This document shows positions 1-64,000 of a stretch of DNA of 64,000 bases, piece by piece. Within the stretch, counting starts at the first letter, position 1, and every line of letters starts with the position of its first letter. Below the pieces are notes generated by a model. That model saw nothing but the letters and a program-made list of their open reading frames with translations. It was not told the origin of the DNA and ran no database searches. The DNA is from Novipirellula artificiosorum. GTDB taxonomy: Bacteria > Planctomycetota > Planctomycetia > Pirellulales > Pirellulaceae. Location: contig NZ_SJPV01000002.1 of assembly GCF_007860135.1 (NCBI RefSeq), forward strand, positions 124,001-188,000. The letters run 5' to 3'. The translations under genes were made by a program, and so were the position numbers.

Positions 1-1
1 T

Positions 2-928
2 CTGGCTGTCGAATCCGGAATCGATTTCTTTGACACCGCGGAAATCTATCCGGTTCCGCCATACAAAGATACCGTCGGATTGACGGAGGAAATCTTCGGT
101 CGTTGGTTGAGTAGCCGTCCGCGTGATTCGATTGTCGTCGCAACCAAGGTCACGGGGCCGTCCCATGGTTGGTTCTGCGCACCGGTTCGACACGGCAAAG
201 CAGCTCTCGATCGACGCCAAATCATTGCTGCTTGCGAGGATTCACTCCGCCGCCTCGGTACCGATTACATCGATTTGTACCAAACGCACTGGCCCGATCA
301 TGGCTTGCCGTATGAGGAGGTCTTGGCGGCGTTGAACGAATTGCGTGATTCGGGGAAAGTGCGGACGATCGGGTGTAGCAACGAGACGAGTTGGGGGGTG
401 ATGAAAAGTTTGTGGGCGGCGGATGTTCATGGACTCGACCGCTATGAAACGGTTCAAAACAATTTCAGTTTGATCAACCGGCGCTGTGAGAGTGAGCTGG
501 CGCAAGTGTTGCGGCGCGAAAAGATGAGTTTGCTGCCCTATTCACCACTCGGTGGAGGCGTGTTAACGGGAAAGTACAACCAATCGCTGCCACCGGGAGC
601 CCGGTTTACTGACTATTTGACCACCGGCAAAGCGCGTCAAAAGAAGATGGCTCAGAGATTTGTGAACGAGCGTTCGGTCGAAACCGCACGCCGGCTCGGT
701 GAAATCGCTGATTCGATGGGAACGAGCGTGACGGCATTGTCGCTGGCATGGAGTCGCCAGCACGACTTTGTCGCATCGACCATCCTCGGAGCGACCAGCA
801 CTGATCAATTGCGGGAATCGCTGGAATCACGTGATTTGATCTTGGATACGGAAACCCTCGCTCGAATCGATCAGATCGATGTCGAAATCCCAACGCCAAT
901 GACCGAAGACGGATTACGACGGTTGTAG
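2..928 (+). CDS. Tas-like aldo/keto reductase (5' end outside window)
   Basis: NADP(H)-dependent aldo/keto reductase. The frame is open to the left edge, so the N-terminus is missing and no start can be assigned. The visible protein begins within the barrel and carries the tetrad expected for the family: Asp and Tyr in DTAEIY, Lys in VATKV and His in YQTHWP. The text around PVPPYKDTVGLTEE and the closing FVASTILGAT segment resembles E. coli Tas closely, more than other AKR groups. Tas-type proteins are cytoplasmic oxidoreductases with poorly defined substrates, so only the class is named. It is followed by an unrelated secreted protein on the same strand. Confidence 0.9.
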   Translation: MAVESGIDFFDTAEIYPVPPYKDTVGLTEEIFGRWLSSRPRDSIVVATKVTGPSHGWFCAPVRHGKAALDRRQIIAACEDSLRRLGTDYIDLYQTHWPDHGLPYEEVLAALNELRDSGKVRTIGCSNETSWGVMKSLWAADVHGLDRYETVQNNFSLINRRCESELAQVLRREKMSLLPYSPLGGGVLTGKYNQSLPPGARFTDYLTTGKARQKKMAQRFVNERSVETARRLGEIADSMGTSVTALSLAWSRQHDFVASTILGATSTDQLRESLESRDLILDTETLARIDQIDVEIPTPMTEDGLRRL

Positions 929-1016
929 CGATTGTTGGATTGCCAAGCCGAAAATAGTTGAGTGCATCTTGGCGATTTTTCGGCGCCACCCCAAAAGGCG
1001 AACTATTTTGGGGTCT

Positions 1017-1625
1017 ATGAAGTACTCTGTTTTCGTCTTGCTGAGTCTTGTTGTGGCGTCGGTCAGTTTGGGGGCCGATTGGTTGACGCTGCCGAGCACG
1101 TACACTCACGACCCCGTCACGCTTGTCCGTACGACTCAGTACGAGCCGATCACTGCACCGACGACCGCAGTGGTCGCTGATTTCCAAACCAGCGGCTATA
1201 CGCATATGCGGAGTTCGCTGAACTATGGCCAATCGGCTGACAATTACCACCGCGTTGAATCGTGGGGGCCTCCGGTGCGACCGTATGGTGAGTGGCGATT
1301 TCCCTATCGCCCTTACAGTGCTCCCTATGCAGCTTGGGGCGCACCCCTTGCAGGGATGAACCTCGGTCCGAATTTCTATGGTCGCGGTCTCGGTAATTCT
1401 GCTCTTCCGGTTCCCGAGCAGGTGAGGCCACCGATGGGGAGGGTTCCAGCGGGGCCCCAACGTCCCGCTCGAGCAGGAGAGGGGGGCGATTGGCCGAGTG
1501 ATCGGCGCGGCGGAAATCAATCGCCTTATGATGCCGGTTCTTTGAACCCGTATCCCTTTGGACCGGGGACACCTTACCCCTCTGCGCCTTACTACGACGG
1601 GTACTATCCGAACTATCGCCCATAG
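1017..1625 (+). CDS. secreted Tyr/Pro-rich protein of unknown function
   Basis: Not recognised. I start at the ATG at 1017 rather than the in-frame TTG at 969, because 1017 gives a classical signal peptide (MKYSVFVLLSLVVASVSLGA, cleavage after GA). The mature chain of about 180 residues is rich in Pro, Tyr, Gly and Arg and has no recognisable domain; the last 70 residues are low-complexity, with repeated PYP/PYY segments ending in YYPNYRP. Such a composition suggests a cell-envelope or extracellular protein, which is inference. It stands alone between the reductase and the glycerophosphodiesterase. Confidence 0.6.
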   Translation: MKYSVFVLLSLVVASVSLGADWLTLPSTYTHDPVTLVRTTQYEPITAPTTAVVADFQTSGYTHMRSSLNYGQSADNYHRVESWGPPVRPYGEWRFPYRPYSAPYAAWGAPLAGMNLGPNFYGRGLGNSALPVPEQVRPPMGRVPAGPQRPARAGEGGDWPSDRRGGNQSPYDAGSLNPYPFGPGTPYPSAPYYDGYYPNYRP

Positions 1626-1729
1626 CGAATGATCGCCATTCGCTTGTCTCTTGCGATCCGAGCAAGGTGCGGTTAGAACAACCGGGCGTGGTTTGAAACC
1701 GAGTCCGAAACCCTGATGGGCGAATCTTC

Positions 1730-2605
1730 ATGTCTTTCGATTGGCGTTTGTTTGGTAGAGCGTCGGCGCACCCATTGCGTTGGCTGACGATTGTTGTTTT
1801 CGGGGTCACGTGTCTGGCAGGCATGGGTGTAACGGGCCTTGTCCATGCTCAGATGATTGTCGGACACCGAGGGGCATCGGAGGACGCGCCCGAAAACACG
1901 GTTGCGGCGTTCCAGTTGGCATGGGAACAACAAGCAGACGGGATCGAAGGCGATTTCTATTTAGCGTCCGACTCTGAGATCGTGTGCATCCACGACAAGA
2001 CGACTCGGCGGACGACAGCTCAGGACGTCAACGTCGAATCTTCCACATTAGCAGAGCTTCGAGAACTGGACGCGGGCAATTGGAAGGGTGCGAAGTGGAA
2101 CGGAGAAAGGATACCGACCTTCGCGGACGTGATGGCGACGGTTCCGGAAGGTCGCACTTTTGTGATTGAGCTGAAGAGCGATGTTCGAATTGTTGAACCC
2201 TTGAAGCGAGAACTGGATCGCATCGATCACTCGAAAATCAAGTTGTTGATTATCGCGTTCGATGAAGCCAATGTGAAAGCATGTAAGGAACGGATGCCGG
2301 ACGTTGAGGTTCACTGGCTGACCAGTTTCAAGCAAGTGGAAAAGGGAGGCAGTTGGTCGCCCACGCCAGAGCAGATCGCGGACACGGTGCGGCGATCTGG
2401 TGCCGATGGGGTGGGGATGAAGGGGATGGTGGATTTAATTGACCAACCATTCATTGATAGGCTTCTCGCGGGTGGGTGCAGCACGTTCCACGTTTGGACC
2501 ATCGACTCGCCTGACGAGGCCAAGTATTATGCCAATCTCGGTGCTGTTGGAATTACGACCAATCGCCCCGCAGTGATTCGCGATGCACTGAAAGCTATTC
2601 CGTAG
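1730..2605 (+). CDS. exported glycerophosphodiester phosphodiesterase
   Basis: Hydrolyses glycerophosphodiesters (deacylated phospholipids) to glycerol 3-phosphate and an alcohol. Residues 1-41 form an N-terminal hydrophobic export segment ending in VHAQ. The catalytic motif HRGASEDAPENT starts at residue 46, metal-binding Glu and Asp follow in IEGDFY, and the second catalytic His lies in CIHDKT. The C-terminal FHVWTID is typical of the GDPD barrel. Length (291 aa) is normal for a single-domain member. The 3' end overlaps the convergent GH30 gene by 11 bp. Probably extracytoplasmic, scavenging phosphorus or glycerol from phospholipid debris. Confidence 0.9.
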   Translation: MSFDWRLFGRASAHPLRWLTIVVFGVTCLAGMGVTGLVHAQMIVGHRGASEDAPENTVAAFQLAWEQQADGIEGDFYLASDSEIVCIHDKTTRRTTAQDVNVESSTLAELRELDAGNWKGAKWNGERIPTFADVMATVPEGRTFVIELKSDVRIVEPLKRELDRIDHSKIKLLIIAFDEANVKACKERMPDVEVHWLTSFKQVEKGGSWSPTPEQIADTVRRSGADGVGMKGMVDLIDQPFIDRLLAGGCSTFHVWTIDSPDEAKYYANLGAVGITTNRPAVIRDALKAIP

Positions 2606-4073
2606 CGTTTTCGTCGTTTTTCCAAACGATCGTCCCCACCGCACCGGGCGGCAGCGTTGCCGAGATGCTGTCATCACCCTCGTGAATGACAATGGCCTGT
2701 GATGCGTGTCCTCGATTGAGCACGATCACGACGAATTTTCCCTGGGGCGTTTGGAAAGCGACGTTCGGTAGGTCGTTGGACGTGGTTGATGCGATCCGTG
2801 TTGAACCCGGCACTACAAACTTCGACGCGTGAGCAATGACGTAATACGCAGGATTGCGGGTCACCTTGTCTCCATCGATCGTGATCGCTCCAAGACATCG
2901 ATCGCAGCCGCCACGATCCGTATGCGGTTGATGATCAGGTCCATTTGCCAGATTCCATTCCAGCACCACGCGGCATCCGTTGCGCGTCGCACCGATGGTT
3001 AGCTCATTGATGTGCCACGCCAAATCGCCAGCAAGGTTCCCGGGGGCTCCGGTCCATTGTTCCGTGAAGTAGAGATGCTTGCTGGGAAAGGCGTCATGCA
3101 CCTGTTGCAGCGCATCGATGGACCCAGCATAAAGATGGAACGCCGACCCGTCGACGTAACGATTGGCAATGGGATCCTGCAAAACGGTCAACGGGTAATC
3201 CGGGCGATCGGCGTTGTGATCGTAGCAAACAATCTTGGTTGCGATTCGTGCTCGCTCGAAGGCGGGGCCCAGGTGGATGCCGATAAACTCCGCCTGGTCT
3301 TCCGCACTCATGAACATGCTGGGGTTGTTGCCGGGGTGCAGCGGTTCGTTCTGTGGCGTCACGGCATCGATCGAAATCCCCTCGGCCCGCATGCCTTCGA
3401 TGTATTTGACAAAGTAATCCGCGTAGACACCAAAATGCTCTTTCTTCAAACTGCCACCTCGTAAATCGTACTCGGTCTTCATCCAGGCTGGGGCCGACCA
3501 TGGCGATCCCATCAATTTGATCTCTGGCTGGATCGTCATGATCTGTTTCAGTACCGGAATCACATCGGCACGGTCTTGTCGCAACGAAAATTGGCTGAGG
3601 GATGGATCGGTTTGGCCCTCGATGAGGTCGTCATAGGTCCAGGCACGATCGTTCAGGTCGGAGGCTCCAATACTGAGTCTTAGGTAGCTCATGCCGATGT
3701 TCGTCCCGTTGCTGGCGAACAATTCTTCTAATAAGGCGGCGCGAGCGGAATCGCTCATCCGCAACAAGTGCTGTGCGCTACCGCCGGTCAGAGTGCATCC
3801 AAAACCGTCGATCGTTTGAAAGCGAGCCTTTGAATCCAGTTCAATGGCTATGGGCTTGGCCGCCAATTGTGAGGCGGTGATACGATCGGCCTGGTTCTCG
3901 AACCGGGCGTTGCCACCCGGATCGGTGAGCCAGAACTCCACGGGGCTCGTCGCAAATCCACCGTCGGCAAAGAACAGACTTCCGAGGAATAGATACAGCG
4001 AAAAACGCGGTAAGCAGCGGACCATCGCGAACGCTCTTGACAAAAAAGGGGAAAGGCGAAGAGGATGACACAT
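2595..4073 (-). CDS. secreted GH30 glycosidase (glucosylceramidase-like)
   Basis: Retaining beta-glycosidase of family GH30. The long start at 4073 gives 492 aa; an internal ATG at 4025 (MVRCLPRF) would give the more usual signal peptide, and neither has a clear ribosome site. Seen in the protein: DGFGCTLTGGSA near residue 89, the acid/base Glu243 in TPQNEP, the nucleophile Glu338 in YFTEQW, and a C-terminal beta-sandwich ending in a VGTIVW strand. GH30 includes glucosylceramidases, beta-1,6-glucanases and xylanases, and the sequence does not fix the substrate. Monocistronic; it overlaps the convergent glycerophosphodiesterase by 11 bp. Confidence 0.88.
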   Translation of the reverse strand: MCHPLRLSPFLSRAFAMVRCLPRFSLYLFLGSLFFADGGFATSPVEFWLTDPGGNARFENQADRITASQLAAKPIAIELDSKARFQTIDGFGCTLTGGSAQHLLRMSDSARAALLEELFASNGTNIGMSYLRLSIGASDLNDRAWTYDDLIEGQTDPSLSQFSLRQDRADVIPVLKQIMTIQPEIKLMGSPWSAPAWMKTEYDLRGGSLKKEHFGVYADYFVKYIEGMRAEGISIDAVTPQNEPLHPGNNPSMFMSAEDQAEFIGIHLGPAFERARIATKIVCYDHNADRPDYPLTVLQDPIANRYVDGSAFHLYAGSIDALQQVHDAFPSKHLYFTEQWTGAPGNLAGDLAWHINELTIGATRNGCRVVLEWNLANGPDHQPHTDRGGCDRCLGAITIDGDKVTRNPAYYVIAHASKFVVPGSTRIASTTSNDLPNVAFQTPQGKFVVIVLNRGHASQAIVIHEGDDSISATLPPGAVGTIVWKNDENATE

Positions 4074-4227
4074 CGCGGTGGATGTTTGGGTGGAATATAT
4101 CCGTGAAGTCGTGTTGCGGCAAATCCGCCGCCAGGGTCTTGCATTTTTTTAACAACGAAGCAAGAGTATTGGCAAGCAAACCACCGCTGCAAGGCAATTT
4201 CGATCGAACAACCAGGACCACTCCTTC

Positions 4228-4701
4228 ATGCTTTCCAAGACAGCCGAATATGCGCTTCGGGCGATCACTTGCATGGGCGGCCAGATTGGAATCCCGGCTT
4301 CGGCCGATCTGCTCGCCGAAAAGACCAAGGTGCCGAGACGCTATTTGACTCGAGTGTTGCAGGAGTTGGCGTCAAAGGGCTTGGTTCAATCGAGACCGGG
4401 GCCCGGTGGCGGTTATGAATTGAAGAGGAAACCCAAGGAGATCACCATCTTGGACACCGTCAATGCGGTCTCGCCAATCGAGCGGATTCAGACCTGCCCA
4501 TTGGGGCTGCAATCTCATAACGATCTGTGTCCCCTTCATGACGCGATTGACAAGGCCTATGCGGCTACCGAAGCTGCCTTCGCCAGCGTTTCGATCCAGG
4601 ATTTGATCGATGCAACGAGCCCGGTTCATCCGCTATGTGAATCGCAATGCTCTAGCGGGTCCAGCCATGATCGGACAGGATCACGTAGAGCGAGGGAATG
4701 A
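4228..4701 (+). CDS. Rrf2-family transcriptional regulator
   Basis: Winged-helix regulator of the Rrf2 family (IscR/NsrR/RirA type). [13 protein letters not shown] is the classic N-terminus, [20 protein letters not shown] (residues 28-47) is the DNA-binding helix pair, and GPGGGYEL is the wing. The usual cluster-ligand region reads [18 protein letters not shown]: Cys90 and Cys101 with His104 nearby are present, but the middle Cys of the usual three is absent, so a conventional [2Fe-2S] or [4Fe-4S] centre is uncertain. The last 20 residues ([16 protein letters not shown]) run over the end of the convergent RND gene for 50 bp. Its target is not shown by the sequence. Confidence 0.88.
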
Positions 4702-7700
4702 CAACCAACACCAACAGCGTTGATGCGAGCAACCCGCAACAAATACTGATTGCAATCGGGATCAACACTTGAGCTTGTAGACTGCGTTCAAGCAGCAGCG
4801 GTGACAAACCGGCGATGGTTGTCAAGGAAGTGATCATGACAGCTCGAAACCGCGTCCGACTGGCGCCCTCAGCGGCTTCGATCACCGGTACGCCCTGTTG
4901 GCGCGCCGCTTTGAGAAACAGGACCAGCAGGATGGAATCGTTGACGACAATGCCCGCCAAGGATGCATAGCCCATGACACTCGGCAAGCTGAGTGGTATC
5001 CCGAACGCGAGGTGTCCCCAGACGACACCGACAAATGCGAAGGGGATCGCCACCATCACGATGATCGGTTCGATGTAGCTGCGAAATTGAAACGACAAGA
5101 TAATGAAGACTCCTAGGCAACCGATCACGGCCGCTCGAGCCAAGGAGGCACCGGTTTCGGATCCGCGTTCGGCTTCGCCTTTGAAGCTCACCTTCAAGCC
5201 GCGATAGGTGTCGACCAACTTTGGAATGATCTCGGCTTTGAACTGGCCTAGGATTGCCATGGCATTGCTGCGTTCTGAGTCGATGTTTCCGATCACGACG
5301 AGAACCTGTTGACCATCAAAGTGCGCGATCCGCGACCAGCCTTTCGATTCGCTGATTGTCGCGACTTCCGACAACGGTACGGTTTGTCCGCTGGGCAAGA
5401 AGACCAAGTAATCGTAAAGATCCATCAAACTGTTGCGATCCAAGTCTGAGAATCGAACCTCGACATCGTAGCTTTCACTGCCGACTTGAATCTGATCGCT
5501 CAACAAACCTTGAAACGAACCTCGCAGTTGTGTCGCGAGATCCGTTGTGCTTATGCCAAGCCCGACAACGCCGGGGCGAAGTTGGACCAACAGCTCACTT
5601 TCACCTTGACGCAAATCGTCGGTCATGTTGTACACGCCATCGAAGGTCCGGAAATACGCTTGCACCTCTTCGGACACCTGATCCAGTTCCTCCAACGGCA
5701 ACCCCGATAATTGAATTTCTAGTGCACGGCCAGCAGGGCCGATCGCGGGTTCGTCGAAGGTAACACTCAACGCGTCGGAGACGCTCCCGAACTGCTGTTT
5801 CCACACCTGGATCACGTCGACAAGTCGGGCGTCACGTTGTTCGGTCGCCAGCAGATCTGCTGTAAACGTGGCGACATGGGCACCGGTTTCGAAGGCATCG
5901 ATGTTGTGATTAAAACGAACGTAGCTGGTTTCTACCAAGTCACGACCCTCGGGTTGGCTCGGCTTGAACACTTCGTTCGTCTTTGCAAGGGCTTCGCCAA
6001 GTTGGTCCATCACCTGCTGCGTTCGCGCCAGCGGCGTGCCAGGACGCATCAAGACACGTGCTTCGATCACGTCACCTTCAAGATCGGGGAAGACTTGGCC
6101 GCGAACGACCCCGCCGACCAACAACCCGACGGTGATCAGGAAAGCCATGACAACAAGGCCAGCAGCAAGGTAACGCCAGCGAATGGCTAAGCTGACAATT
6201 CTGCCACACAATTCACGCCCCGCATCAATCATGGAATCAACACGAACACGAATCCAGTTGCGTCGTTCGGTGTTGGCGTGAGCAAGGGAATGACCGAGAT
6301 GCGACGGCAGAATCAGAAACGCTTCGACCAAGCTTGTGCATAGCACCAACAACAACATCATCGGCAACACTTTAAGCACTCGACCGAGTTCTCCGCTAAG
6401 GAACATCAGCGGCCCGAGGACGCAGCAGGTCGTCAAGAACGATGAAAAGACGCCGGTGGCTACCTCTCGCACACCATTGATCGCGGCATCCATTGCCGAT
6501 TCTCCTTCCAATCGACGCCGGGCGATATTCTCGGCGATCACAATCCCATCATCCATCAACAAGCCTAAGGCCATCAACAGTCCTACCATCGTCAACATGT
6601 TGATGGTCAAGCCAAACAGCGGTACGACGGCGAAGGCGGCGAGAAACGACACGGGTAGACTGATGACGACCCAAAAGGACAATCGGGCGCTGAAAAACAA
6701 CCACATCACCAGAAATACCAGCACACAGCCTTGTAGGCCGTTTTTGACCAGCAGCCCAATGCGATCCTCGACGAGTTGGGACATGTCGTTGATCACGGTC
6801 AACGTGACTTGAGGATGTCGCTCGCGTTCTTGTTGCAAGATTGCCTGGGTCGATTCCGCTACCTTGATGACGTCTTCGGTTTTGCCTTTGAGTATCTTGA
6901 GCACTGCGGCGCGTCGGCCGTTGACTTCGATTCGGTCTTCGTCGAGTTCGAACTCGTCGAGTACGTCGGCGATATCACCGAGTTGGATCTCCGCGGCACC
7001 TTGCTGGCCGGATAGCACAATCGATTCAAGTGCCGCCTGGGTCTTGCGACTTTCTTTGACGCGAACCAAAGTTGTCTCGTCCGCCTCCAGGCGGCCTGCG
7101 GGCAGATCGATGCTTTGCCGGGAAATGGATGCTGACACTTCGGCGGGGCTGAGGCCGTATCGAAGCAGTGCTTCACGCGACAGTTCAACCCGCAACAGGT
7201 GGTCCGAAAAACCTGTGATCTCGACCTCCGAGATTCCGTCTGACGCGAGCAGCCGGTCTTTCAGCCGCTCGCAGTACGTCTTCAAGTCGGGGGCCTCCAT
7301 GGGGCCATCGACGAGAACATCGAGCACCGGATCCTTGGTGTTCAGTCGTTTTGTGATTGGCGCTTCGGCTTGTTCGGGAAAGTCGTCGATGCCGCTGACC
7401 GCATTGTCGATTTCATTTCGGAACGTAACGTAATCGCCGGTGTCGGTCATTTTTAGCGTGACGCGGCCAACGTTCATCATCGCGACGCCACGCATCTCTT
7501 TGACGTATTGGACACCTTCAAGTGCATCTTCCAACCGGTCGACAATCGTTTCTTCAACCTCTTGTGATGTCGCCCCTGGGAATGGCACTGCGACTTCGAC
7601 TTCCACTGCAGCTGCATCGGGGAAGGTTTCGCGGCGCAACTTTGTCATGCTCAGCACCCCGATCGCCAACATCAAAACCATTAAGAGATTGGCCGCAGTT

Positions 7701-7726
7701 GGGTGCTTTGCAAAAAAGGCGATCAT
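4652..7726 (-). CDS. RND-family efflux transporter, inner-membrane pump
   Basis: Proton-driven resistance-nodulation-division pump of the AcrB/MexB-like superfamily, 1024 aa, the usual length. TM1 is at residues 10-27 ([13 protein letters not shown]), followed by the porter loop with [11 protein letters not shown]. The TM4 proton-relay pair is Asp392-Asp393 in [14 protein letters not shown], and the second half repeats the layout with [16 protein letters not shown]. It is cotranscribed with the membrane-fusion protein upstream, whose stop overlaps this start by 4 bp (ATGA). No outer-membrane factor is in the window. It is closest to the general RND exporters rather than the heavy-metal CzcA group, but the substrate is unknown. 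Confidence 0.93.
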
Positions 7727-9153
7727 CTGCGATTCTCCGTCGCCGGCGGCTCGAGCACGGACTTCTGGTCCTCGGCTGCCATGATCTCGGGCAGCACCAA
7801 CATCTGATCAATCGCAGGGATTGGTGGTACCATCACGACCAATTCGCCTTCGTCAATTCCATCGGTCACAACCAGCCACTTCTCACTTGAAAATCGGAGT
7901 GACACTTCGCGTCGTGACAATCGATTATTTTGATCCACGATCAACACCTGGCCACGGTTGGTTGACGGCTGGACGCCTGAGGTCAGCGCGGTTCGAGGGA
8001 TCGTGATCACGAGAGACGTTTCGGATGGCGATAGGGTCACTTCGCAAAACAAGCCGGGATGCAGGCGAACCGGCGACGTAACCCGTGATCGCTGGGTTGT
8101 ATTGTCCACTTCGACCACCACGCCAAGCGTTCGGGTTTGAGGATTGATCGCTTCGCTCATTCGAATCGGCTTGCCGGTCCAGCTCATCTCGACTTGACCA
8201 CTGCGAGCCGTGACGACCGCGGTGAGACGATGGGCTTCGATTGCTGACAAGTTTCCGGTTGGGGACCGCCGCGAATTGGCTTTTTCGCCTCGACTTGAGA
8301 CATTGGACGGAGCCATCAGCAGCGTTGTGATTTGCGCGAGGGAGAATTGTGCCTCAATTTCGATCGTGTCGGTATCGTGAACTTCAAACAATTTCGCTCC
8401 GCTAGCGACCACCTGTAGCGGCTCGACGTCAACGCCGGACAGCACACCGGCAAAAGGTGCCACGATGGTTGTCCGCGCGAGATCGCGTTTCGCTTCCGTC
8501 AATCTTGCTTCCGCGAGGGCAACCTTCGCTTTTGCGGCCGCGATCTGGGCTGGCGAAACCGCCAAGGAGTTGCGCAGTTGTTGAGCCGATTGGGTTTGTC
8601 GCAATAAGTCGCTACGAGCCTTTTCGACTTCGGACAACGATGCGGCCGAGTTTCCCTGCAACTGGTCAAATCGCTTGTAGTCTTTTTCGGTCACACGAAG
8701 TAGGTTTTGCTCAATCTCTAACGACAGCCGATCGGCCTGGGCGGCCGCTTCCCGTTCGTCGACCGCCGCCAACGCATTTTGTAAGTCGGCTTGTCGCTGT
8801 GAGACTAACAGCCGGTAATCTTCGTCATCGATGTTGACGAGCTGCTCAGCCTGGGCAACACGGTTTCCGGAACGCAAATCAGAGTGGGTTTCGACAATGG
8901 CGCCCGAGACCTCGGTCACGGCGGACCAAATGCGTTTCGGCTTGGCTGTCCCATAACCTTTCGCCACCGGGGCGATGCTTTGCCGTACCGCTTGCAGGAC
9001 ACGGACGGGTGTCGCCACCTCGGCATCGGGAACACGTACCAACGGTTTGCGGTTTGTCACAAACGCGACAATGGTGAGGATCCCCAAAATCACAGGCGGC
9101 AAGAGCAGCCAACGTCGCGATGGTAGCCAAGGAAGGGAGCGTCGTTTCGTCAT
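7723..9153 (-). CDS. RND periplasmic adaptor (membrane-fusion protein)
   Basis: Adaptor that links the RND pump to an outer-membrane channel. I start at 9153 (MTKRRSLPWLPSRRWLLLPPVILGIL), because this puts a positively charged leader and one membrane anchor at the N-terminus; an in-frame start at 9249 adds 32 unlikely-looking residues. After the anchor come a lipoyl-like half motif, an alpha-helical hairpin rich in Ala, Gln and Glu (roughly residues 115-215), the second lipoyl half around IVAPFAGVLSGVDVEPL, and a C-terminal beta-barrel. First gene of the pair; the stop overlaps the pump start. The region upstream contains an inverted repeat (9268-9395). Confidence 0.9.
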   Translation of the reverse strand: MTKRRSLPWLPSRRWLLLPPVILGILTIVAFVTNRKPLVRVPDAEVATPVRVLQAVRQSIAPVAKGYGTAKPKRIWSAVTEVSGAIVETHSDLRSGNRVAQAEQLVNIDDEDYRLLVSQRQADLQNALAAVDEREAAAQADRLSLEIEQNLLRVTEKDYKRFDQLQGNSAASLSEVEKARSDLLRQTQSAQQLRNSLAVSPAQIAAAKAKVALAEARLTEAKRDLARTTIVAPFAGVLSGVDVEPLQVVASGAKLFEVHDTDTIEIEAQFSLAQITTLLMAPSNVSSRGEKANSRRSPTGNLSAIEAHRLTAVVTARSGQVEMSWTGKPIRMSEAINPQTRTLGVVVEVDNTTQRSRVTSPVRLHPGLFCEVTLSPSETSLVITIPRTALTSGVQPSTNRGQVLIVDQNNRLSRREVSLRFSSEKWLVVTDGIDEGELVVMVPPIPAIDQMLVLPEIMAAEDQKSVLEPPATENRR

Positions 9154-9267
9154 CGCATTGCCGCGTTTGCCGGAATGGTTCGTGAAGGAGGATGCGACTG
9201 GCAGCGGGCAGGAGCGTACCGAGGCAAATGAATGCGAGTTCCTTGTCACAGCTGAATTTTTGGGGTC

Positions 9268-9395
9268 GTGGATCTTGTTAATGATCCTACGACACGGGGA
9301 TCTTTAACAGCTTGTCGATTGAAAGTCGTAGCGGCAAGAAGGCCACCACGACGTCGAGAAAGCGATTCAATCAACACGCCGTTAGCAAGATCCAC
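9268..9395. repeat. MITE-like inverted repeat, 13/14-bp arms
   Basis: GTGGATCTTGTTAA at 9268-9281 and TTAGCAAGATCCAC at 9382-9395 are inverted copies with one mismatch, about 100 bp apart. The interior (GATCCTACGACA, GGATCTTTAACAGC) repeats parts of the same words. No coding potential was found in the gap between the adaptor gene and polyphosphate kinase 2 (about 9154-9559). I read this as a short non-autonomous element or dispersed intergenic repeat that may also lie in the promoter region of the efflux operon. Confidence 0.4.
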
Positions 9396-9559
9396 AACGG
9401 GCAACCCTAGCTCTTCGTTGTGACGAAGCACTACCCGCTCGCTACGAACGGAAACCGAGTTTTCCAGCCGAGGTTGCTTTCATTCGAAACACCCACTCCA
9501 AACCTAGGTTACGAATTCGCATCGTCAATCCAATGATGGGAGCAATCCTCACGATCGAA

Positions 9560-10402
9560 TCAATCGTTGTCCATTTCTGCCAGTTCCCGTTCGTACAACC
9601 GGCGAATTTCATCCAGGTCAACCTGGACCGTCGGCAATTGTGGATCCATCTCTTGCAATGTTTCGTGAACGATACTGGCCACTGCCGCGTCGCGGTACCA
9701 CTTTTTATCTGCAGGAATGATGAACCATGGCGCATCCTTGGTGCTGCATTTCTTGAACACGTCCTCGTACGCTTCAAGATACTTGGGCCACCGGTCGCGC
9801 GCTTCGTAATCGCCTACGTTCAATTTCCAATGCTTCTCAGGATAGTCCAATCGTTCTTTGAATCGTTCGAGTTGTTCCTTTGGGCTGATGTGCAAGTAGA
9901 ATTTTAGAATGCGAGTTCCACGTTCAGCTAGCAAGCTTTCGAATTGATTGATGATCTCGTAGCGTTTGCTCCAGACACGCTTGGGTACCAAGTCTTCAAC
10001 ACGTACGACCAACACATCCTCGTAATGAGAGCGGTTGAAAATCGAGATTTGACCGGCCGCAGGAGTGCATTGGTGGACGCGCCACAAAAAGTCATGAGCC
10101 TGTTCGATGGGCGTCGGTACTTTGAACGGGTAACTCCGAACACCCTGTGGGTTCATTCGCCCCAGGGTCTTGCGAATGAGTCCATCCTTGCCGGCCGCAT
10201 CCGGCGCCTGCAACACGATCAACAGGGACTGCTTGCCTTCAACGTACAAGCGATACTGCAACGCACGCAGCTTCTGGATCGTTTCTTCGACGTACTCTCT
10301 CGCTTCTTCTTTTCCTTCAAACGGACCGTCCGGCTCGGTTCTGACGGACTTCAAATTGACCGATTCCCCAGGCTTGACGATGTGCTTTTTGACAAAATCC
10401 AC
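9560..10402 (-). CDS. ppk2: polyphosphate kinase 2 (PPK2 family)
   Basis: Transfers phosphate between inorganic polyphosphate and nucleotides. The 280-aa single domain has the Walker A segment APDAAGKDG (residues 66-74), the catalytic Walker B-like IFNRSHYEDVL near 121-131, and a lid region KRYEIINQFE followed by KFYLHISPKEQLERFKERL. A single domain of this size is found in class I and class III enzymes; I cannot separate ADP from AMP preference by eye. A TATAAT box lies about 40 nt upstream of the start. The next gene upstream on the same strand encodes an adenylate-kinase-like protein, so both act on the adenylate pool. Confidence 0.9.
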   Translation of the reverse strand: MDFVKKHIVKPGESVNLKSVRTEPDGPFEGKEEAREYVEETIQKLRALQYRLYVEGKQSLLIVLQAPDAAGKDGLIRKTLGRMNPQGVRSYPFKVPTPIEQAHDFLWRVHQCTPAAGQISIFNRSHYEDVLVVRVEDLVPKRVWSKRYEIINQFESLLAERGTRILKFYLHISPKEQLERFKERLDYPEKHWKLNVGDYEARDRWPKYLEAYEDVFKKCSTKDAPWFIIPADKKWYRDAAVASIVHETLQEMDPQLPTVQVDLDEIRRLYERELAEMDND

Positions 10403-10448
10403 GGGATCTGACCTTGTAGTAAGAAGAGAGGAAATGTGAAGCCGTCTG

Positions 10449-10454
10449 ATTATA
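10449..10454 (-). promoter_or_regulatory. candidate -10 box of ppk2
   Basis: On the minus strand the hexamer reads TATAAT, a perfect sigma-70 -10 box, about 45 bp before the ppk2 ATG. No good TTGACA lies 16-18 bp upstream, so support is partial. Confidence 0.35.
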
Positions 10455-10553
10455 CCGGACCCGAGTTTTGGAGGTGGCTGCCGCGCTCCCTCGACCTGGC
10501 TTTCTCAAACGGCCCTTTCTCAAGCGACGATACGATTGTCGAAAATGCCCTCG

Positions 10554-10700
10554 ATGGACATTGCCGCTTTGTGGGCGATTTGCTGTGATTTGCCGAATCA
10601 ATCTCGGACAGAGCGGCTAGCGCCTTGCCGCCGACTCTGCCGGTACGAAATACCGGCGGCTAGCGTCTTGCCGCTCATCTAACGTCGCTGTTCCAGTTAG
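10554..10700. repeat. MITE-like dispersed repeat, copy 1
   Basis: About 147 bp that match, in opposite orientation, the element at 62918-63063. Shared blocks include TTTGTGGGCGATTT, GCCGAATCAATCTCGGAC, GCGGCTAGCG(C/T)CTTGCCGC and the end CCAGTTAG. The centre is palindromic (GCGGCTAGCG facing CTTGCCGC). The right end lies over the stop codon of the adenylate-kinase-like gene: its TAA (10697-10699) belongs to the terminal CTAACTGG of the repeat. There is no open frame; it fills the spacer between ppk2 and that gene. Confidence 0.7.
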
Positions 10701-11953
10701 CCGCGACGAATTTCCGAGCCTCGAAAGCGGATGGCGATTCGATAGACCTTCTTTTGCCGACATTGCACTTCGCCCGTCTGCAGGTCAAAACGGATCGGGA
10801 CTTCATCTCGTTGTAGGTCAACACTGGCATGAAAGCCACGTTCCGAAAAGACATCGATCAGCATCTTTAGCGCCAACGGATTCTCCAGAACCGCATCTTC
10901 GGTGTTGATGCTGCAGTAGCCAGAAATCGCATGGCGAATCACGATCGGCATCATTTTTTGCTCGATCAGCTCAATCACCTGGTGGAACAGCTCGCCTTCC
11001 TTGATCTCGTAGCTGTCGAGCCGGCTGACGAGATCTCGGCGAGCGTGCAGTAGAATATCGCTCGCCAGGGAAATCCGCGATACGCTGTGGAAGGTTCGCG
11101 GATCCAGTTCCAGCGAACTTTGGTATTCCAATTCTTGGAAGATGTTATCCTTCACCACATCCATCGGCGCTTGCGCGTTGATAAAGTGGTAGTGGAAGAT
11201 TTGCTTGAGCGACACCAATGCGTCGTAGGTCTGCTCTTTGAAGACGCGGTACCGGTTCCGAGCCAAGTCTTCGTTGAAATCGGTTGGGCGTTCTTCCCAT
11301 AGCGTCCCAATGCCAGTGCGTTTGACTTCTTCGTTGTGAGCGATCACTTGGCGGCCTCGCTTCAATTGGCGAGCGATACTCTCGGCTTCATCAACGAACA
11401 GGACCATGATGTGAAAGCAGGGTTGTTTGAAATGAACTTGCTCAGGGGTCCCTGCGAATTCTCGCCGCAGCTTTTTCATTTCATCGTTGAGCATCTTCAA
11501 ACATTCGACTTGGACCTTCGTTCGTGGGAACCCGTCGAGAATCGCACCGGTTTGGTATTCGGGTTTCAGCAATTCGTGAAGTAGGATGTTCACGACTTCG
11601 GTATCACCGACCATGGACCCACGGGCCTTAAGCTTTTCCGCCTCAGGGCTACTAAGCAATTGGCTCACGACGATAGGTTCCGACGCGATGTCGCGAACTT
11701 TGCGGATGTAGTCCGTGTTGGTCCCCTTTCCTGCCCCCGGTGCACCACCGAGTAGGATCAACTCTTTTGGGAAATGGAGTTTTTCTCGCCCATATTCGTC
11801 CTCCAGTCGCTTCCAGACCGAGTTGAAAATCAACTGAGCATCTTTGACTTCAAGATCCGTTTGGGGGCGTTTTTTGTCGTGTAGTTCAGTGGCAGACGAA
11901 TTCACAGCAGATTCCGCGGCAAAAAGGTGAGTGGGGTTAAGCAAATCACCCAC
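10697..11953 (-). CDS. long adenylate-kinase-like nucleoside monophosphate kinase
   Basis: P-loop nucleoside monophosphate kinase. A helical leader (residues 1-62) precedes the P-loop GAPGAGKGT (70-78). The NMP-binding signature ILDGFPRT sits at 138-145 and the lid is short, lacking the zinc-finger cysteines: KRGRQVIAHNEEVKRTGIGTL, then a DFNEDLARNRYRVF segment that supplies the usual Asp and Arg. At 418 aa it is nearly twice a normal adenylate kinase; about 150 residues after the kinase (from ELEYQSSLELDP) form an extra helical and beta domain I do not recognise. Probably phosphorylates AMP or a related nucleotide. Its stop codon is contributed by the end of a dispersed repeat. Neighbour of ppk2 on the same strand. 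Confidence 0.85.
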   Translation of the reverse strand: MGDLLNPTHLFAAESAVNSSATELHDKKRPQTDLEVKDAQLIFNSVWKRLEDEYGREKLHFPKELILLGGAPGAGKGTNTDYIRKVRDIASEPIVVSQLLSSPEAEKLKARGSMVGDTEVVNILLHELLKPEYQTGAILDGFPRTKVQVECLKMLNDEMKKLRREFAGTPEQVHFKQPCFHIMVLFVDEAESIARQLKRGRQVIAHNEEVKRTGIGTLWEERPTDFNEDLARNRYRVFKEQTYDALVSLKQIFHYHFINAQAPMDVVKDNIFQELEYQSSLELDPRTFHSVSRISLASDILLHARRDLVSRLDSYEIKEGELFHQVIELIEQKMMPIVIRHAISGYCSINTEDAVLENPLALKMLIDVFSERGFHASVDLQRDEVPIRFDLQTGEVQCRQKKVYRIAIRFRGSEIRRG

Positions 11954-12089
11954 CAGGATACCGTTTCCGCGATAAGATTCACGGGCCCCTCTACAAAGTT
12001 TGTTGTTTCGCCGGTTGTTGGGTCACCGTAGCGTGGCAGAGTGTCGCATTGAACCGAGCTGGAAGCGACGAACGCCGAGAGGGAGGCAT

Positions 12090-12132
12090 AAAAAAAGGCG
12101 AGGCCGATCCCGAAAGACCGACCACGCCTCGC
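12090..12132 (-). terminator. Rho-independent terminator (minus strand)
   Basis: Read on the minus strand, a perfect 7-bp stem GCGAGGC/GCCTCGC (12126-12132 with 12098-12104) encloses a partly paired loop and is followed by seven T residues (12090-12096). No annotated gene longer than 30 codons lies just upstream on this strand, so it implies a short transcript such as the small open frame at 12145-12237. Confidence 0.6.
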
Positions 12133-12144
12133 ACGGGGGGACGC

Positions 12145-12237
12145 TTAATATCTTGGTGAGTATGTCGCAGCTGTTTTGCGTCCCTCGTACACCTCTAAGA
12201 TTACTTCGGCTCTGCCGGTTTGGTACTCCTTGATCAA
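12145..12237 (-). CDS. possible 30-residue small protein
   Basis: A TTG-initiated frame of 30 codons ending in TAA, just before a minus-strand terminator. The predicted peptide contains AEVILEVYEGRKTAATYSPRY, which looks like a real protein C-terminus (balanced composition, amphipathic beta-strand). There is no strong ribosome site. An ATG frame that begins at 12286 (MSVTTSLAVFVKVAKKIDQ) is in the neighbouring frame and would join this one by a +1 shift near CAAGGAG, so a longer 46-residue product with a frameshift is an alternative. Function unknown; support is the sequence composition and the terminator. Confidence 0.35.
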   Translation of the reverse strand: MIKEYQTGRAEVILEVYEGRKTAATYSPRY

Positions 12238-12251
12238 TCTTTTTGGCTACT

Positions 12252-12280
12252 TTGACAAAAACGGCTAGCGAAGTTGTTAC
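12252..12280 (+). promoter_or_regulatory. candidate sigma-70 promoter
   Basis: A perfect TTGACA (12252-12257) is followed after 17 bp by TGTTAC, a weak -10 match. It points toward the FG-GAP/sialidase gene about 180 bp downstream. Only the -35 box is convincing. Confidence 0.3.
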
Positions 12281-12456
12281 ACTCATGTCGGTCGTAGTGA
12301 TCGTGAGATCGAGTCTTCCTGGGCCACGTCGATGGTGCAGGTTTGCCTGGGTGCGTCAAACGCTGCGAGTTGCAATCGAAGTCTAACGAACGACCGGACA
12401 ATCGATGTTGTCGTGTAGGCTGTCCGCCTGCAAACTAGCCCGGTGGTGGTTTGAAC

Positions 12457-15400
12457 ATGATGAATGCGGGTGTACTGATGAGAACAACTTTTTTTCTACT
12501 TGGCTTGGTAGTATGGGGCAGTGTTCATGCCGAAGAATTGCAGTGGAAGCTGCAACCGCTCCAATACAATCATCCTGGCTTGGAAGTGGATCTTGGTGTC
12601 GGCTTATGGGCGTTCCCCTTGCCGATCGACTATGACAACGATGGGGATATGGACTTGCTCGTCGGTTGCCCCGATAAGCCCTCCAACGGAACCTACTTCT
12701 TTGAGAATCCGTCCCAGGATGCAAGCGTAGCGATGCCGATCTTTAAGCCGGGGGTTCGCATCGGTAACGGCTACCAGTACATGATGCTCAGCGTCGTTGG
12801 TGAGGAATCGGTCGTTCTGACACCTGGGAAGGAGTTCCGACGAGATCCTGCCAGCGGAGAATTTGATTTCAGCAAGCCGGTCAAGATCGATGCGATCACG
12901 AACCCCAATAGCCAGTCCAAAGGACGCGTACGCGGCAACATGTGGCGATACGTTGACTATGACGGTGATGGCGACCACGACCTTATTGTGGGCTGTGGTG
13001 ATTGGTCGGATCTCGGCTGGGATCATGCCTACGACAACCGTGGTGTTTGGCGCAATGGTCCGCTTCACGGATACGTTTATCTGATCGCGAACGAAGGCAC
13101 CGATGAAAAGCCTGTCTACGAGAAAACTCCGCAACGGTTAGCGGCGGGAGGTGGTGAGATTGACGTCTATGGATGGCCATGCCCCAATCTGGCGGACTTC
13201 GACGGTGATGGTGACCTTGATCTGCTCTGTGGTGAGTTTCTCGACGGCTTTACCTATTTCCAGAACACCGGATCACGACAGCAGCCCAGTTATGCTGCGG
13301 GACAGAAATTGACCAACTCCGACGGTGAACCGTTGGCGATGCATCTGCAGATGATCACGCCGACGGCGATTGATTGGGATTGCGACGGGGATTTGGATTT
13401 GATTGTCGGTGATGAAGACGGTCGCGTCGCGCTAGTCAACAACACGGGCCAATGGAACGATCGCACTCCTGTGTTCGACGCACCTCGCTACTTCCGGCAG
13501 CAGGCGGACACGCTGAAGTTCGGAGCACTGGCCACCCCTTTCGTCTACGACTGGGACGCGGACGGTGACGAGGACATCCTTTGTGGCAACACCGCCGGAT
13601 CGATTGGATGGTTCGAGAATTTGGGCGAAGGCGAAAAGGGTTTGCCGAAATGGAATGCCCCCGTGCTGCTGCAGTCCAAGACGGAGCAGGGGCAGCTTGC
13701 ACCGTTCCGAGTCATGGCCGGCCCCGCCGGTTCGATCCAGGGACCGTGTGAGGCAAAGTGGGGCTACACGACGTTGTCGGTTGCGGATTGGGACGACGAT
13801 GGGGATGGTGATATTGTGTACAACTCGATTCTCGGACGGGTCGGGCTGTTGCAAAACGACTCGGGGGTATTACAGGAAGCCAAGTTCGACACAGGGATCC
13901 GCGAATTGCCGCCCAAATGGTATTGGTGGCAAACGCCATCGGAGGTGACCTTAACGCAGTGGCGTACAACGCCCTTGGCCATTGACTTTGATGTCGACCA
14001 AACGCTTGATTTGGTGATGCTCGACCAGCAAGGCTATTTGACACTTCGTCGCGGCGGTGGGGTTGCGGAACGCATCTTTGTCGATGAAGACAACCGGCCC
14101 TTGCAACTCAACGCGGGCAGTTGCGGGCGATCGGGACGGGTCAAATTGGCCGTCGTCGATTGGGATGGTGATTCCCGGCTGGATGTCTTGGTCAATTCCG
14201 AAAATGCAACTTGGTACCGCAATTGTGAAGACCGCGATGGCAACATCGTGATGAAGAAGATCGGGAACTTGGCGCGGCGAAATGTGGCAGGCCACACGTC
14301 AAGCCCGGCTGTTGCCGACTTCAGCGGTGATGGCCAACCCGATTTGCTCGTTGGGAGCGAGAATGGGCGGATCTACTACATTGCACATCAGGATTGTGTT
14401 CCGTATCCGGCCGAGCAAACGCAGGCACGCCCACCTCATGCACAGCAGACCATCAAATTCCCAGGATTGATCCGTGAAGAATTTGTTTTCACGAAGGCAC
14501 CGTTCGAGCAGTGTCATGCATCGACGATTTGTGAAACCACTCGTGGTTTTGTCGCAGCTTGGTTTGGTGGAACCAAAGAAGGGAAAGAAGACGTCTGCAT
14601 CTGGACCAGCTACCACGATGGGACAGGTTGGACAAGTCCAACCAAAGTGGCGGATGGAGTCCAGCATCGCGATTTGCGATACCCGTGTTGGAACCCCGTC
14701 TTGTATCAGCCGCCTGGTGATGCGCCAACGTTGTTGTTCTTCAAAGTTGGCCCAAAACCGGATGCGTGGTGGGGCGAGATGATGGTCAGCTACGATCGAG
14801 GGCGAACGTTCGTCGGACGCAAGCGGTTGCCAGAGCATATTGATGGGCCGGTTCGATGCAAACCGATGTTGCTCGATGATGGCCACACGTTGTTGTGTGG
14901 ATCGTCTACGGAGTTCGATGGTTGGCGCGTCCATTTCGAGACGGTTACCCTGCTTGATGGTGTGCCCAGCGGTACGTGGGGCCGAATCGGACCGATTAAC
15001 AACGCAACGGAGTACAATGCGATTCAACCAACCTTCCTTACCCATCCTGATGGCCGGATTCAAATCCTCTGTCGAACAAAGGAAGGAGTGATCGCTACGA
15101 GTGAATCGTCGGACCAGGGGCAATCGTGGTCCGAGATGCAAGCGACCGAGCTGCCCAACCCCAATGCAGGCATCGAAACGGTAACGCTCGACGACGGTCG
15201 CCATCTGCTCCTCTACAATCCCCTTGACTCAGGTGCAAGTGGTTGGGGAAAACGAGGTATCTTAAGTTTGGCCATTTCCGACGATGGCCAAACTTGGAGC
15301 CCCGTGGGTGAACTCGAACGCGAAGAAAAGTCCGAGTTCAGCTATCCGGCAATGATTCAGGCTGCGGATGGGAGCGTTCATATTACGTACACCTGGAAAC

Positions 15401-15471
15401 GGAATCGAATCAAGCACGTGGTGATCGATCCGAAGGCAATTTCTGTGGATGGAACGATACGGGGGAATTGA
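12457..15471 (+). CDS. secreted FG-GAP (VCBS) repeat protein fused to a sialidase-like propeller
   Basis: About 1000 aa with two halves. After the signal peptide (MRTTFFLLGLVVWGSVHAEE), residues to about 650 hold repeated FG-GAP/VCBS blades with calcium-binding loops such as DYDNDGDMDLL, DYDGDGDHDLI, DFDGDGDLDLL, DWDCDGDLDLI and DWDDDGDGDIV. From about 670 the protein changes to a BNR/sialidase-like domain (ICETTRGFVAAWFGGTKEGKEDV, then the Asp-box-like SYDRGRTF and SDDGQTWSP). Start codons are possible at 12451 (TTG), 12457, 12460 and 12478 (ATG); 12478 puts the signal peptide first. Probably an exported glycan-binding hydrolase. Sialidase activity is not certain, since planctomycete BNR proteins have varied substrates. 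Confidence 0.82.
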   Translation: MMNAGVLMRTTFFLLGLVVWGSVHAEELQWKLQPLQYNHPGLEVDLGVGLWAFPLPIDYDNDGDMDLLVGCPDKPSNGTYFFENPSQDASVAMPIFKPGVRIGNGYQYMMLSVVGEESVVLTPGKEFRRDPASGEFDFSKPVKIDAITNPNSQSKGRVRGNMWRYVDYDGDGDHDLIVGCGDWSDLGWDHAYDNRGVWRNGPLHGYVYLIANEGTDEKPVYEKTPQRLAAGGGEIDVYGWPCPNLADFDGDGDLDLLCGEFLDGFTYFQNTGSRQQPSYAAGQKLTNSDGEPLAMHLQMITPTAIDWDCDGDLDLIVGDEDGRVALVNNTGQWNDRTPVFDAPRYFRQQADTLKFGALATPFVYDWDADGDEDILCGNTAGSIGWFENLGEGEKGLPKWNAPVLLQSKTEQGQLAPFRVMAGPAGSIQGPCEAKWGYTTLSVADWDDDGDGDIVYNSILGRVGLLQNDSGVLQEAKFDTGIRELPPKWYWWQTPSEVTLTQWRTTPLAIDFDVDQTLDLVMLDQQGYLTLRRGGGVAERIFVDEDNRPLQLNAGSCGRSGRVKLAVVDWDGDSRLDVLVNSENATWYRNCEDRDGNIVMKKIGNLARRNVAGHTSSPAVADFSGDGQPDLLVGSENGRIYYIAHQDCVPYPAEQTQARPPHAQQTIKFPGLIREEFVFTKAPFEQCHASTICETTRGFVAAWFGGTKEGKEDVCIWTSYHDGTGWTSPTKVADGVQHRDLRYPCWNPVLYQPPGDAPTLLFFKVGPKPDAWWGEMMVSYDRGRTFVGRKRLPEHIDGPVRCKPMLLDDGHTLLCGSSTEFDGWRVHFETVTLLDGVPSGTWGRIGPINNATEYNAIQPTFLTHPDGRIQILCRTKEGVIATSESSDQGQSWSEMQATELPNPNAGIETVTLDDGRHLLLYNPLDSGASGWGKRGILSLAISDDGQTWSPVGELEREEKSEFSYPAMIQAADGSVHITYTWKRNRIKHVVIDPKAISVDGTIRGN

Positions 15472-15515
15472 CGCGGGGGAATTGATCGGCTCGAGGGGGA
15501 GCCAGCTTTATCGGG

Positions 15516-16478
15516 TCAGTGCGAATGGCCCTGATGGTCGTCGGGGGTGTGATCCGAGTCTGCTTCGAAGCCATGGTCATGGACGTGATCTTCGTCCGGT
15601 GCGTGTTCCGCACTGTGCTGCGGGTGCGGTCCATGGCTGTGACCCGGCAAGTTCTCGATCACAACCGCAAGTCCTACCCCCAAAAGCAACGCGGCGGTCA
15701 GTTTACCTCGGTCGTGGTCGTGAAAAGCGACCTCCGGCAAGAGGTCTGCGAGTGCGATGCCGAGGAAGAATCCGCCTGAGATTGCCAAGCCCCATCCTAG
15801 GATCGCCTGCTCTCCGGCAAACTGGGTCGCGCCGACATAGAAGCACGCGGCGCCGATCGGGCAAGCCAGCGAGAACGAGAAGTTCGCAATGTTTTGAGCG
15901 GTGGGTGACCAGTTTTGTTTGTTCATGACCGAAGTGATGGCAAACGCATCGAGTGGTTTATGCAAGGCGACGGCCAAGAAGGTTCCAAGGCCCGCTAACC
16001 CAAGCCAAGCGCCATGTTGGGCATCCGCCAACACGCTGCTGGCAAGTGCCACACCGTCGACCAACGTATGGAGGGCAAGTCCAAAAAACAGCCCTGCCCA
16101 ACTGAGGCCTTTGGAATCATGATGATGGTGATCATGATCGTGTGATCCATCGGGATGGTTGTGGGAGCAACCTTCCGACTCGGCGTCGTCTTCCACCGGC
16201 ACACCATGATCATGGGTATGAAACAAGCGGATCAACAAGAACATCACGATCAAGCCGATCAAGCCGCCGATCCCCATCTTTGAGCCAGATTGCAGAATCT
16301 CACCTCCATGCGGTAGCAGATGCAGCATCGCGATGCCCAGCATCAAGCCACCGACGCCGCTCATCAACAATTGGGTCCGCAAATGGGTCATTCTCAAGAT
16401 TGTCGACAACCGTCCTCCGGCGACGGACGCGATGATAATCAGCAAACAATAGACGACGAGTAGGATTCCGGGTGACAT
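15516..16478 (-). CDS. ZIP-family divalent metal transporter, His-rich
   Basis: Inner-membrane importer, probably of zinc. About eight hydrophobic segments; metal-site motifs are HTLVDGVAL (TM4) and HKPLDAFAI (TM5), as in ZIP proteins. A His/Asp-rich cytoplasmic loop (DGSHDHDHHHHDSK, near residues 110-125) follows TM3, and a second His-rich tail (HGPHPQHSAEH onwards, ending HQGHSH) closes the protein. 320 aa is normal for the GufA/ZupT-like group. Divergent from a Fur-family gene across a 334-bp spacer holding palindromic operator candidates, which suggests repression by that regulator when metal is replete. Confidence 0.9.
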   Translation of the reverse strand: MSPGILLVVYCLLIIIASVAGGRLSTILRMTHLRTQLLMSGVGGLMLGIAMLHLLPHGGEILQSGSKMGIGGLIGLIVMFLLIRLFHTHDHGVPVEDDAESEGCSHNHPDGSHDHDHHHHDSKGLSWAGLFFGLALHTLVDGVALASSVLADAQHGAWLGLAGLGTFLAVALHKPLDAFAITSVMNKQNWSPTAQNIANFSFSLACPIGAACFYVGATQFAGEQAILGWGLAISGGFFLGIALADLLPEVAFHDHDRGKLTAALLLGVGLAVVIENLPGHSHGPHPQHSAEHAPDEDHVHDHGFEADSDHTPDDHQGHSH

Positions 16479-16538
16479 GCGACCTTTCCAAGAGTCAGAG
16501 ATTCAGATCCACGATTCAATGTTGCACAATGTACGGTG

Positions 16539-16590
16539 ATGCAAACGGTTTGCATATAGGGCAGCGGGTCTACTTGCATAATGGTTGCAT
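16539..16590. promoter_or_regulatory. candidate Fur/Zur operator pair
   Basis: ATGCAAACGGTTTGCAT at 16539-16555 is a perfect palindrome (7-3-7). A second site at 16574-16590 reads TTGCATAATGGTTGCAT; its reverse complement matches the first at 12 of 17 positions. Both lie 60-110 bp before the ZIP start and upstream of the divergent Fur-family gene. Fur-family proteins are known to bind such AT-flanked inverted repeats; assignment to this regulator is inference from position. Confidence 0.55.
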
Positions 16591-16812
16591 TCGCATAGAA
16601 TCAAGGCTTGGCTGAGGTTGATGGTCTGATGGCCCCGCCTGCTTTATCCAAAAGAGGAATCGAGGTTAAGGGTGCTGGCCTTTGCCGTCCAGGATTGGTC
16701 CTGGCAGCATGATTCTCGTCAGACTAAGTTCTGACCTACCCGAAAAGCCAGCGGTGTCCAAGCAGGGGCGCATCGGGAATTTTTGGCGTGCAAGTGCGAA
16801 AATGGTAATTCC

Positions 16813-17244
16813 ATGAACAAACCATCCAAGTCGGTTGACGACGTCAAGCATGCGATTCGCGACGCGGGGCTGAGGGCGACGCCCGCGCGAATTGCAACAC
16901 TGAGGTTGCTGCGTCAGATGACGTCCCCACAAACCCACGCCTTTGTGGCCGATCATTTGGCGGCAAGTGGAATCGACAAAGCAACCGCGTTTCGCAACTT
17001 GAACGACATGAGCGAAGCAGGCTTGTTGCGTCGCAGTGAGCTTGGCGATCATGTTTGGCGTTTTGAGGCAATCGGTTCCGGAGAGCAGGTTGAGAGTGGG
17101 CATCCCCATTTCTTGTGTGTCGACTGTGGTAGGGTCTCTTGCCTTCAAGATGTCAAATTGACGGCCGGCAGCCGACGTGAGAGTGAAAAAGTGGGCGAAG
17201 TCACGGAGATCCTGCTCCGCGGGCATTGCAATGCTTGCCGTTAA
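16813..17244 (+). CDS. Fur-family metalloregulator, probably Zur-like
   Basis: 143-aa repressor of the Fur family. I start at ATG 16813; an upstream TTG at 16783 would add MACKCENGNS. Winged helix: LRATPARIATLRLL (20-33), recognition helix DKATAFRNLNDMSEAGLL (55-72). Structural zinc cysteines are present as C102-x2-C105 (FLCVDCG) and C139-x2-C142 (HCNAC); HPHF (97-100) is the usual second metal site. Divergent position from a ZIP transporter makes a zinc-responsive role the best guess; iron or manganese sensing cannot be excluded. A 27-bp inverted repeat follows the stop by 29 bp. Confidence 0.88.
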   Translation: MNKPSKSVDDVKHAIRDAGLRATPARIATLRLLRQMTSPQTHAFVADHLAASGIDKATAFRNLNDMSEAGLLRRSELGDHVWRFEAIGSGEQVESGHPHFLCVDCGRVSCLQDVKLTAGSRRESEKVGEVTEILLRGHCNACR

Positions 17245-17273
17245 GAACCAATGAGTAAAAAACAGACTGCGCA

Positions 17274-17346
17274 CGTTGGAGTGGTAGGCTTTAGCCGATT
17301 CAGCAAGGATTCAGCACGCAATCGGCTAAAGCCTACCACTCCAACG
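17274..17346. repeat. 27-bp perfect inverted repeat
   Basis: Arms at 17274-17300 and 17320-17346 are exact reverse complements, separated by a 19-nt loop. The inner words are GTGGTAGGCTTTAGCCGATT and its complement. There is no T-tract, so it is a palindromic intergenic repeat rather than a textbook terminator, although the RNA hairpin would be very stable and could end or protect the Fur-family transcript. Confidence 0.8.
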
Positions 17347-17769
17347 CATCATCCGGGCTAGCGTGAAATCGATTCGAGTCATCGTCGGGATTTGGCCGCG
17401 GGGGCTTGGGGGTTTGAGTTAGCGGTCAGTGGCATTGCGGCCACAGGCCCGCTTTCCAGCAGGCAGACGAGTCGAAAGCCGTGTTTCATGAGACTTGCTA
17501 CCAAGGTTTTTCAGAATCGAGGATTCTGGGGGAGGGAGGTGCTTTTTGTGGGCAGGGAGTCAATCGGCACGTCGCTTCGGGTATACTGGGCCTGAACGCG
17601 GCATAACGTTCGGTTGTTGACGTCGCCGTTCACTGTAACATCGCTTTCCGTTCCCATGTAGCGTCCCCGTGGTGTCGGGTCAGCACGGTTGTTTTCGCTA
17701 CTTGACGAGCCTGTTGCTTCGCTCGTTTTCCTTCATCCTTTCCCGCCTGATTACTGGAGCCCGCTTCTA
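17347..17769. other. gene-free spacer
   Basis: About 420 bp between the hairpin and the Tat oxidoreductase. A 67-codon frame at 17392-17595 has no ribosome site and no protein-like features. I see no clear promoter or repeat here. Confidence 0.5.
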
Positions 17770-19122
17770 ATGGACCGCCGTGACTTTCTGCATCGTTCTG
17801 CTGCTGCCGCCTCGTTGGCCGCGATTTCTTCTTCGGCACATGCTGCTCCGAGCTTTAAGCCGCGTCGTGTTGGTTTGATTGGTGCCGGTTGGTATGGAAA
17901 ATGCGACGTCTTGCAATTGATGAATGTCGAACCGGTTGAGATTGTTTCTGTGTGCGACGTGGATTCGAAGATGCTTGGCGAGGCGGCTGATTTGTTCGAA
18001 GCTCGTCAGGTTTCTAAGAAGCGTCCCCGCACGTACGCGAGCTACGAAGCGTTACTCGCCGAAAAGGATCTCGATATTGTCGTGATTGGCACACCGGATC
18101 ATTGGCATGCTCTGCCCATGATTGCGGCCGTGGAAGCGGGTGCGGACGTTTATTGTCAAAAACCGACGGGCGTCGATGTGATGGAAAGCAAGGCAATGCT
18201 CGACGCCGCCCGACGCACGGGTCGTGTGGTGCAAGTCGGGACGCAGCGACGTAGTACGCCGCATCTAATGGAAGCCAAACAGAAGGTGGTGGATGCTGGC
18301 CTTTTGGGTGACATCGCCTATGCCGAAGTCTGCTGTTATTACCACATGCGTGCGAGGAAGCATCCACCGACCATCGCGCCGCCGGAGTACTTGGATTACG
18401 AGGCGTGGGCGGGCCCGGCACCGAAGATTCCCTACAGCGAATTGATTCACCCACGATCGTGGCGAGCGTTTATGGAATACGGGAATGGGATTGTCGGTGA
18501 CATGTGTGTTCACATGTTGGATATGGTCCGTTGGCAACTCGGTTTGGGGTGGCCGAAGCGAATCAGCAGCAGTGGGGGGATCTTTGTCGATACGGAATCG
18601 ATTGCAAACATCACGGATACGCAAACCGCGACGTTTGCATTTGACGATCTCGACGTTGTTTGGACGCACCGATCGTGGGGGTCGGCTCCAGATCCAGAAT
18701 ACCCCTGGGCAGGGATCATTTATGGATCGAAGGGCACGCTTAAGCTGAGTGTTCAGAAATACGACTTCATTCCACACGGCGGTGGTCAGCCGCTGCATGG
18801 TGAAGCCCTGATCGAGGAGGACAAGTTCCCGATGGATCGGTCGGATGTGAAGGATTGGAGGTTGGAGTTGCATGTCGCATCGGCAATCCGCGGACACATG
18901 CGAGACTTCCTCGATGCGATCGACCATCGTACCAAGCCGATTGCGGATATCGAGCAGGGCCATATCAGTAGCGCGTCATGCATCATGGCGAACAACTCGA
19001 TGTCCCTCGGCCGATCGTTGGAGTTTGACCCAGCAACGCACACGATCGTTGGCGATGAAGAAGCAACGGCGAAGCTAAGGCGACCTTATCGAGCACCCTA
19101 TGTTCATCCGGCAACGGTTTAG
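17770..19122 (+). CDS. Tat-exported Gfo/Idh/MocA-family oxidoreductase
   Basis: NAD(P)-dependent sugar-type oxidoreductase. I start at ATG 17770 because the product then opens with a twin-arginine signal, MDRRDFLHRSAAAASLAA, cut near AHA; 27 extra codons upstream in the same frame look non-coding. The Rossmann motif VGLIGAGWYGK follows at about residue 33. The family EKP motif appears as QKPTG in YCQKPTG, then a C-terminal alpha/beta domain with HPRSWRAFMEYGNG and a GDMCVHMLDM helix. 450 aa is typical of the planctomycete exported subgroup, thought to act on carbohydrates in the periplasm; substrate unknown. Confidence 0.88.
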   Translation: MDRRDFLHRSAAAASLAAISSSAHAAPSFKPRRVGLIGAGWYGKCDVLQLMNVEPVEIVSVCDVDSKMLGEAADLFEARQVSKKRPRTYASYEALLAEKDLDIVVIGTPDHWHALPMIAAVEAGADVYCQKPTGVDVMESKAMLDAARRTGRVVQVGTQRRSTPHLMEAKQKVVDAGLLGDIAYAEVCCYYHMRARKHPPTIAPPEYLDYEAWAGPAPKIPYSELIHPRSWRAFMEYGNGIVGDMCVHMLDMVRWQLGLGWPKRISSSGGIFVDTESIANITDTQTATFAFDDLDVVWTHRSWGSAPDPEYPWAGIIYGSKGTLKLSVQKYDFIPHGGGQPLHGEALIEEDKFPMDRSDVKDWRLELHVASAIRGHMRDFLDAIDHRTKPIADIEQGHISSASCIMANNSMSLGRSLEFDPATHTIVGDEEATAKLRRPYRAPYVHPATV

Positions 19123-19243
19123 TTCGGTGCGGCGGTCAGCGAGGCGAGCGACCGCTCGGGGACTGGATCGTCGCCGGGCGCTGCGATTCGCGTGATCGCG
19201 AAGGTTGCGTGGTTCAAGGACACTTTTTCGAGGCTAGTTTGAG

Positions 19244-21031
19244 ATGTCGATGACGGTAAGTTGGTTCGTTGCGGTGCGCCAAGTCACGTTGGCGGTTTGT
19301 GTTTCGGTAACAGCGTTTCTCTCTTCGCCGATGGGTGCTGCGGAAGACGCGGTTGATTACCCTGTTCCTCGCGAAGCGGTCCGCAGCGAGGGCATTCCCG
19401 TTGGAAAGCTGATTCACGGAGTTTTTGCTGACAGTCAGATTTTCCCGGGAACCGAACGGGATTATTGGGTTTACGTTCCTGTCCAGTTGGATGCCGATAC
19501 CATGGCACCGATCATGGTCTTTCAAGATGGCAAGAACTACTGTCGCGAAGATCGGGGGGCTCGTGCCACGATTGTCTTTGACAACTTAATCGAAGAAGGC
19601 GCAATGCCGCCAACGATCGGGCTCTTTATCAATCCGGGAGTGGTGCCGGCAGCGAACGAAGAAGCCTTGCCAAGATTCAATCGTTCTTTCGAGTATGACG
19701 ACGTCAGCGATCGCTACGCCCGCTTTTTACTCGAAGAGATGATTCCCTTTGTGGAATCAAATCACGATCTGACGATCAGTGATGATCCGAACGATTGTGG
19801 GATTTGTGGCGCCAGTTCGGGGGCCATTGCTGCATTCGCCGTTGCATGGAACCGCCCCGATGCGTTTCGTCGCGTCTATTCGATGATTGGAACCTATGTG
19901 GGACTGCGCGGTGGCGACGAGTTGGCGACATGGGTCCGTAAAACGGAACCGAAGCCGCTGAGGATCTTTTTGCAGGACGGGTCGAATGACCTGAATATTT
20001 ACGCTGGCGATTGGTGGATGGCAAACCAAACCCTGAGCCGGGCCTTGGATTGGGCGGGGTACGAACACAATCATGTATGGGGAGAGGGGCAGCATAACCA
20101 TCACCATGGGGCAGCAATCTTTCCCGACGCGATGCGATGGTTGTGGAAGGACTACCCCAAACCGATTGCCACGCATTGGGATCGCTCGTCGAGTCGGGCG
20201 AACGAAATGTTGGTCAACGGGGCTGGGTGGGAAAAGATCGGTGATGGGTATCGATGGGCCGAAGGGTTGGCGATCAACGATCAGGGAACACTGTTTTTCA
20301 GCGATGTTCCAGCAGGAAAAATCTATCGTGTCGTCGACGGCCATGAACCTGAGCTGTTCATCGAAGACTCGGGAGAAGCAAACGGATTGGCGCTTGGGCC
20401 TGATGGACGATTGTACGGTGCGAGTCGCAAGCTTAAGAAAATTCTGGCTTGGGACTTGAAGACTGGGAATTCCGAGGTGGTCGTAGAGGGTTTGGCCAGC
20501 AACGACTTGGTGGTTTTGAACAACGGGTCGATCTACGTCACCGATCCGGTCGGAAAGAAAGTGTGGTTGATTGACCCCTCGACGAAGAAGGCCCGTGTGG
20601 TGGACACCTTTGATGGATGCAATGGCATCACGGTCAGCCCCGATCAAACGTTGTTGTATGTTGCCCATTTTGATGGGCGTTTTATCTACAGCTACCAGAT
20701 TGCCGATGATGGATCGTTACGGTTCAAGCAGCCCTACTTTCATCTGCATCTTCCTGCCGTGGGTACCGCAAGCCATGCCGACGGGATGTGTACCAGTGCC
20801 GAGGGGTGGTTGCTGAGCGCAACGGAATCGGGGATTCAAGTATTTGACCAGCCAGGCCGGGTGAATTTAATCGTTCCTAAGCCGGGGTGGGGCCGACGGG
20901 TTTGCTATGTGCGACTGCACGGGAACACGATGTATGCCGCGACAGCGGATGCGGTTTGGAAGCGAACCGTTAAACTCAACGCATCCAAACCGTTCGAGGC
21001 ACCGGTTTTGCCACCTAAGCCAGGGCTTTAA
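19244..21031 (+). CDS. secreted esterase (D/enterochelin-esterase fold) fused to SMP-30/gluconolactonase-like propeller
   Basis: A 595-aa two-domain protein. Signal peptide to about residue 30 (AVCVSVTAFLSSPMGAAE). Residues 50-310 are an alpha/beta hydrolase of the Putative_esterase type: nucleophile elbow GICGASSGAIAA, Asp near LFLQDGSNDLN, and His in WGEGQHNHHHGA. Residues 330-590 are a beta-propeller like SMP-30 (gluconolactonase), with the ligand and metal motifs RWAEGLAIN, GEANGLALGPDG, DGCNGITVSPD and ASHADGMCTS. The fusion suggests stepwise removal of an ester or lactone from a carbohydrate. Downstream of the Tat oxidoreductase by 121 bp on the same strand, perhaps the same pathway. 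Confidence 0.82.
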   Translation: MSMTVSWFVAVRQVTLAVCVSVTAFLSSPMGAAEDAVDYPVPREAVRSEGIPVGKLIHGVFADSQIFPGTERDYWVYVPVQLDADTMAPIMVFQDGKNYCREDRGARATIVFDNLIEEGAMPPTIGLFINPGVVPAANEEALPRFNRSFEYDDVSDRYARFLLEEMIPFVESNHDLTISDDPNDCGICGASSGAIAAFAVAWNRPDAFRRVYSMIGTYVGLRGGDELATWVRKTEPKPLRIFLQDGSNDLNIYAGDWWMANQTLSRALDWAGYEHNHVWGEGQHNHHHGAAIFPDAMRWLWKDYPKPIATHWDRSSSRANEMLVNGAGWEKIGDGYRWAEGLAINDQGTLFFSDVPAGKIYRVVDGHEPELFIEDSGEANGLALGPDGRLYGASRKLKKILAWDLKTGNSEVVVEGLASNDLVVLNNGSIYVTDPVGKKVWLIDPSTKKARVVDTFDGCNGITVSPDQTLLYVAHFDGRFIYSYQIADDGSLRFKQPYFHLHLPAVGTASHADGMCTSAEGWLLSATESGIQVFDQPGRVNLIVPKPGWGRRVCYVRLHGNTMYAATADAVWKRTVKLNASKPFEAPVLPPKPGL

Positions 21032-21162
21032 CCATCATCTGCATCTTACGGATGATTTGCCCCTCTGAGCATCACATCGAGCACCTCGGATCGAGTAGAC
21101 TGCGTAAGCCGAGTTGGCGAAGGCGTTGAATCTCTATCACCTGATCGTTGGAACCGTTTTTT

Positions 21163-23691
21163 ATGTTTCGTGTTGCGCTGCGTCCTCTTGCGGTATGGGT
21201 ATCGTTTTGCGGTGCCGCGGTGCTATTCGGTTCCACGGCGCTCGCTCAGTCTGATGATGCGGATGACCCAACGGCGTCGCCCAAGGTAACGCTTTCGATC
21301 GCTCCCGGGGGGACACAACGCAACGTTGCGGGGCGTTGGGCGACGGCATCGGTCGGCGGGTTTAATCGGTCGGACGTTGACGCCACCGAGACCGCCGTGG
21401 TGATGCTTGGCGATGATGGTCAACAGCAATATGCCCGCCGGATTTGGATCCCGCCCCATGCGACTCGTCGATCATGGTTGCCGATCAAGATCCCCCGCGG
21501 CTTGCCGTTGGGTCAGGTTCAATTAGATATGTCGTCGATTCACGTGAAGAATGGAGATCGAGGCGAGTCATACCAGTCCAACGTTGTCGGAATGCCGGTC
21601 AGTGAGCGTTCGTTGCTGTTGTCATGGGAGCCGTCGCGAACGGCGGTCATCCTCGATTCTTCCGATTTGCGAGAAGCCGATCCTGAGCATCGGGGTTTGT
21701 TGATCGACACGATCTATACCGCGCGAGATTGGCAGGGAAGCTCAGGGCAAGACTTGGGGTTGGTTCATTTGAATGAACGATTTCTTCCGCCGGGCGCGAG
21801 GACCTTCGATCCGATCGACCAGATCGTGATTGCGAACGACCGACTGCTTGAGGACAGCGTGGGAGTCGCGCGCCTCCAATCGTGGCTTCATGGTGGTGGG
21901 CGAGTTTGGATCATGATCGATCAAGTCGATGCCGAATCGGTATCGGCACTGCTGGGGACGGCGCCGTGTTACAGTGTTGTGGACCGTGTCGAGTTAAGCG
22001 ACTTCGAGGTCCGTTTGCCTGACGTTTATGGTTTGTCGGGAAATCTTGGCAATGAAGCTTGGTCTTCGGAAACTCCTGTCGAGCTATTGCGAGTTTTCGC
22101 CGAATCCGACGACGTTGCTTGTACGATTGATGGCTGGCCAGCTGCCTTTTGGAAAAGGTTTGGTCGCGGTGAAGTGTTGTTCACGGCGCTTGGGGCGCGC
22201 GGATGGGTTAAGGAAGGGAAATCGACAGGCGCCATGCAGGCGATCTCCTCTCGCTTTTTTGTTCGACGTCTGGAATCGCCCACCTATTCGAAGCTTCTGA
22301 GCCCGTTGTTGGAGGACCAGATTGGATACAAGATCCCCGGACGCAACGTGGTTGCTGTGGTGTTGGGGGGGCATCTTGCTGTGGTTGCGCTGATCGGTTT
22401 TTGGCTTTGGCGTCGTCAATCGTCTCAGCACCTCGCTTGGATCATTCCTTGTGCTGCAATCGTCGCCGGCGGTGCCTTGTTCGCGATCGGAAAACAGCAC
22501 ACGTCGTCGGTTGCTGCCACGATCGCGACCGGACAGATTGCTCAGGTTGTCCCGGAAAGTTCTCAAGTCCAAGTCCATGCGGTTTCCGCACTCTACAGCG
22601 ACAACACGCGATCGTTGGGGATCACCTCATCGGCGACGACCACGGCGGGTTTCGTGCATCGAGAATCGTCGGGTGAACTGAGCCGCATCGTTTGGGACGA
22701 TTCCGGTGCCGCTCAGTGGCTCGACCTTACCCAGCCTCCGGGCATTGTACGACATGTCGAAAGCGACTCCATCATTACGGTCCAAGAACCGTGGTCATTT
22801 CGGGGCCGGTTCAACAGCAAGGGGTTTCAGGGCAGCATCGAAGGGTTGGCTGACCATCGTTGTCAAGATGCGGTGATTGTGGCAGCGGGCTCCCCGTCGT
22901 TGGCCGTGCATCTTGATGACCCATCGAAGGTGACGACGAGCGAACCAGGTGACACCTTGCCGCCGAACCAATTCCTAAGCGACAGCATGCTGTCCGACAC
23001 ACAGCAGGTGCGTCAGCAGTTGATGCGTCAATTGATGGGAGCGGGGTCGCCTTTGGTGGGACGAGATCCGACACTCGTTGTGTGGACCGATCCCGTCGAG
23101 TCAGGATTGGCGATTGACGGGGACTACGCTCGCACCGGGTCGGCGATGGCACTCTTGCCGGTCTGTATCGAACGGACAGCCGTGGGAGAGCGTTTCAGCG
23201 TTCCTGCCACGTTCGTTCGGTTAGAGCCATGGAATCGGTCCAGCGGAGTCTCTTCGTTTTTTGACGCCGAACGAGGCCAATGGCCGAGTCAAATCAATCG
23301 GCCGTTGGATATCGCCATCACCTGCATCCCTCCGTCCGAACTGCAGCCGTGCCAACTTGAGCGTGCGATCGTTACCATCAAGGTCAATGCGCCTTCGCGG
23401 AATTTGGAAGTGAGGGGTCGCGTTGGCGAACGATTTGTTTCTCTTGAGTCCATCAAGAACCCGAGTGGCGTGTTGCGGTTCGAAATTACCGATCGCGAGG
23501 CACTTCGGTTGGACGCGGATGGGGGCATGCCGTTGATGATCTCCGTTCAGCAGACCGATCAAGAACGCGCAGCGATGGATGCGTTGGAAGATGCCGGCAA
23601 CCGCGGTGACACCTACAGACCCGATAGCGTCAACCAAGATACTTGGCAGATTGATTATGTTCACGTCAGCCTGGAAGGCATTCGGAGATAA
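21163..23691 (+). CDS. large membrane-anchored protein of ABC-2 export operon, function unknown
   Basis: Not recognised. Start at ATG 21163 (an in-frame TTG at 21148 is possible) gives a signal peptide ending in STALAQS. Residues up to about 385 look extracytoplasmic, with a GATase- or vWA-like fold (HGGGRVWIMIDQVD; FGRGEVLFTALGARGW). Two adjacent membrane segments follow near residues 395-415 (VVAVVLGGHLAVVALIGFWLW) and 428-445 (IPCAAIVAGGALFAI). A second beta-rich soluble part ends with a KVNAPSRNLEVRG segment. First gene of a four-gene operon: the ABC ATPase starts 2 bp after its stop. The layout recalls GldG-like partners of ABC-2 transporters, but I have no direct homology. Confidence 0.7.
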   Translation: MFRVALRPLAVWVSFCGAAVLFGSTALAQSDDADDPTASPKVTLSIAPGGTQRNVAGRWATASVGGFNRSDVDATETAVVMLGDDGQQQYARRIWIPPHATRRSWLPIKIPRGLPLGQVQLDMSSIHVKNGDRGESYQSNVVGMPVSERSLLLSWEPSRTAVILDSSDLREADPEHRGLLIDTIYTARDWQGSSGQDLGLVHLNERFLPPGARTFDPIDQIVIANDRLLEDSVGVARLQSWLHGGGRVWIMIDQVDAESVSALLGTAPCYSVVDRVELSDFEVRLPDVYGLSGNLGNEAWSSETPVELLRVFAESDDVACTIDGWPAAFWKRFGRGEVLFTALGARGWVKEGKSTGAMQAISSRFFVRRLESPTYSKLLSPLLEDQIGYKIPGRNVVAVVLGGHLAVVALIGFWLWRRQSSQHLAWIIPCAAIVAGGALFAIGKQHTSSVAATIATGQIAQVVPESSQVQVHAVSALYSDNTRSLGITSSATTTAGFVHRESSGELSRIVWDDSGAAQWLDLTQPPGIVRHVESDSIITVQEPWSFRGRFNSKGFQGSIEGLADHRCQDAVIVAAGSPSLAVHLDDPSKVTTSEPGDTLPPNQFLSDSMLSDTQQVRQQLMRQLMGAGSPLVGRDPTLVVWTDPVESGLAIDGDYARTGSAMALLPVCIERTAVGERFSVPATFVRLEPWNRSSGVSSFFDAERGQWPSQINRPLDIAITCIPPSELQPCQLERAIVTIKVNAPSRNLEVRGRVGERFVSLESIKNPSGVLRFEITDREALRLDADGGMPLMISVQQTDQERAAMDALEDAGNRGDTYRPDSVNQDTWQIDYVHVSLEGIRR

Positions 23692-23693
23692 CC

Positions 23694-24743
23694 TTGAGTG
23701 ATTCAGAAGTGGTCGTTGAAACCTTCAACTTGACCAAGCATTACGGAGACTTTGTCGCGCTCGATTCGTTGTCGCTGCAGGTCGGCAAGGGCCAAATCCT
23801 TGGGTTCATTGGCCCCAACGGGTCAGGCAAAACGACGACCATTCGGATTCTGGTTGGGTTGCTGAAACCGACGAGTGGGTACGCACGAATTGCGGGAGCC
23901 GATTGTTTGCAGGATGCAGGCAAGATTCGTCGCATGGTGGGCTACATGCCCGACGATTTCGCTGCCTACAACAACATGCGGGTCAATGAATACCTTGATT
24001 TTTTCGGCGCCGCTTACGGGATCGGGCGCAAACCACGTCTTCAGCGGATCGACGAGGTGCTGGAAATAACGTCAGCGACCCATATGAAGGACTTGTTTGT
24101 CGACGCCCTGAGTCGGGGAATGCAGCAAAAAGTCGCAATCGCTCGAACGTTGATGCACGACCCGCAAGTCATGATCTTGGACGAACCTGCAAATGGTCTC
24201 GATCCGCAAGCTCGCATCGAGATGCGAGGCATGTTGATGCGACTTGCTGAGCTCGGAAAAACGCTCATCGTGACCAGCCATATCTTACCGGAATTAGCAC
24301 GCGTCTGCGATTTGGTTGCGATGATCACCAAAGGCCGACTTCGCGCCTTTGGGACACTTGACGACATCATGCGGAACGTAAAACAGCGAAGGACGTTTGA
24401 GTTGTTAGTGCTGGAGCACGATCAGGTCGAGATGGCAGCAAATCGGGTGCGGGATTGGCTTGCCACACATCCTGTGGATGAGGCCGTTGAAGCCAGTGAT
24501 GTGACGGGATCCACAGCAGAGATGATTGTTCGCTTTACGACCCGTTTGTCGGATCCTCAACTTGCCCCTTTGTTGACACACTTGGTGGGCCAAGGGCAGA
24601 GTGTTGCTCAGTTCCGCGAGGTGATGACCGATCTTGAAGACGCTTTTCTCTGCGTTGCTGGCGCGGACGACGCTGCCGATGACGTTGCGTCTGCATCCCG
24701 AACCGCAGCGGTGGCTGGTGAATCCCGGGGGGACAACAGCTGA
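23694..24743 (+). CDS. ABC transporter ATP-binding subunit (ABC-2 exporter type)
   Basis: Cytoplasmic ATPase of an export ABC transporter. Begins with TTG, preceded by GGAG at a proper distance and only 2 bp after the upstream stop. Walker A GPNGSGKTTT, signature SRGMQQKVAIA, Walker B VMILDEPANGLD and the switch His in VTSHILPEL. The C-terminal 100 residues (FELLVLEHDQVEMAAN) form the extension common in ABC-2 ATPases of the GldA/CcmA group, followed by a short Ala/Asp-rich tail. Its stop overlaps the permease start (TGATG), so translation is coupled. Confidence 0.93.
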   Translation: MSDSEVVVETFNLTKHYGDFVALDSLSLQVGKGQILGFIGPNGSGKTTTIRILVGLLKPTSGYARIAGADCLQDAGKIRRMVGYMPDDFAAYNNMRVNEYLDFFGAAYGIGRKPRLQRIDEVLEITSATHMKDLFVDALSRGMQQKVAIARTLMHDPQVMILDEPANGLDPQARIEMRGMLMRLAELGKTLIVTSHILPELARVCDLVAMITKGRLRAFGTLDDIMRNVKQRRTFELLVLEHDQVEMAANRVRDWLATHPVDEAVEASDVTGSTAEMIVRFTTRLSDPQLAPLLTHLVGQGQSVAQFREVMTDLEDAFLCVAGADDAADDVASASRTAAVAGESRGDNS

Positions 24744-26404
24744 TGAACCCTTTGATCAGGCGAGAGTTTTTTGGGATTTTGAGAGCGCCCAAGGCATTGG
24801 TGATGCTGTTGGCGTTGACATTTGCGTTTTCGGTAGGAGTGCTGATGCGTTGGCCGTCCGATGCATCCGTCGATTTGAGCGGTGAACAATCGATGCAGGT
24901 GTTTCGGATTTTCGGTTACGGGCTACTGGCAGGTGTTGTTTTTTTGGTGCCTGCGTTTCCCGCGACTTCCGTGGTCAATGAAAAGAAGAGTGGTACCTTG
25001 GCGTTGTTGTTGAATTCGCCCATGACCGCTTGGGGGATCTACTTTGGTAAGCTTTCGGGGGTGTTGCTTTTTAGTCTGTTGGTGCTGCTGAGCAGTTTGC
25101 CGGGATCGGCAGCTTGTTTTGCGATGGGAGGGATCTCGGCTTGGGATCAGCTTGGCATGCTTTACCTGATCTTGTTCGTCCTTGTCGTGCAGTATGCCAC
25201 GGTTGGGATGTTGGTCAGCAGTTTTGTTCAATCGAGTGATGCGGCCGTACGAATCACCTATGCGGTTGTGTTGGGGTTGCTTTTTCTGACCCTCCTGCCG
25301 GCTGCGTTTTTGCGTGGCACAGGAAACGGGGGCGGCTTTGCCTTGTCGATCGCAGCGGTGATGCGATATTTCTCACCGCTGCCTGCCGTGATGGAGATCA
25401 TGCGTCACAGCGACGTTGCGGCAGGGGGACTCAAAGAAACCTCAACGGCTGGAGGCTTTGTTTGGGTCACACTGAGCAGCAGCGTGGTGTTGGCCTTGAT
25501 CACGCTGTCACGATTGAACTATCGGATATTTGACCAGTCGCGTGAACAGGGGGTGATGACCAACGAGCGGGGAGCGATGGCGCGCGCCGCTCGACGAATC
25601 TTCTATGTCGTCGATCCACAACGGCGAAAGTCGGGGATCCCCTGGTATTTGAATCCGGTGATGGTGAAAGAGTTTCGCTCGAGACGTTTTGGCCGCTCTC
25701 AGTGGTTGTTGCGTTTGGTTGCCGCGTGTGCGGTCGTTTCCTTGGTGCTGACCGTTTTAGCAGCCACCAGTGTCACGTCTTGGGGCGTTGAAAAGATCGG
25801 CGGATTGTTGGTGTTGTTGCAGGTGGTCTTGATCGTTGTCCTAACACCAAGCTTGGCATCAGGATTGATCAGCAGCGAACGCGACAACAACGGTTGGGAC
25901 TTGCTGCGGATGACGCCTTTGTCCTCGGTGCAGATTTTGCGCGGAAAGCTGCTAAGCGTGGTTTGGACTCTGGCATTGGTGTTGATGGCAACGCTGCCGG
26001 GTTATCTGATGATGGTGATGATACTGCCTTCAACCTGGCTACAGGTCTATTTGGTTCTGATTTGTTTGGTTTGGACAGCGATCTATGTTTTGGCACTCAG
26101 TTCCTCGGTCGGTAGTTTGTTTCGATCGACGGCGGTATCCACCACCGTATCATATGTGGTTGTAATTGCCGTCTTCTTGACGCCCCTGCTGGTTTGGCTC
26201 GGCCGTGACACACCGTTCGGCCACGATACGGTTCGATCGGCGCTACTGGCCACGCCCGTGGCTGCAGCGCTCAGTGTGATTGCAGTACCCGGTTTTGAAA
26301 CGTTCGACCTGCTTCCTGCGGCGTGGTGGATTGCCGGTTTGGCATCTGCATTCTTTTTTCTACTGATGGCAGCTCAGGTGTGGCGATTAACGAGGACAGT
26401 TTGA
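24743..26404 (+). CDS. ABC-2 type permease
   Basis: Integral membrane subunit with two six-helix halves: residues 1-270 and about 305-553. The first half opens with FGILRAPKALVMLLALTFAFSVGVL and includes EKKSGTLALLLNSPM, the amphipathic coupling-like segment of ABC-2 proteins; the second repeats the pattern with SSERDNNGWDLLRMTPLSSVQILRGKL. A duplicated permease in one chain pairs with a single type of ATPase. Both ends overlap neighbours by 4 bp, so this is the middle of an operon. Substrate unknown; a role in exporting or arranging envelope material is inference. Confidence 0.9.
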   Translation: MNPLIRREFFGILRAPKALVMLLALTFAFSVGVLMRWPSDASVDLSGEQSMQVFRIFGYGLLAGVVFLVPAFPATSVVNEKKSGTLALLLNSPMTAWGIYFGKLSGVLLFSLLVLLSSLPGSAACFAMGGISAWDQLGMLYLILFVLVVQYATVGMLVSSFVQSSDAAVRITYAVVLGLLFLTLLPAAFLRGTGNGGGFALSIAAVMRYFSPLPAVMEIMRHSDVAAGGLKETSTAGGFVWVTLSSSVVLALITLSRLNYRIFDQSREQGVMTNERGAMARAARRIFYVVDPQRRKSGIPWYLNPVMVKEFRSRRFGRSQWLLRLVAACAVVSLVLTVLAATSVTSWGVEKIGGLLVLLQVVLIVVLTPSLASGLISSERDNNGWDLLRMTPLSSVQILRGKLLSVVWTLALVLMATLPGYLMMVMILPSTWLQVYLVLICLVWTAIYVLALSSSVGSLFRSTAVSTTVSYVVVIAVFLTPLLVWLGRDTPFGHDTVRSALLATPVAAALSVIAVPGFETFDLLPAAWWIAGLASAFFFLLMAAQVWRLTRTV

Positions 26405-28176
26405 TGGAGGCGATACGAGAACGCTTGGTCTATCTGGTGATGGGGCTCGTCATTTTTGCGGTGAACACCGCGCATGCGGAGGGGTTTCCAGAGCAATATG
26501 ATTTGGCGATGGATCGGCGACCGACCATTCCCGAGAGCCAAATCGCCTATGCTTTTCCAGATGGCTTGAAGGATCTATGGACGCGTGGGCTCGATCAGCC
26601 CGATGCAGAGCTTCAGCGAATGCTGATCGACACGTTAGCCATCGCTCACCAACAGGGCTTGTCGGGGATGACCGATGCGACCCCAAAGTTGTTGGCCCTG
26701 TTGCAAACACCGGGTCAGGAAATGGATGTATTGGTCGCAGCGGCACAAACCTTGGTGATCCTCGACGCGAAAGACCACGCAGCGACATTAGCGAACTCAG
26801 CGATGCAATATGGGCCGTCGCTGTCGCAGATTGTTGAACCTGCGATCGCCGCTTGGAAGTCTCCGGTCATGCTGGCAACGTGGATTGAGCGGATCGAAAG
26901 TGGCAAAGCGGACCAGAGAATGTTGGCCCTGGCGATCGATGGACTGGGCAAGTTGCAAGCGACGGAGGCAACGAACTCTCTCGAGCGATTGTTGTTTTCT
27001 GTATACGAACCCACCTCGGTTCGAATGTCCGCCGCGCGTGCATTGGGGCGAATTCATCATTCGGGTATGGTCGAGGTCGCTGATCGATTAATCCAATTGA
27101 ATTCGACGTCTGATGACGATCAACGCCTACCCGAGCTGAATCCGTTGCTTGCGATTGAGGTGTTGGCCAATCACGATGACGTCGAAACGGTGACGCTGAT
27201 GAACTTGTTGGCCAGCCATCCGAGCACTCCGGTGCAATCAAGGGCACTGGGTCGGCTTTACGAGATTGACCCAGAATTGGTTGATCCCCACATTGACCGC
27301 GTGATTTCCAGCCGAGATGTGAATGTTCGTCGGTGGTGTGCGTTGTCCATGATCGACCAACAAGCCATTGATCGCATCAAGACGCTTGCGCCGCTGATGC
27401 AGGACATCAATCCTGGACTTCGCCGCGACGTGGCACTCGGTTTGATTCGGTTGGCAGCTTTGCCCAACTTGACTGACGAGGTGATCGAACGGACCCGTGA
27501 CGTCATGAATCAACATCAATGGCAGGGATGTGAGCAGGCCTGTTTTGTGATGGCGAAACTTGATTACAAACCGAGCGGAAGTCGGATGGTTGAACTGCTT
27601 GGCCACCCCCGCGGTGAGGTTCGAGTTGCTTCGGCTTGGGGCTTAACGCAATTGCGTCTCAGCGAGTGGTTGCCGGATATGCTTGAACATGCGCAGCGGG
27701 TTTACGATGGGTTCAGATCGGGTGAATTCAACGATGACATGCGGGGGTATTCGCTACAGCAAGCCCATCTGTTCATTGCGTTTGGCGACCAAATGTATCG
27801 TCCTGCGGATGCGTTGATGCGGAACTATCTACCAAAACGCAAGACGCTTGGGCACTTGTCGCGTCCCGCCGCAGCGTGGGCGTTGGGGCTACTTTACGAA
27901 GATGATCCTCAAGAAGACTTGATCACGATCCTTGAAGAACGACTGAACGATGTCGATAGCATGGATCCGGAATCGCTCCGTATGCGGTCCAAGTGCGCGA
28001 TCACTTTGGGGCGAATGAATGCAGAATCCGCGTTGGAATCCTTGCGTTCGAATGCGAACTCGTGCGGTGGATGCTATTGGGCGATCGAGCGGATTACCGG
28101 AGAGCCCGCACCCGATCCGGGGACATTCACCACCGAAATCGACGGATGGGTCTTGGAACCGTTAACGATGCCTTGA
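26404..28176 (+). CDS. exported HEAT-repeat protein
   Basis: Start at ATG 26404 overlaps the permease stop; longer frames upstream lie inside that gene. A signal peptide (LVYLVMGLVIFAVNTAHAEG) is followed by a run of helical repeats rich in Ala/Leu with the HEAT/PBS pattern, e.g. PTSVRMSAARALGRIHHSG, SRDVNVRRWCALSMID, HPRGEVRVASAWGLTQLR and PAAAWALGLLYED. The C-terminus has CGGCYWAIERITGE, three cysteines or Cys-like positions that may bind a metal or disulfide. Last gene of the ABC-2 operon; likely an extracytoplasmic scaffold for the complex. 590 aa. Confidence 0.8.
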   Translation: MEAIRERLVYLVMGLVIFAVNTAHAEGFPEQYDLAMDRRPTIPESQIAYAFPDGLKDLWTRGLDQPDAELQRMLIDTLAIAHQQGLSGMTDATPKLLALLQTPGQEMDVLVAAAQTLVILDAKDHAATLANSAMQYGPSLSQIVEPAIAAWKSPVMLATWIERIESGKADQRMLALAIDGLGKLQATEATNSLERLLFSVYEPTSVRMSAARALGRIHHSGMVEVADRLIQLNSTSDDDQRLPELNPLLAIEVLANHDDVETVTLMNLLASHPSTPVQSRALGRLYEIDPELVDPHIDRVISSRDVNVRRWCALSMIDQQAIDRIKTLAPLMQDINPGLRRDVALGLIRLAALPNLTDEVIERTRDVMNQHQWQGCEQACFVMAKLDYKPSGSRMVELLGHPRGEVRVASAWGLTQLRLSEWLPDMLEHAQRVYDGFRSGEFNDDMRGYSLQQAHLFIAFGDQMYRPADALMRNYLPKRKTLGHLSRPAAAWALGLLYEDDPQEDLITILEERLNDVDSMDPESLRMRSKCAITLGRMNAESALESLRSNANSCGGCYWAIERITGEPAPDPGTFTTEIDGWVLEPLTMP

Positions 28177-28382
28177 CCTCACCCACCGAAGAGACGCAAT
28201 CGGTGTTCCCGTTTCGAACTCAAAGTCCGATTTTTAGGAATTGACGGCGTGCGGGATTCAAAGCCTTGTCTCACGCGGTCGTATTCGTCGCAGTGGATTT
28301 CATCAAAGTAAGGGTTGTCCTGCTCAGGAGTGAAATGCGGTCACAGAGATTTCACGCCAGGGCAAGACCGACGCAGAAGAGA

Positions 28383-29954
28383 CTACAACGGGAAGTCGTC
28401 CTCCGCAGCGGTGTCCGCATACAAAGGCATGTGCCGGTAATAGACTTCCAAGATCATCGTTGCAAAGGCAGTACTCGCCAAGCGCCCTCCTTCACGCGGT
28501 CCACGATGCGAATGGCTGTTGGGGAAATGCCAACTGCCTTTCGCACCTGGGGCTTGCGACTGTGCGTTGACCAGCCAATCGCGAAGTTCGACGTTGAATT
28601 TATCCCATTCTAATCCGCCATAGTGACGCAGCACCTGAGCGGCGTAATAGTCGTAGTAAATATCGTCTTTCTTGACGCCCATCCGTGTCAGTTCCTTCAC
28701 TCCGCCGATGATACCTGGATGGTCCTTGTCCCAACCGGTGTACATTCGGCACAGCAGTCCCATCGCGGTGCATCCTTCGTGGCTTTTGGTTGGCTTGGTA
28801 TCGTAGCCGTACTTGGCTCCGTCTTCCGATTGGACTTTGTTCAAGAACAAGATTGATCCTTGCACGGCGGTTGGCGGAATGACCAAGTGCCCCATATGCC
28901 CGCTCTTAAGCGCCATCACTTGCCAACCGGTCACTGACGTATCACCTCCATTGGGTGCTTTCGGTTGATACCGCCATCCACCGTCGCGACCTTGCGCGTA
29001 GACGATGTAATTCAACGCGGCTTGTGCCGGCCCGGCAAGCGCGGTGTCACCGGTCATCGCATAAGCTTCACTCAGCGTAATGGCTGCCAGCCCGTGCGAG
29101 TACATGTTGCCACCGCTCTCGCGCAGATCCAACACTGGCATGCCTTGTTGCTTTCCTGATTTGCCGCTGGTTGCTAGAAACAACAACCCCGCTCGGATGC
29201 GGTCTTTGTATTCGCCGTACATGTGCGTTTGCCCCGCTCCCAAGAACGGCAACAGCGCCAACGAAGTCGCCGCGATGTGGGCATCGGCTCGGTCGGATTC
29301 GCCGGGATCCCCGCATCGATTGCGGCAAACTCGGTTATGTTGGAACGTCCAGGCGCCGTTGGGCATTTGGTGAAGCGACAACCATTTCAACGCGTCGCCA
29401 ACGGCTGATTCGCTGCTGGCGTTGCCACCGTAATCGCGGAGCAGTTTCTTTTTCATCTCGTTGCTGCGACTACTCATCGGCGCCGCTGCGGATCCTGCTA
29501 ACGTTTGCAGCGACGCGGCGACAGGTGCCATTTCCGCAGCCAGATCATTCATATTGATCGTTACCGCCTCGATTTGAAGCGGAGCGACTGCTTCAGGTTC
29601 GACCATGTCCATTTGTTCGGCCACCTCAACCGTTTGGTCGACCACTTCTTCCATCTCGGCCAAGTCGCCTGGATCCATCGGCTCGATGGCGAACTCTTCC
29701 ATTTCCGGCCCCTCTTCGCCGGTACCGCGGGCTGACAAGACATTGACCACTTTGGCTGGTGTGCCGACGGTAATCAGCCCCAAAACGAGCAAGATGATCA
29801 CGTGCACAAACATGCTGATCATCCACGCCGGCATCACTCGGAACAGCAAGAATCGCTGTTGTGGGGCATAGTCGTCATCGGATGGGTGACTTTCGACCCG
29901 CGCATCTTCGTCAGCGACGAGAGTCGCAAGGATTGGTTCGGTAACGGTTGCCAT
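28383..29954 (-). CDS. TonB-like N-terminus fused to prenyltransferase/squalene-oxidase-repeat domain
   Basis: Start at ATG 29954 (MATVTEPILATLV), 523 aa. A single transmembrane helix at residues 42-62 contains Ser47-x3-His51 (SMFVH), the motif that TonB-type proteins use to contact ExbD. Next is an acidic, Met/Glu/Pro-rich spacer (about 75-150), then an alpha/alpha toroid of the prenyltransferase/squalene-oxidase type from about 190 to 500, with repeats such as GDALKWLSLHQMPNGAW, ALNYIVYAQGRDGGWRYQ and VTGWQVMALKSG. No DxDD cyclase motif is seen, so catalysis is doubtful. Probably a periplasmic binding or scaffold protein. Confidence 0.78.
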   Translation of the reverse strand: MATVTEPILATLVADEDARVESHPSDDDYAPQQRFLLFRVMPAWMISMFVHVIILLVLGLITVGTPAKVVNVLSARGTGEEGPEMEEFAIEPMDPGDLAEMEEVVDQTVEVAEQMDMVEPEAVAPLQIEAVTINMNDLAAEMAPVAASLQTLAGSAAAPMSSRSNEMKKKLLRDYGGNASSESAVGDALKWLSLHQMPNGAWTFQHNRVCRNRCGDPGESDRADAHIAATSLALLPFLGAGQTHMYGEYKDRIRAGLLFLATSGKSGKQQGMPVLDLRESGGNMYSHGLAAITLSEAYAMTGDTALAGPAQAALNYIVYAQGRDGGWRYQPKAPNGGDTSVTGWQVMALKSGHMGHLVIPPTAVQGSILFLNKVQSEDGAKYGYDTKPTKSHEGCTAMGLLCRMYTGWDKDHPGIIGGVKELTRMGVKKDDIYYDYYAAQVLRHYGGLEWDKFNVELRDWLVNAQSQAPGAKGSWHFPNSHSHRGPREGGRLASTAFATMILEVYYRHMPLYADTAAEDDFPL

Positions 29955-30188
29955 CGAAGCTGCGGTCCTCGGCTTGAAGAGCCTACCCTGAAAGACGATG
30001 AGATAAGCATGGGACGGGAGTGAAGACCTCCCCCACCCATTATAGACAAGTCTATCGGCGACACGAACGTTCTGTCGGGTGAACAAGCTGAGCGATCGAA
30101 ATTAAACGGAAGGTACGGCAGGTTTTACGGGCCCCCCGTCTGGTTGGCCACTCCCTTCCCCGCGTCCGTCTCATGCGAAACCGACACA

Positions 30189-31403
30189 CTATGTACCCCG
30201 TTGAGCCCACGCTTGGGCGGCCGCCAATCGCACTTGGTCGACGGTTGTGCCGTTTTCGGTCGCTAGCGCGACGGCATCATCGTCTTCGATGGCAAATCGC
30301 TCGCTACCTGCTGGCAAAAGAACCCGTTTCCCCCGTACTGGACCAAACCTCGTTTCAACCGTTTCGGAGCTTCGGTTCAATTTGTGACGATCGGCCGAGT
30401 GGCGACGAATCCCAATCGAGGTGGAGTGCGTGAACAGGATATCTTCCATCAGGGCCAATCGTGATGGAGAGGTGATCACGGTCAAGACCACGCCGACACG
30501 ACCTTTCTTCATCACGCAGGGCGTTTGAAACACATCCAGCGCACCCGCTGCCATCAAACGCCGCGCACAATCGGCCATCTGCTGAGCCGAGCTGTCGTCG
30601 ATGTTTGTTTCCAACACCAAGACGCTGTCCGATTCCACGGACCGGGCTGCCGAGTCACTCGGCTCGGCCGTTTCGCCGATCAAGACGCGAAGGACGTTGG
30701 CTTGCTCTGAGAAATCCTTGGTCCCGGCTCCATAGCCGACACCGGTGAGCGTCATCGACGGCATCGTCCCGAAGTGCCTGCCGGTCGCTTTCAAAATTGC
30801 CGCGCCGGTCGGCGTGGTCAACTCGGCTTGCACGCTGCTCGAGGCGATCGGGATGTCGCGAAGCAATTCCGCCGTTGCAGGTGCTGGAACCGAAACGAGT
30901 CCATGAGCGATCGTGATCGTTCCACTACCAGTTGGCACGGCCGACGACGCGACGGTTTCAATTCCAAGTGCCGTCATCGCGACGGCGGTCCCGACAATGT
31001 CGGCAATGGAGTCGATCGCGCCAACTTCGTGAAAGTGGACCTTTTCAATCGTCGAGCCGTGTACCTTCGCTTCCGCTTCAGCCAGGGCACGAAAAATCTT
31101 GTGGGCTAGCGCCTTGGCGGGATCGGAAATGCTATCCGCACGGTCGATCATCTCGGTAATATGATGCAGATGGCGATGAGCGTGTTCAGGGGGGTGGTCG
31201 ATCTTAACCTGGATCGCACGAAAACCGTTCTTCTTGACGGTTTCGGACGTAAGGGTCAGTTCGGGGAGCCCCATTGATTTCACAGCCGTTTCAATTCCGC
31301 TGGCATCAATTTGCCCGCTTTGGCCCCCCAGATCGATCAGAGCGCCGAGCGTCATATCGCCGCTGATTCCGCTTAGACAGTCAAAAAACGCAATTTTAGC
31401 CAT
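30189..31403 (-). CDS. larC: LarC, nickel-pincer nucleotide cofactor insertion protein
   Basis: CTP-dependent enzyme that inserts nickel into the pincer cofactor of lactate racemase-type enzymes. 404 aa, normal. The N-terminal [17 protein letters not shown], the [15 protein letters not shown] block and the TTPTGAAIL segment identify the family (DUF111). A His-rich stretch [12 protein letters not shown] lies near residue 75, as in known LarC proteins. LarB and LarE, the other maturation enzymes, and the racemase LarA are not in this window. Divergent from the bL36 gene. Confidence 0.9.
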
Positions 31404-31572
31404 GGTGATGGGCTGCTCCTGCTCAATCGGGTTTCAAAGTGGATCTGGCGTTGAAGGATTCGAAGAAACCGCTATACTCCGCCCTTCCAACGTAGGAAAA
31501 GCGAATTGCGGCGGGGTCATCCGATCTTCGACGCGTGAAATGGTATACGAAACAAGCGACGAGATCGATCCG

Positions 31573-31725
31573 ATGAAAGTTGTCAGCAGCATCGGTGCAT
31601 TGAAGTACCGACATCCCGATTGCCAAGTGGTCAAACGGCGTGGCCGAATTTACGTGATTTGCAAGAGCAATCCGAAGTTCAAGGTCCGCCAAGGTGGTGC
31701 GAAGGTCAAAAAGGCCCGTCGCTAA
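31573..31725 (+). CDS. rpmJ: 50S ribosomal protein bL36, cysteine-poor form
   Basis: Small large-subunit protein that binds 23S rRNA. 50 aa starting at ATG 31573. [25 protein letters not shown] and [13 protein letters not shown] match the E. coli YkgO/RpmJ2 type rather than the zinc-ribbon form: only two of the metal-ligand positions are Cys (C17, C30) and the CxxC pair is absent, as in zinc-independent paralogues. The C-terminal [10 protein letters not shown] is an extension. A strong terminator follows 48 bp later. Whether a zinc-binding paralogue exists elsewhere cannot be seen. Confidence 0.93.
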
Positions 31726-31773
31726 CAGGGTTGAGGGTTCGTGAAGAACGCTTCATCCTTGCTGGACCCGTTC

Positions 31774-31802
31774 AACGACCGGAATCTCCTCCGGTCGTTT
31801 TT
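31774..31802 (+). terminator. Rho-independent terminator of rpmJ
   Basis: AACGACCGGA and TCCGGTCGTT form a perfect 10-bp stem with a 6-nt loop (ATCTCC), followed by TTTTT at 31798-31802. Confidence 0.88.
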
Positions 31803-31853
31803 GCATGCGCCGTCATCAATTCCTGTGAATTCCGCTTTTGATTCCTCGCGCCC

Positions 31854-32591
31854 ATGACCACTGTGATCACCGTCCCTCCGAAAGACCTTCCGGTGACCGA
31901 GCCTCTCGACATGTTGGTGGTCGCCCCTCATCCGGACGATGCCGAACTTGGAATGGGAGGAACGATCGCGAAAATGTTGTCGCTCGGTTGGCGAGTCGGT
32001 GTGTTGGATTTGACCAGCGGGGAGCCGACGCCCCATGGATCCGAATCGCTGCGTCGCACAGAGACCGACCGCGCGAGCAACATCCTGGGGCTCTCGTGGC
32101 GGGGGAACGCAGGGTTGCCGAATCGAAAATTGCAACACACCTTGGAATCTCGCGAGCTAATCGCCAGCTATTTTCGGGTATTGCGGCCGCGGTGGCTTTT
32201 CGCCCCCTACTGGCAAGACGCCCATCCTGATCATCTTGCGGCGACCGAATTGATCGAAGCGGCTCGGTTTTGGTCCAAGTTGAGTAAAACCGACATGCCG
32301 GGCGAGCGTTTTCATCCTGGACGCGTCTTCTACTATTACTGCATCCACCTTCGCTTGGCGGTTGCCCCCAATTGGATCGTCGACATCAGTGACTTCTGGG
32401 ACATCAAGCGTGCGTCGATTGAAGCCTATCAGAGTCAATTCATTGCGGGGCGGGATCCCCAGCCCCCAACGCTGATGGACGAATTTCGCGTCGAAGCGGC
32501 CAATTGGGGCCGGCTGATCCATCGCAAGTATGGGGAACCGTTTGCCACGAAAGAGCCCTTGGCCCTCGAATCCTTGGCAGGGATTTTGTAA
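31854..32591 (+). CDS. PIG-L family deacetylase, BshB1-like
   Basis: Zinc-dependent N-acetylglucosaminyl deacetylase fold. The motif APHPDDAELGMGGTIAK (residues 24-40) holds the His and Asp ligands of the metal, and QDAHPDHLA later supplies the third His. The order DLTSGEPTPHGS, NAGLPNRKLQ and WIVDISDFWDIKRASIEAYQSQF matches BshB1, which deacetylates GlcNAc-malate in bacillithiol synthesis. No bshA or bshC is nearby, so the low-molecular-weight thiol role is likely but not shown. Monocistronic, after the bL36 terminator. Confidence 0.85.
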   Translation: MTTVITVPPKDLPVTEPLDMLVVAPHPDDAELGMGGTIAKMLSLGWRVGVLDLTSGEPTPHGSESLRRTETDRASNILGLSWRGNAGLPNRKLQHTLESRELIASYFRVLRPRWLFAPYWQDAHPDHLAATELIEAARFWSKLSKTDMPGERFHPGRVFYYYCIHLRLAVAPNWIVDISDFWDIKRASIEAYQSQFIAGRDPQPPTLMDEFRVEAANWGRLIHRKYGEPFATKEPLALESLAGIL

Positions 32592-32756
32592 CCACCCCGG
32601 TTGCGGTTCGTTTTTCCGATCCAGATTGTCGCAGCGCCGTGGGTACGTATCCCTCGACCCTCACGGCAGAGTATATTGAAGGCTTAGTGGCTGGACGCCG
32701 TGGAGAAGCTGCGTCCGCGTTGTGAATTTGTTTGCTCTGGCCCCACGTTTATTGCC

Positions 32757-33173
32757 ATGCCCGTCAAAATGCAGCTGGCTCGGATCATCATCTCTGAGCT
32801 CACTGAGAATCAAGTGATCTATCTTCAGGAAGAAAATGGGGAACGCGAGTTTCCGATACTGATTGGCATTTTCGAAGCGACCAACATCGATCGTCGGGTT
32901 AAAGAAGAGTACACTCCGACGCGACCCCTGACGCACGATTTGATTGTTCACGTGGCCGAAGCGCTCGGTGCGAAGGTGGAAAGCGTCGTGATCAGCGACC
33001 TGAACGAGCACACCTACTACGCTCAATTGAACCTGCGTAAAGAAGACGGTGAATTGATCACGATCGACTCGCGCCCCAGTGACGCGATCGCGGTTGCCGT
33101 CACCTTTTCACCGGCACTGCCGATCTATGTTAGCGAGCAGGTGTTGGACGAAGCAACGTCGACACCGTTCTAG
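32757..33173 (+). CDS. bifunctional nuclease domain protein (DUF151)
   Basis: 138-aa single-domain BFN protein. Start at ATG 32757 (MPVKMQLARIII); a longer frame beginning at 32700 has non-coding character. Conserved core features are PILIGIFEATNIDRR, the RPLTHDL segment, and SRPSDAIAVAV near residue 107. The domain family was named for DNase and RNase activity in plants; bacterial members are commonly proposed to be nucleases, without firm substrates. panC begins 2 bp after its stop, so they are cotranscribed. Confidence 0.85.
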   Translation: MPVKMQLARIIISELTENQVIYLQEENGEREFPILIGIFEATNIDRRVKEEYTPTRPLTHDLIVHVAEALGAKVESVVISDLNEHTYYAQLNLRKEDGELITIDSRPSDAIAVAVTFSPALPIYVSEQVLDEATSTPF

Positions 33174-33175
33174 TC

Positions 33176-34021
33176 ATGATCAAGCTAACGACACCTGAGC
33201 AAGCGCGTCGCTTCGTACTCGAGAGGCGGTTCGCCGGACACACCGTTGGTTTGGTACCGACGATGGGCGCCCTGCATGAAGGACATCGATCGCTGGTCCG
33301 TCATGCTTGCGTCCAATGCGATCATACGATTGCGACGATTTTTGTGAACCCGACTCAATTCGGTCCCAATGAAGATCTCGACAAGTACCCTCGGTTGTTG
33401 GAGCAAGATTGCCAACAGCTCGAGGCCGAGGGAACCACGGCGGTATTCTTGCCAAGCAGTGACGTGATCTATCCGCCAGGATTTAGCACTTATGTCGAGC
33501 CGCCGAAGGTCGCGGCGCCACTTGAAGGCGTTTGTCGGCCAGGACATTTTCGTGGTGTTGCGACCGTGGTCATGAAACTGTTTCAGATCCTGCCAGCGAC
33601 CCATGCCTTTTTTGGCCGCAAAGATTATCAGCAATGGAAAGTCATCGAAGCGATGGTGCGCGATCTGAACGTGGGGATTGAGATCGCTTGCTGCGATACG
33701 GTTCGCGAGTCGGATGGATTGGCATTGAGCAGCCGTAACCGTTACCTCAGTGAAGAGCAACGCTCGCGCTCGCTTCGGTTGTCCGTCGCGCTTCGTCGTG
33801 CTCAACAGCTTGCCGATTCAGGGGTGCGCGATGTCTCACGAATCGAAGCCGAGATGAGGCAAATCTTATTGAGCGAGGGTGGCGTGGACGCAATCGATTA
33901 TGCAAGAGTCGTTGACGCAGAAAGCCTCGCGACTTTGGAGCATCTCGATCGACCCGGCGTCGCGTTGATCGCTGCCTTTGTGGGGCAGACACGATTGATC
34001 GACAACGTTTCGTTGAGCTAA
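33176..34021 (+). CDS. panC: pantothenate synthetase
   Basis: Joins pantoate and beta-alanine using ATP to make pantothenate. The nucleotidyl-transferase HxGH motif is in VPTMGALHEGHRSL, the KMSKS-like residues are in SSRNRYLS, and FVNPTQFGPNED and FFGRKDYQQ are family signatures. 281 aa, full length. It begins 2 bp after the BFN gene and is followed 15 bp later by the sugar importer ATPase, so it may be cotranscribed with both. Confidence 0.95.
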   Translation: MIKLTTPEQARRFVLERRFAGHTVGLVPTMGALHEGHRSLVRHACVQCDHTIATIFVNPTQFGPNEDLDKYPRLLEQDCQQLEAEGTTAVFLPSSDVIYPPGFSTYVEPPKVAAPLEGVCRPGHFRGVATVVMKLFQILPATHAFFGRKDYQQWKVIEAMVRDLNVGIEIACCDTVRESDGLALSSRNRYLSEEQRSRSLRLSVALRRAQQLADSGVRDVSRIEAEMRQILLSEGGVDAIDYARVVDAESLATLEHLDRPGVALIAAFVGQTRLIDNVSLS

Positions 34022-34036
34022 GGATCCCTGCTTCCT

Positions 34037-35581
34037 GTGAACGATCCTGCCGCTTCCATGTTGACCGTTACGGGAATGACCAAGCGGTATGCCGTTACGG
34101 TTTTGGACGATGTTTCGTTGGACCTCCGCAGCGGTGAGATCCATGCTTTGATCGGCGCGAACGGTGCTGGCAAGAGCACGCTTTGCAAAATCGTGGCGGG
34201 ATTGGTTGCTCCGACCCACGGGTTCATGACGTTGGAAGGTCGCCCCTATCATCCGGCAAACAAGCAGGCGGCCGAATCGGCGGGCGTTGAAATCGTGCAG
34301 CAGGAACTGAACCAGATTGAAACATTGACCGTGGCTGAGAATTTGTTCCTGTCTCGGTTGCCGCATCGCCTGGGAGTCGTCAATCAAAAACAACTCGACA
34401 CGCGCGCTCGCGATGCACTGGATCGGTTTGGGCTCCACGCGATTCCGACCAAGACGGTGATGGGGTCCCTAGGCGTAGGGCGCCAGCAGATGATCGAAAT
34501 TGCCGCAGCCTTAGATCGTGAGTGCAAGGTACTGATCCTCGACGAGCCGACAGCGGCACTCAGTTCGGGGGAAACCGACGTTTTGTTCACTTGGCTCGAC
34601 CGGCTGCGGAGCCAGGGCGTTGGGATGATCTACATTAGCCATCGATTGGAAGAGATCAGCCGCTTGGCCGATCGAGTCACCGTGTTGCGGGATGGTAAGT
34701 ACGTCACGAGCGAAGCGACGAGCCAGTTGACGACCGATCGGATGGTTGAGTTGATGAGTGGTGACGAACACGCGCCGACACCCTCGATTCGAAAGGTGCC
34801 CGTACACGTCAACCCGAACGAATCGGACACGGTAGCTTTGCGGGTGGAGGGAATTTCGCGAGGCAAACGGGTCAGGCAGATTAGCTTTTCCGTTTCCAAG
34901 GGCGAAAGGCTTGGGATTGCTGGATTGGTCGGCTCGGGACGTACCGAGCTGCTGCGTTGTCTTTTCGGTGCCGATGTTGCAGAATCTGGGTCGATCACGA
35001 TTGGCAACCGCCGCAACACCACACCGTTTCGGCATCCAAGAGAAGCGGTCGCCGCCGGGTTGGCGATGGTGACCGAAGATCGGAAACAAAACGGTTTACT
35101 CTTGCCGCTTAGCATCCGAGTGAACACGACGCTTGCGTCACTACAAAAACGATTCTCGCTCGCGGGCGTCATTCGGCGTTCCGCGGAACGTACCGAAACA
35201 CAACAGCTTTGTGAGTCACTCGATACGCGAGCGACCGGTATCGAGCAATCCGTTGGTACGTTGAGTGGTGGCAATCAACAGAAAGTGGTGGTCGCGAAAT
35301 GGTTGATGCGCGACGCGGAGATCTTCTTTTTTGACGAACCGACGCGAGGAATTGACGTCGCCGCTCGGGAGCGGATTTATCGATTGTTCGACGCTTTGGC
35401 AGCCCAGGGTAAAACGCTGTTGATTGTCAGTAGCGATCTGGACGAACTGGTTGCAACCACCGATCGAATCGCTGTGATGTCCAATGGCCGGATGGTTCAA
35501 GTCTTTGAACGTCATGAATGGTCGAAGGATCGAATCATGCAAGCGGCGTTTTCGGGCTATGTGGAAAAGGAACGCTCATGA
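34037..35581 (+). CDS. sugar ABC importer ATPase (RbsA/MglA type, duplicated)
   Basis: 514-aa ATPase with two ABC domains, as in ribose, galactose or autoinducer importers. The first has Walker A GANGAGKST, a GVGRQQMIEIAAAL signature and Walker B VLILDEPTAAL; the second has a degenerate GLVGSGRTELL and an intact LSGGNQQKVVVAKWL with FFDEPTRGIDVAAR. Start is GTG 34037; an in-frame ATG at 34058 (MLTVTGMTKRY) is the alternative. The stop overlaps the permease start (ATGA). The substrate is unknown because no periplasmic binding protein lies beside it. Confidence 0.92.
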   Translation: MNDPAASMLTVTGMTKRYAVTVLDDVSLDLRSGEIHALIGANGAGKSTLCKIVAGLVAPTHGFMTLEGRPYHPANKQAAESAGVEIVQQELNQIETLTVAENLFLSRLPHRLGVVNQKQLDTRARDALDRFGLHAIPTKTVMGSLGVGRQQMIEIAAALDRECKVLILDEPTAALSSGETDVLFTWLDRLRSQGVGMIYISHRLEEISRLADRVTVLRDGKYVTSEATSQLTTDRMVELMSGDEHAPTPSIRKVPVHVNPNESDTVALRVEGISRGKRVRQISFSVSKGERLGIAGLVGSGRTELLRCLFGADVAESGSITIGNRRNTTPFRHPREAVAAGLAMVTEDRKQNGLLLPLSIRVNTTLASLQKRFSLAGVIRRSAERTETQQLCESLDTRATGIEQSVGTLSGGNQQKVVVAKWLMRDAEIFFFDEPTRGIDVAARERIYRLFDALAAQGKTLLIVSSDLDELVATTDRIAVMSNGRMVQVFERHEWSKDRIMQAAFSGYVEKERS

Positions 35582-36537
35582 AGGAATCGGTCATGACTCG
35601 ATCGTTGATCCAGTACATCGCATTGTTGGCCGTGTTGGTCTCTCTGGTCGCCGTGTTTAGTCTGCTGAGCGAGAACTTTTTTCAAGCCGGGACGGCGGTG
35701 TCGATTGCAAACCAAATTCCTGATTTGACCTTCTTAGCCGTCGGTATGACGTTGGTGCTGGTCATCGGAGGAATCGACTTGTCGGTGGGGAGTGTGTTGG
35801 CGCTGTCGGCGGCTGTCTTCGGCGTGCTGATGGTGGATGCCGGGTGGCCGATGTGGGCTGCTATCATCGCATGCTTATTAACCGGTGCGGTATGTGGATT
35901 GGCGAGTGGCTTGATTTCGGTCGGTTTCGGAATCCCCTCCTTTATCGTCACCTTGGGGATGCTGGAAATTGCGCGAGGCGGCGCGAAAGAGGTGACGGCC
36001 AGCCAAACGCGGTACATTGGGTCGTCGGTGGAATGGATCGGTGAGCCCTTGCCTGGATTGATGGTGTCGCCCGCCTTCTTGGTCGCAATCGTGATCGTCA
36101 TCGCTGGCCAGTTTTTGCTAACGCGGACGGTTTTCGGTCGCTATTGTGTCGCGATCGGAACCAATCGAGAGGCGGTTCGGATGTCAGGAATCTGGGCGTC
36201 TCCCTACTCGGTGAGCGTGTTTGTCCTCAGCGGATTGATGTGCGGCTTGGCCGCGATTGCACAAACGTCGCGATTGTCGACGGCCGATCCCAATGCCGCC
36301 ATCGGCATCGAGTTGTCTGCGATCGCAGCGTGCGTGATCGGTGGCACCAGTTTGATGGGGGGGCGTGGTAGCGTGATCAGCTCACTGTTGGGTGTCTTGA
36401 TCATTGCGGTGCTGCAAACCGGTTTGGCACAACTTGGTGTTTCGGATTCGAGAAAGCAGATCATCACGGGCATCGTGATCGTCGTTGCGGTCCTACTCGA
36501 TGCTCTGCGAATTCGACTCGACAAAACCGAAGCATAA
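35578..36537 (+). CDS. sugar ABC importer permease (RbsC type)
   Basis: 319-aa permease, start ATG 35578 overlapping the ATPase stop by 4 bp. About nine hydrophobic helices; IPDLTFLAVGMTLVLVIGGIDLSVGS is the family signature near residue 44, and GGTSLMGGRGS is the conserved C-terminal loop. A binding protein gene is absent from this window, so the importer must use a distant one. Its stop is 9 bp from that of the convergent URO-D-like gene. Confidence 0.92.
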   Translation: MKESVMTRSLIQYIALLAVLVSLVAVFSLLSENFFQAGTAVSIANQIPDLTFLAVGMTLVLVIGGIDLSVGSVLALSAAVFGVLMVDAGWPMWAAIIACLLTGAVCGLASGLISVGFGIPSFIVTLGMLEIARGGAKEVTASQTRYIGSSVEWIGEPLPGLMVSPAFLVAIVIVIAGQFLLTRTVFGRYCVAIGTNREAVRMSGIWASPYSVSVFVLSGLMCGLAAIAQTSRLSTADPNAAIGIELSAIAACVIGGTSLMGGRGSVISSLLGVLIIAVLQTGLAQLGVSDSRKQIITGIVIVVAVLLDALRIRLDKTEA

Positions 36538-36546
36538 AGGAATGTC

Positions 36547-37740
36547 CTAACCGACCGCGATCGCCGTGTCGTACATGGCGATCATGTTCTCAATGGGGAC
36601 GCTCGCTTGAATGTTATGGACGGGGGCGAAGACGTATCCTCCGCCAGCAGCGAACGCCGAGACATGCTTGGTCACTTCCGCGACAACCTCGTCAATCGTC
36701 CCGAACGGAAGGGTGTGTTGGCAATCAAGCGATCCGCCCCAGAACACCAGTTGCGAACCGAACTCGGCCTTTAATTCCGCTCCATCCATTCCATCGGCGC
36801 TCGTTTGCACTGGATTTAGAATGTCGACGCCCATTTCGATCAACGAGGGGATCAACGTTCGTAGAGCGCCATCGGAGTGCAGCAGGACTTTCATTTCCGT
36901 ATTCTCGTGTATCCAGCGGATACCTCGTTGGTAAAACGGCATGATCCGCTCGCGAAACATCTTGGGCGACAGAAAAGGGGCGTGTTGCATTCCAAAATCG
37001 TCGCAAATTTGAAGGATCGGAACACGATCCTGCACGGCATCCGCAAAACGGCTTAGGTTCGTGATCCACAGGTCTGTCAACTTGCCAAGCAATTCGTCCA
37101 CGTAATCGGGCTCGGTCGCTAACGTCATCATCCAAGCGGAGAAATCGCCGGTGCCGAGACCAAAGAACAGTTCGTAGGGGGGGCCCATCGGGGCAACGAT
37201 CGCAAAGTCGGTGTTTTGCCACAAGGCTTCTGCATGGCAACGATAATGTTCTGCAAGTTCAGACGACATGAGCGGCGGATTGACTTCGGCAACCGGTAAA
37301 TGGGCGGCGCCCGGATACTTTTCAAGTCGATCGAAATAGAAGCCATTTTTGGGCATGCGGGCAATCGGTGCCTTGTCTCGCATCAACACCAAGTCGCCCG
37401 AGGGCTCCGTGACCGGATGAAAACCGCCCGGGACCTCAACGGGCGTTCCGTCAAATAGGGTCCAGGGTTTCCAATCTGAATTATCGATTCCAAACGCCAC
37501 TTGAGGTCGATTCAGCCCGATGATGTCGGCTCCGAATCTCTCCATGACGGGACGTTCGACCTCTGCTAACATCTGGTAACAATCAAATATTTGCGTCGGA
37601 GTATTGATTCCCAATCGTTGTTTCAGGGCGTGGTAAGTGGACGCAGCGATGCCTGATTGGCGAGTGCCACCCAAATCAATGGGCACTCGATCGGGTTGTT
37701 GATGGTTGATGGCTGAGAGGACGCGCTGGCGGGAATTCAT
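36547..37740 (-). CDS. URO-D-fold methyltransferase-like protein
   Basis: 397 aa, start ATG 37740 (MNSRQRVLSAINHQQPDRVPID). The uroporphyrinogen decarboxylase barrel is recognisable, including GLNRPQVAFG, PMGPPYELFFGLG and VFAPVHNIQASVPIENM, but the HemE motif with the substrate-binding Arg residues is absent. It belongs to the side branch related to MtaA/CmuA-type methyltransferases. The expected zinc Cys in HxCG is replaced: the sequence reads HSDG. So it may be a non-canonical member with a changed metal site. Divergent from a homocysteine methyltransferase, which points to methyl transfer. Confidence 0.8.
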   Translation of the reverse strand: MNSRQRVLSAINHQQPDRVPIDLGGTRQSGIAASTYHALKQRLGINTPTQIFDCYQMLAEVERPVMERFGADIIGLNRPQVAFGIDNSDWKPWTLFDGTPVEVPGGFHPVTEPSGDLVLMRDKAPIARMPKNGFYFDRLEKYPGAAHLPVAEVNPPLMSSELAEHYRCHAEALWQNTDFAIVAPMGPPYELFFGLGTGDFSAWMMTLATEPDYVDELLGKLTDLWITNLSRFADAVQDRVPILQICDDFGMQHAPFLSPKMFRERIMPFYQRGIRWIHENTEMKVLLHSDGALRTLIPSLIEMGVDILNPVQTSADGMDGAELKAEFGSQLVFWGGSLDCQHTLPFGTIDEVVAEVTKHVSAFAAGGGYVFAPVHNIQASVPIENMIAMYDTAIAVG

Positions 37741-37850
37741 GGTGATGACACGGATGGCGGGATGGAAGGAGCAACTTGTTTGCCCGTCAAACAGCAAGTA
37801 TAACCTTTCTCGACACGTTTGCTGAATTGTCCCCGTGAAAGAAAGACCTG

Positions 37851-38723
37851 ATGACCGAGTTGATCAAACAGTTGTTGGCCGATGGACCGGTGATTTTGGA
37901 TGGGGCCTGGGGGACACAGCTCCAGCAGCGAGGGCTTTCCAGCGGTGATTGCCCTGATGAGTGGAACTTGTCGCATGCGGAACAGGTCGAGTGTGTTCCG
38001 AGAGCGTACGTCGAGGCCGGAAGCCAAGTGGTCTTAACCAATACATTCCGGTCGAACCGTTTGGCACTCGATGGTTACGGGTTGTCAGCTCAAGTGCAGG
38101 CGATCAATCGTGCGGCAGCGGAGATTTCGCTTCGCGCCGCTGGCGATTTGGCGATCGTGTTCGGATCGATTGGTCCCAGTGGCAAGATGCTGATGACCGG
38201 CGAGGTCAGCGAATCGGAATTGGACGCAGCGTTTTCCGAACAGGCTGCGGCGCTTGCGTCAGCCGGTGTCGCTGCGATCCTTGTGGAAACCATGTCGGAT
38301 TTGGCCGAAGCAAAACTGGCGCTTGCGGCCGCCAAACGAACGGGATTGCCCGTGGTGGTCAGTATGGTGTTCGATTCGGGCAAAGAACTCGATCGCACGA
38401 TGATGGGTGATACTGCCGAAAAGGTCGCAACCGAGTTGACCGTTGCCGGTGCGGATGTCGTTGGCGCGAATTGTGGGCAAGGAATTGAATCGTACGTGGG
38501 CGTCTGTCAGCAGCTTCATCGAGCGACGGACTTACCGATTTGGATCAAAGCGAATGCTGGCGTGCCTCAGATTTGCGATGGTGAGGTCGTTTATCGAACC
38601 AGTGCGGAGGAATTTGCCAAACACGGTCCCGCACTCGTTCAAGCCGGTGCCAAGTTCGTCGGTGGCTGCTGCGGCACCGGCCCCGAATTCATCCAGGCAC
38701 TACGAAAATCGGTGCGAGGGTAA
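37851..38723 (+). CDS. homocysteine S-methyltransferase family protein
   Basis: 290-aa barrel of the BHMT/MmuM/MetH-N type. ILDGAWGTQLQQRG is the family N-terminus. Zinc ligands are Cys in GANCGQG (near residue 207) and the pair in GGCCGTGPEF (near 273). Transfers a methyl group to homocysteine (making methionine) from S-methylmethionine, betaine or a protein partner. No cobalamin domain is attached. Divergent from the URO-D-like gene at 36547, with about 110 bp between the start codons. Confidence 0.86.
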   Translation: MTELIKQLLADGPVILDGAWGTQLQQRGLSSGDCPDEWNLSHAEQVECVPRAYVEAGSQVVLTNTFRSNRLALDGYGLSAQVQAINRAAAEISLRAAGDLAIVFGSIGPSGKMLMTGEVSESELDAAFSEQAAALASAGVAAILVETMSDLAEAKLALAAAKRTGLPVVVSMVFDSGKELDRTMMGDTAEKVATELTVAGADVVGANCGQGIESYVGVCQQLHRATDLPIWIKANAGVPQICDGEVVYRTSAEEFAKHGPALVQAGAKFVGGCCGTGPEFIQALRKSVRG

Positions 38724-38807
38724 GTTCGCTCCCGAGCCCGTTATTTCCCCGCACTTCTCGCCCCGAAAATACGTCGTGTAGTTTTCAAGTTGTAACGACT
38801 GCAGTGT

Positions 38808-39176
38808 TTAGGTATCCAGCCACCCCTGCCCGCGCAGCGGGAGCGGTCGAGCGCAGCGAGGCGAGGGCCGGTATCGAAAACCCCTCTCCCGGCGTTTAGA
38901 CGCCGACCTCTCCCAAAGGCTCGTTGTACCCCACATCCTAATCCGGTGATATTTTTTGGCTCCTGGTCCGAATGTGTTCCATGCTTTGGACAGGTCGTGG
39001 CAGCGTTGCATTCCGGTCCACAAGGTCTGCGTCGCTTGTCCGATTTTTGCGAAGGTGTAAGCTTGCTGAGGCTCTTGCGCACCTAGGTTTTTTGGCTCAT
39101 CCGGCGGAAGCGTGCGCAGGAGGTTTTCGAGGCATCTCTCCGGTGTCCAATCATTGCTGGCAGGAGCTATTTTCAC
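38808..39176 (-). pseudogene. transposase C-terminal remnant (IS4/Tn5-like)
   Basis: An open frame with the segment LWTGMQRCHDLSKAWNTFGP, which aligns with LWIGLQQTHSLSAGWLAFGP in the remnant at 39735-39977 and with the LWrGlqrlxD pattern at the end of IS4/Tn5-like transposases. Upstream part reads DWTPERCLENLLRTLPPDEP. The catalytic DDE core is missing, so it is a decayed fragment. The last 40 codons run through a GC-rich repeat and are not transposase. Confidence 0.55.
38835..38945. repeat. GC-rich intergenic repeat, copy A
   Basis: Shares GCAGCGGGAG, CGAGCGCAGCGAG, GAGGGCCGGTAT and ACCTCTCCCAAAGGCTC with copy B at 39590-39732. The centre holds a perfect hairpin, CGGCGTTTAGACGCCG. The right end is a degenerate form of the 21-bp inverted repeat seen at 39713 and 39966. 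Confidence 0.65.
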
Positions 39177-39316
39177 TTGTTATCGTGCGGTTGCCGGTAG
39201 AAACGGAGTCGAGCTCTGCAGAGGTGCAACTTGACAAGGGATATCCCGGTCGACGGTGCGCCAAGGGTGCTATCGGTTCCCGGCGGACGACCGACCGTCG
39301 GGGACTCTTTTCTAAG

Positions 39317-39400
39317 AGATCATTGGACACCGGAGCCATACCTCCAAAAAACCTTGAGTCTGGGTTTCGCGCGCTTCGGTCGGATGAGCCGGTTTTTTGA
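39317..39400 (+). pseudogene. short transposase-like fragment, inverted copy
   Basis: The frame reads DHWTPEPYLQKTL, which resembles DWTPERCLENLL in the minus-strand remnant at 38808-39176. At DNA level CTCCGGTGTCCAAT (39138-39151) faces ATTGGACACCGGAG here. Too short to name alone; supported by that inverted duplication. Confidence 0.35.
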
Positions 39401-39589
39401 CCGAGGAGTCCGAGAGCCACCGCACCCATGAACCGCACCTCCGTGCAACAGGCTTTCCCATGTTCGCAGCACCAGCGCGAACCGCAAGGCAACAATCATT
39501 CGCAGCGGTATGTCGAAGGTCCAGAGCGAAATCTCGTCACCTACGCCACAGATGTATTAGACACCACCCGAGATGCGCGGTGCAACGAC

Positions 39590-39732
39590 CTCCGCAGCGG
39601 GAGGGGGCGAGCGCAGCGAGGGGGAGGGCCGGTATAGAAACCGTGCTGGAATTTCAGGTTGTCATCGCAGCCTGTCTTCCCTCTCCCTCGCTTAGGCTCG
39701 ACCTCTCCCAAAGGCTCACTGTTACACACATC
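39590..39732. repeat. GC-rich intergenic repeat, copy B
   Basis: Second copy of the 38835 repeat, same orientation, with a longer middle. Its right end runs into the left terminal inverted repeat of the IS remnant (39713-39733). Confidence 0.6.
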
Positions 39733-39986
39733 TTTTGCTAATGCTAGCGATCCATCGTCATGACAAGAATTCTTGTCTTCCGCAGACGCCTCCGACGCTC
39801 AACGAGATGATAAAGATGATCGCGAGTCTGGGCGGCTACATCGATCGCCCGTCGCAAAACAGCCATCCTGGCACGAAAACGCTTTGGATCGGTCTTCAGC
39901 AGACTCACAGCCTGTCCGCCGGTTGGCTCGCTTTTGGGCCGGAATCAAAAAAATTTCGTCAGGCTAGATGTGTGTAACAGTGAGCC
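39713..39986 (+). mobile_element. decayed IS4/Tn5-like insertion sequence with 21-bp TIRs
   Basis: Positions 39713-39733 and 39966-39986 are perfect inverted copies (GGCTCACTGTTACACACATC plus one T, and its complement). Between them lies the C-terminal piece of a transposase: TPPTLNEMIKMIASLGGY, PGTKTLWIGLQQTHSLSAGW and FGPESKKF. This PTLxEhIxxIAxLGG pattern followed by LWxGLQxxH is the known C-terminal layout of IS4/Tn5-like transposases. The TAA stop of the fragment sits within the right repeat (GTGTAACAG). About 1 kb of coding sequence has been lost. Confidence 0.7.
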
Positions 39987-40063
39987 CAAAGGAGAGGTAA
40001 CGGTTCCGTAACTCGTCGATAAAGAACGACTTAATAACGGCACGACGTCGCTTAGCGAGTACA

Positions 40064-41194
40064 TCATACCGGTTGATTGAGCTGCTCTTGGAATCGCTCG
40101 AATAAATAGTGGCTATCATGAGGCCCCGAGGCTGCTTCGGGATGATATTGGACGCCGAACGCATTGTGTTGGCGGTGGCGAACGCCCGCGACCGTGTCAT
40201 CGTTCAAGTTGCGATGCGTCACTTCGAGACAATCGGGAAGCGATTCCTCTTCCACCGCAAAACCGTGATTCTGTGTCGTGATTTCCACTTTGCCGGTGGT
40301 CAAGTCAAAGACCGGTTGGTTAACACCTCGATGGCCAAATTTCAACTTAAAGGTCTTCGCACCGCACGCCAAAGACAACAATTGATGTCCGAGGCAAATG
40401 CCGAAAATCGGTACGTCTCCAATCAATTCGCGGATCGTTTGGTGGGCATATTCGAGAGGCTCGGGATCGCCGGGTCCGTTGGACAAAAAGACGCCATGGG
40501 GTTCGAGTTTTCGAATCTCGTCGGCCGACGTATTACCCGGAACAATGGTCACTCGATTGCCACGCGATGCAAAATGTCGCGGGATATTCCACTTCATGCC
40601 GAAGTCCATGCAGACGACATGTGCACCGCTGTTGTCGGATCTTGCATCGCCGATCTCCAATGCCGTCCAATCATCGAGTCGGCTGTCCCAGGCATGAGTC
40701 TGGTTCGGCATCACTTCGCGAACGATATCTCGACCGACCAATCCGGGTGACGCTTTTGCTTTCTGGATCAAGCTTTCGTTATCCAAATCCAGTGTGGACA
40801 ATACGCCGCGCATCGCTCCCTCGGTGCGAATGCGACGCACGAGTGCTCGTGTATCGATCCCGGCGATCGCGACCAGGTTGTGCTTCTTTAGATAGCTCTG
40901 CAGATCACCTTCTGCTCGATAGTTGCTGTAGATGCGGCTGTCTTCACGAACGATGAAGCCCGCCAACGAGGGAGCGTCGTGCTCGATATCGATGGAATTG
41001 ACGCCATAGTTCCCGATTTCCGGGTAGGTCATCGTGACAATTTGGCCACGATAGCTGGGGTCGGTCAATATTTCTTGGTATCCGGTCATCGCGGTGTTGA
41101 AGACAACTTCGCCGTCGACTTCGCCGGCCGAGCCGATCGATTCACCTTGGTAAACGGTACCGTCTTCGAGCGCGAGCTTTGCTGGTTGTGGCAT
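40064..41194 (-). CDS. carA: carbamoyl-phosphate synthase small subunit
   Basis: Glutaminase subunit, 376 aa, feeding carbamoyl phosphate to pyrimidine and arginine synthesis. The N-terminal half has FNTAMTGYQEILTDPSY; the amidotransferase half has VFLSNGPGDPEPL, the catalytic GICLGHQLLSLACG and the His-Glu pair in QYHPEAASGPHDS. A TPR gene ends 44 bp upstream on the same strand. carB is not in the window. The gene end lies beside the IS-remnant region. Confidence 0.96.
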   Translation of the reverse strand: MPQPAKLALEDGTVYQGESIGSAGEVDGEVVFNTAMTGYQEILTDPSYRGQIVTMTYPEIGNYGVNSIDIEHDAPSLAGFIVREDSRIYSNYRAEGDLQSYLKKHNLVAIAGIDTRALVRRIRTEGAMRGVLSTLDLDNESLIQKAKASPGLVGRDIVREVMPNQTHAWDSRLDDWTALEIGDARSDNSGAHVVCMDFGMKWNIPRHFASRGNRVTIVPGNTSADEIRKLEPHGVFLSNGPGDPEPLEYAHQTIRELIGDVPIFGICLGHQLLSLACGAKTFKLKFGHRGVNQPVFDLTTGKVEITTQNHGFAVEEESLPDCLEVTHRNLNDDTVAGVRHRQHNAFGVQYHPEAASGPHDSHYLFERFQEQLNQPV

Positions 41195-41238
41195 ATCTAA
41201 AGATTGCTGGGTTTCGAGTTTTGTGGGTGAGGAGTGAA

Positions 41239-43017
41239 TCAGGTATCGATCAGGTCATCCGGTTCAAGAATAGGAACCTCGTTTTCTTCAACTTCTTGCT
41301 GTTCCCGCCAAGCCTTGTTTTCGCGGTAGCTTTCGAGTTCTTCTTTCAACTGTTCCGTTTGAGGATTTTCTTCGGCCTCGCCAAGTTCCACCGCTTTGCT
41401 GCTCCACTCGATTGCCTTTTCGAAGTCCCCGGTTTCGGCGTAGCCGGCGGCCAGGGTGCTGAGGATGTGGGCCTCTTTGTACTCGGTCAGTTCCGCCGCT
41501 TGTTGTCCCAGTTCGACGGACCGCTTTCCATTGCGGACCTCGTCATTGGGTGACGTTGCCAGAACCCAGGCCAAGTTATTCAAGATGCCTGGCAGATCGA
41601 CGTTCGAATCCTCTGCATGATCGATGGCACGCTCGTAGTCGGCAATCGCTTCGGCATGTTCACCAACACTCAGCAATGCGTCGGCGCGCGACCGCAACAC
41701 CGATGCATTGTTTGGATCGCGATCGAGAACACCGTTCAGTACTTCGATCGCTTTTCGCGGCCGCTCGTCGCGGGAGTACAACGTTGCCAATTGAAGTTGG
41801 CGATCGACACTCGACGGATCACGTCCCGCCAACAATTTCATGTCATTGATTGCATCTGCCATGCGGCCCTCTTCGACAGCGATCAAGCAACGAACGAAGA
41901 TCGTCGCATCGGCCTCGGCGACTGAAGGGTTGATCCGAATCGCCGCTCGCATGTCTTCTTTGGCCGCTTTGATGTCGCCACGTGAGAGTGCAATTTCGGC
42001 GCGTTGCAACATGGAAATCGGATCCTTCGGCTGCATCGCGAGCGCTTTGTTGAAGTCCGCGACCGCCTGTTCATCTTTACCTTGCATGCGGTACAAGAAT
42101 CCTCGGATGCGATACATCCCTTCGCTGGGTTTCGCCTCGAGCGACTTGGTCACGAGCGCCATTGCATCGTCCATTCGTTTGCGATCGACCAATTCTTGGA
42201 CGACCGCTTGGGCAAGGATTTGGTTGCCCGGTTGCTCGGTCAGAATTTGTTCCATGTCCGCAATCGCGCCGTCAACGTCGTCCTGCTGCATCCGCAGCGC
42301 GGCGCGAGCTTGTAGCGCTTCGACATTGGTTGGATCAATCTCGATCGCCTTGTTCAAGTCGTCCATTCTTTCTTGATCGGAGTCTTGCTTGATGGCTCGC
42401 AGCAAATAGGCACCCGATTGTTGCACCGGATCGTCCTCAAGCAACTCGATCGCTTTGGTGGCGGCTTCGACGACTTTCTCGGGGTTCTCGTCCAGTACCA
42501 AGTTCAACCTTGCGATCAACAAAAAGGCTTCGACTAACGTCGGGTCGTTTTCGACCGCATCGTCGAGCACTTCAAGCGCCTCGTCACGGAGCTGTATCTG
42601 GCGACGGCCACGGACACGCGCCATCACCGCGGCGAGTTGTTGACTACGCTGAAGCAGCACGCTGCCAAGAATCTTCTTCGCAAAAGCGGTGTTTTCCTCG
42701 TTCAGCCCCTTGGCCAATGCCGACTCAAGCAGCGTTGATACCGCCTCAAGCTCTGCGGGAGTTTCCGCGTCGATGCGCGCCAGCACGGCTTCATCAAAGT
42801 CGGCCTGCCCTGGATCGGGCGTGTACGTGTCCGCGGGTTTGGGGTCAACGGGCTGCGTTTCCGACTGCGTCGTAGCGGTCCCTCCCTCCGTCGACGTTTG
42901 CTGCGCCAGCGCCGTCGGCAAGGCCATTTCGCTGATCAGAAACCAACCGCTAACGCACCACAGGGCTGCGGTGCGAAACGATCGCGGCAGCACCATCAAT
43001 TGCAATTTCATTTTCAA
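41239..43017 (-). CDS. secreted tetratricopeptide-repeat protein
   Basis: 592 aa. Signal peptide ends near ALAQQ (about residue 39); a Thr/Pro-rich spacer follows. The rest is tandem TPR units, for example DEALEVLDDAVENDPTLVEAF, DLNKAIEIDPTNVEALQARAAL, DFNKALAMQPKDPISMLQRAEI, EVLNGVLDRDPNNASVLRSRAD and EKAIEWSSKAVELGEA. The C-terminus is acidic (VEENEVPILEPDDLIDT). A protein-protein scaffold outside the cytoplasm is likely. Sits between a small membrane protein and carA on the same strand. Confidence 0.88.
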   Translation of the reverse strand: MKMKLQLMVLPRSFRTAALWCVSGWFLISEMALPTALAQQTSTEGGTATTQSETQPVDPKPADTYTPDPGQADFDEAVLARIDAETPAELEAVSTLLESALAKGLNEENTAFAKKILGSVLLQRSQQLAAVMARVRGRRQIQLRDEALEVLDDAVENDPTLVEAFLLIARLNLVLDENPEKVVEAATKAIELLEDDPVQQSGAYLLRAIKQDSDQERMDDLNKAIEIDPTNVEALQARAALRMQQDDVDGAIADMEQILTEQPGNQILAQAVVQELVDRKRMDDAMALVTKSLEAKPSEGMYRIRGFLYRMQGKDEQAVADFNKALAMQPKDPISMLQRAEIALSRGDIKAAKEDMRAAIRINPSVAEADATIFVRCLIAVEEGRMADAINDMKLLAGRDPSSVDRQLQLATLYSRDERPRKAIEVLNGVLDRDPNNASVLRSRADALLSVGEHAEAIADYERAIDHAEDSNVDLPGILNNLAWVLATSPNDEVRNGKRSVELGQQAAELTEYKEAHILSTLAAGYAETGDFEKAIEWSSKAVELGEAEENPQTEQLKEELESYRENKAWREQQEVEENEVPILEPDDLIDT

Positions 43018-43124
43018 AGCTCGTCACAGGTGAGGCAAGGAATCCTGTGGCGCATTATGACGAACACTTGCCGCTTCGCGAAGTCGGCCTACTGCATTTA
43101 TCGGTTTATGGGAGGAATTCTTCG

Positions 43125-43589
43125 CTAATGGGCATATTCTTCCGAAGTGGCTTCGATTTTGCCCTGAAGCTCTGCGTTCTGCTGGCGGAGCGTGTTCAAC
43201 TCGTTCAAGACCGTATTGAATTCGGTTGCAGCGTCTTGCCAGAAGTCGCCATCGCGAAACTTGATCGATGAAACCGTTTCCCCCTTAGCAACCGAGGCGA
43301 TCGCCGTCCGCAAACGGTACATCGGGCCGGCGAATCGATTGCTCAGCACCAGTGTGTCACGCAAAAAGATCGGCAACATCACTGCCATCACCACCAAAAT
43401 CGGTGCCTGAGCCAAAGTGGATGATTTCACGGCTTCCCAAAACGGTTGGTTGATCACGGCTGCAAACGTCCGTACCGACACATTGACGGCAATCAAGCAG
43501 AGCACAAACAGCGTCCAATGAAACATCACACGAGCGGCGATGGACCATTGGACCTTGGGGTCAACAAGGATTCGAGAGCGATTGGACAT
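43125..43589 (-). CDS. small membrane protein with HAMP-like linker
   Basis: 154 aa from ATG 43589 (MSNRSRILVDPKVQ); five extra codons lie upstream in the frame. Two transmembrane segments (ARVMFHWTLFVLCLIAVNVSV and APILVVMAVMLPIFLRDTLV). After the second comes RFAGPMYRLRTAIASVAKGE, a pattern like the HAMP linker of chemoreceptors and kinases, and then a coiled-coil-like tail (EFNTVLNELNTLRQQNAELQGK). No kinase or methyl-accepting domain follows, so signalling, if any, must go through a partner. Unknown function; on the same strand as the TPR protein 107 bp downstream. Confidence 0.6.
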   Translation of the reverse strand: MSNRSRILVDPKVQWSIAARVMFHWTLFVLCLIAVNVSVRTFAAVINQPFWEAVKSSTLAQAPILVVMAVMLPIFLRDTLVLSNRFAGPMYRLRTAIASVAKGETVSSIKFRDGDFWQDAATEFNTVLNELNTLRQQNAELQGKIEATSEEYAH

Positions 43590-43656
43590 GAGTTTGATCG
43601 TCAAGCATGAGTGTTTTGTTTTGAACTTTTAGGCGACAGGCAAAAGCTTTCTTACC

Positions 43657-43713
43657 GTACGGCGGGCTTCCAAGTCCGTTGGAAGTCGCGACGGACAAGG
43701 TTGTCCGTCGTAC
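43657..43713. repeat. palindromic intergenic repeat
   Basis: Arms at 43657-43679 and 43691-43713 are inverted copies with 17 of 23 positions matching. The right arm alone contains ACGGACAA facing TTGTCCGT, a perfect 8-bp hairpin. No gene overlaps it. The rest of the spacer up to 44044 has no feature I can support. Confidence 0.6.
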
Positions 43714-44044
43714 AAATGGTAAATTGGCTTCTGCCGCTCGTCTGAGGGAAACTGAGCAAGTCTAGGTCGTGATCTTTGGTCATTTGTCCACATGCACAAA
43801 CCCGATGCTTCGATTTGCCGGATCGCTGTGCGTTGCCGTACGCATCGTCGGCATGATCGTTAGAACTGACTCCTCAGATCACAAAACCCTGCATGCTTCT
43901 GCATGCCATTGCGTCGGTTGGTCGCGAACGAACCGATTGAAACACCAGCCACCGATAATCCGGAAGGCCGATTTGGGGGAGAAATGCGGCCTTGGTTTGT
44001 CCTTCCCGGGTCGCTGCTGCCACGATTTAACGATCCGTCAATGG

Positions 44045-44911
44045 ATGAATTTGATGAATAGAGACAAGTCACGCTCTCAGGAAATGTTCACCTTCTCGAT
44101 GGTTGCGGCCGCTGCCATGGTGATTACGGCTGCGATCACGGCGGAGCATCGCGCCGAAGCAGAATGGCATACACATGTGAACCGGCTGGGTCGATTGTGG
44201 GGTGTCGGTTGGGGGGACGGCTACCAAGCGTGTCAGTGCTCGGAATGCCGGATTTTGGCGGATTTGCCACCAAAAACCTTCTGTGAAATGCAGCAACAGG
44301 GATCCCGGTGTAGAGATGCCGGATGCCAAGGTGGGTGCGATCAAGCGTGTGACCAACCGGGCTGCTTGCAAGGAGGGGCCCTCTTTTATCAGCCGAGTCA
44401 ATACGGATCTCACTATTTTGAACCGATGAGCCACCTGACGCCTCCGCCCAATCTGCCGCTCTACGGAAGCGAAGACGAGACACCCGCGATGCGTTATGGG
44501 GTGCCAACCGATGAGGCTTGGAATCCCCGAGCCGACATGGATGAACGACCCGCAGAAGAAATGCCCGCAGAAGAGTTGCAGAAAAACATCCCTGATTCGG
44601 CACGTTTGCCGCTGCCGATCCGAGTTGGGCGGTTGGCACCGGTCGTCAATCCGATTCTCAGTCTGGACACGCCTAGCTTGGATCCTGTGGTCGACGGGTT
44701 CCCGGTTCCACCTGAGCCACGGCGCGTCGCAGTCCTGAATCGCTCCGTGCAGAGCAACGAACCGGTACGGCTGCCGGCCGTGAACGCTCCCACGCCTTCA
44801 CGTCCAATGGCGAGCCTGGGGCAAAGTGCAACCACGAGCCCGGTGCGACTCCCCATGCCGGCTGGTGCGCCCACGCAAAACCGACCGGTGCGATTGCCCA
44901 CGATCGATTGA
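44045..44911 (+). CDS. exported Cys-rich protein with PVRLP repeats
   Basis: Unknown family. I start at ATG 44045 (alternative 44054); a frame open from 43769 is coding-like only from here. An N-terminal hydrophobic stretch (MFTFSMVAAAAMVITAAITAEH) looks like a signal anchor. Residues 55-105 are Cys-rich (ACQCSEC, FCEMQ, RCRDAGCQGGCDQACDQPGC), enough for a metal or disulfide cluster. The C-terminal third is Pro-rich with three PVRLP units (EPVRLPAV, SPVRLPMP, RPVRLPTI) and related ARLPLPI and GRLAP motifs. Monocistronic; ndk follows in the same direction. Confidence 0.6.
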   Translation: MNLMNRDKSRSQEMFTFSMVAAAAMVITAAITAEHRAEAEWHTHVNRLGRLWGVGWGDGYQACQCSECRILADLPPKTFCEMQQQGSRCRDAGCQGGCDQACDQPGCLQGGALFYQPSQYGSHYFEPMSHLTPPPNLPLYGSEDETPAMRYGVPTDEAWNPRADMDERPAEEMPAEELQKNIPDSARLPLPIRVGRLAPVVNPILSLDTPSLDPVVDGFPVPPEPRRVAVLNRSVQSNEPVRLPAVNAPTPSRPMASLGQSATTSPVRLPMPAGAPTQNRPVRLPTID

Positions 44912-45146
44912 TTTGCTGTGACGGCTATCGTTGGGACGCGTCATCGCCTTGTGATGCTGACACGCACGATGCGGGCCCGGTCATTTTGATACCCTTTGCG
45001 CGCATGTCAAACCGGTTGATACTGTGTCGGGTTGGCCGCTCGGGACGTTCTGGCGGCTTTTGACTTTACACTGTTTTGCTACAAAGTTTGCCAAGTTCTT
45101 CGCGCGAGCATCGTCGCTGGATCTTTGGCGTGGAGAAACGTTTTCA

Positions 45147-45608
45147 ATGCAACGTACACTGGTACTACTGAAGCCCGATTGTGTTCAACGCCGATTGATG
45201 GGCGAAGTGATCTCGCGATTCGAAGCCAAGGGGCTCGAAATCGTCGCGATGAAGATGATCCGAATCACTCCTGAGCTGTCACGACAGCATTATGCGGAAC
45301 ACGTCGAGAAACCTTTCTACAGGGGGCTCGAGGCATTTATCACCTCGGCTCCTGTCTTGGCGATGGCGATCGAGGGATTGGAAGTGATCCGCGTTGTTCG
45401 TGAAATGCTCGGAGCGACGAGCGGGTTGAAGGCAGCTGCGGGAACCATTCGCGGCGACTACAGCAGTAGCCGGCAGATGAACCTGGTTCATGCCAGTGAC
45501 GGTGAAGAAGCCGCCTCTCGCGAGCTCAAGCTTTACTTCAGCGAAGAAGAGTTTTGCGAATTCGACTCGGTGATGACGCCGTTCATGAGAGCCGGCGACG
45601 AGTCTTGA
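45147..45608 (+). CDS. ndk: nucleoside diphosphate kinase
   Basis: Phosphorylates NDPs from ATP through a phospho-His. Start at ATG 45147, with GGAG 12 nt before it; longer in-frame extensions from 45024 lack family similarity. MQRTLVLLKPDCVQRRLMG, the YAEHVEKPFYRGLEAFITS helix, and the catalytic NLVHASDGEEAASREL His near residue 118 are present. 153 aa, slightly longer than the usual 140 because of a 10-residue C-terminal tail. Confidence 0.95.
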   Translation: MQRTLVLLKPDCVQRRLMGEVISRFEAKGLEIVAMKMIRITPELSRQHYAEHVEKPFYRGLEAFITSAPVLAMAIEGLEVIRVVREMLGATSGLKAAAGTIRGDYSSSRQMNLVHASDGEEAASRELKLYFSEEEFCEFDSVMTPFMRAGDES

Positions 45609-45741
45609 ATCGTCGGGGCTGCGACCGCATGCGAAGCGAGTTCGCGTTTGGGGACAGAATCGTCCCGTCTTAACAAGAATTCGCCCGCATGCCGGAGGGA
45701 GCGAACCGCATGCTAAGATCCAACAAGGCTTGGCTGGATTG

Positions 45742-45981
45742 TTAGCGACGATCGAGCTTTTCTTCGGCCCGAGCCGCTTTGAGTGCCGCGGCTTCACGCG
45801 GCAGCTTGAATTCGGGCCCTGCGGGGAAGTATTGGATATCGTCCTGCAAGTAATACGGGCTCGGCAGCGTTTGGCCGTTGAGCGAAACCTGGCATCCGGT
45901 TGCGGAAATCACGCAAAGACCTGAAAAAACCGCCGCCGCGGCTAAACGTGTGATGCGTTGTTTCTTCGACTGGTGGCTCAT
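45742..45981 (-). CDS. small lipoprotein
   Basis: 79 aa from ATG 45981 (MSHQSKKQRITRLAAAAV). The lipobox SATGC gives cleavage before Cys30, so it is membrane-bound by a lipid. The mature part reads QVSLNGQTLPSPYYLQDDIQ, then YFPAGPEFKLPREAAALKAA, ending in a charged helix. I believe similar short lipoproteins occur in other Pirellulaceae genomes, but I cannot check; function unknown. An alternative start 45 codons upstream is disfavoured because it hides the lipobox. Confidence 0.65.
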   Translation of the reverse strand: MSHQSKKQRITRLAAAAVFSGLCVISATGCQVSLNGQTLPSPYYLQDDIQYFPAGPEFKLPREAAALKAARAEEKLDRR

Positions 45982-46153
45982 CGTTGGTGCCTTCGTGAAT
46001 TTCCGGCGATTGGCTAGGAGGTCGATATCATCAGACTCTTGCTGCACACGCTGTGCGTCAATTGTCCTCACAACCCCTATCGGCCAAACAATCGGTACAT
46101 CTTTACTTCTCAGCACCGATTCGCTTCAAAAACCTCCAATTCGTCAATGCTAA

Positions 46154-47476
46154 CTACTCAAAATCCCGCGGTTGAGGTTCGATGGGCACTGGAACGGGCG
46201 CACGGAGGTCCTCGAAACCGAGTTGTCCAATCGGTTCATCGTCGCCCAAAGCGAGATCATCCTCCTCCGTTGCTATCGCCGTCGGCTCCTGCTGAGGCAA
46301 TTGCTGTACCGATGGTTCGGTGACCCTTGGCGTGGCGGTCTCAACTGCTGACGGCTCCTTCGTGTCGCCGCCCATTCCACCGAACAAGCCTCCTAGCGCC
46401 GAGCCGATGCCACCTAGCACCGACTTTCCGCTGCTTTTTTCGGTCGCCGAGTCCAAAGGCATCTCTCCAGAGCCGGCAATCGAAGCGGCTGCGGCCTTTT
46501 CCCCGTTCGGTGCAAATGGCTTGGCCGCTGTTAGGTCCAAAGACATCGTGTAGAGTTTTTCGTCCCGAATGAGCTGAATTTCGAGCGGTTCTTGGCTGTT
46601 CCAATCGCTCAATTTGTTGAGGAATTGTTCGCCAGAGGCGATAAACTCATCGTCGATCGAAACGATCCGATCACTCGTTCGCAGCCCCAGCGATTCGCCG
46701 GCTGACCCCGGTTTCACATGGCTGACGACAGCTCCTCGGATGTTCTGGCCGTTTTCGACCTCAATTCCCAGCCTGGCTGCAGACATGTCACCGCGAGGCT
46801 GAGCCGCAACGGACTTTTTCAGCGTCTCGGAGGCCGCAGGTGTCTCTGCAAGCTGCTCGACCAACGGTAGCGACAGGTTTCCCGATTCTTGACCTCGGAT
46901 CACTCGTGCCACCACGCGATCGCCTGGCTTTTTCTGGTCCAAGACGCCCCGCACCGCCGCCACGTTCGCCGTCGGTTGGCCGTCGAGCGAAATGATCAAA
47001 TCTCCCACTCGCAATCCAGCTTCATCCGCCAGCGATTGGTCGGAAATCCGACTGACGATCAACCCCTCAGGCAATCCCCCCGGTTGAGCACTCGACGACT
47101 TGACGTCCACTCCGATCGAAACGTTACCGACCGCCGAGTCGGTGGTGTCACCCCGATCCAAGATCGACTTTCCGAGCAATTCGTCCGCTTCCGCGTCCGA
47201 TTGGGGCAAGTCAGCGCGATTGGGCGAAACGGGCTGGGCGGGGCGCATCGAACGCAGCGTTCGATCGGCTGAGTTCCTGCCCGAATTCAGCGAGCCATTG
47301 GACGGCATCGGTCGCTGAGCGGGTTCGCGATAGGGCGCTCCGGGGCGATACGATGATCCGTTCAGCCGAGCCCGCAGTCGAGGAAATAGTTGCGCGTGGG
47401 CTGAATCTGTAGCGAAAAAAGTGACAAATCCAACGGTCATCGCGAGAATCAGAGAAGGCGATCGTTGGTGAATCAT
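46154..47476 (-). CDS. secreted double-PDZ protein
   Basis: Start at ATG 47476 (MIHQRSPSLILAMTVGF), 440 aa; a signal peptide ends at AHAQ. Two PDZ domains follow: about 120-215 (VGDLIISLDGQPTANVAAVRGVL) and about 235-320 (RTSDRIVSIDDEFIASGEQFL). No protease domain or catalytic triad is seen, so it is an adaptor rather than a DegP-type protease. The C-terminal part is low-complexity with Gly and Pro/Glu. Probably binds C-terminal peptides of exported proteins. Confidence 0.82.
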   Translation of the reverse strand: MIHQRSPSLILAMTVGFVTFFATDSAHAQLFPRLRARLNGSSYRPGAPYREPAQRPMPSNGSLNSGRNSADRTLRSMRPAQPVSPNRADLPQSDAEADELLGKSILDRGDTTDSAVGNVSIGVDVKSSSAQPGGLPEGLIVSRISDQSLADEAGLRVGDLIISLDGQPTANVAAVRGVLDQKKPGDRVVARVIRGQESGNLSLPLVEQLAETPAASETLKKSVAAQPRGDMSAARLGIEVENGQNIRGAVVSHVKPGSAGESLGLRTSDRIVSIDDEFIASGEQFLNKLSDWNSQEPLEIQLIRDEKLYTMSLDLTAAKPFAPNGEKAAAASIAGSGEMPLDSATEKSSGKSVLGGIGSALGGLFGGMGGDTKEPSAVETATPRVTEPSVQQLPQQEPTAIATEEDDLALGDDEPIGQLGFEDLRAPVPVPIEPQPRDFE

Positions 47477-47506
47477 ACCGAGGTACCTGTGGGTTGAGAA
47501 TCGAGA

Positions 47507-48661
47507 GTGGTGCCAAGCACGGTCCGTGCGGCGAACCAAGTAATACGGTACAAAACATCATACGTGGACCGCATCCGAACAGATAGTACTCCGTCCAACA
47601 ACGGGAACCCTTCATTGAGCTCCATCCGAACTCGCCTAGCCGACTTAGCGGAGTTGACGGCCTTTTTGCCGAAGCTACTTGAGAAGCTTTCGATTGCGCG
47701 CGGTCAAATCATTGTGGATCAACTGCGCAGTGCCATCGACGACGGCAAGGGTGACGCCATCGTGATTGTTGAGGCGATCGACGAGGCAGCGGGGTGTGAA
47801 GCTCGCATCGCTGCCGCAATCTTGATCGATCATGTCAAAGGAGCCACGGAGCCGCCAAATGACTCTGCCACGATGTTGCACGCCGGTTGGATTGACAGCC
47901 ATCAAAACGGCCATCCGCCCGAAGCGATCCGCTCCTTACGCACGCTTTTGAACCAGACACTTGTGCAGCGAGGCGTTCATTTCGTTCAGTGGGCGACGGA
48001 CGCAGACGATTATAGCGAAGCTGCCGAAACATGGAGCGAAGGCCTCGGCTTCGAATGGGCGGCCGATTTGGACTACATGACCGTCGACCTCAACGGCTCC
48101 AAAATCGCACCGCTGGCCAACATTCCCGAGACATTGAGCTTTCGGCCGCTGCAGTGGGAGGGTGGCAATTTGGCCCGTCCAGACCAGTTCGCGTCACTCG
48201 TGCAACAAACGTACGTCGACACCCTCGATTGCCCGGCACTGCTGAAATACAGAACGGCTGCAGAAACCTTGCGCAATTACCAGCAATCCGCCGCCTTTGC
48301 ACCCCAGTTGTGGTTTGAGATCCTGCGTAAATCGGATGCGATCGATCGCGAAAGGGGGGCAGCTTCGGTGGGGGTGCTGATCATGGGGCTGCATGGTGGG
48401 GAGGATGAGGCCGATGCACCACCGAACGGGAATCCCAACGCGGCGGTCACCGAGTTGGTTTACATGGGGATCGTTGCCGACGTCCGTGGTGAATCTTTTG
48501 GCTCGCAGGTGATGCAGTTTGCGCTGCAAACCAGTCATCAATTTGGAGCCGATCGGATGATCTTGGCGGTGGACCAACAGAACCACTACGCCCGCCGCTT
48601 GTACGAGGCGTGTGGCATGCGTTGCATGCTCAATGAATCGGTAGCGGTCAAAAAACTGTAG
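47507..48661 (+). CDS. double-GNAT-like N-acetyltransferase
   Basis: 384 aa from a GTG at 47507; a TTG at 47615 (LSSIRTRLADLAELTAFLP) is as plausible, since neither has a clear ribosome site. The C-terminal part is GNAT-like: LVYMGIVADVRGESFGSQVMQFAL is the acetyl-CoA loop and AVDQQNHYARRLYEACGM the closing motif. The N-terminal half (about residues 60-190) resembles a second, degenerate GNAT domain, as in mycothiol synthase-type proteins. Acceptor unknown. Transcribed divergently from the PDZ protein with 30 bp between the start regions. Confidence 0.7.
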   Translation: MVPSTVRAANQVIRYKTSYVDRIRTDSTPSNNGNPSLSSIRTRLADLAELTAFLPKLLEKLSIARGQIIVDQLRSAIDDGKGDAIVIVEAIDEAAGCEARIAAAILIDHVKGATEPPNDSATMLHAGWIDSHQNGHPPEAIRSLRTLLNQTLVQRGVHFVQWATDADDYSEAAETWSEGLGFEWAADLDYMTVDLNGSKIAPLANIPETLSFRPLQWEGGNLARPDQFASLVQQTYVDTLDCPALLKYRTAAETLRNYQQSAAFAPQLWFEILRKSDAIDRERGAASVGVLIMGLHGGEDEADAPPNGNPNAAVTELVYMGIVADVRGESFGSQVMQFALQTSHQFGADRMILAVDQQNHYARRLYEACGMRCMLNESVAVKKL

Positions 48662-49255
48662 CGGCTCGAATTGGCCTCCGATTCTCCATGTTCGCTGGAT
48701 GCCATCGCTTAAACCATGTTGGGGCAATAAGTTACGGAGAGGCCGACAAGATGAAGGTTTGGTTCGGATTTTGTTACCAACATATTTTCCACCAACCTCT
48801 CCACTCCACCAGCCGAATCGGTCGGTGCGACCGGCCTCTGGGAACCTTGCCGTATCGCAGTCTTTTTTGGGTTGTGACGACGTCCAAAGTCAGCGTCCGA
48901 AAAAAGTTCCTGCAGAAGAGTTCGAACCATTTGACTTGGATGCTAGCAACCATAGAATCTGGCCTCTCACTGACCGAGATAGACGGGCGAGCGAATGAAT
49001 TCGCGAGTCGGTTTGGATTGGTCGTGGGGACAACCCCTTTGAAGCATGGGAAGGCGCCGTTGCCGCCCAGCGGAGCTAGGTTGGCACGACCCGTTCGGAT
49101 TCGATTCTAAGTCGGATCGGAGTGAACTTCGCCAACGCTTAGGCCGCTTTCTCGCTGTTTCAGAAAAAAACTCACGACATTTCTTTCCATTGACGCTTTG
49201 GTCGCCTCCATCTTCTCGGCGGACAAGCGCATAATGGCTCGATCGCCAAGTATCC
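48662..49255. other. gene-free spacer upstream of dnaA
   Basis: 594 bp with no convincing gene. Frames of up to 140 codons are present but do not look coding. No cluster of DnaA boxes (TTATCCACA or close relatives) was seen; one TTTTCCACC at about 48785 is the nearest match. So an origin beside dnaA is not supported. Confidence 0.5.
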
Positions 49256-50935
49256 ATGAAGGAGGATTGCGCTACCGGTATGTCTGCATCGCAAGGCTGC
49301 ATCGATGACACGGCCGTCGTCGAAAGATTCAAGGAGGCGTTGAGAGAGCGCATTGGTGCAGATCGGTTCCGTTTGTGGTTTCATCACGGGGTCGTCTTCG
49401 CGGTCGATCGTGGCAGCCAGAACGACTCTTTGGTCGAGCCGCAGAACGCGCAGCGGATCGTGGTATTGGTCAGTGGCCAATTTGCACTCGATCGGATGCG
49501 GCAAAACTGCATGCAGCCGTTACGGGCTGCGGCGGCTCATGTGTTTGGCACCACGCATTGCGTGACGCTTGAACTCGGTCGCCCGAAAGCGACGCAATCG
49601 GAGTTGCCGCTGGAGATTGAATCGGAGGCAGAGACTCCGATCAGCGACGAATCGGAACTCGAGGATGAAAAACCGCTGTCGCCACGCCAACGCCGCGCTG
49701 CGGCATTAAAAAAATCAAACGAACGCACTCGAGCGAGTTCACAGTCGCTGTCATCGTTGTTGGCGGGGACGTCTTCCAAGACGAAAGGACAATCCAAACG
49801 CCGCCAAGTTGTCCGGTTGGACCAACCGGCACTGCCCCCTTTCGAATCATCGAGCCCAACGTCGAATCCGGCCCCCTTGTCGCCTGCGGCAGCCGCTCGT
49901 GCTGCGATGACGCTGCAAACATTCGTTTCAGGCGAATCGAATCAATTGGCACACACTGCGATCATGATGGCTTGTCAGAGCCCCTCGACTGCAACGCCAC
50001 TGTTCTTGTACGGTCCCTCGGGGATCGGCAAAACGCATTTGTTGAACGCGCTTGCGGATCAATTTCGTCGTGGTCACCGGATGCGCCGTGTCATGCAGAT
50101 TTCTGGTGAGAAGTTTACCAATGATTTTTGCAAATCGGTTGGCGGCACCGGATTACCAGAGTTTCGGAAACGGTACCGTGACGTGGACGCCTTGTTGATT
50201 GATGATGTTCAGTTTCTGAGTGCGAAAAGTGCGACGCTTCGCGAAATGTTGTACACCGTGGAGGCGTTGATCGAAGCGGGCCGACCCATCATCTTTACTG
50301 CGAATCAGGCCCCCTCGGAAATCGAAGGGCTGTCTCGAGAATTGACGGGGCGAATGGCCAGCGGATTGGTTTGTCCGATGCACTCACTTGATAAGGCCAC
50401 ACGGCTAACGGTGCTTCAACGTTTGATCGACCAACGATGCGATCTCGAGTGGCCCCATGCGATCGTTTCCGAGATCAATTCGCAACTCGCTGGCGATGGT
50501 CGGGTGCTTAGCGGCGTGGTGAACTTGGTTGCGACGCTACAGAAAATGTTTGGCCGGATGGCAACGATGGACGAGATTCGGCAATTTGGTGGCGAGCTGC
50601 TACGCACCGCTCAGCCGACCGTGACACTTTCGTCGATCGAGCAGGTTGTCTGTGAAGCGTTCCGATTGCCGGCCGATGATTTGCGCAGTGCATCGCAAGC
50701 TCGAGCGATTTGCGAACCGCGTATGCTGGCGATGTATTTGTCGCGACAAATGACGTCGTCCGCCTATGCCCAGATCGCCAGCCATTTCGGGGGGCGATCG
50801 CACTCTACCGCGATCGCTGCGGAGCGGAATGTCAAGAAATGGCTCGCTGCGGGAAAAACGATTGGCCGGGGGCCTGGGGCGATGTCGGCACGCGAAGCGA
50901 TCGAGCGTCTTGAAACGCTGTTGAGAACAGGGTAA
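49256..50935 (+). CDS. dnaA: chromosomal replication initiator DnaA, long linker form
   Basis: Binds origin DNA and opens it with ATP. The first ATG is 49256; 49280 (MSASQGCIDD) is an alternative and has AAGGAGG upstream, 13 nt away. Domain I covers residues 20-105. A long charged, Ser/Pro-rich linker (110-215) follows. The AAA+ core has Walker A YGPSGIGKTH (252-261), Walker B LLIDDVQFL (313-321) and ELTGRMASGL. Domain IV ends with the DnaA signature variant FGGRSHSTAIAA, where the usual RDHST is RSHST. 559 aa is longer than typical (450-470) mainly because of the linker. dnaB follows 128 bp downstream. Confidence 0.9.
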   Translation: MKEDCATGMSASQGCIDDTAVVERFKEALRERIGADRFRLWFHHGVVFAVDRGSQNDSLVEPQNAQRIVVLVSGQFALDRMRQNCMQPLRAAAAHVFGTTHCVTLELGRPKATQSELPLEIESEAETPISDESELEDEKPLSPRQRRAAALKKSNERTRASSQSLSSLLAGTSSKTKGQSKRRQVVRLDQPALPPFESSSPTSNPAPLSPAAAARAAMTLQTFVSGESNQLAHTAIMMACQSPSTATPLFLYGPSGIGKTHLLNALADQFRRGHRMRRVMQISGEKFTNDFCKSVGGTGLPEFRKRYRDVDALLIDDVQFLSAKSATLREMLYTVEALIEAGRPIIFTANQAPSEIEGLSRELTGRMASGLVCPMHSLDKATRLTVLQRLIDQRCDLEWPHAIVSEINSQLAGDGRVLSGVVNLVATLQKMFGRMATMDEIRQFGGELLRTAQPTVTLSSIEQVVCEAFRLPADDLRSASQARAICEPRMLAMYLSRQMTSSAYAQIASHFGGRSHSTAIAAERNVKKWLAAGKTIGRGPGAMSAREAIERLETLLRTG

Positions 50936-51020
50936 TTCGAGCGTTTCTAACTTGACAGCCGATCTCGTCTCGATCAAATGAGGGCAGAGGAAATCGATAC
51001 CGTCCGATTGCCTCTTCTTT

Positions 51021-51049
51021 TCCAAGAACACGATTTTTTCCAAGAACAC
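51021..51049 (+). repeat. direct repeat in dnaB leader
   Basis: TCCAAGAACAC occurs at 51021-51031 and 51039-51049, an 18-bp period, just before the dnaB ATG (51064). Could be a protein-binding site or chance. Confidence 0.4.
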
Positions 51050-51063
51050 CATGGACCGGAACT

Positions 51064-52509
51064 ATGTTCGCAGCCGACCGTCCCTATCCCAATAACGGAA
51101 AAAAGAAGCGTGAAGCGAGTGCAAGTGAGATCTTGCAGCGGCAACCGCCTTACGATCTTGAGGCCGAGATGGGGGTGCTCGGCAGCATCCTGCTGATGCC
51201 GATCGTGTGTGATGACATCGCTTCGTTGAAAGCAGACGATTTTTACGACGAGGCGAATCAAAAGATCTACGAACATTTGCGTGAAATGCACGATCTCGGT
51301 GAAAAGATCGACATCACGCTATTGGTTTCCCGTTTGCGAACCAAAGGTGACTTCGAAAAGGTCGGTGGTGCGGCCTACTTAGCCAAGTTGTCTGGCGCGG
51401 TGCCCAACGCCGCCCATGCGGTCTACTACGGGAACGTCGTCTCCGAAAAAGCGGTCTACCGAAAATTGATTGAAGCGAGTACGGAGATTTTGCGCGATTC
51501 GTACGATCAAGCCAGCGATGCGAGAGAGTTGTGTGCACAGGCCGAGCAGAAAGTCTTCGCGATCATGGACGGCCGCTCCGGCAATGCGGTCAGCAGTTTG
51601 ACCGATGTGCTGCATGCGGCAATGGACCGCATGGAAGCACGGATGAGCGGTGATCATGTCGATGGTGGTTGTGAAACCGGTTTCACCGACTTCGATGCCA
51701 TGACCGGTGGACTACACAACGGTGAACTGATCATTTTAGCGGCTCGCCCCTCGATGGGGAAAACCGCGTTAGCGATGAACATTGGCGAAGAGGTTGCGAT
51801 TGAAGCGCGGTCGCCCGTGTTATTTGTCTCGCTGGAAATGTCTGGAATCGAGTTGGCCGACCGCATGCTTTGTTCGCTTGCACGGGTCAACGGTCATCGC
51901 TTGCGGAATGGCACGATTTCATCGGATGACCGCGAGCGATTGATTCGCAAAGCCAATGAAATTAGCGAAGCGCCGTTGTTTGTGGACGACTCCCCAAGTC
52001 GTACGGTCAGCGAAATTGCCGCGGGTGCGCGGCGAATCAAACGCCGTTTGGGGTCGCTGGGCTTGATTGTGATTGACTATTTGCAACTAATTGAACCCGA
52101 TAATTCGCGTGACCCGCGGCAAGAGCAGGTTGCGAAAATCGCACGAAGGTTGAAGGGCGTTTCCCGAGAGCTGAATGTGCCGTTGTTGTGCTTGTCCCAA
52201 TTGAATCGTCAGGCGGAAGACAGCAAGGATCACCGACCGCGTTTGAGCCATCTGCGTGAATCGGGCGCCATCGAGCAGGATGCGGATGTTGTGATGTTTG
52301 TGCATCGCGAAGAGTACTATCACCGTGGTGAGGAGAAGGCTCAATACGCGGGGCAAGCCGAGATCATTATCGCCAAACAGCGTAATGGTCCGATCGGCGA
52401 TGTTGCGTTGACCTGGGAAGGTGACTTCACGCAATTCAGCGACCGAGCCCCGGACCGCCACAGTGAGTTCGACGACTATGCCGAGTTCAACAGCCCGGCC
52501 GGGTTCTAG
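51064..52509 (+). CDS. dnaB: replicative DNA helicase DnaB
   Basis: Hexameric 5'-3' helicase that unwinds DNA at the fork. N-terminal helical domain from about residue 27 (RQPPYDLEAEMGVLGSILL) to 170, linker, then the RecA-like motor: Walker A AARPSMGKTALAM (about 226-238), Walker B LGLIVIDYLQLI, motif H4 SRELNVPLLCLSQLNR and the arginine-finger segment HRPRLSHLRESGAIEQDAD. 481 aa, no intein. It lies downstream of dnaA on the same strand and may be cotranscribed. Confidence 0.96.
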   Translation: MFAADRPYPNNGKKKREASASEILQRQPPYDLEAEMGVLGSILLMPIVCDDIASLKADDFYDEANQKIYEHLREMHDLGEKIDITLLVSRLRTKGDFEKVGGAAYLAKLSGAVPNAAHAVYYGNVVSEKAVYRKLIEASTEILRDSYDQASDARELCAQAEQKVFAIMDGRSGNAVSSLTDVLHAAMDRMEARMSGDHVDGGCETGFTDFDAMTGGLHNGELIILAARPSMGKTALAMNIGEEVAIEARSPVLFVSLEMSGIELADRMLCSLARVNGHRLRNGTISSDDRERLIRKANEISEAPLFVDDSPSRTVSEIAAGARRIKRRLGSLGLIVIDYLQLIEPDNSRDPRQEQVAKIARRLKGVSRELNVPLLCLSQLNRQAEDSKDHRPRLSHLRESGAIEQDADVVMFVHREEYYHRGEEKAQYAGQAEIIIAKQRNGPIGDVALTWEGDFTQFSDRAPDRHSEFDDYAEFNSPAGF

Positions 52510-52527
52510 GTTGCGAAAGACGCCGGC

Positions 52528-53547
52528 CTAAAAATCATCGTCCTCCTGATCGTCCTCCTCATCAAGATCCTCACGATCCGGATGCATCGGATCATTCAAA
52601 TCGAAGAATAGATCGGCCAGCCCCAACGGCACGGCATCCCCGCCAAGCGTCCGGCGACGACGCTGTGCCAAGGATTCGAGATCGATTGCGTCTTCACCCA
52701 AACATTTCTCAAGGGCTTCCTGCCACGCTTCGTCCGAATTGACCGGATGCGCAGGATCTTGGATCATTCGCTTGATGGCGAACCGCAGCAGGTTGATACC
52801 GTCGCGTGGTGAAAAATCGAGTTTCAGTTCATGGGAATGCTGCAGAAACTCAACCGTCATCGCTAACATCTCCGCTTTCGCGAACGGCAAATGGTATTGC
52901 AGAATCGCCATCTCATCTTGTTTGCTCGGAAATCCGACCGGCAACGTCGGTTGCAGCCGACTCATGATGTAATCAGGAATCTCGAACGTGGATTCATCTT
53001 GGTTCATTGTCACCGCCGAGCGAAACTCACTCGCCGCGGGGATCGTGATCCCCGCAACAATCGATTCGATGTAGCGACGACCGTCCAGCAGCGGGGCGAG
53101 CGATGCCCACGACTTTTCGTTCATCCGGTTGCCTTCGTCCAAGATGCACACACCGCCGACCAACATCGCGGTGACCAAGGGCGAAGCGTGATACGAGATC
53201 TGGCCGCCCTGGCTGAGTACCGGAGTGATCAACAGGTCTTCGGGGCGCGTGTCGGCCGTACACTGGTAGATGAAGAGCGGACGTTTTTGCGCTTCCGCGG
53301 CGGCAATCGCCAACTGAGTCTTCCCGACGCCCGGCGGTCCTGTTAACCGTGGCGTCAACGGCAAGTCGTTTTCGTCGACCGTGATCCAGCATGCTAGCAG
53401 TTGCATCAGAACCTCTTGCTGGCCAATCCATTGGCCTGGCGAATGGTAGGGATGCGAAAGTTTCAATCGCACGCCATCGACCTCGACGTGCCCTTCTCGG
53501 ATCTCGCTGATCGGAACCGAATCGTCCCTGTTTTCTGGCTGGGTCAT
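52528..53547 (-). CDS. MoxR-like AAA+ ATPase
   Basis: Start at ATG 53547 ([11 protein letters not shown]), which overlaps the lipase stop by 4 bp (ATGA); the 14 codons before it lie in the lipase gene. 339 aa with Walker [10 protein letters not shown], Walker [13 protein letters not shown], sensor 1 in [11 protein letters not shown] and a lid ending in an acidic tail ([12 protein letters not shown]). MoxR-type ATPases act as chaperones or remodellers for partner enzymes and metal centres. Coupling to the class 3 lipase suggests a joint job; no VWA partner gene is present. Confidence 0.85.
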
Positions 53548-54497
53548 TCCTGCAAACTCATCGTTTTTGAATCGGGTTCCTCGGTCCATTCGCGTTCGGT
53601 CCCCGCGAAGTACTCACTCGTTTTTGCGACACCGCCTGCCGCCAAATCGGCCTTTTCTGCTTCGACCGCACTCTCGATCGCTTTAATGTATCGATGGATC
53701 GAATGGTCGGAAAAGTGATCGATTTTCCAGTTCCAAAGCCCGCTAAGAAAACCACGCCACCGGTCTCGTCGCTTCATCAGCCGTCCCAGTTTTCGGATTT
53801 TGCCGTTGCGATCCAAGTAGACTTCGTTGCCACAGTGCCGATAGCCGAGCAGAAACGGGGGGACGCGAGTGACCGCGTCGTTGTTGTTGACGAAACGGAA
53901 ATGTTGAAGCTTCACGTAATTGACGTAACGATTGTCGCCGACCCGCGGGCTGCCGTAAGTAAAGAGCTGTTCGGGATTGGAATCGATATGTGACAAAAAA
54001 CAACGTCCGCTGCAAATCGTCGCCATCGCCCCACCGAGTGAATGGCCGCAAAACCAAAGCGGCTGCTCGTTGCTCATCAACGCAGTCTCCAGCATCGGCC
54101 ACAAATCGTCGACTTCGCGTTTAAAGCCTCGATGCACGCGACCGACCGTTTCCGCGACGACGACGGCCGCGTTGGCGTCCGCTTGAATGTCATTCCATTC
54201 GTTGGGTTCTGTGCCGCGACACGCGATCACGCAATCGTGTTGGTTGCGGAATCGGTAGGCTTGCGAACCATCACGATCGTAGAACGTTACATCATCAAAA
54301 CCCGCCAAATTCGCCGCACGTTCCGCTTCGTCTTTGTCGTTGTAAGAGATCATGGACAGCTCGGCGAACAACAGGGCACGCTGCAAAAACGACAACTCAC
54401 GAATCGGCCGATCGACCGACGAGTGGACGACAAAGGCGACTTCGCCAGGATCCGAGACGATCCGGTCTGCGAACGAGTTGAGTGCATCATCAGCCAT
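53544..54497 (-). CDS. class 3 lipase-like hydrolase
   Basis: 317 aa alpha/beta hydrolase. The nucleophile elbow is [12 protein letters not shown], with the oxyanion-forming CRGTEPNEW segment before it and the likely catalytic Asp and His in [24 protein letters not shown] and [10 protein letters not shown]. No signal peptide, so cytoplasmic as written. Lipase_3 members cleave acylglycerols or phospholipids. Its stop overlaps the AAA+ start, so the two are translated together. Confidence 0.85.
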
Positions 54498-54617
54498 TAG
54501 GAAAAGCCTCTACGAGTCAATGGGTTTGGGGCTGCATTCATGATTAGGAGAATTCCTGTTTCTTTGCGACATCCTTGGCCATGGGCACCAGCCCGCCGAT
54601 TGCGGCGATCCCGCACG

Positions 54618-54744
54618 AGTGGACTGTCAGCACTAAGTTTTAGGGTAGTGAATTTCGCCAGAAAGCCGTAGCTCAAATAGTCCTGGGGACTTCTGGCGAA
54701 GTCCACTACGTCCCAACTCGAAGTTTTAAACTTGACAGTCCACT
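54618..54744. repeat. MITE-like element with 12-bp TIRs
   Basis: AGTGGACTGTCA at 54618-54629 and TGACAGTCCACT at 54733-54744 are perfect inverted repeats. Inside, GTAGTGAATTTCGCCAGAA (54645-54663) faces TTCTGGCGAAGTCCACTAC (54691-54709) with two mismatches. 127 bp, no coding sequence. Its right end runs into the stop codon of nadB. Confidence 0.75.
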
Positions 54745-56377
54745 AGGTTCTCAATATCTCACCCCTTTTTGGATGTCCACCGTCAACGTCAATTTGCATC
54801 GTCAAATGACGCCGCCAATTCTGATCATCGGTTTCGGGATGGTCCGATCGAAAATGAACCCCCCTCGATTCGGTTCTTGCCAACGCGGCCCGGACCATGC
54901 AGGATGCCGTGACCAACAGATTTTGCAATTCCCAGCCCTCTAAGGCGTTGAATTGCCGTGGCATCACGTAGGCGGTAAACGAACGGATCGAATCTGCCGC
55001 CTCTCGCAATTCGGATGCATCACGCTCGACGCCTGCCAACCGTCCCATCAAGCTCTTTAGCGATACACGAACATCGGCGACGTCAAACGACTCTCCCGAT
55101 TGATGGACAGGATGTTGAATCGGCAGGGCTTCCAACTTACTCGCCCCCTCGGCGGCCGCTCGGGTCGCTGCTTCACCCGCGTGGGCCCCGTAGACCAGTC
55201 CTTCGAGCAAACTGTTGCTCGCCAATCGGTTTGCACCGTGAAGCCCGCTGCTGGTAGCTTCGCCCGCGGCCCACAATCCTGGCAAACTGGTACGCCCTTG
55301 GCTGTCAACCGTCACGCCACCGATCATGTAGTGGGCCCCAGGACGCACGGGAATCCGATCGCTGGTGATATCCAATCCGAACTTGCTGCACACATCGGCG
55401 ATCCCAGGGAACCGTCGCATCACCACTTTCGGATCGAGGTGTGACAGATCCAAGTAGACGCAGGGATGTTTGGTCAATGCCATTTGACGAACAATCGATT
55501 GGCTGACCACATCACGAGGTGCCAATTCCGATCGCGAATCATAGTCCGGCATAAAGCGGTGACCGGATGCGTCGATCAAGTAGGCTCCTTCGCCTCGAAT
55601 CGCTTCGGTGATTAACGATCGTGACGATCCGGCAATGTACAAGACGGTTGGATGGAACTGCAAAAATTCCATGTCTCGCAATTCAACGCCAGCGCGATAG
55701 GCGATCGCCAATCCGTCCCCCGTGGCGACCGGTGGGTTGGTCGATTCACGATAGACTTGGCCGGCCCCCCCCGTACAGAGGATCGTCTCTTTGGCCCAAA
55801 CGATCAGGGGCCGTCCGTCGGCGCCGACGATCAAGGCACCGCGGCAACGGCCCTCGTAGGTCAACAAGTCAACGGTAAAGGTGTTTTCCCAAATGTCAAC
55901 GTTGGGAAGCGACTGCGTCCGATCGATGACTGCCCGCATGATTTCCCGGCCGGTGGCGTCTCCGCGAGCGTGCAGGATGCGTTCGCGGCTATGGCCGCCT
56001 TCACGGCCAAGCGCTAAGGTGCCGTTGCTTTGATCAAACTGGGTTCCCCAAGCGATCAATTCCTCGATCCGGCGGGGCCCTTCGCGGATCACCATATCGA
56101 CGGTGCTGGGATCGCACAAATTGCCGCCTGCGACCAGAGTATCTTCGACGTGTTCCTCGAATCGGTCCTCCGGGTCCATCACTCCCGCAATCCCGCCTTG
56201 CGCGTAGCTGCTGTTGGATTCCCGCAATTTGTCCTTGGTGACGACCAAGACGGATTGATGTGATTCGATCGCGTTCGCAGCGCGCAGCCCCGCCAGACCC
56301 CCGCCAATGACCAAAATATCAGTAAAACGGTGCAGCGCTCGACGGGAATCGAAGGGCAGTAAGTAGCGGGGGGTCAT
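54743..56377 (-). CDS. nadB: L-aspartate oxidase
   Basis: FAD enzyme that makes iminoaspartate for NAD biosynthesis. FAD motif DILVIGGGLAGLRAANAI (20-37), SSYAQGGIAG (56-65), the HARGDATGREI segment and FLQFHPT, plus GVTVDSQGRTSLPGLWAAGE near residue 330 fit NadB. The C-terminal helical domain includes RGVHFRSDHPETDD, distinguishing it from fumarate reductases. 544 aa, full length. nadA and nadC are not adjacent. The TAG stop straddles the end of the MITE, so the last residues (GEILRT) may have been set by its insertion. Confidence 0.94.
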   Translation of the reverse strand: MTPRYLLPFDSRRALHRFTDILVIGGGLAGLRAANAIESHQSVLVVTKDKLRESNSSYAQGGIAGVMDPEDRFEEHVEDTLVAGGNLCDPSTVDMVIREGPRRIEELIAWGTQFDQSNGTLALGREGGHSRERILHARGDATGREIMRAVIDRTQSLPNVDIWENTFTVDLLTYEGRCRGALIVGADGRPLIVWAKETILCTGGAGQVYRESTNPPVATGDGLAIAYRAGVELRDMEFLQFHPTVLYIAGSSRSLITEAIRGEGAYLIDASGHRFMPDYDSRSELAPRDVVSQSIVRQMALTKHPCVYLDLSHLDPKVVMRRFPGIADVCSKFGLDITSDRIPVRPGAHYMIGGVTVDSQGRTSLPGLWAAGEATSSGLHGANRLASNSLLEGLVYGAHAGEAATRAAAEGASKLEALPIQHPVHQSGESFDVADVRVSLKSLMGRLAGVERDASELREAADSIRSFTAYVMPRQFNALEGWELQNLLVTASCMVRAALARTESRGVHFRSDHPETDDQNWRRHLTMQIDVDGGHPKRGEILRT

Positions 56378-56568
56378 GGTCGGTGGAAACTTTCTTTGTG
56401 GTGGCCGCGTCTCGACATCACCTTGTTATAGCGGATAGGCTAACGTTCGATGAGGCTAGCACTTTCGATCTCGCATTTCACCAAGTGCCCGGATTGCTGA
56501 ACGCGCCTCGCACCCACGTTTGGGCTTTTTCGGTCTTTCCTTACTCTCCCTCAATCCCTTTCAATTTG

Positions 56569-57504
56569 ATGCCCGATTCTCGCTCGTCCGATGCCACCGC
56601 GATGGACCCCGCCGTGACGACGATTCAGCCGGGTGGCGGGGTTGTGATGAGGATCGAATTGGCGTGGGGACGGCTTCGACGTTCCTATTTGCGGAAATTT
56701 CGGTCTGGCTATGTCGCTCGGATGCAAAAGACGCGTCAAGGCCACCAAGGGCCGTTGCCGTTCGATCCGGTCGATTCGCGAGATACGAAGTATTACCGCA
56801 ATCAGGATACGTATTGGTGGGCAGATGCGGATGATCCGTTTCAATGGCGTGATGCCTTGCCGTTCGTACGAGTCGGGCTGGCCGAGCTGATCCTAATTGG
56901 TGGTGCTTTCTTGGTCTTTGCCGTGCTGATGGGACTGATTTGGTGGCCGCTTTCATTGCCGATGTTGGTGGTGGCTGGGTTGGTGGTTTGGTTTTTTCGC
57001 AACCCGAGACGTGAAATCCCCTCGGCGCCCGGCACGGTCGTGTCCCCCGCAGACGGTAAATTGGTGCAGATTGAGTCGATCGAAGATTCCGAGCTTGGAT
57101 CGTGCATCCAAGTTGGCATCTTTTTGTCAATCTTCAATGTTCACGCAAACCGCGTGTCGCTTGCCGGGCGAGTGACCTCGGTACGCTATCGGCCAGGCAA
57201 GTTTCTAAATGCGTTAAGGCCGGAATCTGCTCGGGAAAATGAGAATCTTGATGTCACGCTCGAAGACACCGAAGCACCCGGCCGGCGCTATCGGATTCGC
57301 CAGATCACCGGGCAATTCGCCCGAAGAATTGTGTGTTGGGTGCGCCCCGGCGACGTTTTAGCGCGCGGAGAGATGTATGGCATGATTAAACTGGGGTCGC
57401 GGACGGAGTTGGTGTTGCCCGACGACGGTTCCTTGGAAATCACAGCCAAGCTCGGTGAGAAGGTGAAAGCCGGTAGCAGCGTTCTTGGTCAATATCGAAC
57501 GTAG
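56569..57504 (+). CDS. psd: phosphatidylserine decarboxylase proenzyme
   Basis: Pyruvoyl enzyme that turns phosphatidylserine into phosphatidylethanolamine. Start at ATG 56569 gives 311 aa; ATGs at 56602 and 56647 are alternatives, and an open frame from 56383 is too long. The membrane segment (VRVGLAELILIGGAFLVFAVLMGLI) is followed by RNPRREIPSAPGTVVSPADGK, FLSIFNVHANR and the cleavage site in IKLGSRTELVLP, where self-cleavage would be before Ser277. LGSR matches the short bacterial Psd group. Divergent from nadB; pssA follows by 9 bp. Confidence 0.92.
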   Translation: MPDSRSSDATAMDPAVTTIQPGGGVVMRIELAWGRLRRSYLRKFRSGYVARMQKTRQGHQGPLPFDPVDSRDTKYYRNQDTYWWADADDPFQWRDALPFVRVGLAELILIGGAFLVFAVLMGLIWWPLSLPMLVVAGLVVWFFRNPRREIPSAPGTVVSPADGKLVQIESIEDSELGSCIQVGIFLSIFNVHANRVSLAGRVTSVRYRPGKFLNALRPESARENENLDVTLEDTEAPGRRYRIRQITGQFARRIVCWVRPGDVLARGEMYGMIKLGSRTELVLPDDGSLEITAKLGEKVKAGSSVLGQYRT

Positions 57505-57513
57505 CGTCTTAAC

Positions 57514-58476
57514 ATGAGTGAAATGAAACGCAGCCTATTTGCAGCCCCGGCATCGGATCAAGAGGCCGAGGTGTCGGAAACCGCCGCGGCCCAAAAACCG
57601 GGGAGGGGTTCCCGATTGCGTAAGGGGAAAGGTCGAAAGCGACTCCGACGCCGCATCAGTTTGGCCTTCTTGCCCACGCTGTTGACGCTCGGTAACGCGG
57701 TCTGTGGATTGGCGGCGATCTCGGTTGCTGTCAGCGTCAATTTACCCTGGCCCGACGAGATGAAGCTGTTTGCCGCGGGAGTGTTGATTTTCGCTGGAAT
57801 GTTGTTCGATGCACTCGATGGTTCTGCCGCTCGCATGACAGGCCAAGAGAGTCGTTTCGGTGCCGAACTCGACAGTCTCTGTGACGTGATCACCTTTGGC
57901 ACCGCGCCGGCGGTCATTGTTTGGCGGCTCAGTGACGTGTTTCCGCAAAAGTTGAGCTGGGCGATTGGCGTCTTGTTTACACTCTGCGTGCTAATTCGAT
58001 TGGCTCGGTTTAACGTGGAAACGACCGAAGAGGATCCTCACGAAGGCTTCGATGGGCTCCCCAGCCCCGCCGCGGCCGGCACGATTGCTGCTTTTGCGAT
58101 CGCCATGCCCGATCTGGCCTCGATCGCGACCGATTCGGTCTACCCCGACTTTGTCCACACGCTTGCCCAAGCGGCCTTGGATGCTTCGCACTACTTCATC
58201 CCCTGCCTCGCCGTTGTGTTGGCCTATTTGATGACCTCGCGATTCCAATTTCCGCATGTTTTCCAGCAATTGGTTAGCGGTCGATGGACGACCCATCAAT
58301 TTGGCCAAGCCCTGTTTGCGATCGTTGCTGGTTTCCTGCTTCACTGGATTGCGCTGCCGATCGGTTTTTGTCTGTATGCTTTCGCGCCCCCCATCCGGTC
58401 GGTGACACGGCGTGGTAGGCCGGGTTCCGAAGACTCGGTGGTCGACGAAGACGTTGACGAGGATGGAGAGCCGTAG
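57514..58476 (+). CDS. pssA: CDP-diacylglycerol--serine O-phosphatidyltransferase
   Basis: Membrane enzyme making phosphatidylserine from CDP-diacylglycerol and serine, the substrate of the Psd 9 bp upstream. The CDP-alcohol phosphatidyltransferase motif is present as D-x2-D-G-x2-A-R ... G-x3-D-x3-D in MLFDALDGSAARM and RFGAELDSLCD. A basic N-terminus (GRGSRLRKGKGRKRLRRR) precedes about seven transmembrane helices. The acidic C-terminal tail (DSVVDEDVDEDGEP) is unusual. 320 aa. Confidence 0.94.
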   Translation: MSEMKRSLFAAPASDQEAEVSETAAAQKPGRGSRLRKGKGRKRLRRRISLAFLPTLLTLGNAVCGLAAISVAVSVNLPWPDEMKLFAAGVLIFAGMLFDALDGSAARMTGQESRFGAELDSLCDVITFGTAPAVIVWRLSDVFPQKLSWAIGVLFTLCVLIRLARFNVETTEEDPHEGFDGLPSPAAAGTIAAFAIAMPDLASIATDSVYPDFVHTLAQAALDASHYFIPCLAVVLAYLMTSRFQFPHVFQQLVSGRWTTHQFGQALFAIVAGFLLHWIALPIGFCLYAFAPPIRSVTRRGRPGSEDSVVDEDVDEDGEP

Positions 58477-58811
58477 CTCTCGGAGTGCTTCGAGTATGGG
58501 TGATCATGCCCCGCGAGCATCCCTTGGGTCGGTGCAAATGGCCGCTCTGTCGCCCCTAGGTTGGGTGCGCTGCGGCGCAGCGGGGGACTTCCGTATCGGA
58601 GGTTTGTATCGGTGGTGTAATAATGCAGCCGAAATTGGCCAGGTGTCTCCTTCAACGCAATCGCTATAAAGCGTTCTAGTAAAACAACTTACAAAACCAC
58701 ACTGGCGTTCTCAGCAGCTGTTGACTCAGGCGCGAAAACTGCCATGCTTCTTACAAGGTCTTCACATTGCAGAGGCCGGATGATTGATCCACCGAAGAGG
58801 TTTTTACATCC
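58477..58811. other. gene-free spacer
   Basis: 335 bp between pssA and the methyltransferase. No open frame of note on the plus strand and no clear promoter. It ends in an AT-rich stretch (AGTAAAACAACTTACAAAACC). Confidence 0.4.
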
Positions 58812-59465
58812 ATGAGTAGCGCTACGCCAACGAAGGCACAGGACACGATTCAGCCTCACCGCAGCCGATTGTACAACAATTTGGTGCCTGTTTACCAAGG
58901 ACTGTGGCCAGCGGTGGCAAAGAAGAACATGCGCAGTGCGATCTCGGCACTGAATATCGCCTCGGGCCGTAAGGTGTTGGAGGTCGGGGTAGGAACCGGA
59001 TTGTCGCTCGATAGCTATCCACGCGACATCCGTTTGACGGGCGTCGATTTGTCGGAAGCCATGTTGGGCGAGGCACAGCAAGCGATCGAGGATCGCGGCT
59101 GGGATCACGTCGATGTGTTGCCGATGAATGCCGAATCGCTGACTTTCGCCGACGACGTTTTCGATGTGGTGACTTCCTTTCACACCATCAGCGTTGTCTC
59201 GGATCCGCGAGCGATGATGAGAGAAATGGTTCGCGTGTGTCGGCCTGGTGGCCGCATCTTGATTGTGAATCATTTTCGTAGCGGGAACCCCGTGATCGCC
59301 AAAGTTGTTGATTCGGCGGGCAACCTGACTCGACATCTTGGGTGGCGAACCGATTTGGATTTGCGAGAAACGGTCGAGGATTTGCCGATCCGTCTTGATC
59401 GTTGCTACAAGCCGACGCCGCTCTCAATCTTCACCATTATGGAAGCAACGGTACTGAAGGCGTAA
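58812..59465 (+). CDS. PmtA-like SAM-dependent methyltransferase (probably phosphatidylethanolamine N-methyltransferase)
   Basis: 217 aa class I methyltransferase. Motif I is KVLEVGVGTGLSLDSYP, motif II TGVDLSEAMLGEA, and the post-motif DVVTSFHTISVVSD. LYNNLVPVYQGLWPAVAKKN before motif I recalls the leader of Rhodobacter PmtA, which methylates phosphatidylethanolamine to phosphatidylcholine. Position in the psd-pssA cluster supports that substrate; methylation of another lipid or small molecule remains possible. Its stop (TAATG) overlaps the start of the next gene. Confidence 0.82.
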   Translation: MSSATPTKAQDTIQPHRSRLYNNLVPVYQGLWPAVAKKNMRSAISALNIASGRKVLEVGVGTGLSLDSYPRDIRLTGVDLSEAMLGEAQQAIEDRGWDHVDVLPMNAESLTFADDVFDVVTSFHTISVVSDPRAMMREMVRVCRPGGRILIVNHFRSGNPVIAKVVDSAGNLTRHLGWRTDLDLRETVEDLPIRLDRCYKPTPLSIFTIMEATVLKA

Positions 59466-61174
59466 TGGTGGGCTGGGCAAGGACGACGTCACGCTACCGA
59501 GCTCCCTTGGTGGCCAGCAGCGGTAGCTCAGTAAAATCAACGCTCCGTTGCTTGTCGTTGGTCCTTTTGTCGGCCTCGACACTCTTTGCAGGCGGTTCTT
59601 TAACGGTTGTCGTTTCCGATGAAGCGACAGGCAACCCGGTTTCGGCGCGGTTGGAGATATTTCGCGGCGCCCCAGATGGGAAGTTGATGCCCATTCGCAA
59701 AACCGTTCCGGCGGGGCCATCGGTACGAAACGATGCCATTGGCGTGGTGATCGACCGCTCGCTTGAGCTGTCCTTTCCGGATGGCAACTATGCGTTCCGG
59801 CTAACACGAGGCCCCGAGTATCGTGTGATTCGGGGGACGTTTGTTCTTGAGCGTGATTCGCTTGACGAGCATCGCGTTGAGTTGCCGCGGATGATCGACA
59901 TGCTCGAAGCGGGTTGGACGAGCGGCGATTGCTTGGTCGCTGCTTCCCCAAATAGTTTGCCGCTCAGAATGGCGGCTGAAGATTTGCATGTCGCTGCGGT
60001 GCTGGGCCACGTCAACGCCAAACCCATCGCTGGACGAGATGCAGACGATCCGCCGGAGAACACACCCTGTTGGATCCGCGAAGATGTCGTGCAGGATTCC
60101 GGATTGGTGTTTTACGGCGTCGATTCCGTAGCGTTGACCGAGCGAGCGGGCAATGACGACGCAGGCAATGACGACGCGGGGGCCGACGTCTCGGAGGTCG
60201 GCTTGCCTGCTGTCACGCGACTGGCCCAAGTTCCCCGGGACAGTGAAGTCATTCATGTCGCCGTCGAGAATCCGTTCGCCTGGCCCCTGCCGGTTTGGTT
60301 GGCCAGCGGCAGGGTCGACGGCATGTTCGTTTTCGGTGATTGGTTGGAAATCGACCGACAACGCCTCTCCGCTGCAAGTGGTCGTGACCCACAACCGCCG
60401 CGCACCGACCATCCCACGGAATTGGGGCGTTGGGCGGAACGAATCTATTGGAACCTGCTGGAATCAGGGTTGCGGATCCCGCCGCTTGCCGGCAGCGGCT
60501 CGGGACGCGTTGTCAACAATCAGGCTTTCGGCTCGGCCAATCCCGTCGGATACAACCGGTTGTACGTTGCCAATCCCTTGCAGCGCACTTCGAACCCCAG
60601 CGGTCTGATGGTGCAAGCGGTTTCGAGTCAGGAAGCTTGGTGGCAGGCGGCTTGGAAAGGTCATAGCATCGCAACGAATGGACCGATGTTGCAAGCGACG
60701 ATGAACGGCGAGATTCCCGGGCATGTGTTCGTGGCCGAATCAGGAGAACTGCTGCAACTGCGTCCCGAAGTACAGCTGACCGTGCGAGATCCGGTTGATT
60801 ATCTCGAAGTGATTTGCAATGGACGCGTCCATTACAGTGCTCGGTTGGATGAATTCGCGAAAGCGGGTGGGGTGATCCCACCGCTGCAGCTCGAAGAGAG
60901 CAGTTGGGTGATCGTCCGAGTGGCGACGTTGTACGAGGACCACTTTCGAGCAGCGATGAGTGCCCCATGGTATGTCGAATTCAATGGTCGTGGGAGAATC
61001 ACGTCGGAAGCGGTCGAGTTCTTTCAGGATTGGCTCCGCGAATACGAACTTCGGCTGCGAAAGCTGCCAGCCGATGAGCTCGCCGTGCAAGTGCCCTTCG
61101 TGCGCGCCGCTCGATCCTTTTGGCAAGCACAGGCGGCGAAGGTTCGATATCATGATGACGATCGAGAATTTTGA
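59465..61174 (+). CDS. CehA/McbA-like protein with lost metal-binding motif
   Basis: 569 aa, start ATG 59465, overlapping the methyltransferase stop. Signal peptide ends near FAGG (about residue 42). The fold is recognisable from GYNRLYV, GLRIPPLAGSGSG and the AEDLHVAAVL segment of the CehA/McbA PHP-type hydrolase group. In those proteins the N-terminal zinc motif reads GDLHVH; here it reads SGDCLVAAS, so both His are gone. Likely a non-catalytic or altered-site member. A short tandem repeat (CAATGACGACGC, 60151-60180) adds an extra GNDDA. Role with the phospholipid genes is unknown. Confidence 0.72.
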   Translation: MVGWARTTSRYRAPLVASSGSSVKSTLRCLSLVLLSASTLFAGGSLTVVVSDEATGNPVSARLEIFRGAPDGKLMPIRKTVPAGPSVRNDAIGVVIDRSLELSFPDGNYAFRLTRGPEYRVIRGTFVLERDSLDEHRVELPRMIDMLEAGWTSGDCLVAASPNSLPLRMAAEDLHVAAVLGHVNAKPIAGRDADDPPENTPCWIREDVVQDSGLVFYGVDSVALTERAGNDDAGNDDAGADVSEVGLPAVTRLAQVPRDSEVIHVAVENPFAWPLPVWLASGRVDGMFVFGDWLEIDRQRLSAASGRDPQPPRTDHPTELGRWAERIYWNLLESGLRIPPLAGSGSGRVVNNQAFGSANPVGYNRLYVANPLQRTSNPSGLMVQAVSSQEAWWQAAWKGHSIATNGPMLQATMNGEIPGHVFVAESGELLQLRPEVQLTVRDPVDYLEVICNGRVHYSARLDEFAKAGGVIPPLQLEESSWVIVRVATLYEDHFRAAMSAPWYVEFNGRGRITSEAVEFFQDWLREYELRLRKLPADELAVQVPFVRAARSFWQAQAAKVRYHDDDREF

Positions 61175-61349
61175 ACCCGTAGAGAGGAGAGTCGTTGCAT
61201 TTTGAATCGCTCGGCGCTGATGCTTGTTACAGGTGAAAGCAGCCATGGCTGTCGCCGATTGACGCTTCGGTGCCCGCCTCTCGACAAGCTGTCACGAGCG
61301 AATGACCACACGACACGATAAAGACTTTTAACCGGAATGAGATAGCATC

Positions 61350-62762
61350 ATGACTCGATACTACAACCGTGGTTTGCTGTTGCTGTTGGCAGGCTGCTTC
61401 TGCTTTGGCGATTCCGCAGGGGCGGTGTCACGCGACAATTCGGGCGGCAACCGACTACGCCCTAACCTTGTCGTCTATTTGGCCGACGATTTGTCGGCGG
61501 CGGATTTGCCTGTTTATGGCGGAACCAGTATTCAAACGCCCGCGATTGATGATTTGGCTTCGGTCGGTATGACGTTCGATCTTGCGTTCGTCGCCAGTCC
61601 GTCCTGTGCCCCCAGTCGTGCTGCGTTATTGACGGGGCTGATGCCGGCACAAAATGGGGCGGAAGAGAATCACAGCTATCCTCGCAGTGGGGTGCTTCGG
61701 TTGCCCCAGCTGCTGAAGGAGCTTGGCTATCAGACGGCTGCATTCGGAAAAGTCGCGCACGGCAAGAGTGCGGTCGATTATGGTTTTGACGTGATCGACC
61801 TGCAAAAGGAACTTCCTTCCCTTCGGAAAAACGTTCGTCAGTTTCTCGATGATCGGACCGACACGCGGCCGCTCGCATTGTTTGTCGGAACCGCGAACCC
61901 TCATGTCCCTTGGCCCAGTGAATCAACGATTCTGCCGGACAAGATCACGCTGCCGCCGACCTTGCTTGACACGCCTCGAACACGCGTGCAGCGTTCAAGG
62001 TATCTGCAAGAAGTTAAAGACTTGGATGCGTATCTGGCCGAGTTGCGAGAATTGACGCAAGAACATCTTGGTGAAGAAGCAATTTTTGTCTTTTCAAGTG
62101 ACCACGGTGCCCAGTTTCCCTTCGGAAAGTGGTGCTTGTATGACGAGGGCATCCATGTTCCGCTGATCGTATCGCATCCGGGGCAAATTGAACTCGGATC
62201 TCGGACCAGCGCGATGGTCAATTGGGTCGACCTGTTGGTCACGGTCATCGACCTGGCTGGTGGTAAGGTGCCTGCGGAGATCGATGGGCGTTCTTTTTTA
62301 TCTGTCTTACGTGGTGAAACGACGTCCCACCGTGAAAGGATTTTTGCGACGCACAGCGGTGATCGAAAGATGAACGTCTATCCGAGTCGTTGCATTCGTA
62401 CGTCGCAATTCAAACTCATTTACAATCCTCATCCTGAGTTTGCCTTCACGACGCATATCGATTTACTGCTTCGCGAAACCTCGGGCGATTATTTCAAGCA
62501 GTGGCAAGAACTGGCCAAGTCGGATCCGAAAGCAGCGGCGGTGGTGGCGAAGTACCACGCACGACCGGAGGTTGAGCTTTACGATCTGCTTGCCGATCCC
62601 TTCGAGCAGGTCAACTTAGCGAGTGATCCACACTTTACCTCGGTCAAGCAGAATTTGCTCGCTGAACTTCGGCAATGGATGAAGTCCCAAAGTGACGAAG
62701 TCACCGTCTTTCACGAACCCTTGATGCTTGATGCACCTGAAACTTGGCTGCCCAGGAACTAA
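61350..62762 (+). CDS. secreted sulfatase
   Basis: 470 aa. N-terminal leader LLLLLAGCFCFGDSAG contains a lipobox-like LAGC at 13-16, so it may be a lipoprotein. Formylglycine site Cys86-x-Pro-Ser-Arg90 in SCAPSRAALLTG; VVYLADDLS holds the Asp ligands and FSSDHGAQFPFGKW the second metal cluster. An ATSGDRK-like DNA-independent serine form is not used; this is the Cys type and needs a formylglycine-generating enzyme, absent here. Removes sulfate from a sulfated polysaccharide, typical of marine planctomycetes. Followed by a GH95-like gene. Confidence 0.9.
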   Translation: MTRYYNRGLLLLLAGCFCFGDSAGAVSRDNSGGNRLRPNLVVYLADDLSAADLPVYGGTSIQTPAIDDLASVGMTFDLAFVASPSCAPSRAALLTGLMPAQNGAEENHSYPRSGVLRLPQLLKELGYQTAAFGKVAHGKSAVDYGFDVIDLQKELPSLRKNVRQFLDDRTDTRPLALFVGTANPHVPWPSESTILPDKITLPPTLLDTPRTRVQRSRYLQEVKDLDAYLAELRELTQEHLGEEAIFVFSSDHGAQFPFGKWCLYDEGIHVPLIVSHPGQIELGSRTSAMVNWVDLLVTVIDLAGGKVPAEIDGRSFLSVLRGETTSHRERIFATHSGDRKMNVYPSRCIRTSQFKLIYNPHPEFAFTTHIDLLLRETSGDYFKQWQELAKSDPKAAAVVAKYHARPEVELYDLLADPFEQVNLASDPHFTSVKQNLLAELRQWMKSQSDEVTVFHEPLMLDAPETWLPRN

Positions 62763-62917
62763 GATGGTGAATCACGGCGGCTGTGGGATAGCTGGAAAGC
62801 GCCACTTTTATTTTCATTCAAGCTCGAAGGGCAAGCCAGTGAATCAAACACCGAAAACGACGATCAGAACGCTTTCCGTTGCCGATGCGACACGTTAACC
62901 TCTTAATAGCCCCATCC

Positions 62918-63063
62918 TAACTGGACAGCGCCATTTTCTGAGCGGCAAGGCGCGAGCCGCTGGTTAGGACCATGAAATACTGGCGGCTAGCGTCTTGCCG
63001 CTCAGTCCGAGATTGATTCGGCAACTTGCGGTAAATCGCCCACAAAGTGGCGTTGTCCAGCTA
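62918..63063. repeat. MITE-like dispersed repeat, copy 2
   Basis: 146 bp bounded by TAACTGGACAGCGCCA (62918-62933) and TGGCGTTGTCCAGCTA (63048-63063), inverted with two mismatches. Inside are GGCGGCTAGCGTCTTGCCGC and GCCGAATCAATCTCGGAC (as the complement). It matches copy 1 at 10554-10700 in the opposite orientation. The rest of the spacer (62763-63167) has nothing else I can support. Confidence 0.7.
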
Positions 63064-63167
63064 AGACGATTGATAGAAGCCCTTGAGATCGCCGACAACC
63101 GACGGATTGTGGTCATCCTTGGCCGATCGACTCCCACCTTTGCATCCCCTCAGCCGAAGACAACACG

Positions 63168-64000
63168 ATGATTAGAACACGGCCGACCCCTACCATAATG
63201 ACGGTGGCCCTTGCCACCACCTTGGCTCTGATCGCAGCTCACACGGTTGCCTCGGAACCTCTGGCGGTTCCAAGCCGTGGCTTCGTGAGCACGCTTCCCG
63301 CAAAGAGTTGGGAAGAAGGATTGATCTCGGGAAACGGGACCATCGGCATCAATGTCTTGAGCCGTCCGCTTGACGAGAGGGTGATCCTTTCCCACGAGCG
63401 ACTGTTCCTTCCGATGGGCGCCCCCGTGATGCCCGTCGATCAGTCAGCCCGATTGTTCGAGATCCGGCGGCTCATCGATCGGGGACTCTACCGACAGGCC
63501 TGCGAACTTCAGTTCAATCTTTCAGGCCAAAGCGGCTTCATGTATCCCGACTATTTTGTGCCAGCATTTGACTTGACGATTCAGAGCGAGGGGCACGGCG
63601 AAATCCGTGACTACGCCCGATCGGTGGATTTCCAAACCGGTGAAACGACCATCCATTGGGCGGACGATCGCGGTGTCTTCGAGCGTCGCATGTTCGTGTC
63701 ACGCGCGGCCGGCATCGCGGCGATGCTGTTCACCGCACCAAACTCGGCGCTCGATTGTCGCATCGCGCTAGTACCACGGGAACCAAGCGACGAATTCAAT
63801 TCGGATTCCGACATCAACAAACGCTCCGCGGAAGTTTTCCAAGAGCACGTTTCCGATATCAAGCGAACTGCGGGCGATTCTTGGCTGACGTACAGCAATC
63901 GCTTCTCGAGGGCTTATCCCGGAAGCATTCACGCATTGGAAGGTTTCGCGAGGGTTGTGGCCACGGCTGGGGAAACCGAACCACAAGACAACGGATCGCT
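63168..64000 (+). CDS. GH95-like glycoside hydrolase (3' end outside window)
   Basis: The frame starts at ATG 63168 and stays open to the window end, giving about 277 residues of a longer protein. A signal peptide is clear (TVALATTLALIAAHTVASE). The N-terminal beta domain of the GH95/GH65 type follows: PAKSWEEGLISGNGTIGINV, DERVILSHERLFLP and YPDYFVPAFDLTI. Family GH95 contains alpha-L-fucosidases and alpha-L-galactosidases; the catalytic part lies beyond the window. Neighbouring sulfatase suggests joint action on a sulfated, fucose-rich glycan. Confidence 0.8.
   Translation, partial: MIRTRPTPTIMTVALATTLALIAAHTVASEPLAVPSRGFVSTLPAKSWEEGLISGNGTIGINVLSRPLDERVILSHERLFLPMGAPVMPVDQSARLFEIRRLIDRGLYRQACELQFNLSGQSGFMYPDYFVPAFDLTIQSEGHGEIRDYARSVDFQTGETTIHWADDRGVFERRMFVSRAAGIAAMLFTAPNSALDCRIALVPREPSDEFNSDSDINKRSAEVFQEHVSDIKRTAGDSWLTYSNRFSRAYPGSIHALEGFARVVATAGETEPQDNGS

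Follow-up and report, generated by a model that had tools for sequence, protein, structure and literature searches.

A toroid protein of Novipirellula artificiosorum with a TonB-like docking helix: a putative proton-driven transducer of the planctomycete envelope

The anchored toroid protein and its surroundings

The window, a stretch of 64,000 nucleotides from the Novipirellula artificiosorum genome, contains on its reverse strand the gene of an anchored toroid protein, P0001, with a translation of 523 aa (28383..29954). P0001 is built from a transmembrane helix with Ser-x3-His, an acidic linker and an alpha/alpha toroid. An AlphaFold model was built with a 70-row alignment and reached a mean pLDDT of 79.9. 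Its single confident N-terminal helix, residues 43-62 (29769..29828, reverse strand), was assigned as the transmembrane helix from the model together with hydropathy. A sequence scan found SxxxH once in P0001, as Ser47-Met-Phe-Val-His51 (29802..29816, reverse strand), inside the sole hydrophobic segment detected by hydropathy (L017); the first-pass annotation, which had placed this pair in the only membrane helix, was correct on that point. By analogy, the pair would dock onto a motor, and Leu58 and Thr62 extend it to an SHLS-like pattern.

Residues 65-163 (29466..29762, reverse strand) form a linker that is net acidic by composition and mostly disordered, modelled largely at low confidence and including a low-confidence helix at 136-155. 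Conserved hydrophobic positions in this acidic sequence mark residues 85-91 (29682..29702, reverse strand) as a weak candidate for a motor box. The alpha/alpha toroid head, residues 165-507 (28434..29462, reverse strand), was recognized from the AlphaFold model, from structure matches and from remote sequence similarity; it is modelled confidently, is mainly helical and has pLDDT blocks mostly of 94-98. The alpha/alpha toroid fold has until now been known mainly from enzymes. The top Foldseek matches of the head were the MstE terpene cyclase and squalene-hopene cyclases. After realignment a squalene-hopene cyclase ranked first (2sqc_A, Z 27.5, rmsd 3.1, 295 aligned), and GH76 and epimerase (alpha/alpha)6 barrels were placed lower among the structure matches. 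Neither TonB_C nor TonB_2 was found in P0001 by a Pfam scan, and the initial claim that a squalene-oxidase-like toroid stands in place of the TonB C-terminal domain is upheld. Cyclase similarity in Pfam and NCBIfam remained below cut-off (TIGR01787 scored 20.9 bits, cut-off 322.7). When the P0001 toroid sequence was read by eye, no DxDD acid motif was seen, and any DxDD in the toroid part occurs in only 2 of 155 homologues. The head is thus unlikely to be a class II terpene cyclase; because DxDD is missing, binding by the head is likelier than cyclase chemistry, with other enzyme activities still possible.

No exbBD genes were found beside P0001, there being no ExbD or ExbB match on contig C2, and TPR, tolQ-like and tolR-like neighbours are likewise absent at this locus. 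Among 80 loci of P0001 homologues, in which the closest named relatives are Planctomycetes bacterium CA13 (74%), Rubripirellula and Rhodopirellula, ExbD occurs in only three, approximately 9 kb downstream of the toroid (each locus extends at most 10 kb to either side, and many are shorter). L089, L092 and L098 each contain two tandem ExbD-like frames, encoded on the strand of a P0001-type toroid and about 9 kb downstream from it. Since P0001 and its close homologues are located outside exbBD clusters, the motor of P0001 is inferred from family and motif.

The neighbours of P0001 in the window are LarC-like, PIG-L, BFN, HEAT and ABC genes. Using tblastn at 1e-20 against the 80 loci, LarC, PIG-L and BFN were found to recur solely in the near-relative locus L074, a 281-aa gene at 33176 recurred in 6/80, and the HEAT and ABC genes recurred in none. 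Because the neighbours scarcely recur, the neighbourhood yields no function for P0001. At L074 (CA13; 9857-15819), MoxR-type AAA, DUF58 and BatA genes come after the P0001 orthologue in the same orientation, unlike in the window, where P0001 and the adjacent downstream gene, which encodes HEAT repeats, are convergent. In 21 of the 80 loci (L091, L097, L103 and L105, for example), one toroid gene is immediately succeeded by another, which suggests that some toroids act as pairs. Elsewhere in the window there is an 847-aa open frame (21148-23691), with an ABC transporter pair and a HEAT-repeat gene downstream of it; neither Pfam (E<=0.05) nor NCBIfam (E<=0.01) gave a match for this frame.

Conservation of the Ser/His pair, the linker and the motor contact

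The 80 homologue loci were fetched by two toroid patterns and not by the helix, and two of them are cut at a contig end. By title, one locus (L133, a 3.3-kb MAG contig) derives from another group and two are named just 'bacterium'; no dedicated search was made beyond Planctomycetota. When aligned to P0001, the homologues with a complete N-terminus have Ser at position 47 and His at position 51 without exception (78/78 each), and the finding that would have refuted the proposed anchor, a pair not conserved in orthologues, did not materialize. The helix neighbours of the pair vary (M/T/L/F/A at position 48 and V/I/A/L at position 52). Of the 78, 59 have L and 17 have M at position 58, and only 36 have T or S at position 62; Pro42 and Trp44 ahead of the Ser are also well conserved (71/77 and 70/77, respectively). 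SxxxH was present in all 29 further homologues obtained from a whole-protein ranking (L045-L073), which are partly the same genes as in the 80-locus set. All seven anchored toroids found in the genome, namely P0001 and six full-length paralogues, bear the motif in the membrane helix. In the 70-row alignment A2, Ser47 and His51 are the sole invariant residues before residue 185, and many residues of the head are invariant; because its rows were chosen by hand and none is without the motif, conservation rests on the unselected 78-row set.

In order to obtain a background, the remaining proteins with a single anchor in the stretches that contain the toroids were scored by matched criteria. The 180 toroid ORFs comprised 172 distinct ones, of which nine without a membrane-segment call were set aside. 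SxxxH was found in 155 of the remaining 163, against 8 of the 286 background proteins, one of the eight being a vWA-type protein on C9; with a looser window the figures are 156/163 and 18/286. The matched 8/286 replaces an earlier background of 5/223, one of which was P0001 itself, that had used criteria unlike those for the toroids. Membrane segments were called by a plain hydropathy window, and these counts are therefore approximate. Seven anchored toroids are without the pair in the loose window (L035, L039, L093, L119, L143, L175 and L178). By eye, five of these look secreted or like weak members, and the true exceptions are L143, with Gln in place of the His, and L178, which directly follows ExbD and has no SxxxH. 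The strict window additionally excludes L073, whose pair is positioned just beyond the called segment. As judged from these sequence counts, the Ser/His pair in anchored toroids is more than chance.

In the 155 homologues measured, the helix and the head's first QW-type motif are about 97 or more residues apart. The spacer had been described at the outset as acidic, which holds for P0001 and for the linkers of 150 of these 155 homologues, and the acidity had been listed as a caution against the TonB comparison, which does not hold; with 150/155 linkers net acidic, this property is typical of the toroid family. Linker positions 85, 88 and 90 are conserved as hydrophobic in the hand-picked 70 rows and fall in a stretch that is disordered in the AlphaFold model. 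A hydrophobic-acidic pattern tried for the D-box matched 69/155 homologues and gave no clear D-box, and P0001 residues 85-91 fit the published pattern poorly, as far as it is given in the available part of PMC10907165. A similar stretch is present in the vWA-type protein on C9. The positive-inside signal is modest: on average the N side of the helix carries more positive charge than the C side (96 of 152 cases, with 19 equal), a bias that favours a periplasmic head only weakly.

The Ser/His face had originally been thought to contact ExbD, which requires correction: the solved structures show ExbB instead, according to the accessible portion of PMC12215075. That portion describes cryo-EM evidence that TonB Ser16/His20 contact ExbB Ser34/Trp38 on TM1, with a link to Pro190 of TM3, and that TolA/TolQ rely on the same contact network as TonB/ExbB. 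The contact to ExbD is made by the D-box, which follows the TonB helix (PMC10907165, seen in excerpt). Ten ExbB-like proteins were compared, two of them from this genome; seven lie inside toroid clusters and the other three come from an ExbB-ExbD-ExbD group that stands apart from them by some kb. ExbB Ser34 and Pro190 and the pore residues Thr148 and Thr181 are kept in 10/10, and the second contact residue, Trp38, is replaced by V, F or L in 10/10.

Motors, paralogues and other heads

The genome (9.2 Mb, 66 contigs) was searched for motor components and contains eight ExbD (PF02472) and eight MotA_ExbB (PF01618) matches, and the ExbB/ExbD homologues whose absence would have told against the proposed anchor are present. 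One of two OmpA matches adjoins a MotA/ExbB-type match on C16, and that PF01618 match may be MotA. TonB_C and TonB_2 had no match in the genome, and one TonB-dependent-receptor Plug match scored 28.7 bits, above cut-off. Among 294 sampled planctomycete genomes, ExbD is found in 286 and a toroid protein encoded on C8 is matched in 218 (E<=1e-20), four of the 218 being without an ExbD match. Presence and absence of ExbD and toroid over the 294 genomes was dropped as evidence; ExbD is nearly universal, so its co-occurrence with the toroid says nothing alone. For the class to which the window belongs, 21 genomes were sampled; each has both ExbD and a toroid match, and 18 of the 21, this genome included, have no TonB_C match. 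TonB_C is present in 201/294 genomes of the phylum, and toroids therefore also coexist with TonB. Within the order, 98 genomes have between two and nine matches each to the P0001 family.

Two of the six anchored full-length paralogues terminate same-strand clusters in the order TPR, ExbB, ExbD and toroid, one on C1 (L032: 15210..7678) and one on C8 (L033: 13031..7694), and the family assignments of the genes in both were confirmed. The same cluster is complete at five further loci (L195, L196, L211, L212 and L213). Twenty stretches had been picked for likely ExbD neighbours and do not provide a rate. In the 30 loci scoring best for the C8 paralogue, ExbD is encoded no more than 600 bases upstream of the toroid in 20, or in 21 when a longer L211 stretch is used; as these loci were ranked by their score for one paralogue, 21/30 cannot be taken as the frequency in the family at large. 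SxxxH is found in 20 of the 21 ExbD-adjacent toroids, with L178 as the exception. ExbD-toroid pairs without an adjoining ExbB occur in many loci. Both operon ExbD proteins of the genome score best with the TolR model, under its cut-off.

Other gene arrangements were seen in these loci. The ExbD-adjacent toroid proteins of L178 (886-3279, the one without SxxxH) and L211 (5165-9406) also have a PD40 beta-propeller. TolB also contains PD40 repeats (PMC12204202, in the part available), and a Tol-like link is therefore possible for toroid-PD40 proteins. L202 (2351-10172) encodes ExbB-ExbD-ExbD, then a penicillin-binding-protein transpeptidase and then an ExbD-toroid pair, and L206 and L207 have a similar gene order, with the transpeptidase recognized by Pfam in L202 only; this order possibly represents a link to cell-wall synthesis. 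Three toroids of the genome itself, at L034 (8027-9139), L035 (8264-9304) and L036 (7978-9024), are without the SxxxH anchor and have signal-like N-termini by eye; judged in the same way, they would represent this head in free form.

A profile built from the anchor and the beginning of the linker (A3), in which the C9 vWA-type row was already included and from which the two operon paralogues had been left out, matched eight places in the genome, consisting of five toroid proteins and three vWA-type proteins. The two operon paralogues were not recovered by this profile. The vWA-type protein on C5 matched PF00092 at 26.5 bits (cut-off 23.8) and that on C1 matched PF13768 at 57.4 bits (cut-off 27); the C9 protein scored 24.6 bits with PF13768, below the cut-off of 27. 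All three have S-x3-H-x6-L, and the C9 protein can be aligned to P0001 across anchor and linker. Williams-Jones et al. 2025 proposed that SHLS-bearing vWA proteins, whose genes adjoin TPR and tolQ/tolR-like ones, form a new transducer class, with Planctomycetes among the bacteria concerned (PMC12204202, partial text). The toroid appears to be a second kind of head mounted on the same plug. The terms 'prenyltransferase' and 'squalene' are absent from the main text of PMC12204202, and no description of a toroid-headed SxxxH transducer turned up among the papers listed in a literature search confined to open-licence PMC papers. PMC2754498 mentions induced exbB/exbD genes and, in the portion available, no squalene, prenyltransferase or TonB.

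Interpretation and comparison with known systems

We interpret P0001 as a TonB/TolA-like force transducer with a toroid head, with a probability of roughly 0.75; docking, energisation, periplasmic location and partner are all inferred by analogy. With Ser47 and His51 as contacts, the helix would dock against TM1 at the outside of an ExbB-type pentamer, and the periplasmic dimer of ExbD would perhaps capture a stretch of the flexible acidic linker just past the membrane. Protons passing through ExbBD would then pull or turn the linker such that the periplasmic toroid moves, and the toroid may bind an unidentified envelope partner, possibly a TPR protein like those encoded with some of the paralogues. 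The first-pass interpretation of a TonB-type anchor on a toroid is supported, because the Ser/His pair is conserved, ExbB and ExbD are present and same-motif paralogues directly follow ExbD. It is amended with respect to the contact, the linker and the coupling to proton-motive force, which is inferred in the absence of binding or energisation data. Counting against the transducer reading are the distance of P0001 and its close homologues from exbBD genes, the replaced Trp38 of ExbB, the T or S at position 62 in no more than 36/78 homologues, the lack of a clear D-box, the ExbD-toroid pairs without an adjoining ExbB, the two anchored toroids that lack the pair and the modest charge bias.

The anchor may alternatively dock on ExbBD while the toroid remains passive or regulatory, localising a binding domain or gating the motor without transmitting force. 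The same sequence evidence would be expected from such a protein, some loci pair the toroid with ExbD only, and no TonB-type C-terminal domain was detected in the head. We nevertheless judge this unlikely, given a spacer of at least about 97 residues in 155 homologues, like that of known long-linker transducers, and the occurrence of the same anchor on vWA heads that have already been proposed as transducers.

It is also conceivable, if very improbable, that the Ser and His are kept for helix pairing, for metal or lipid contact or for membrane insertion, with no contact to ExbBD. That the spacing equals that of TonB and TolA, that the pair is rare among other anchors (8/286), that ExbD-adjacent paralogues share it and that the ExbB partner Ser is kept in 10/10 all speak against this explanation; it draws on the distance of P0001 from exbBD genes and on the conservation of Pro42 and Trp44, which places the helix under other constraints too. 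A membrane-tethered terpene-cyclase-like or glycan-acting enzyme with an incidental anchor would account for the match of the fold to squalene-hopene cyclase, GH76 and epimerase enzymes and for the many invariant head residues of the 70-row alignment, but is scarcely credible with DxDD missing from P0001 and nearly all homologues and cyclase scores under cut-off, and would leave the Ser/His pair and the ExbD neighbours unexplained.

Beyond the force-transducer reading of P0001 itself, we put forward, as a conjecture that could go either way, that Planctomycetota possess a modular system in which an SxxxH anchor and linker bear swappable heads (toroid, vWA and, in some cases, toroid with PD40) that share several ExbBD motors; many Planctomycetia would lack TonB, and the toroid would be a force-bearing, ligand-binding head. 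If true, ExbBD in TonB-less Planctomycetia powers an unrecognised set of envelope processes. ExbD is found in 286/294 genomes, yet 18/21 of the class are without TonB_C, and the toroid family is a testable answer to what these motors drive. Because a TonB-like docking helix bears a ring-shaped head, our results suggest that a proton-driven motor works unfamiliar envelope parts in these bacteria. The toroid fold would be added to TonB, TolA and vWA as a head of motor-driven transducers.

P0001 resembles squalene-hopene cyclase in fold (Z 27.5 to 2sqc_A) and in remote sequence similarity, and differs from it by the added membrane anchor and linker, the absence of DxDD and scores under the family cut-offs. 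It is similar to TonB in its single N-terminal helix, Ser-x3-His (TonB 16/20), Leu at +11, Ser/Thr at +15, linker and C-terminal head, and in the ExbB/ExbD motors of its genome. In contrast to TonB, its linker is acidic and not Pro/Lys-rich, its head is a toroid without TonB_C or TonB_2, and its genome has just one Plug match. TolA has SxxxH at the same spacing (18/22), and the paralogue clusters with TPR, ExbB/TolQ-like and ExbD/TolR-like genes are also reminiscent of it, whereas no TolA-type C-terminal domain was detected by Pfam in the toroid proteins scanned. The vWA transducers, as described in the available part of PMC12204202, share an SHLS helix, a disordered linker and a globular head that is not of TonB type, and in the PVC group they have TPR and tolQ/tolR-like neighbours, which is true of the toroid paralogues but not of P0001. 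They differ in that the P0001 head is an alpha/alpha toroid without vWA and that the toroid clusters of its genome have one ExbD and not a pair. The vWA-headed transducers are the precedent for the proposed toroid-headed transducer.
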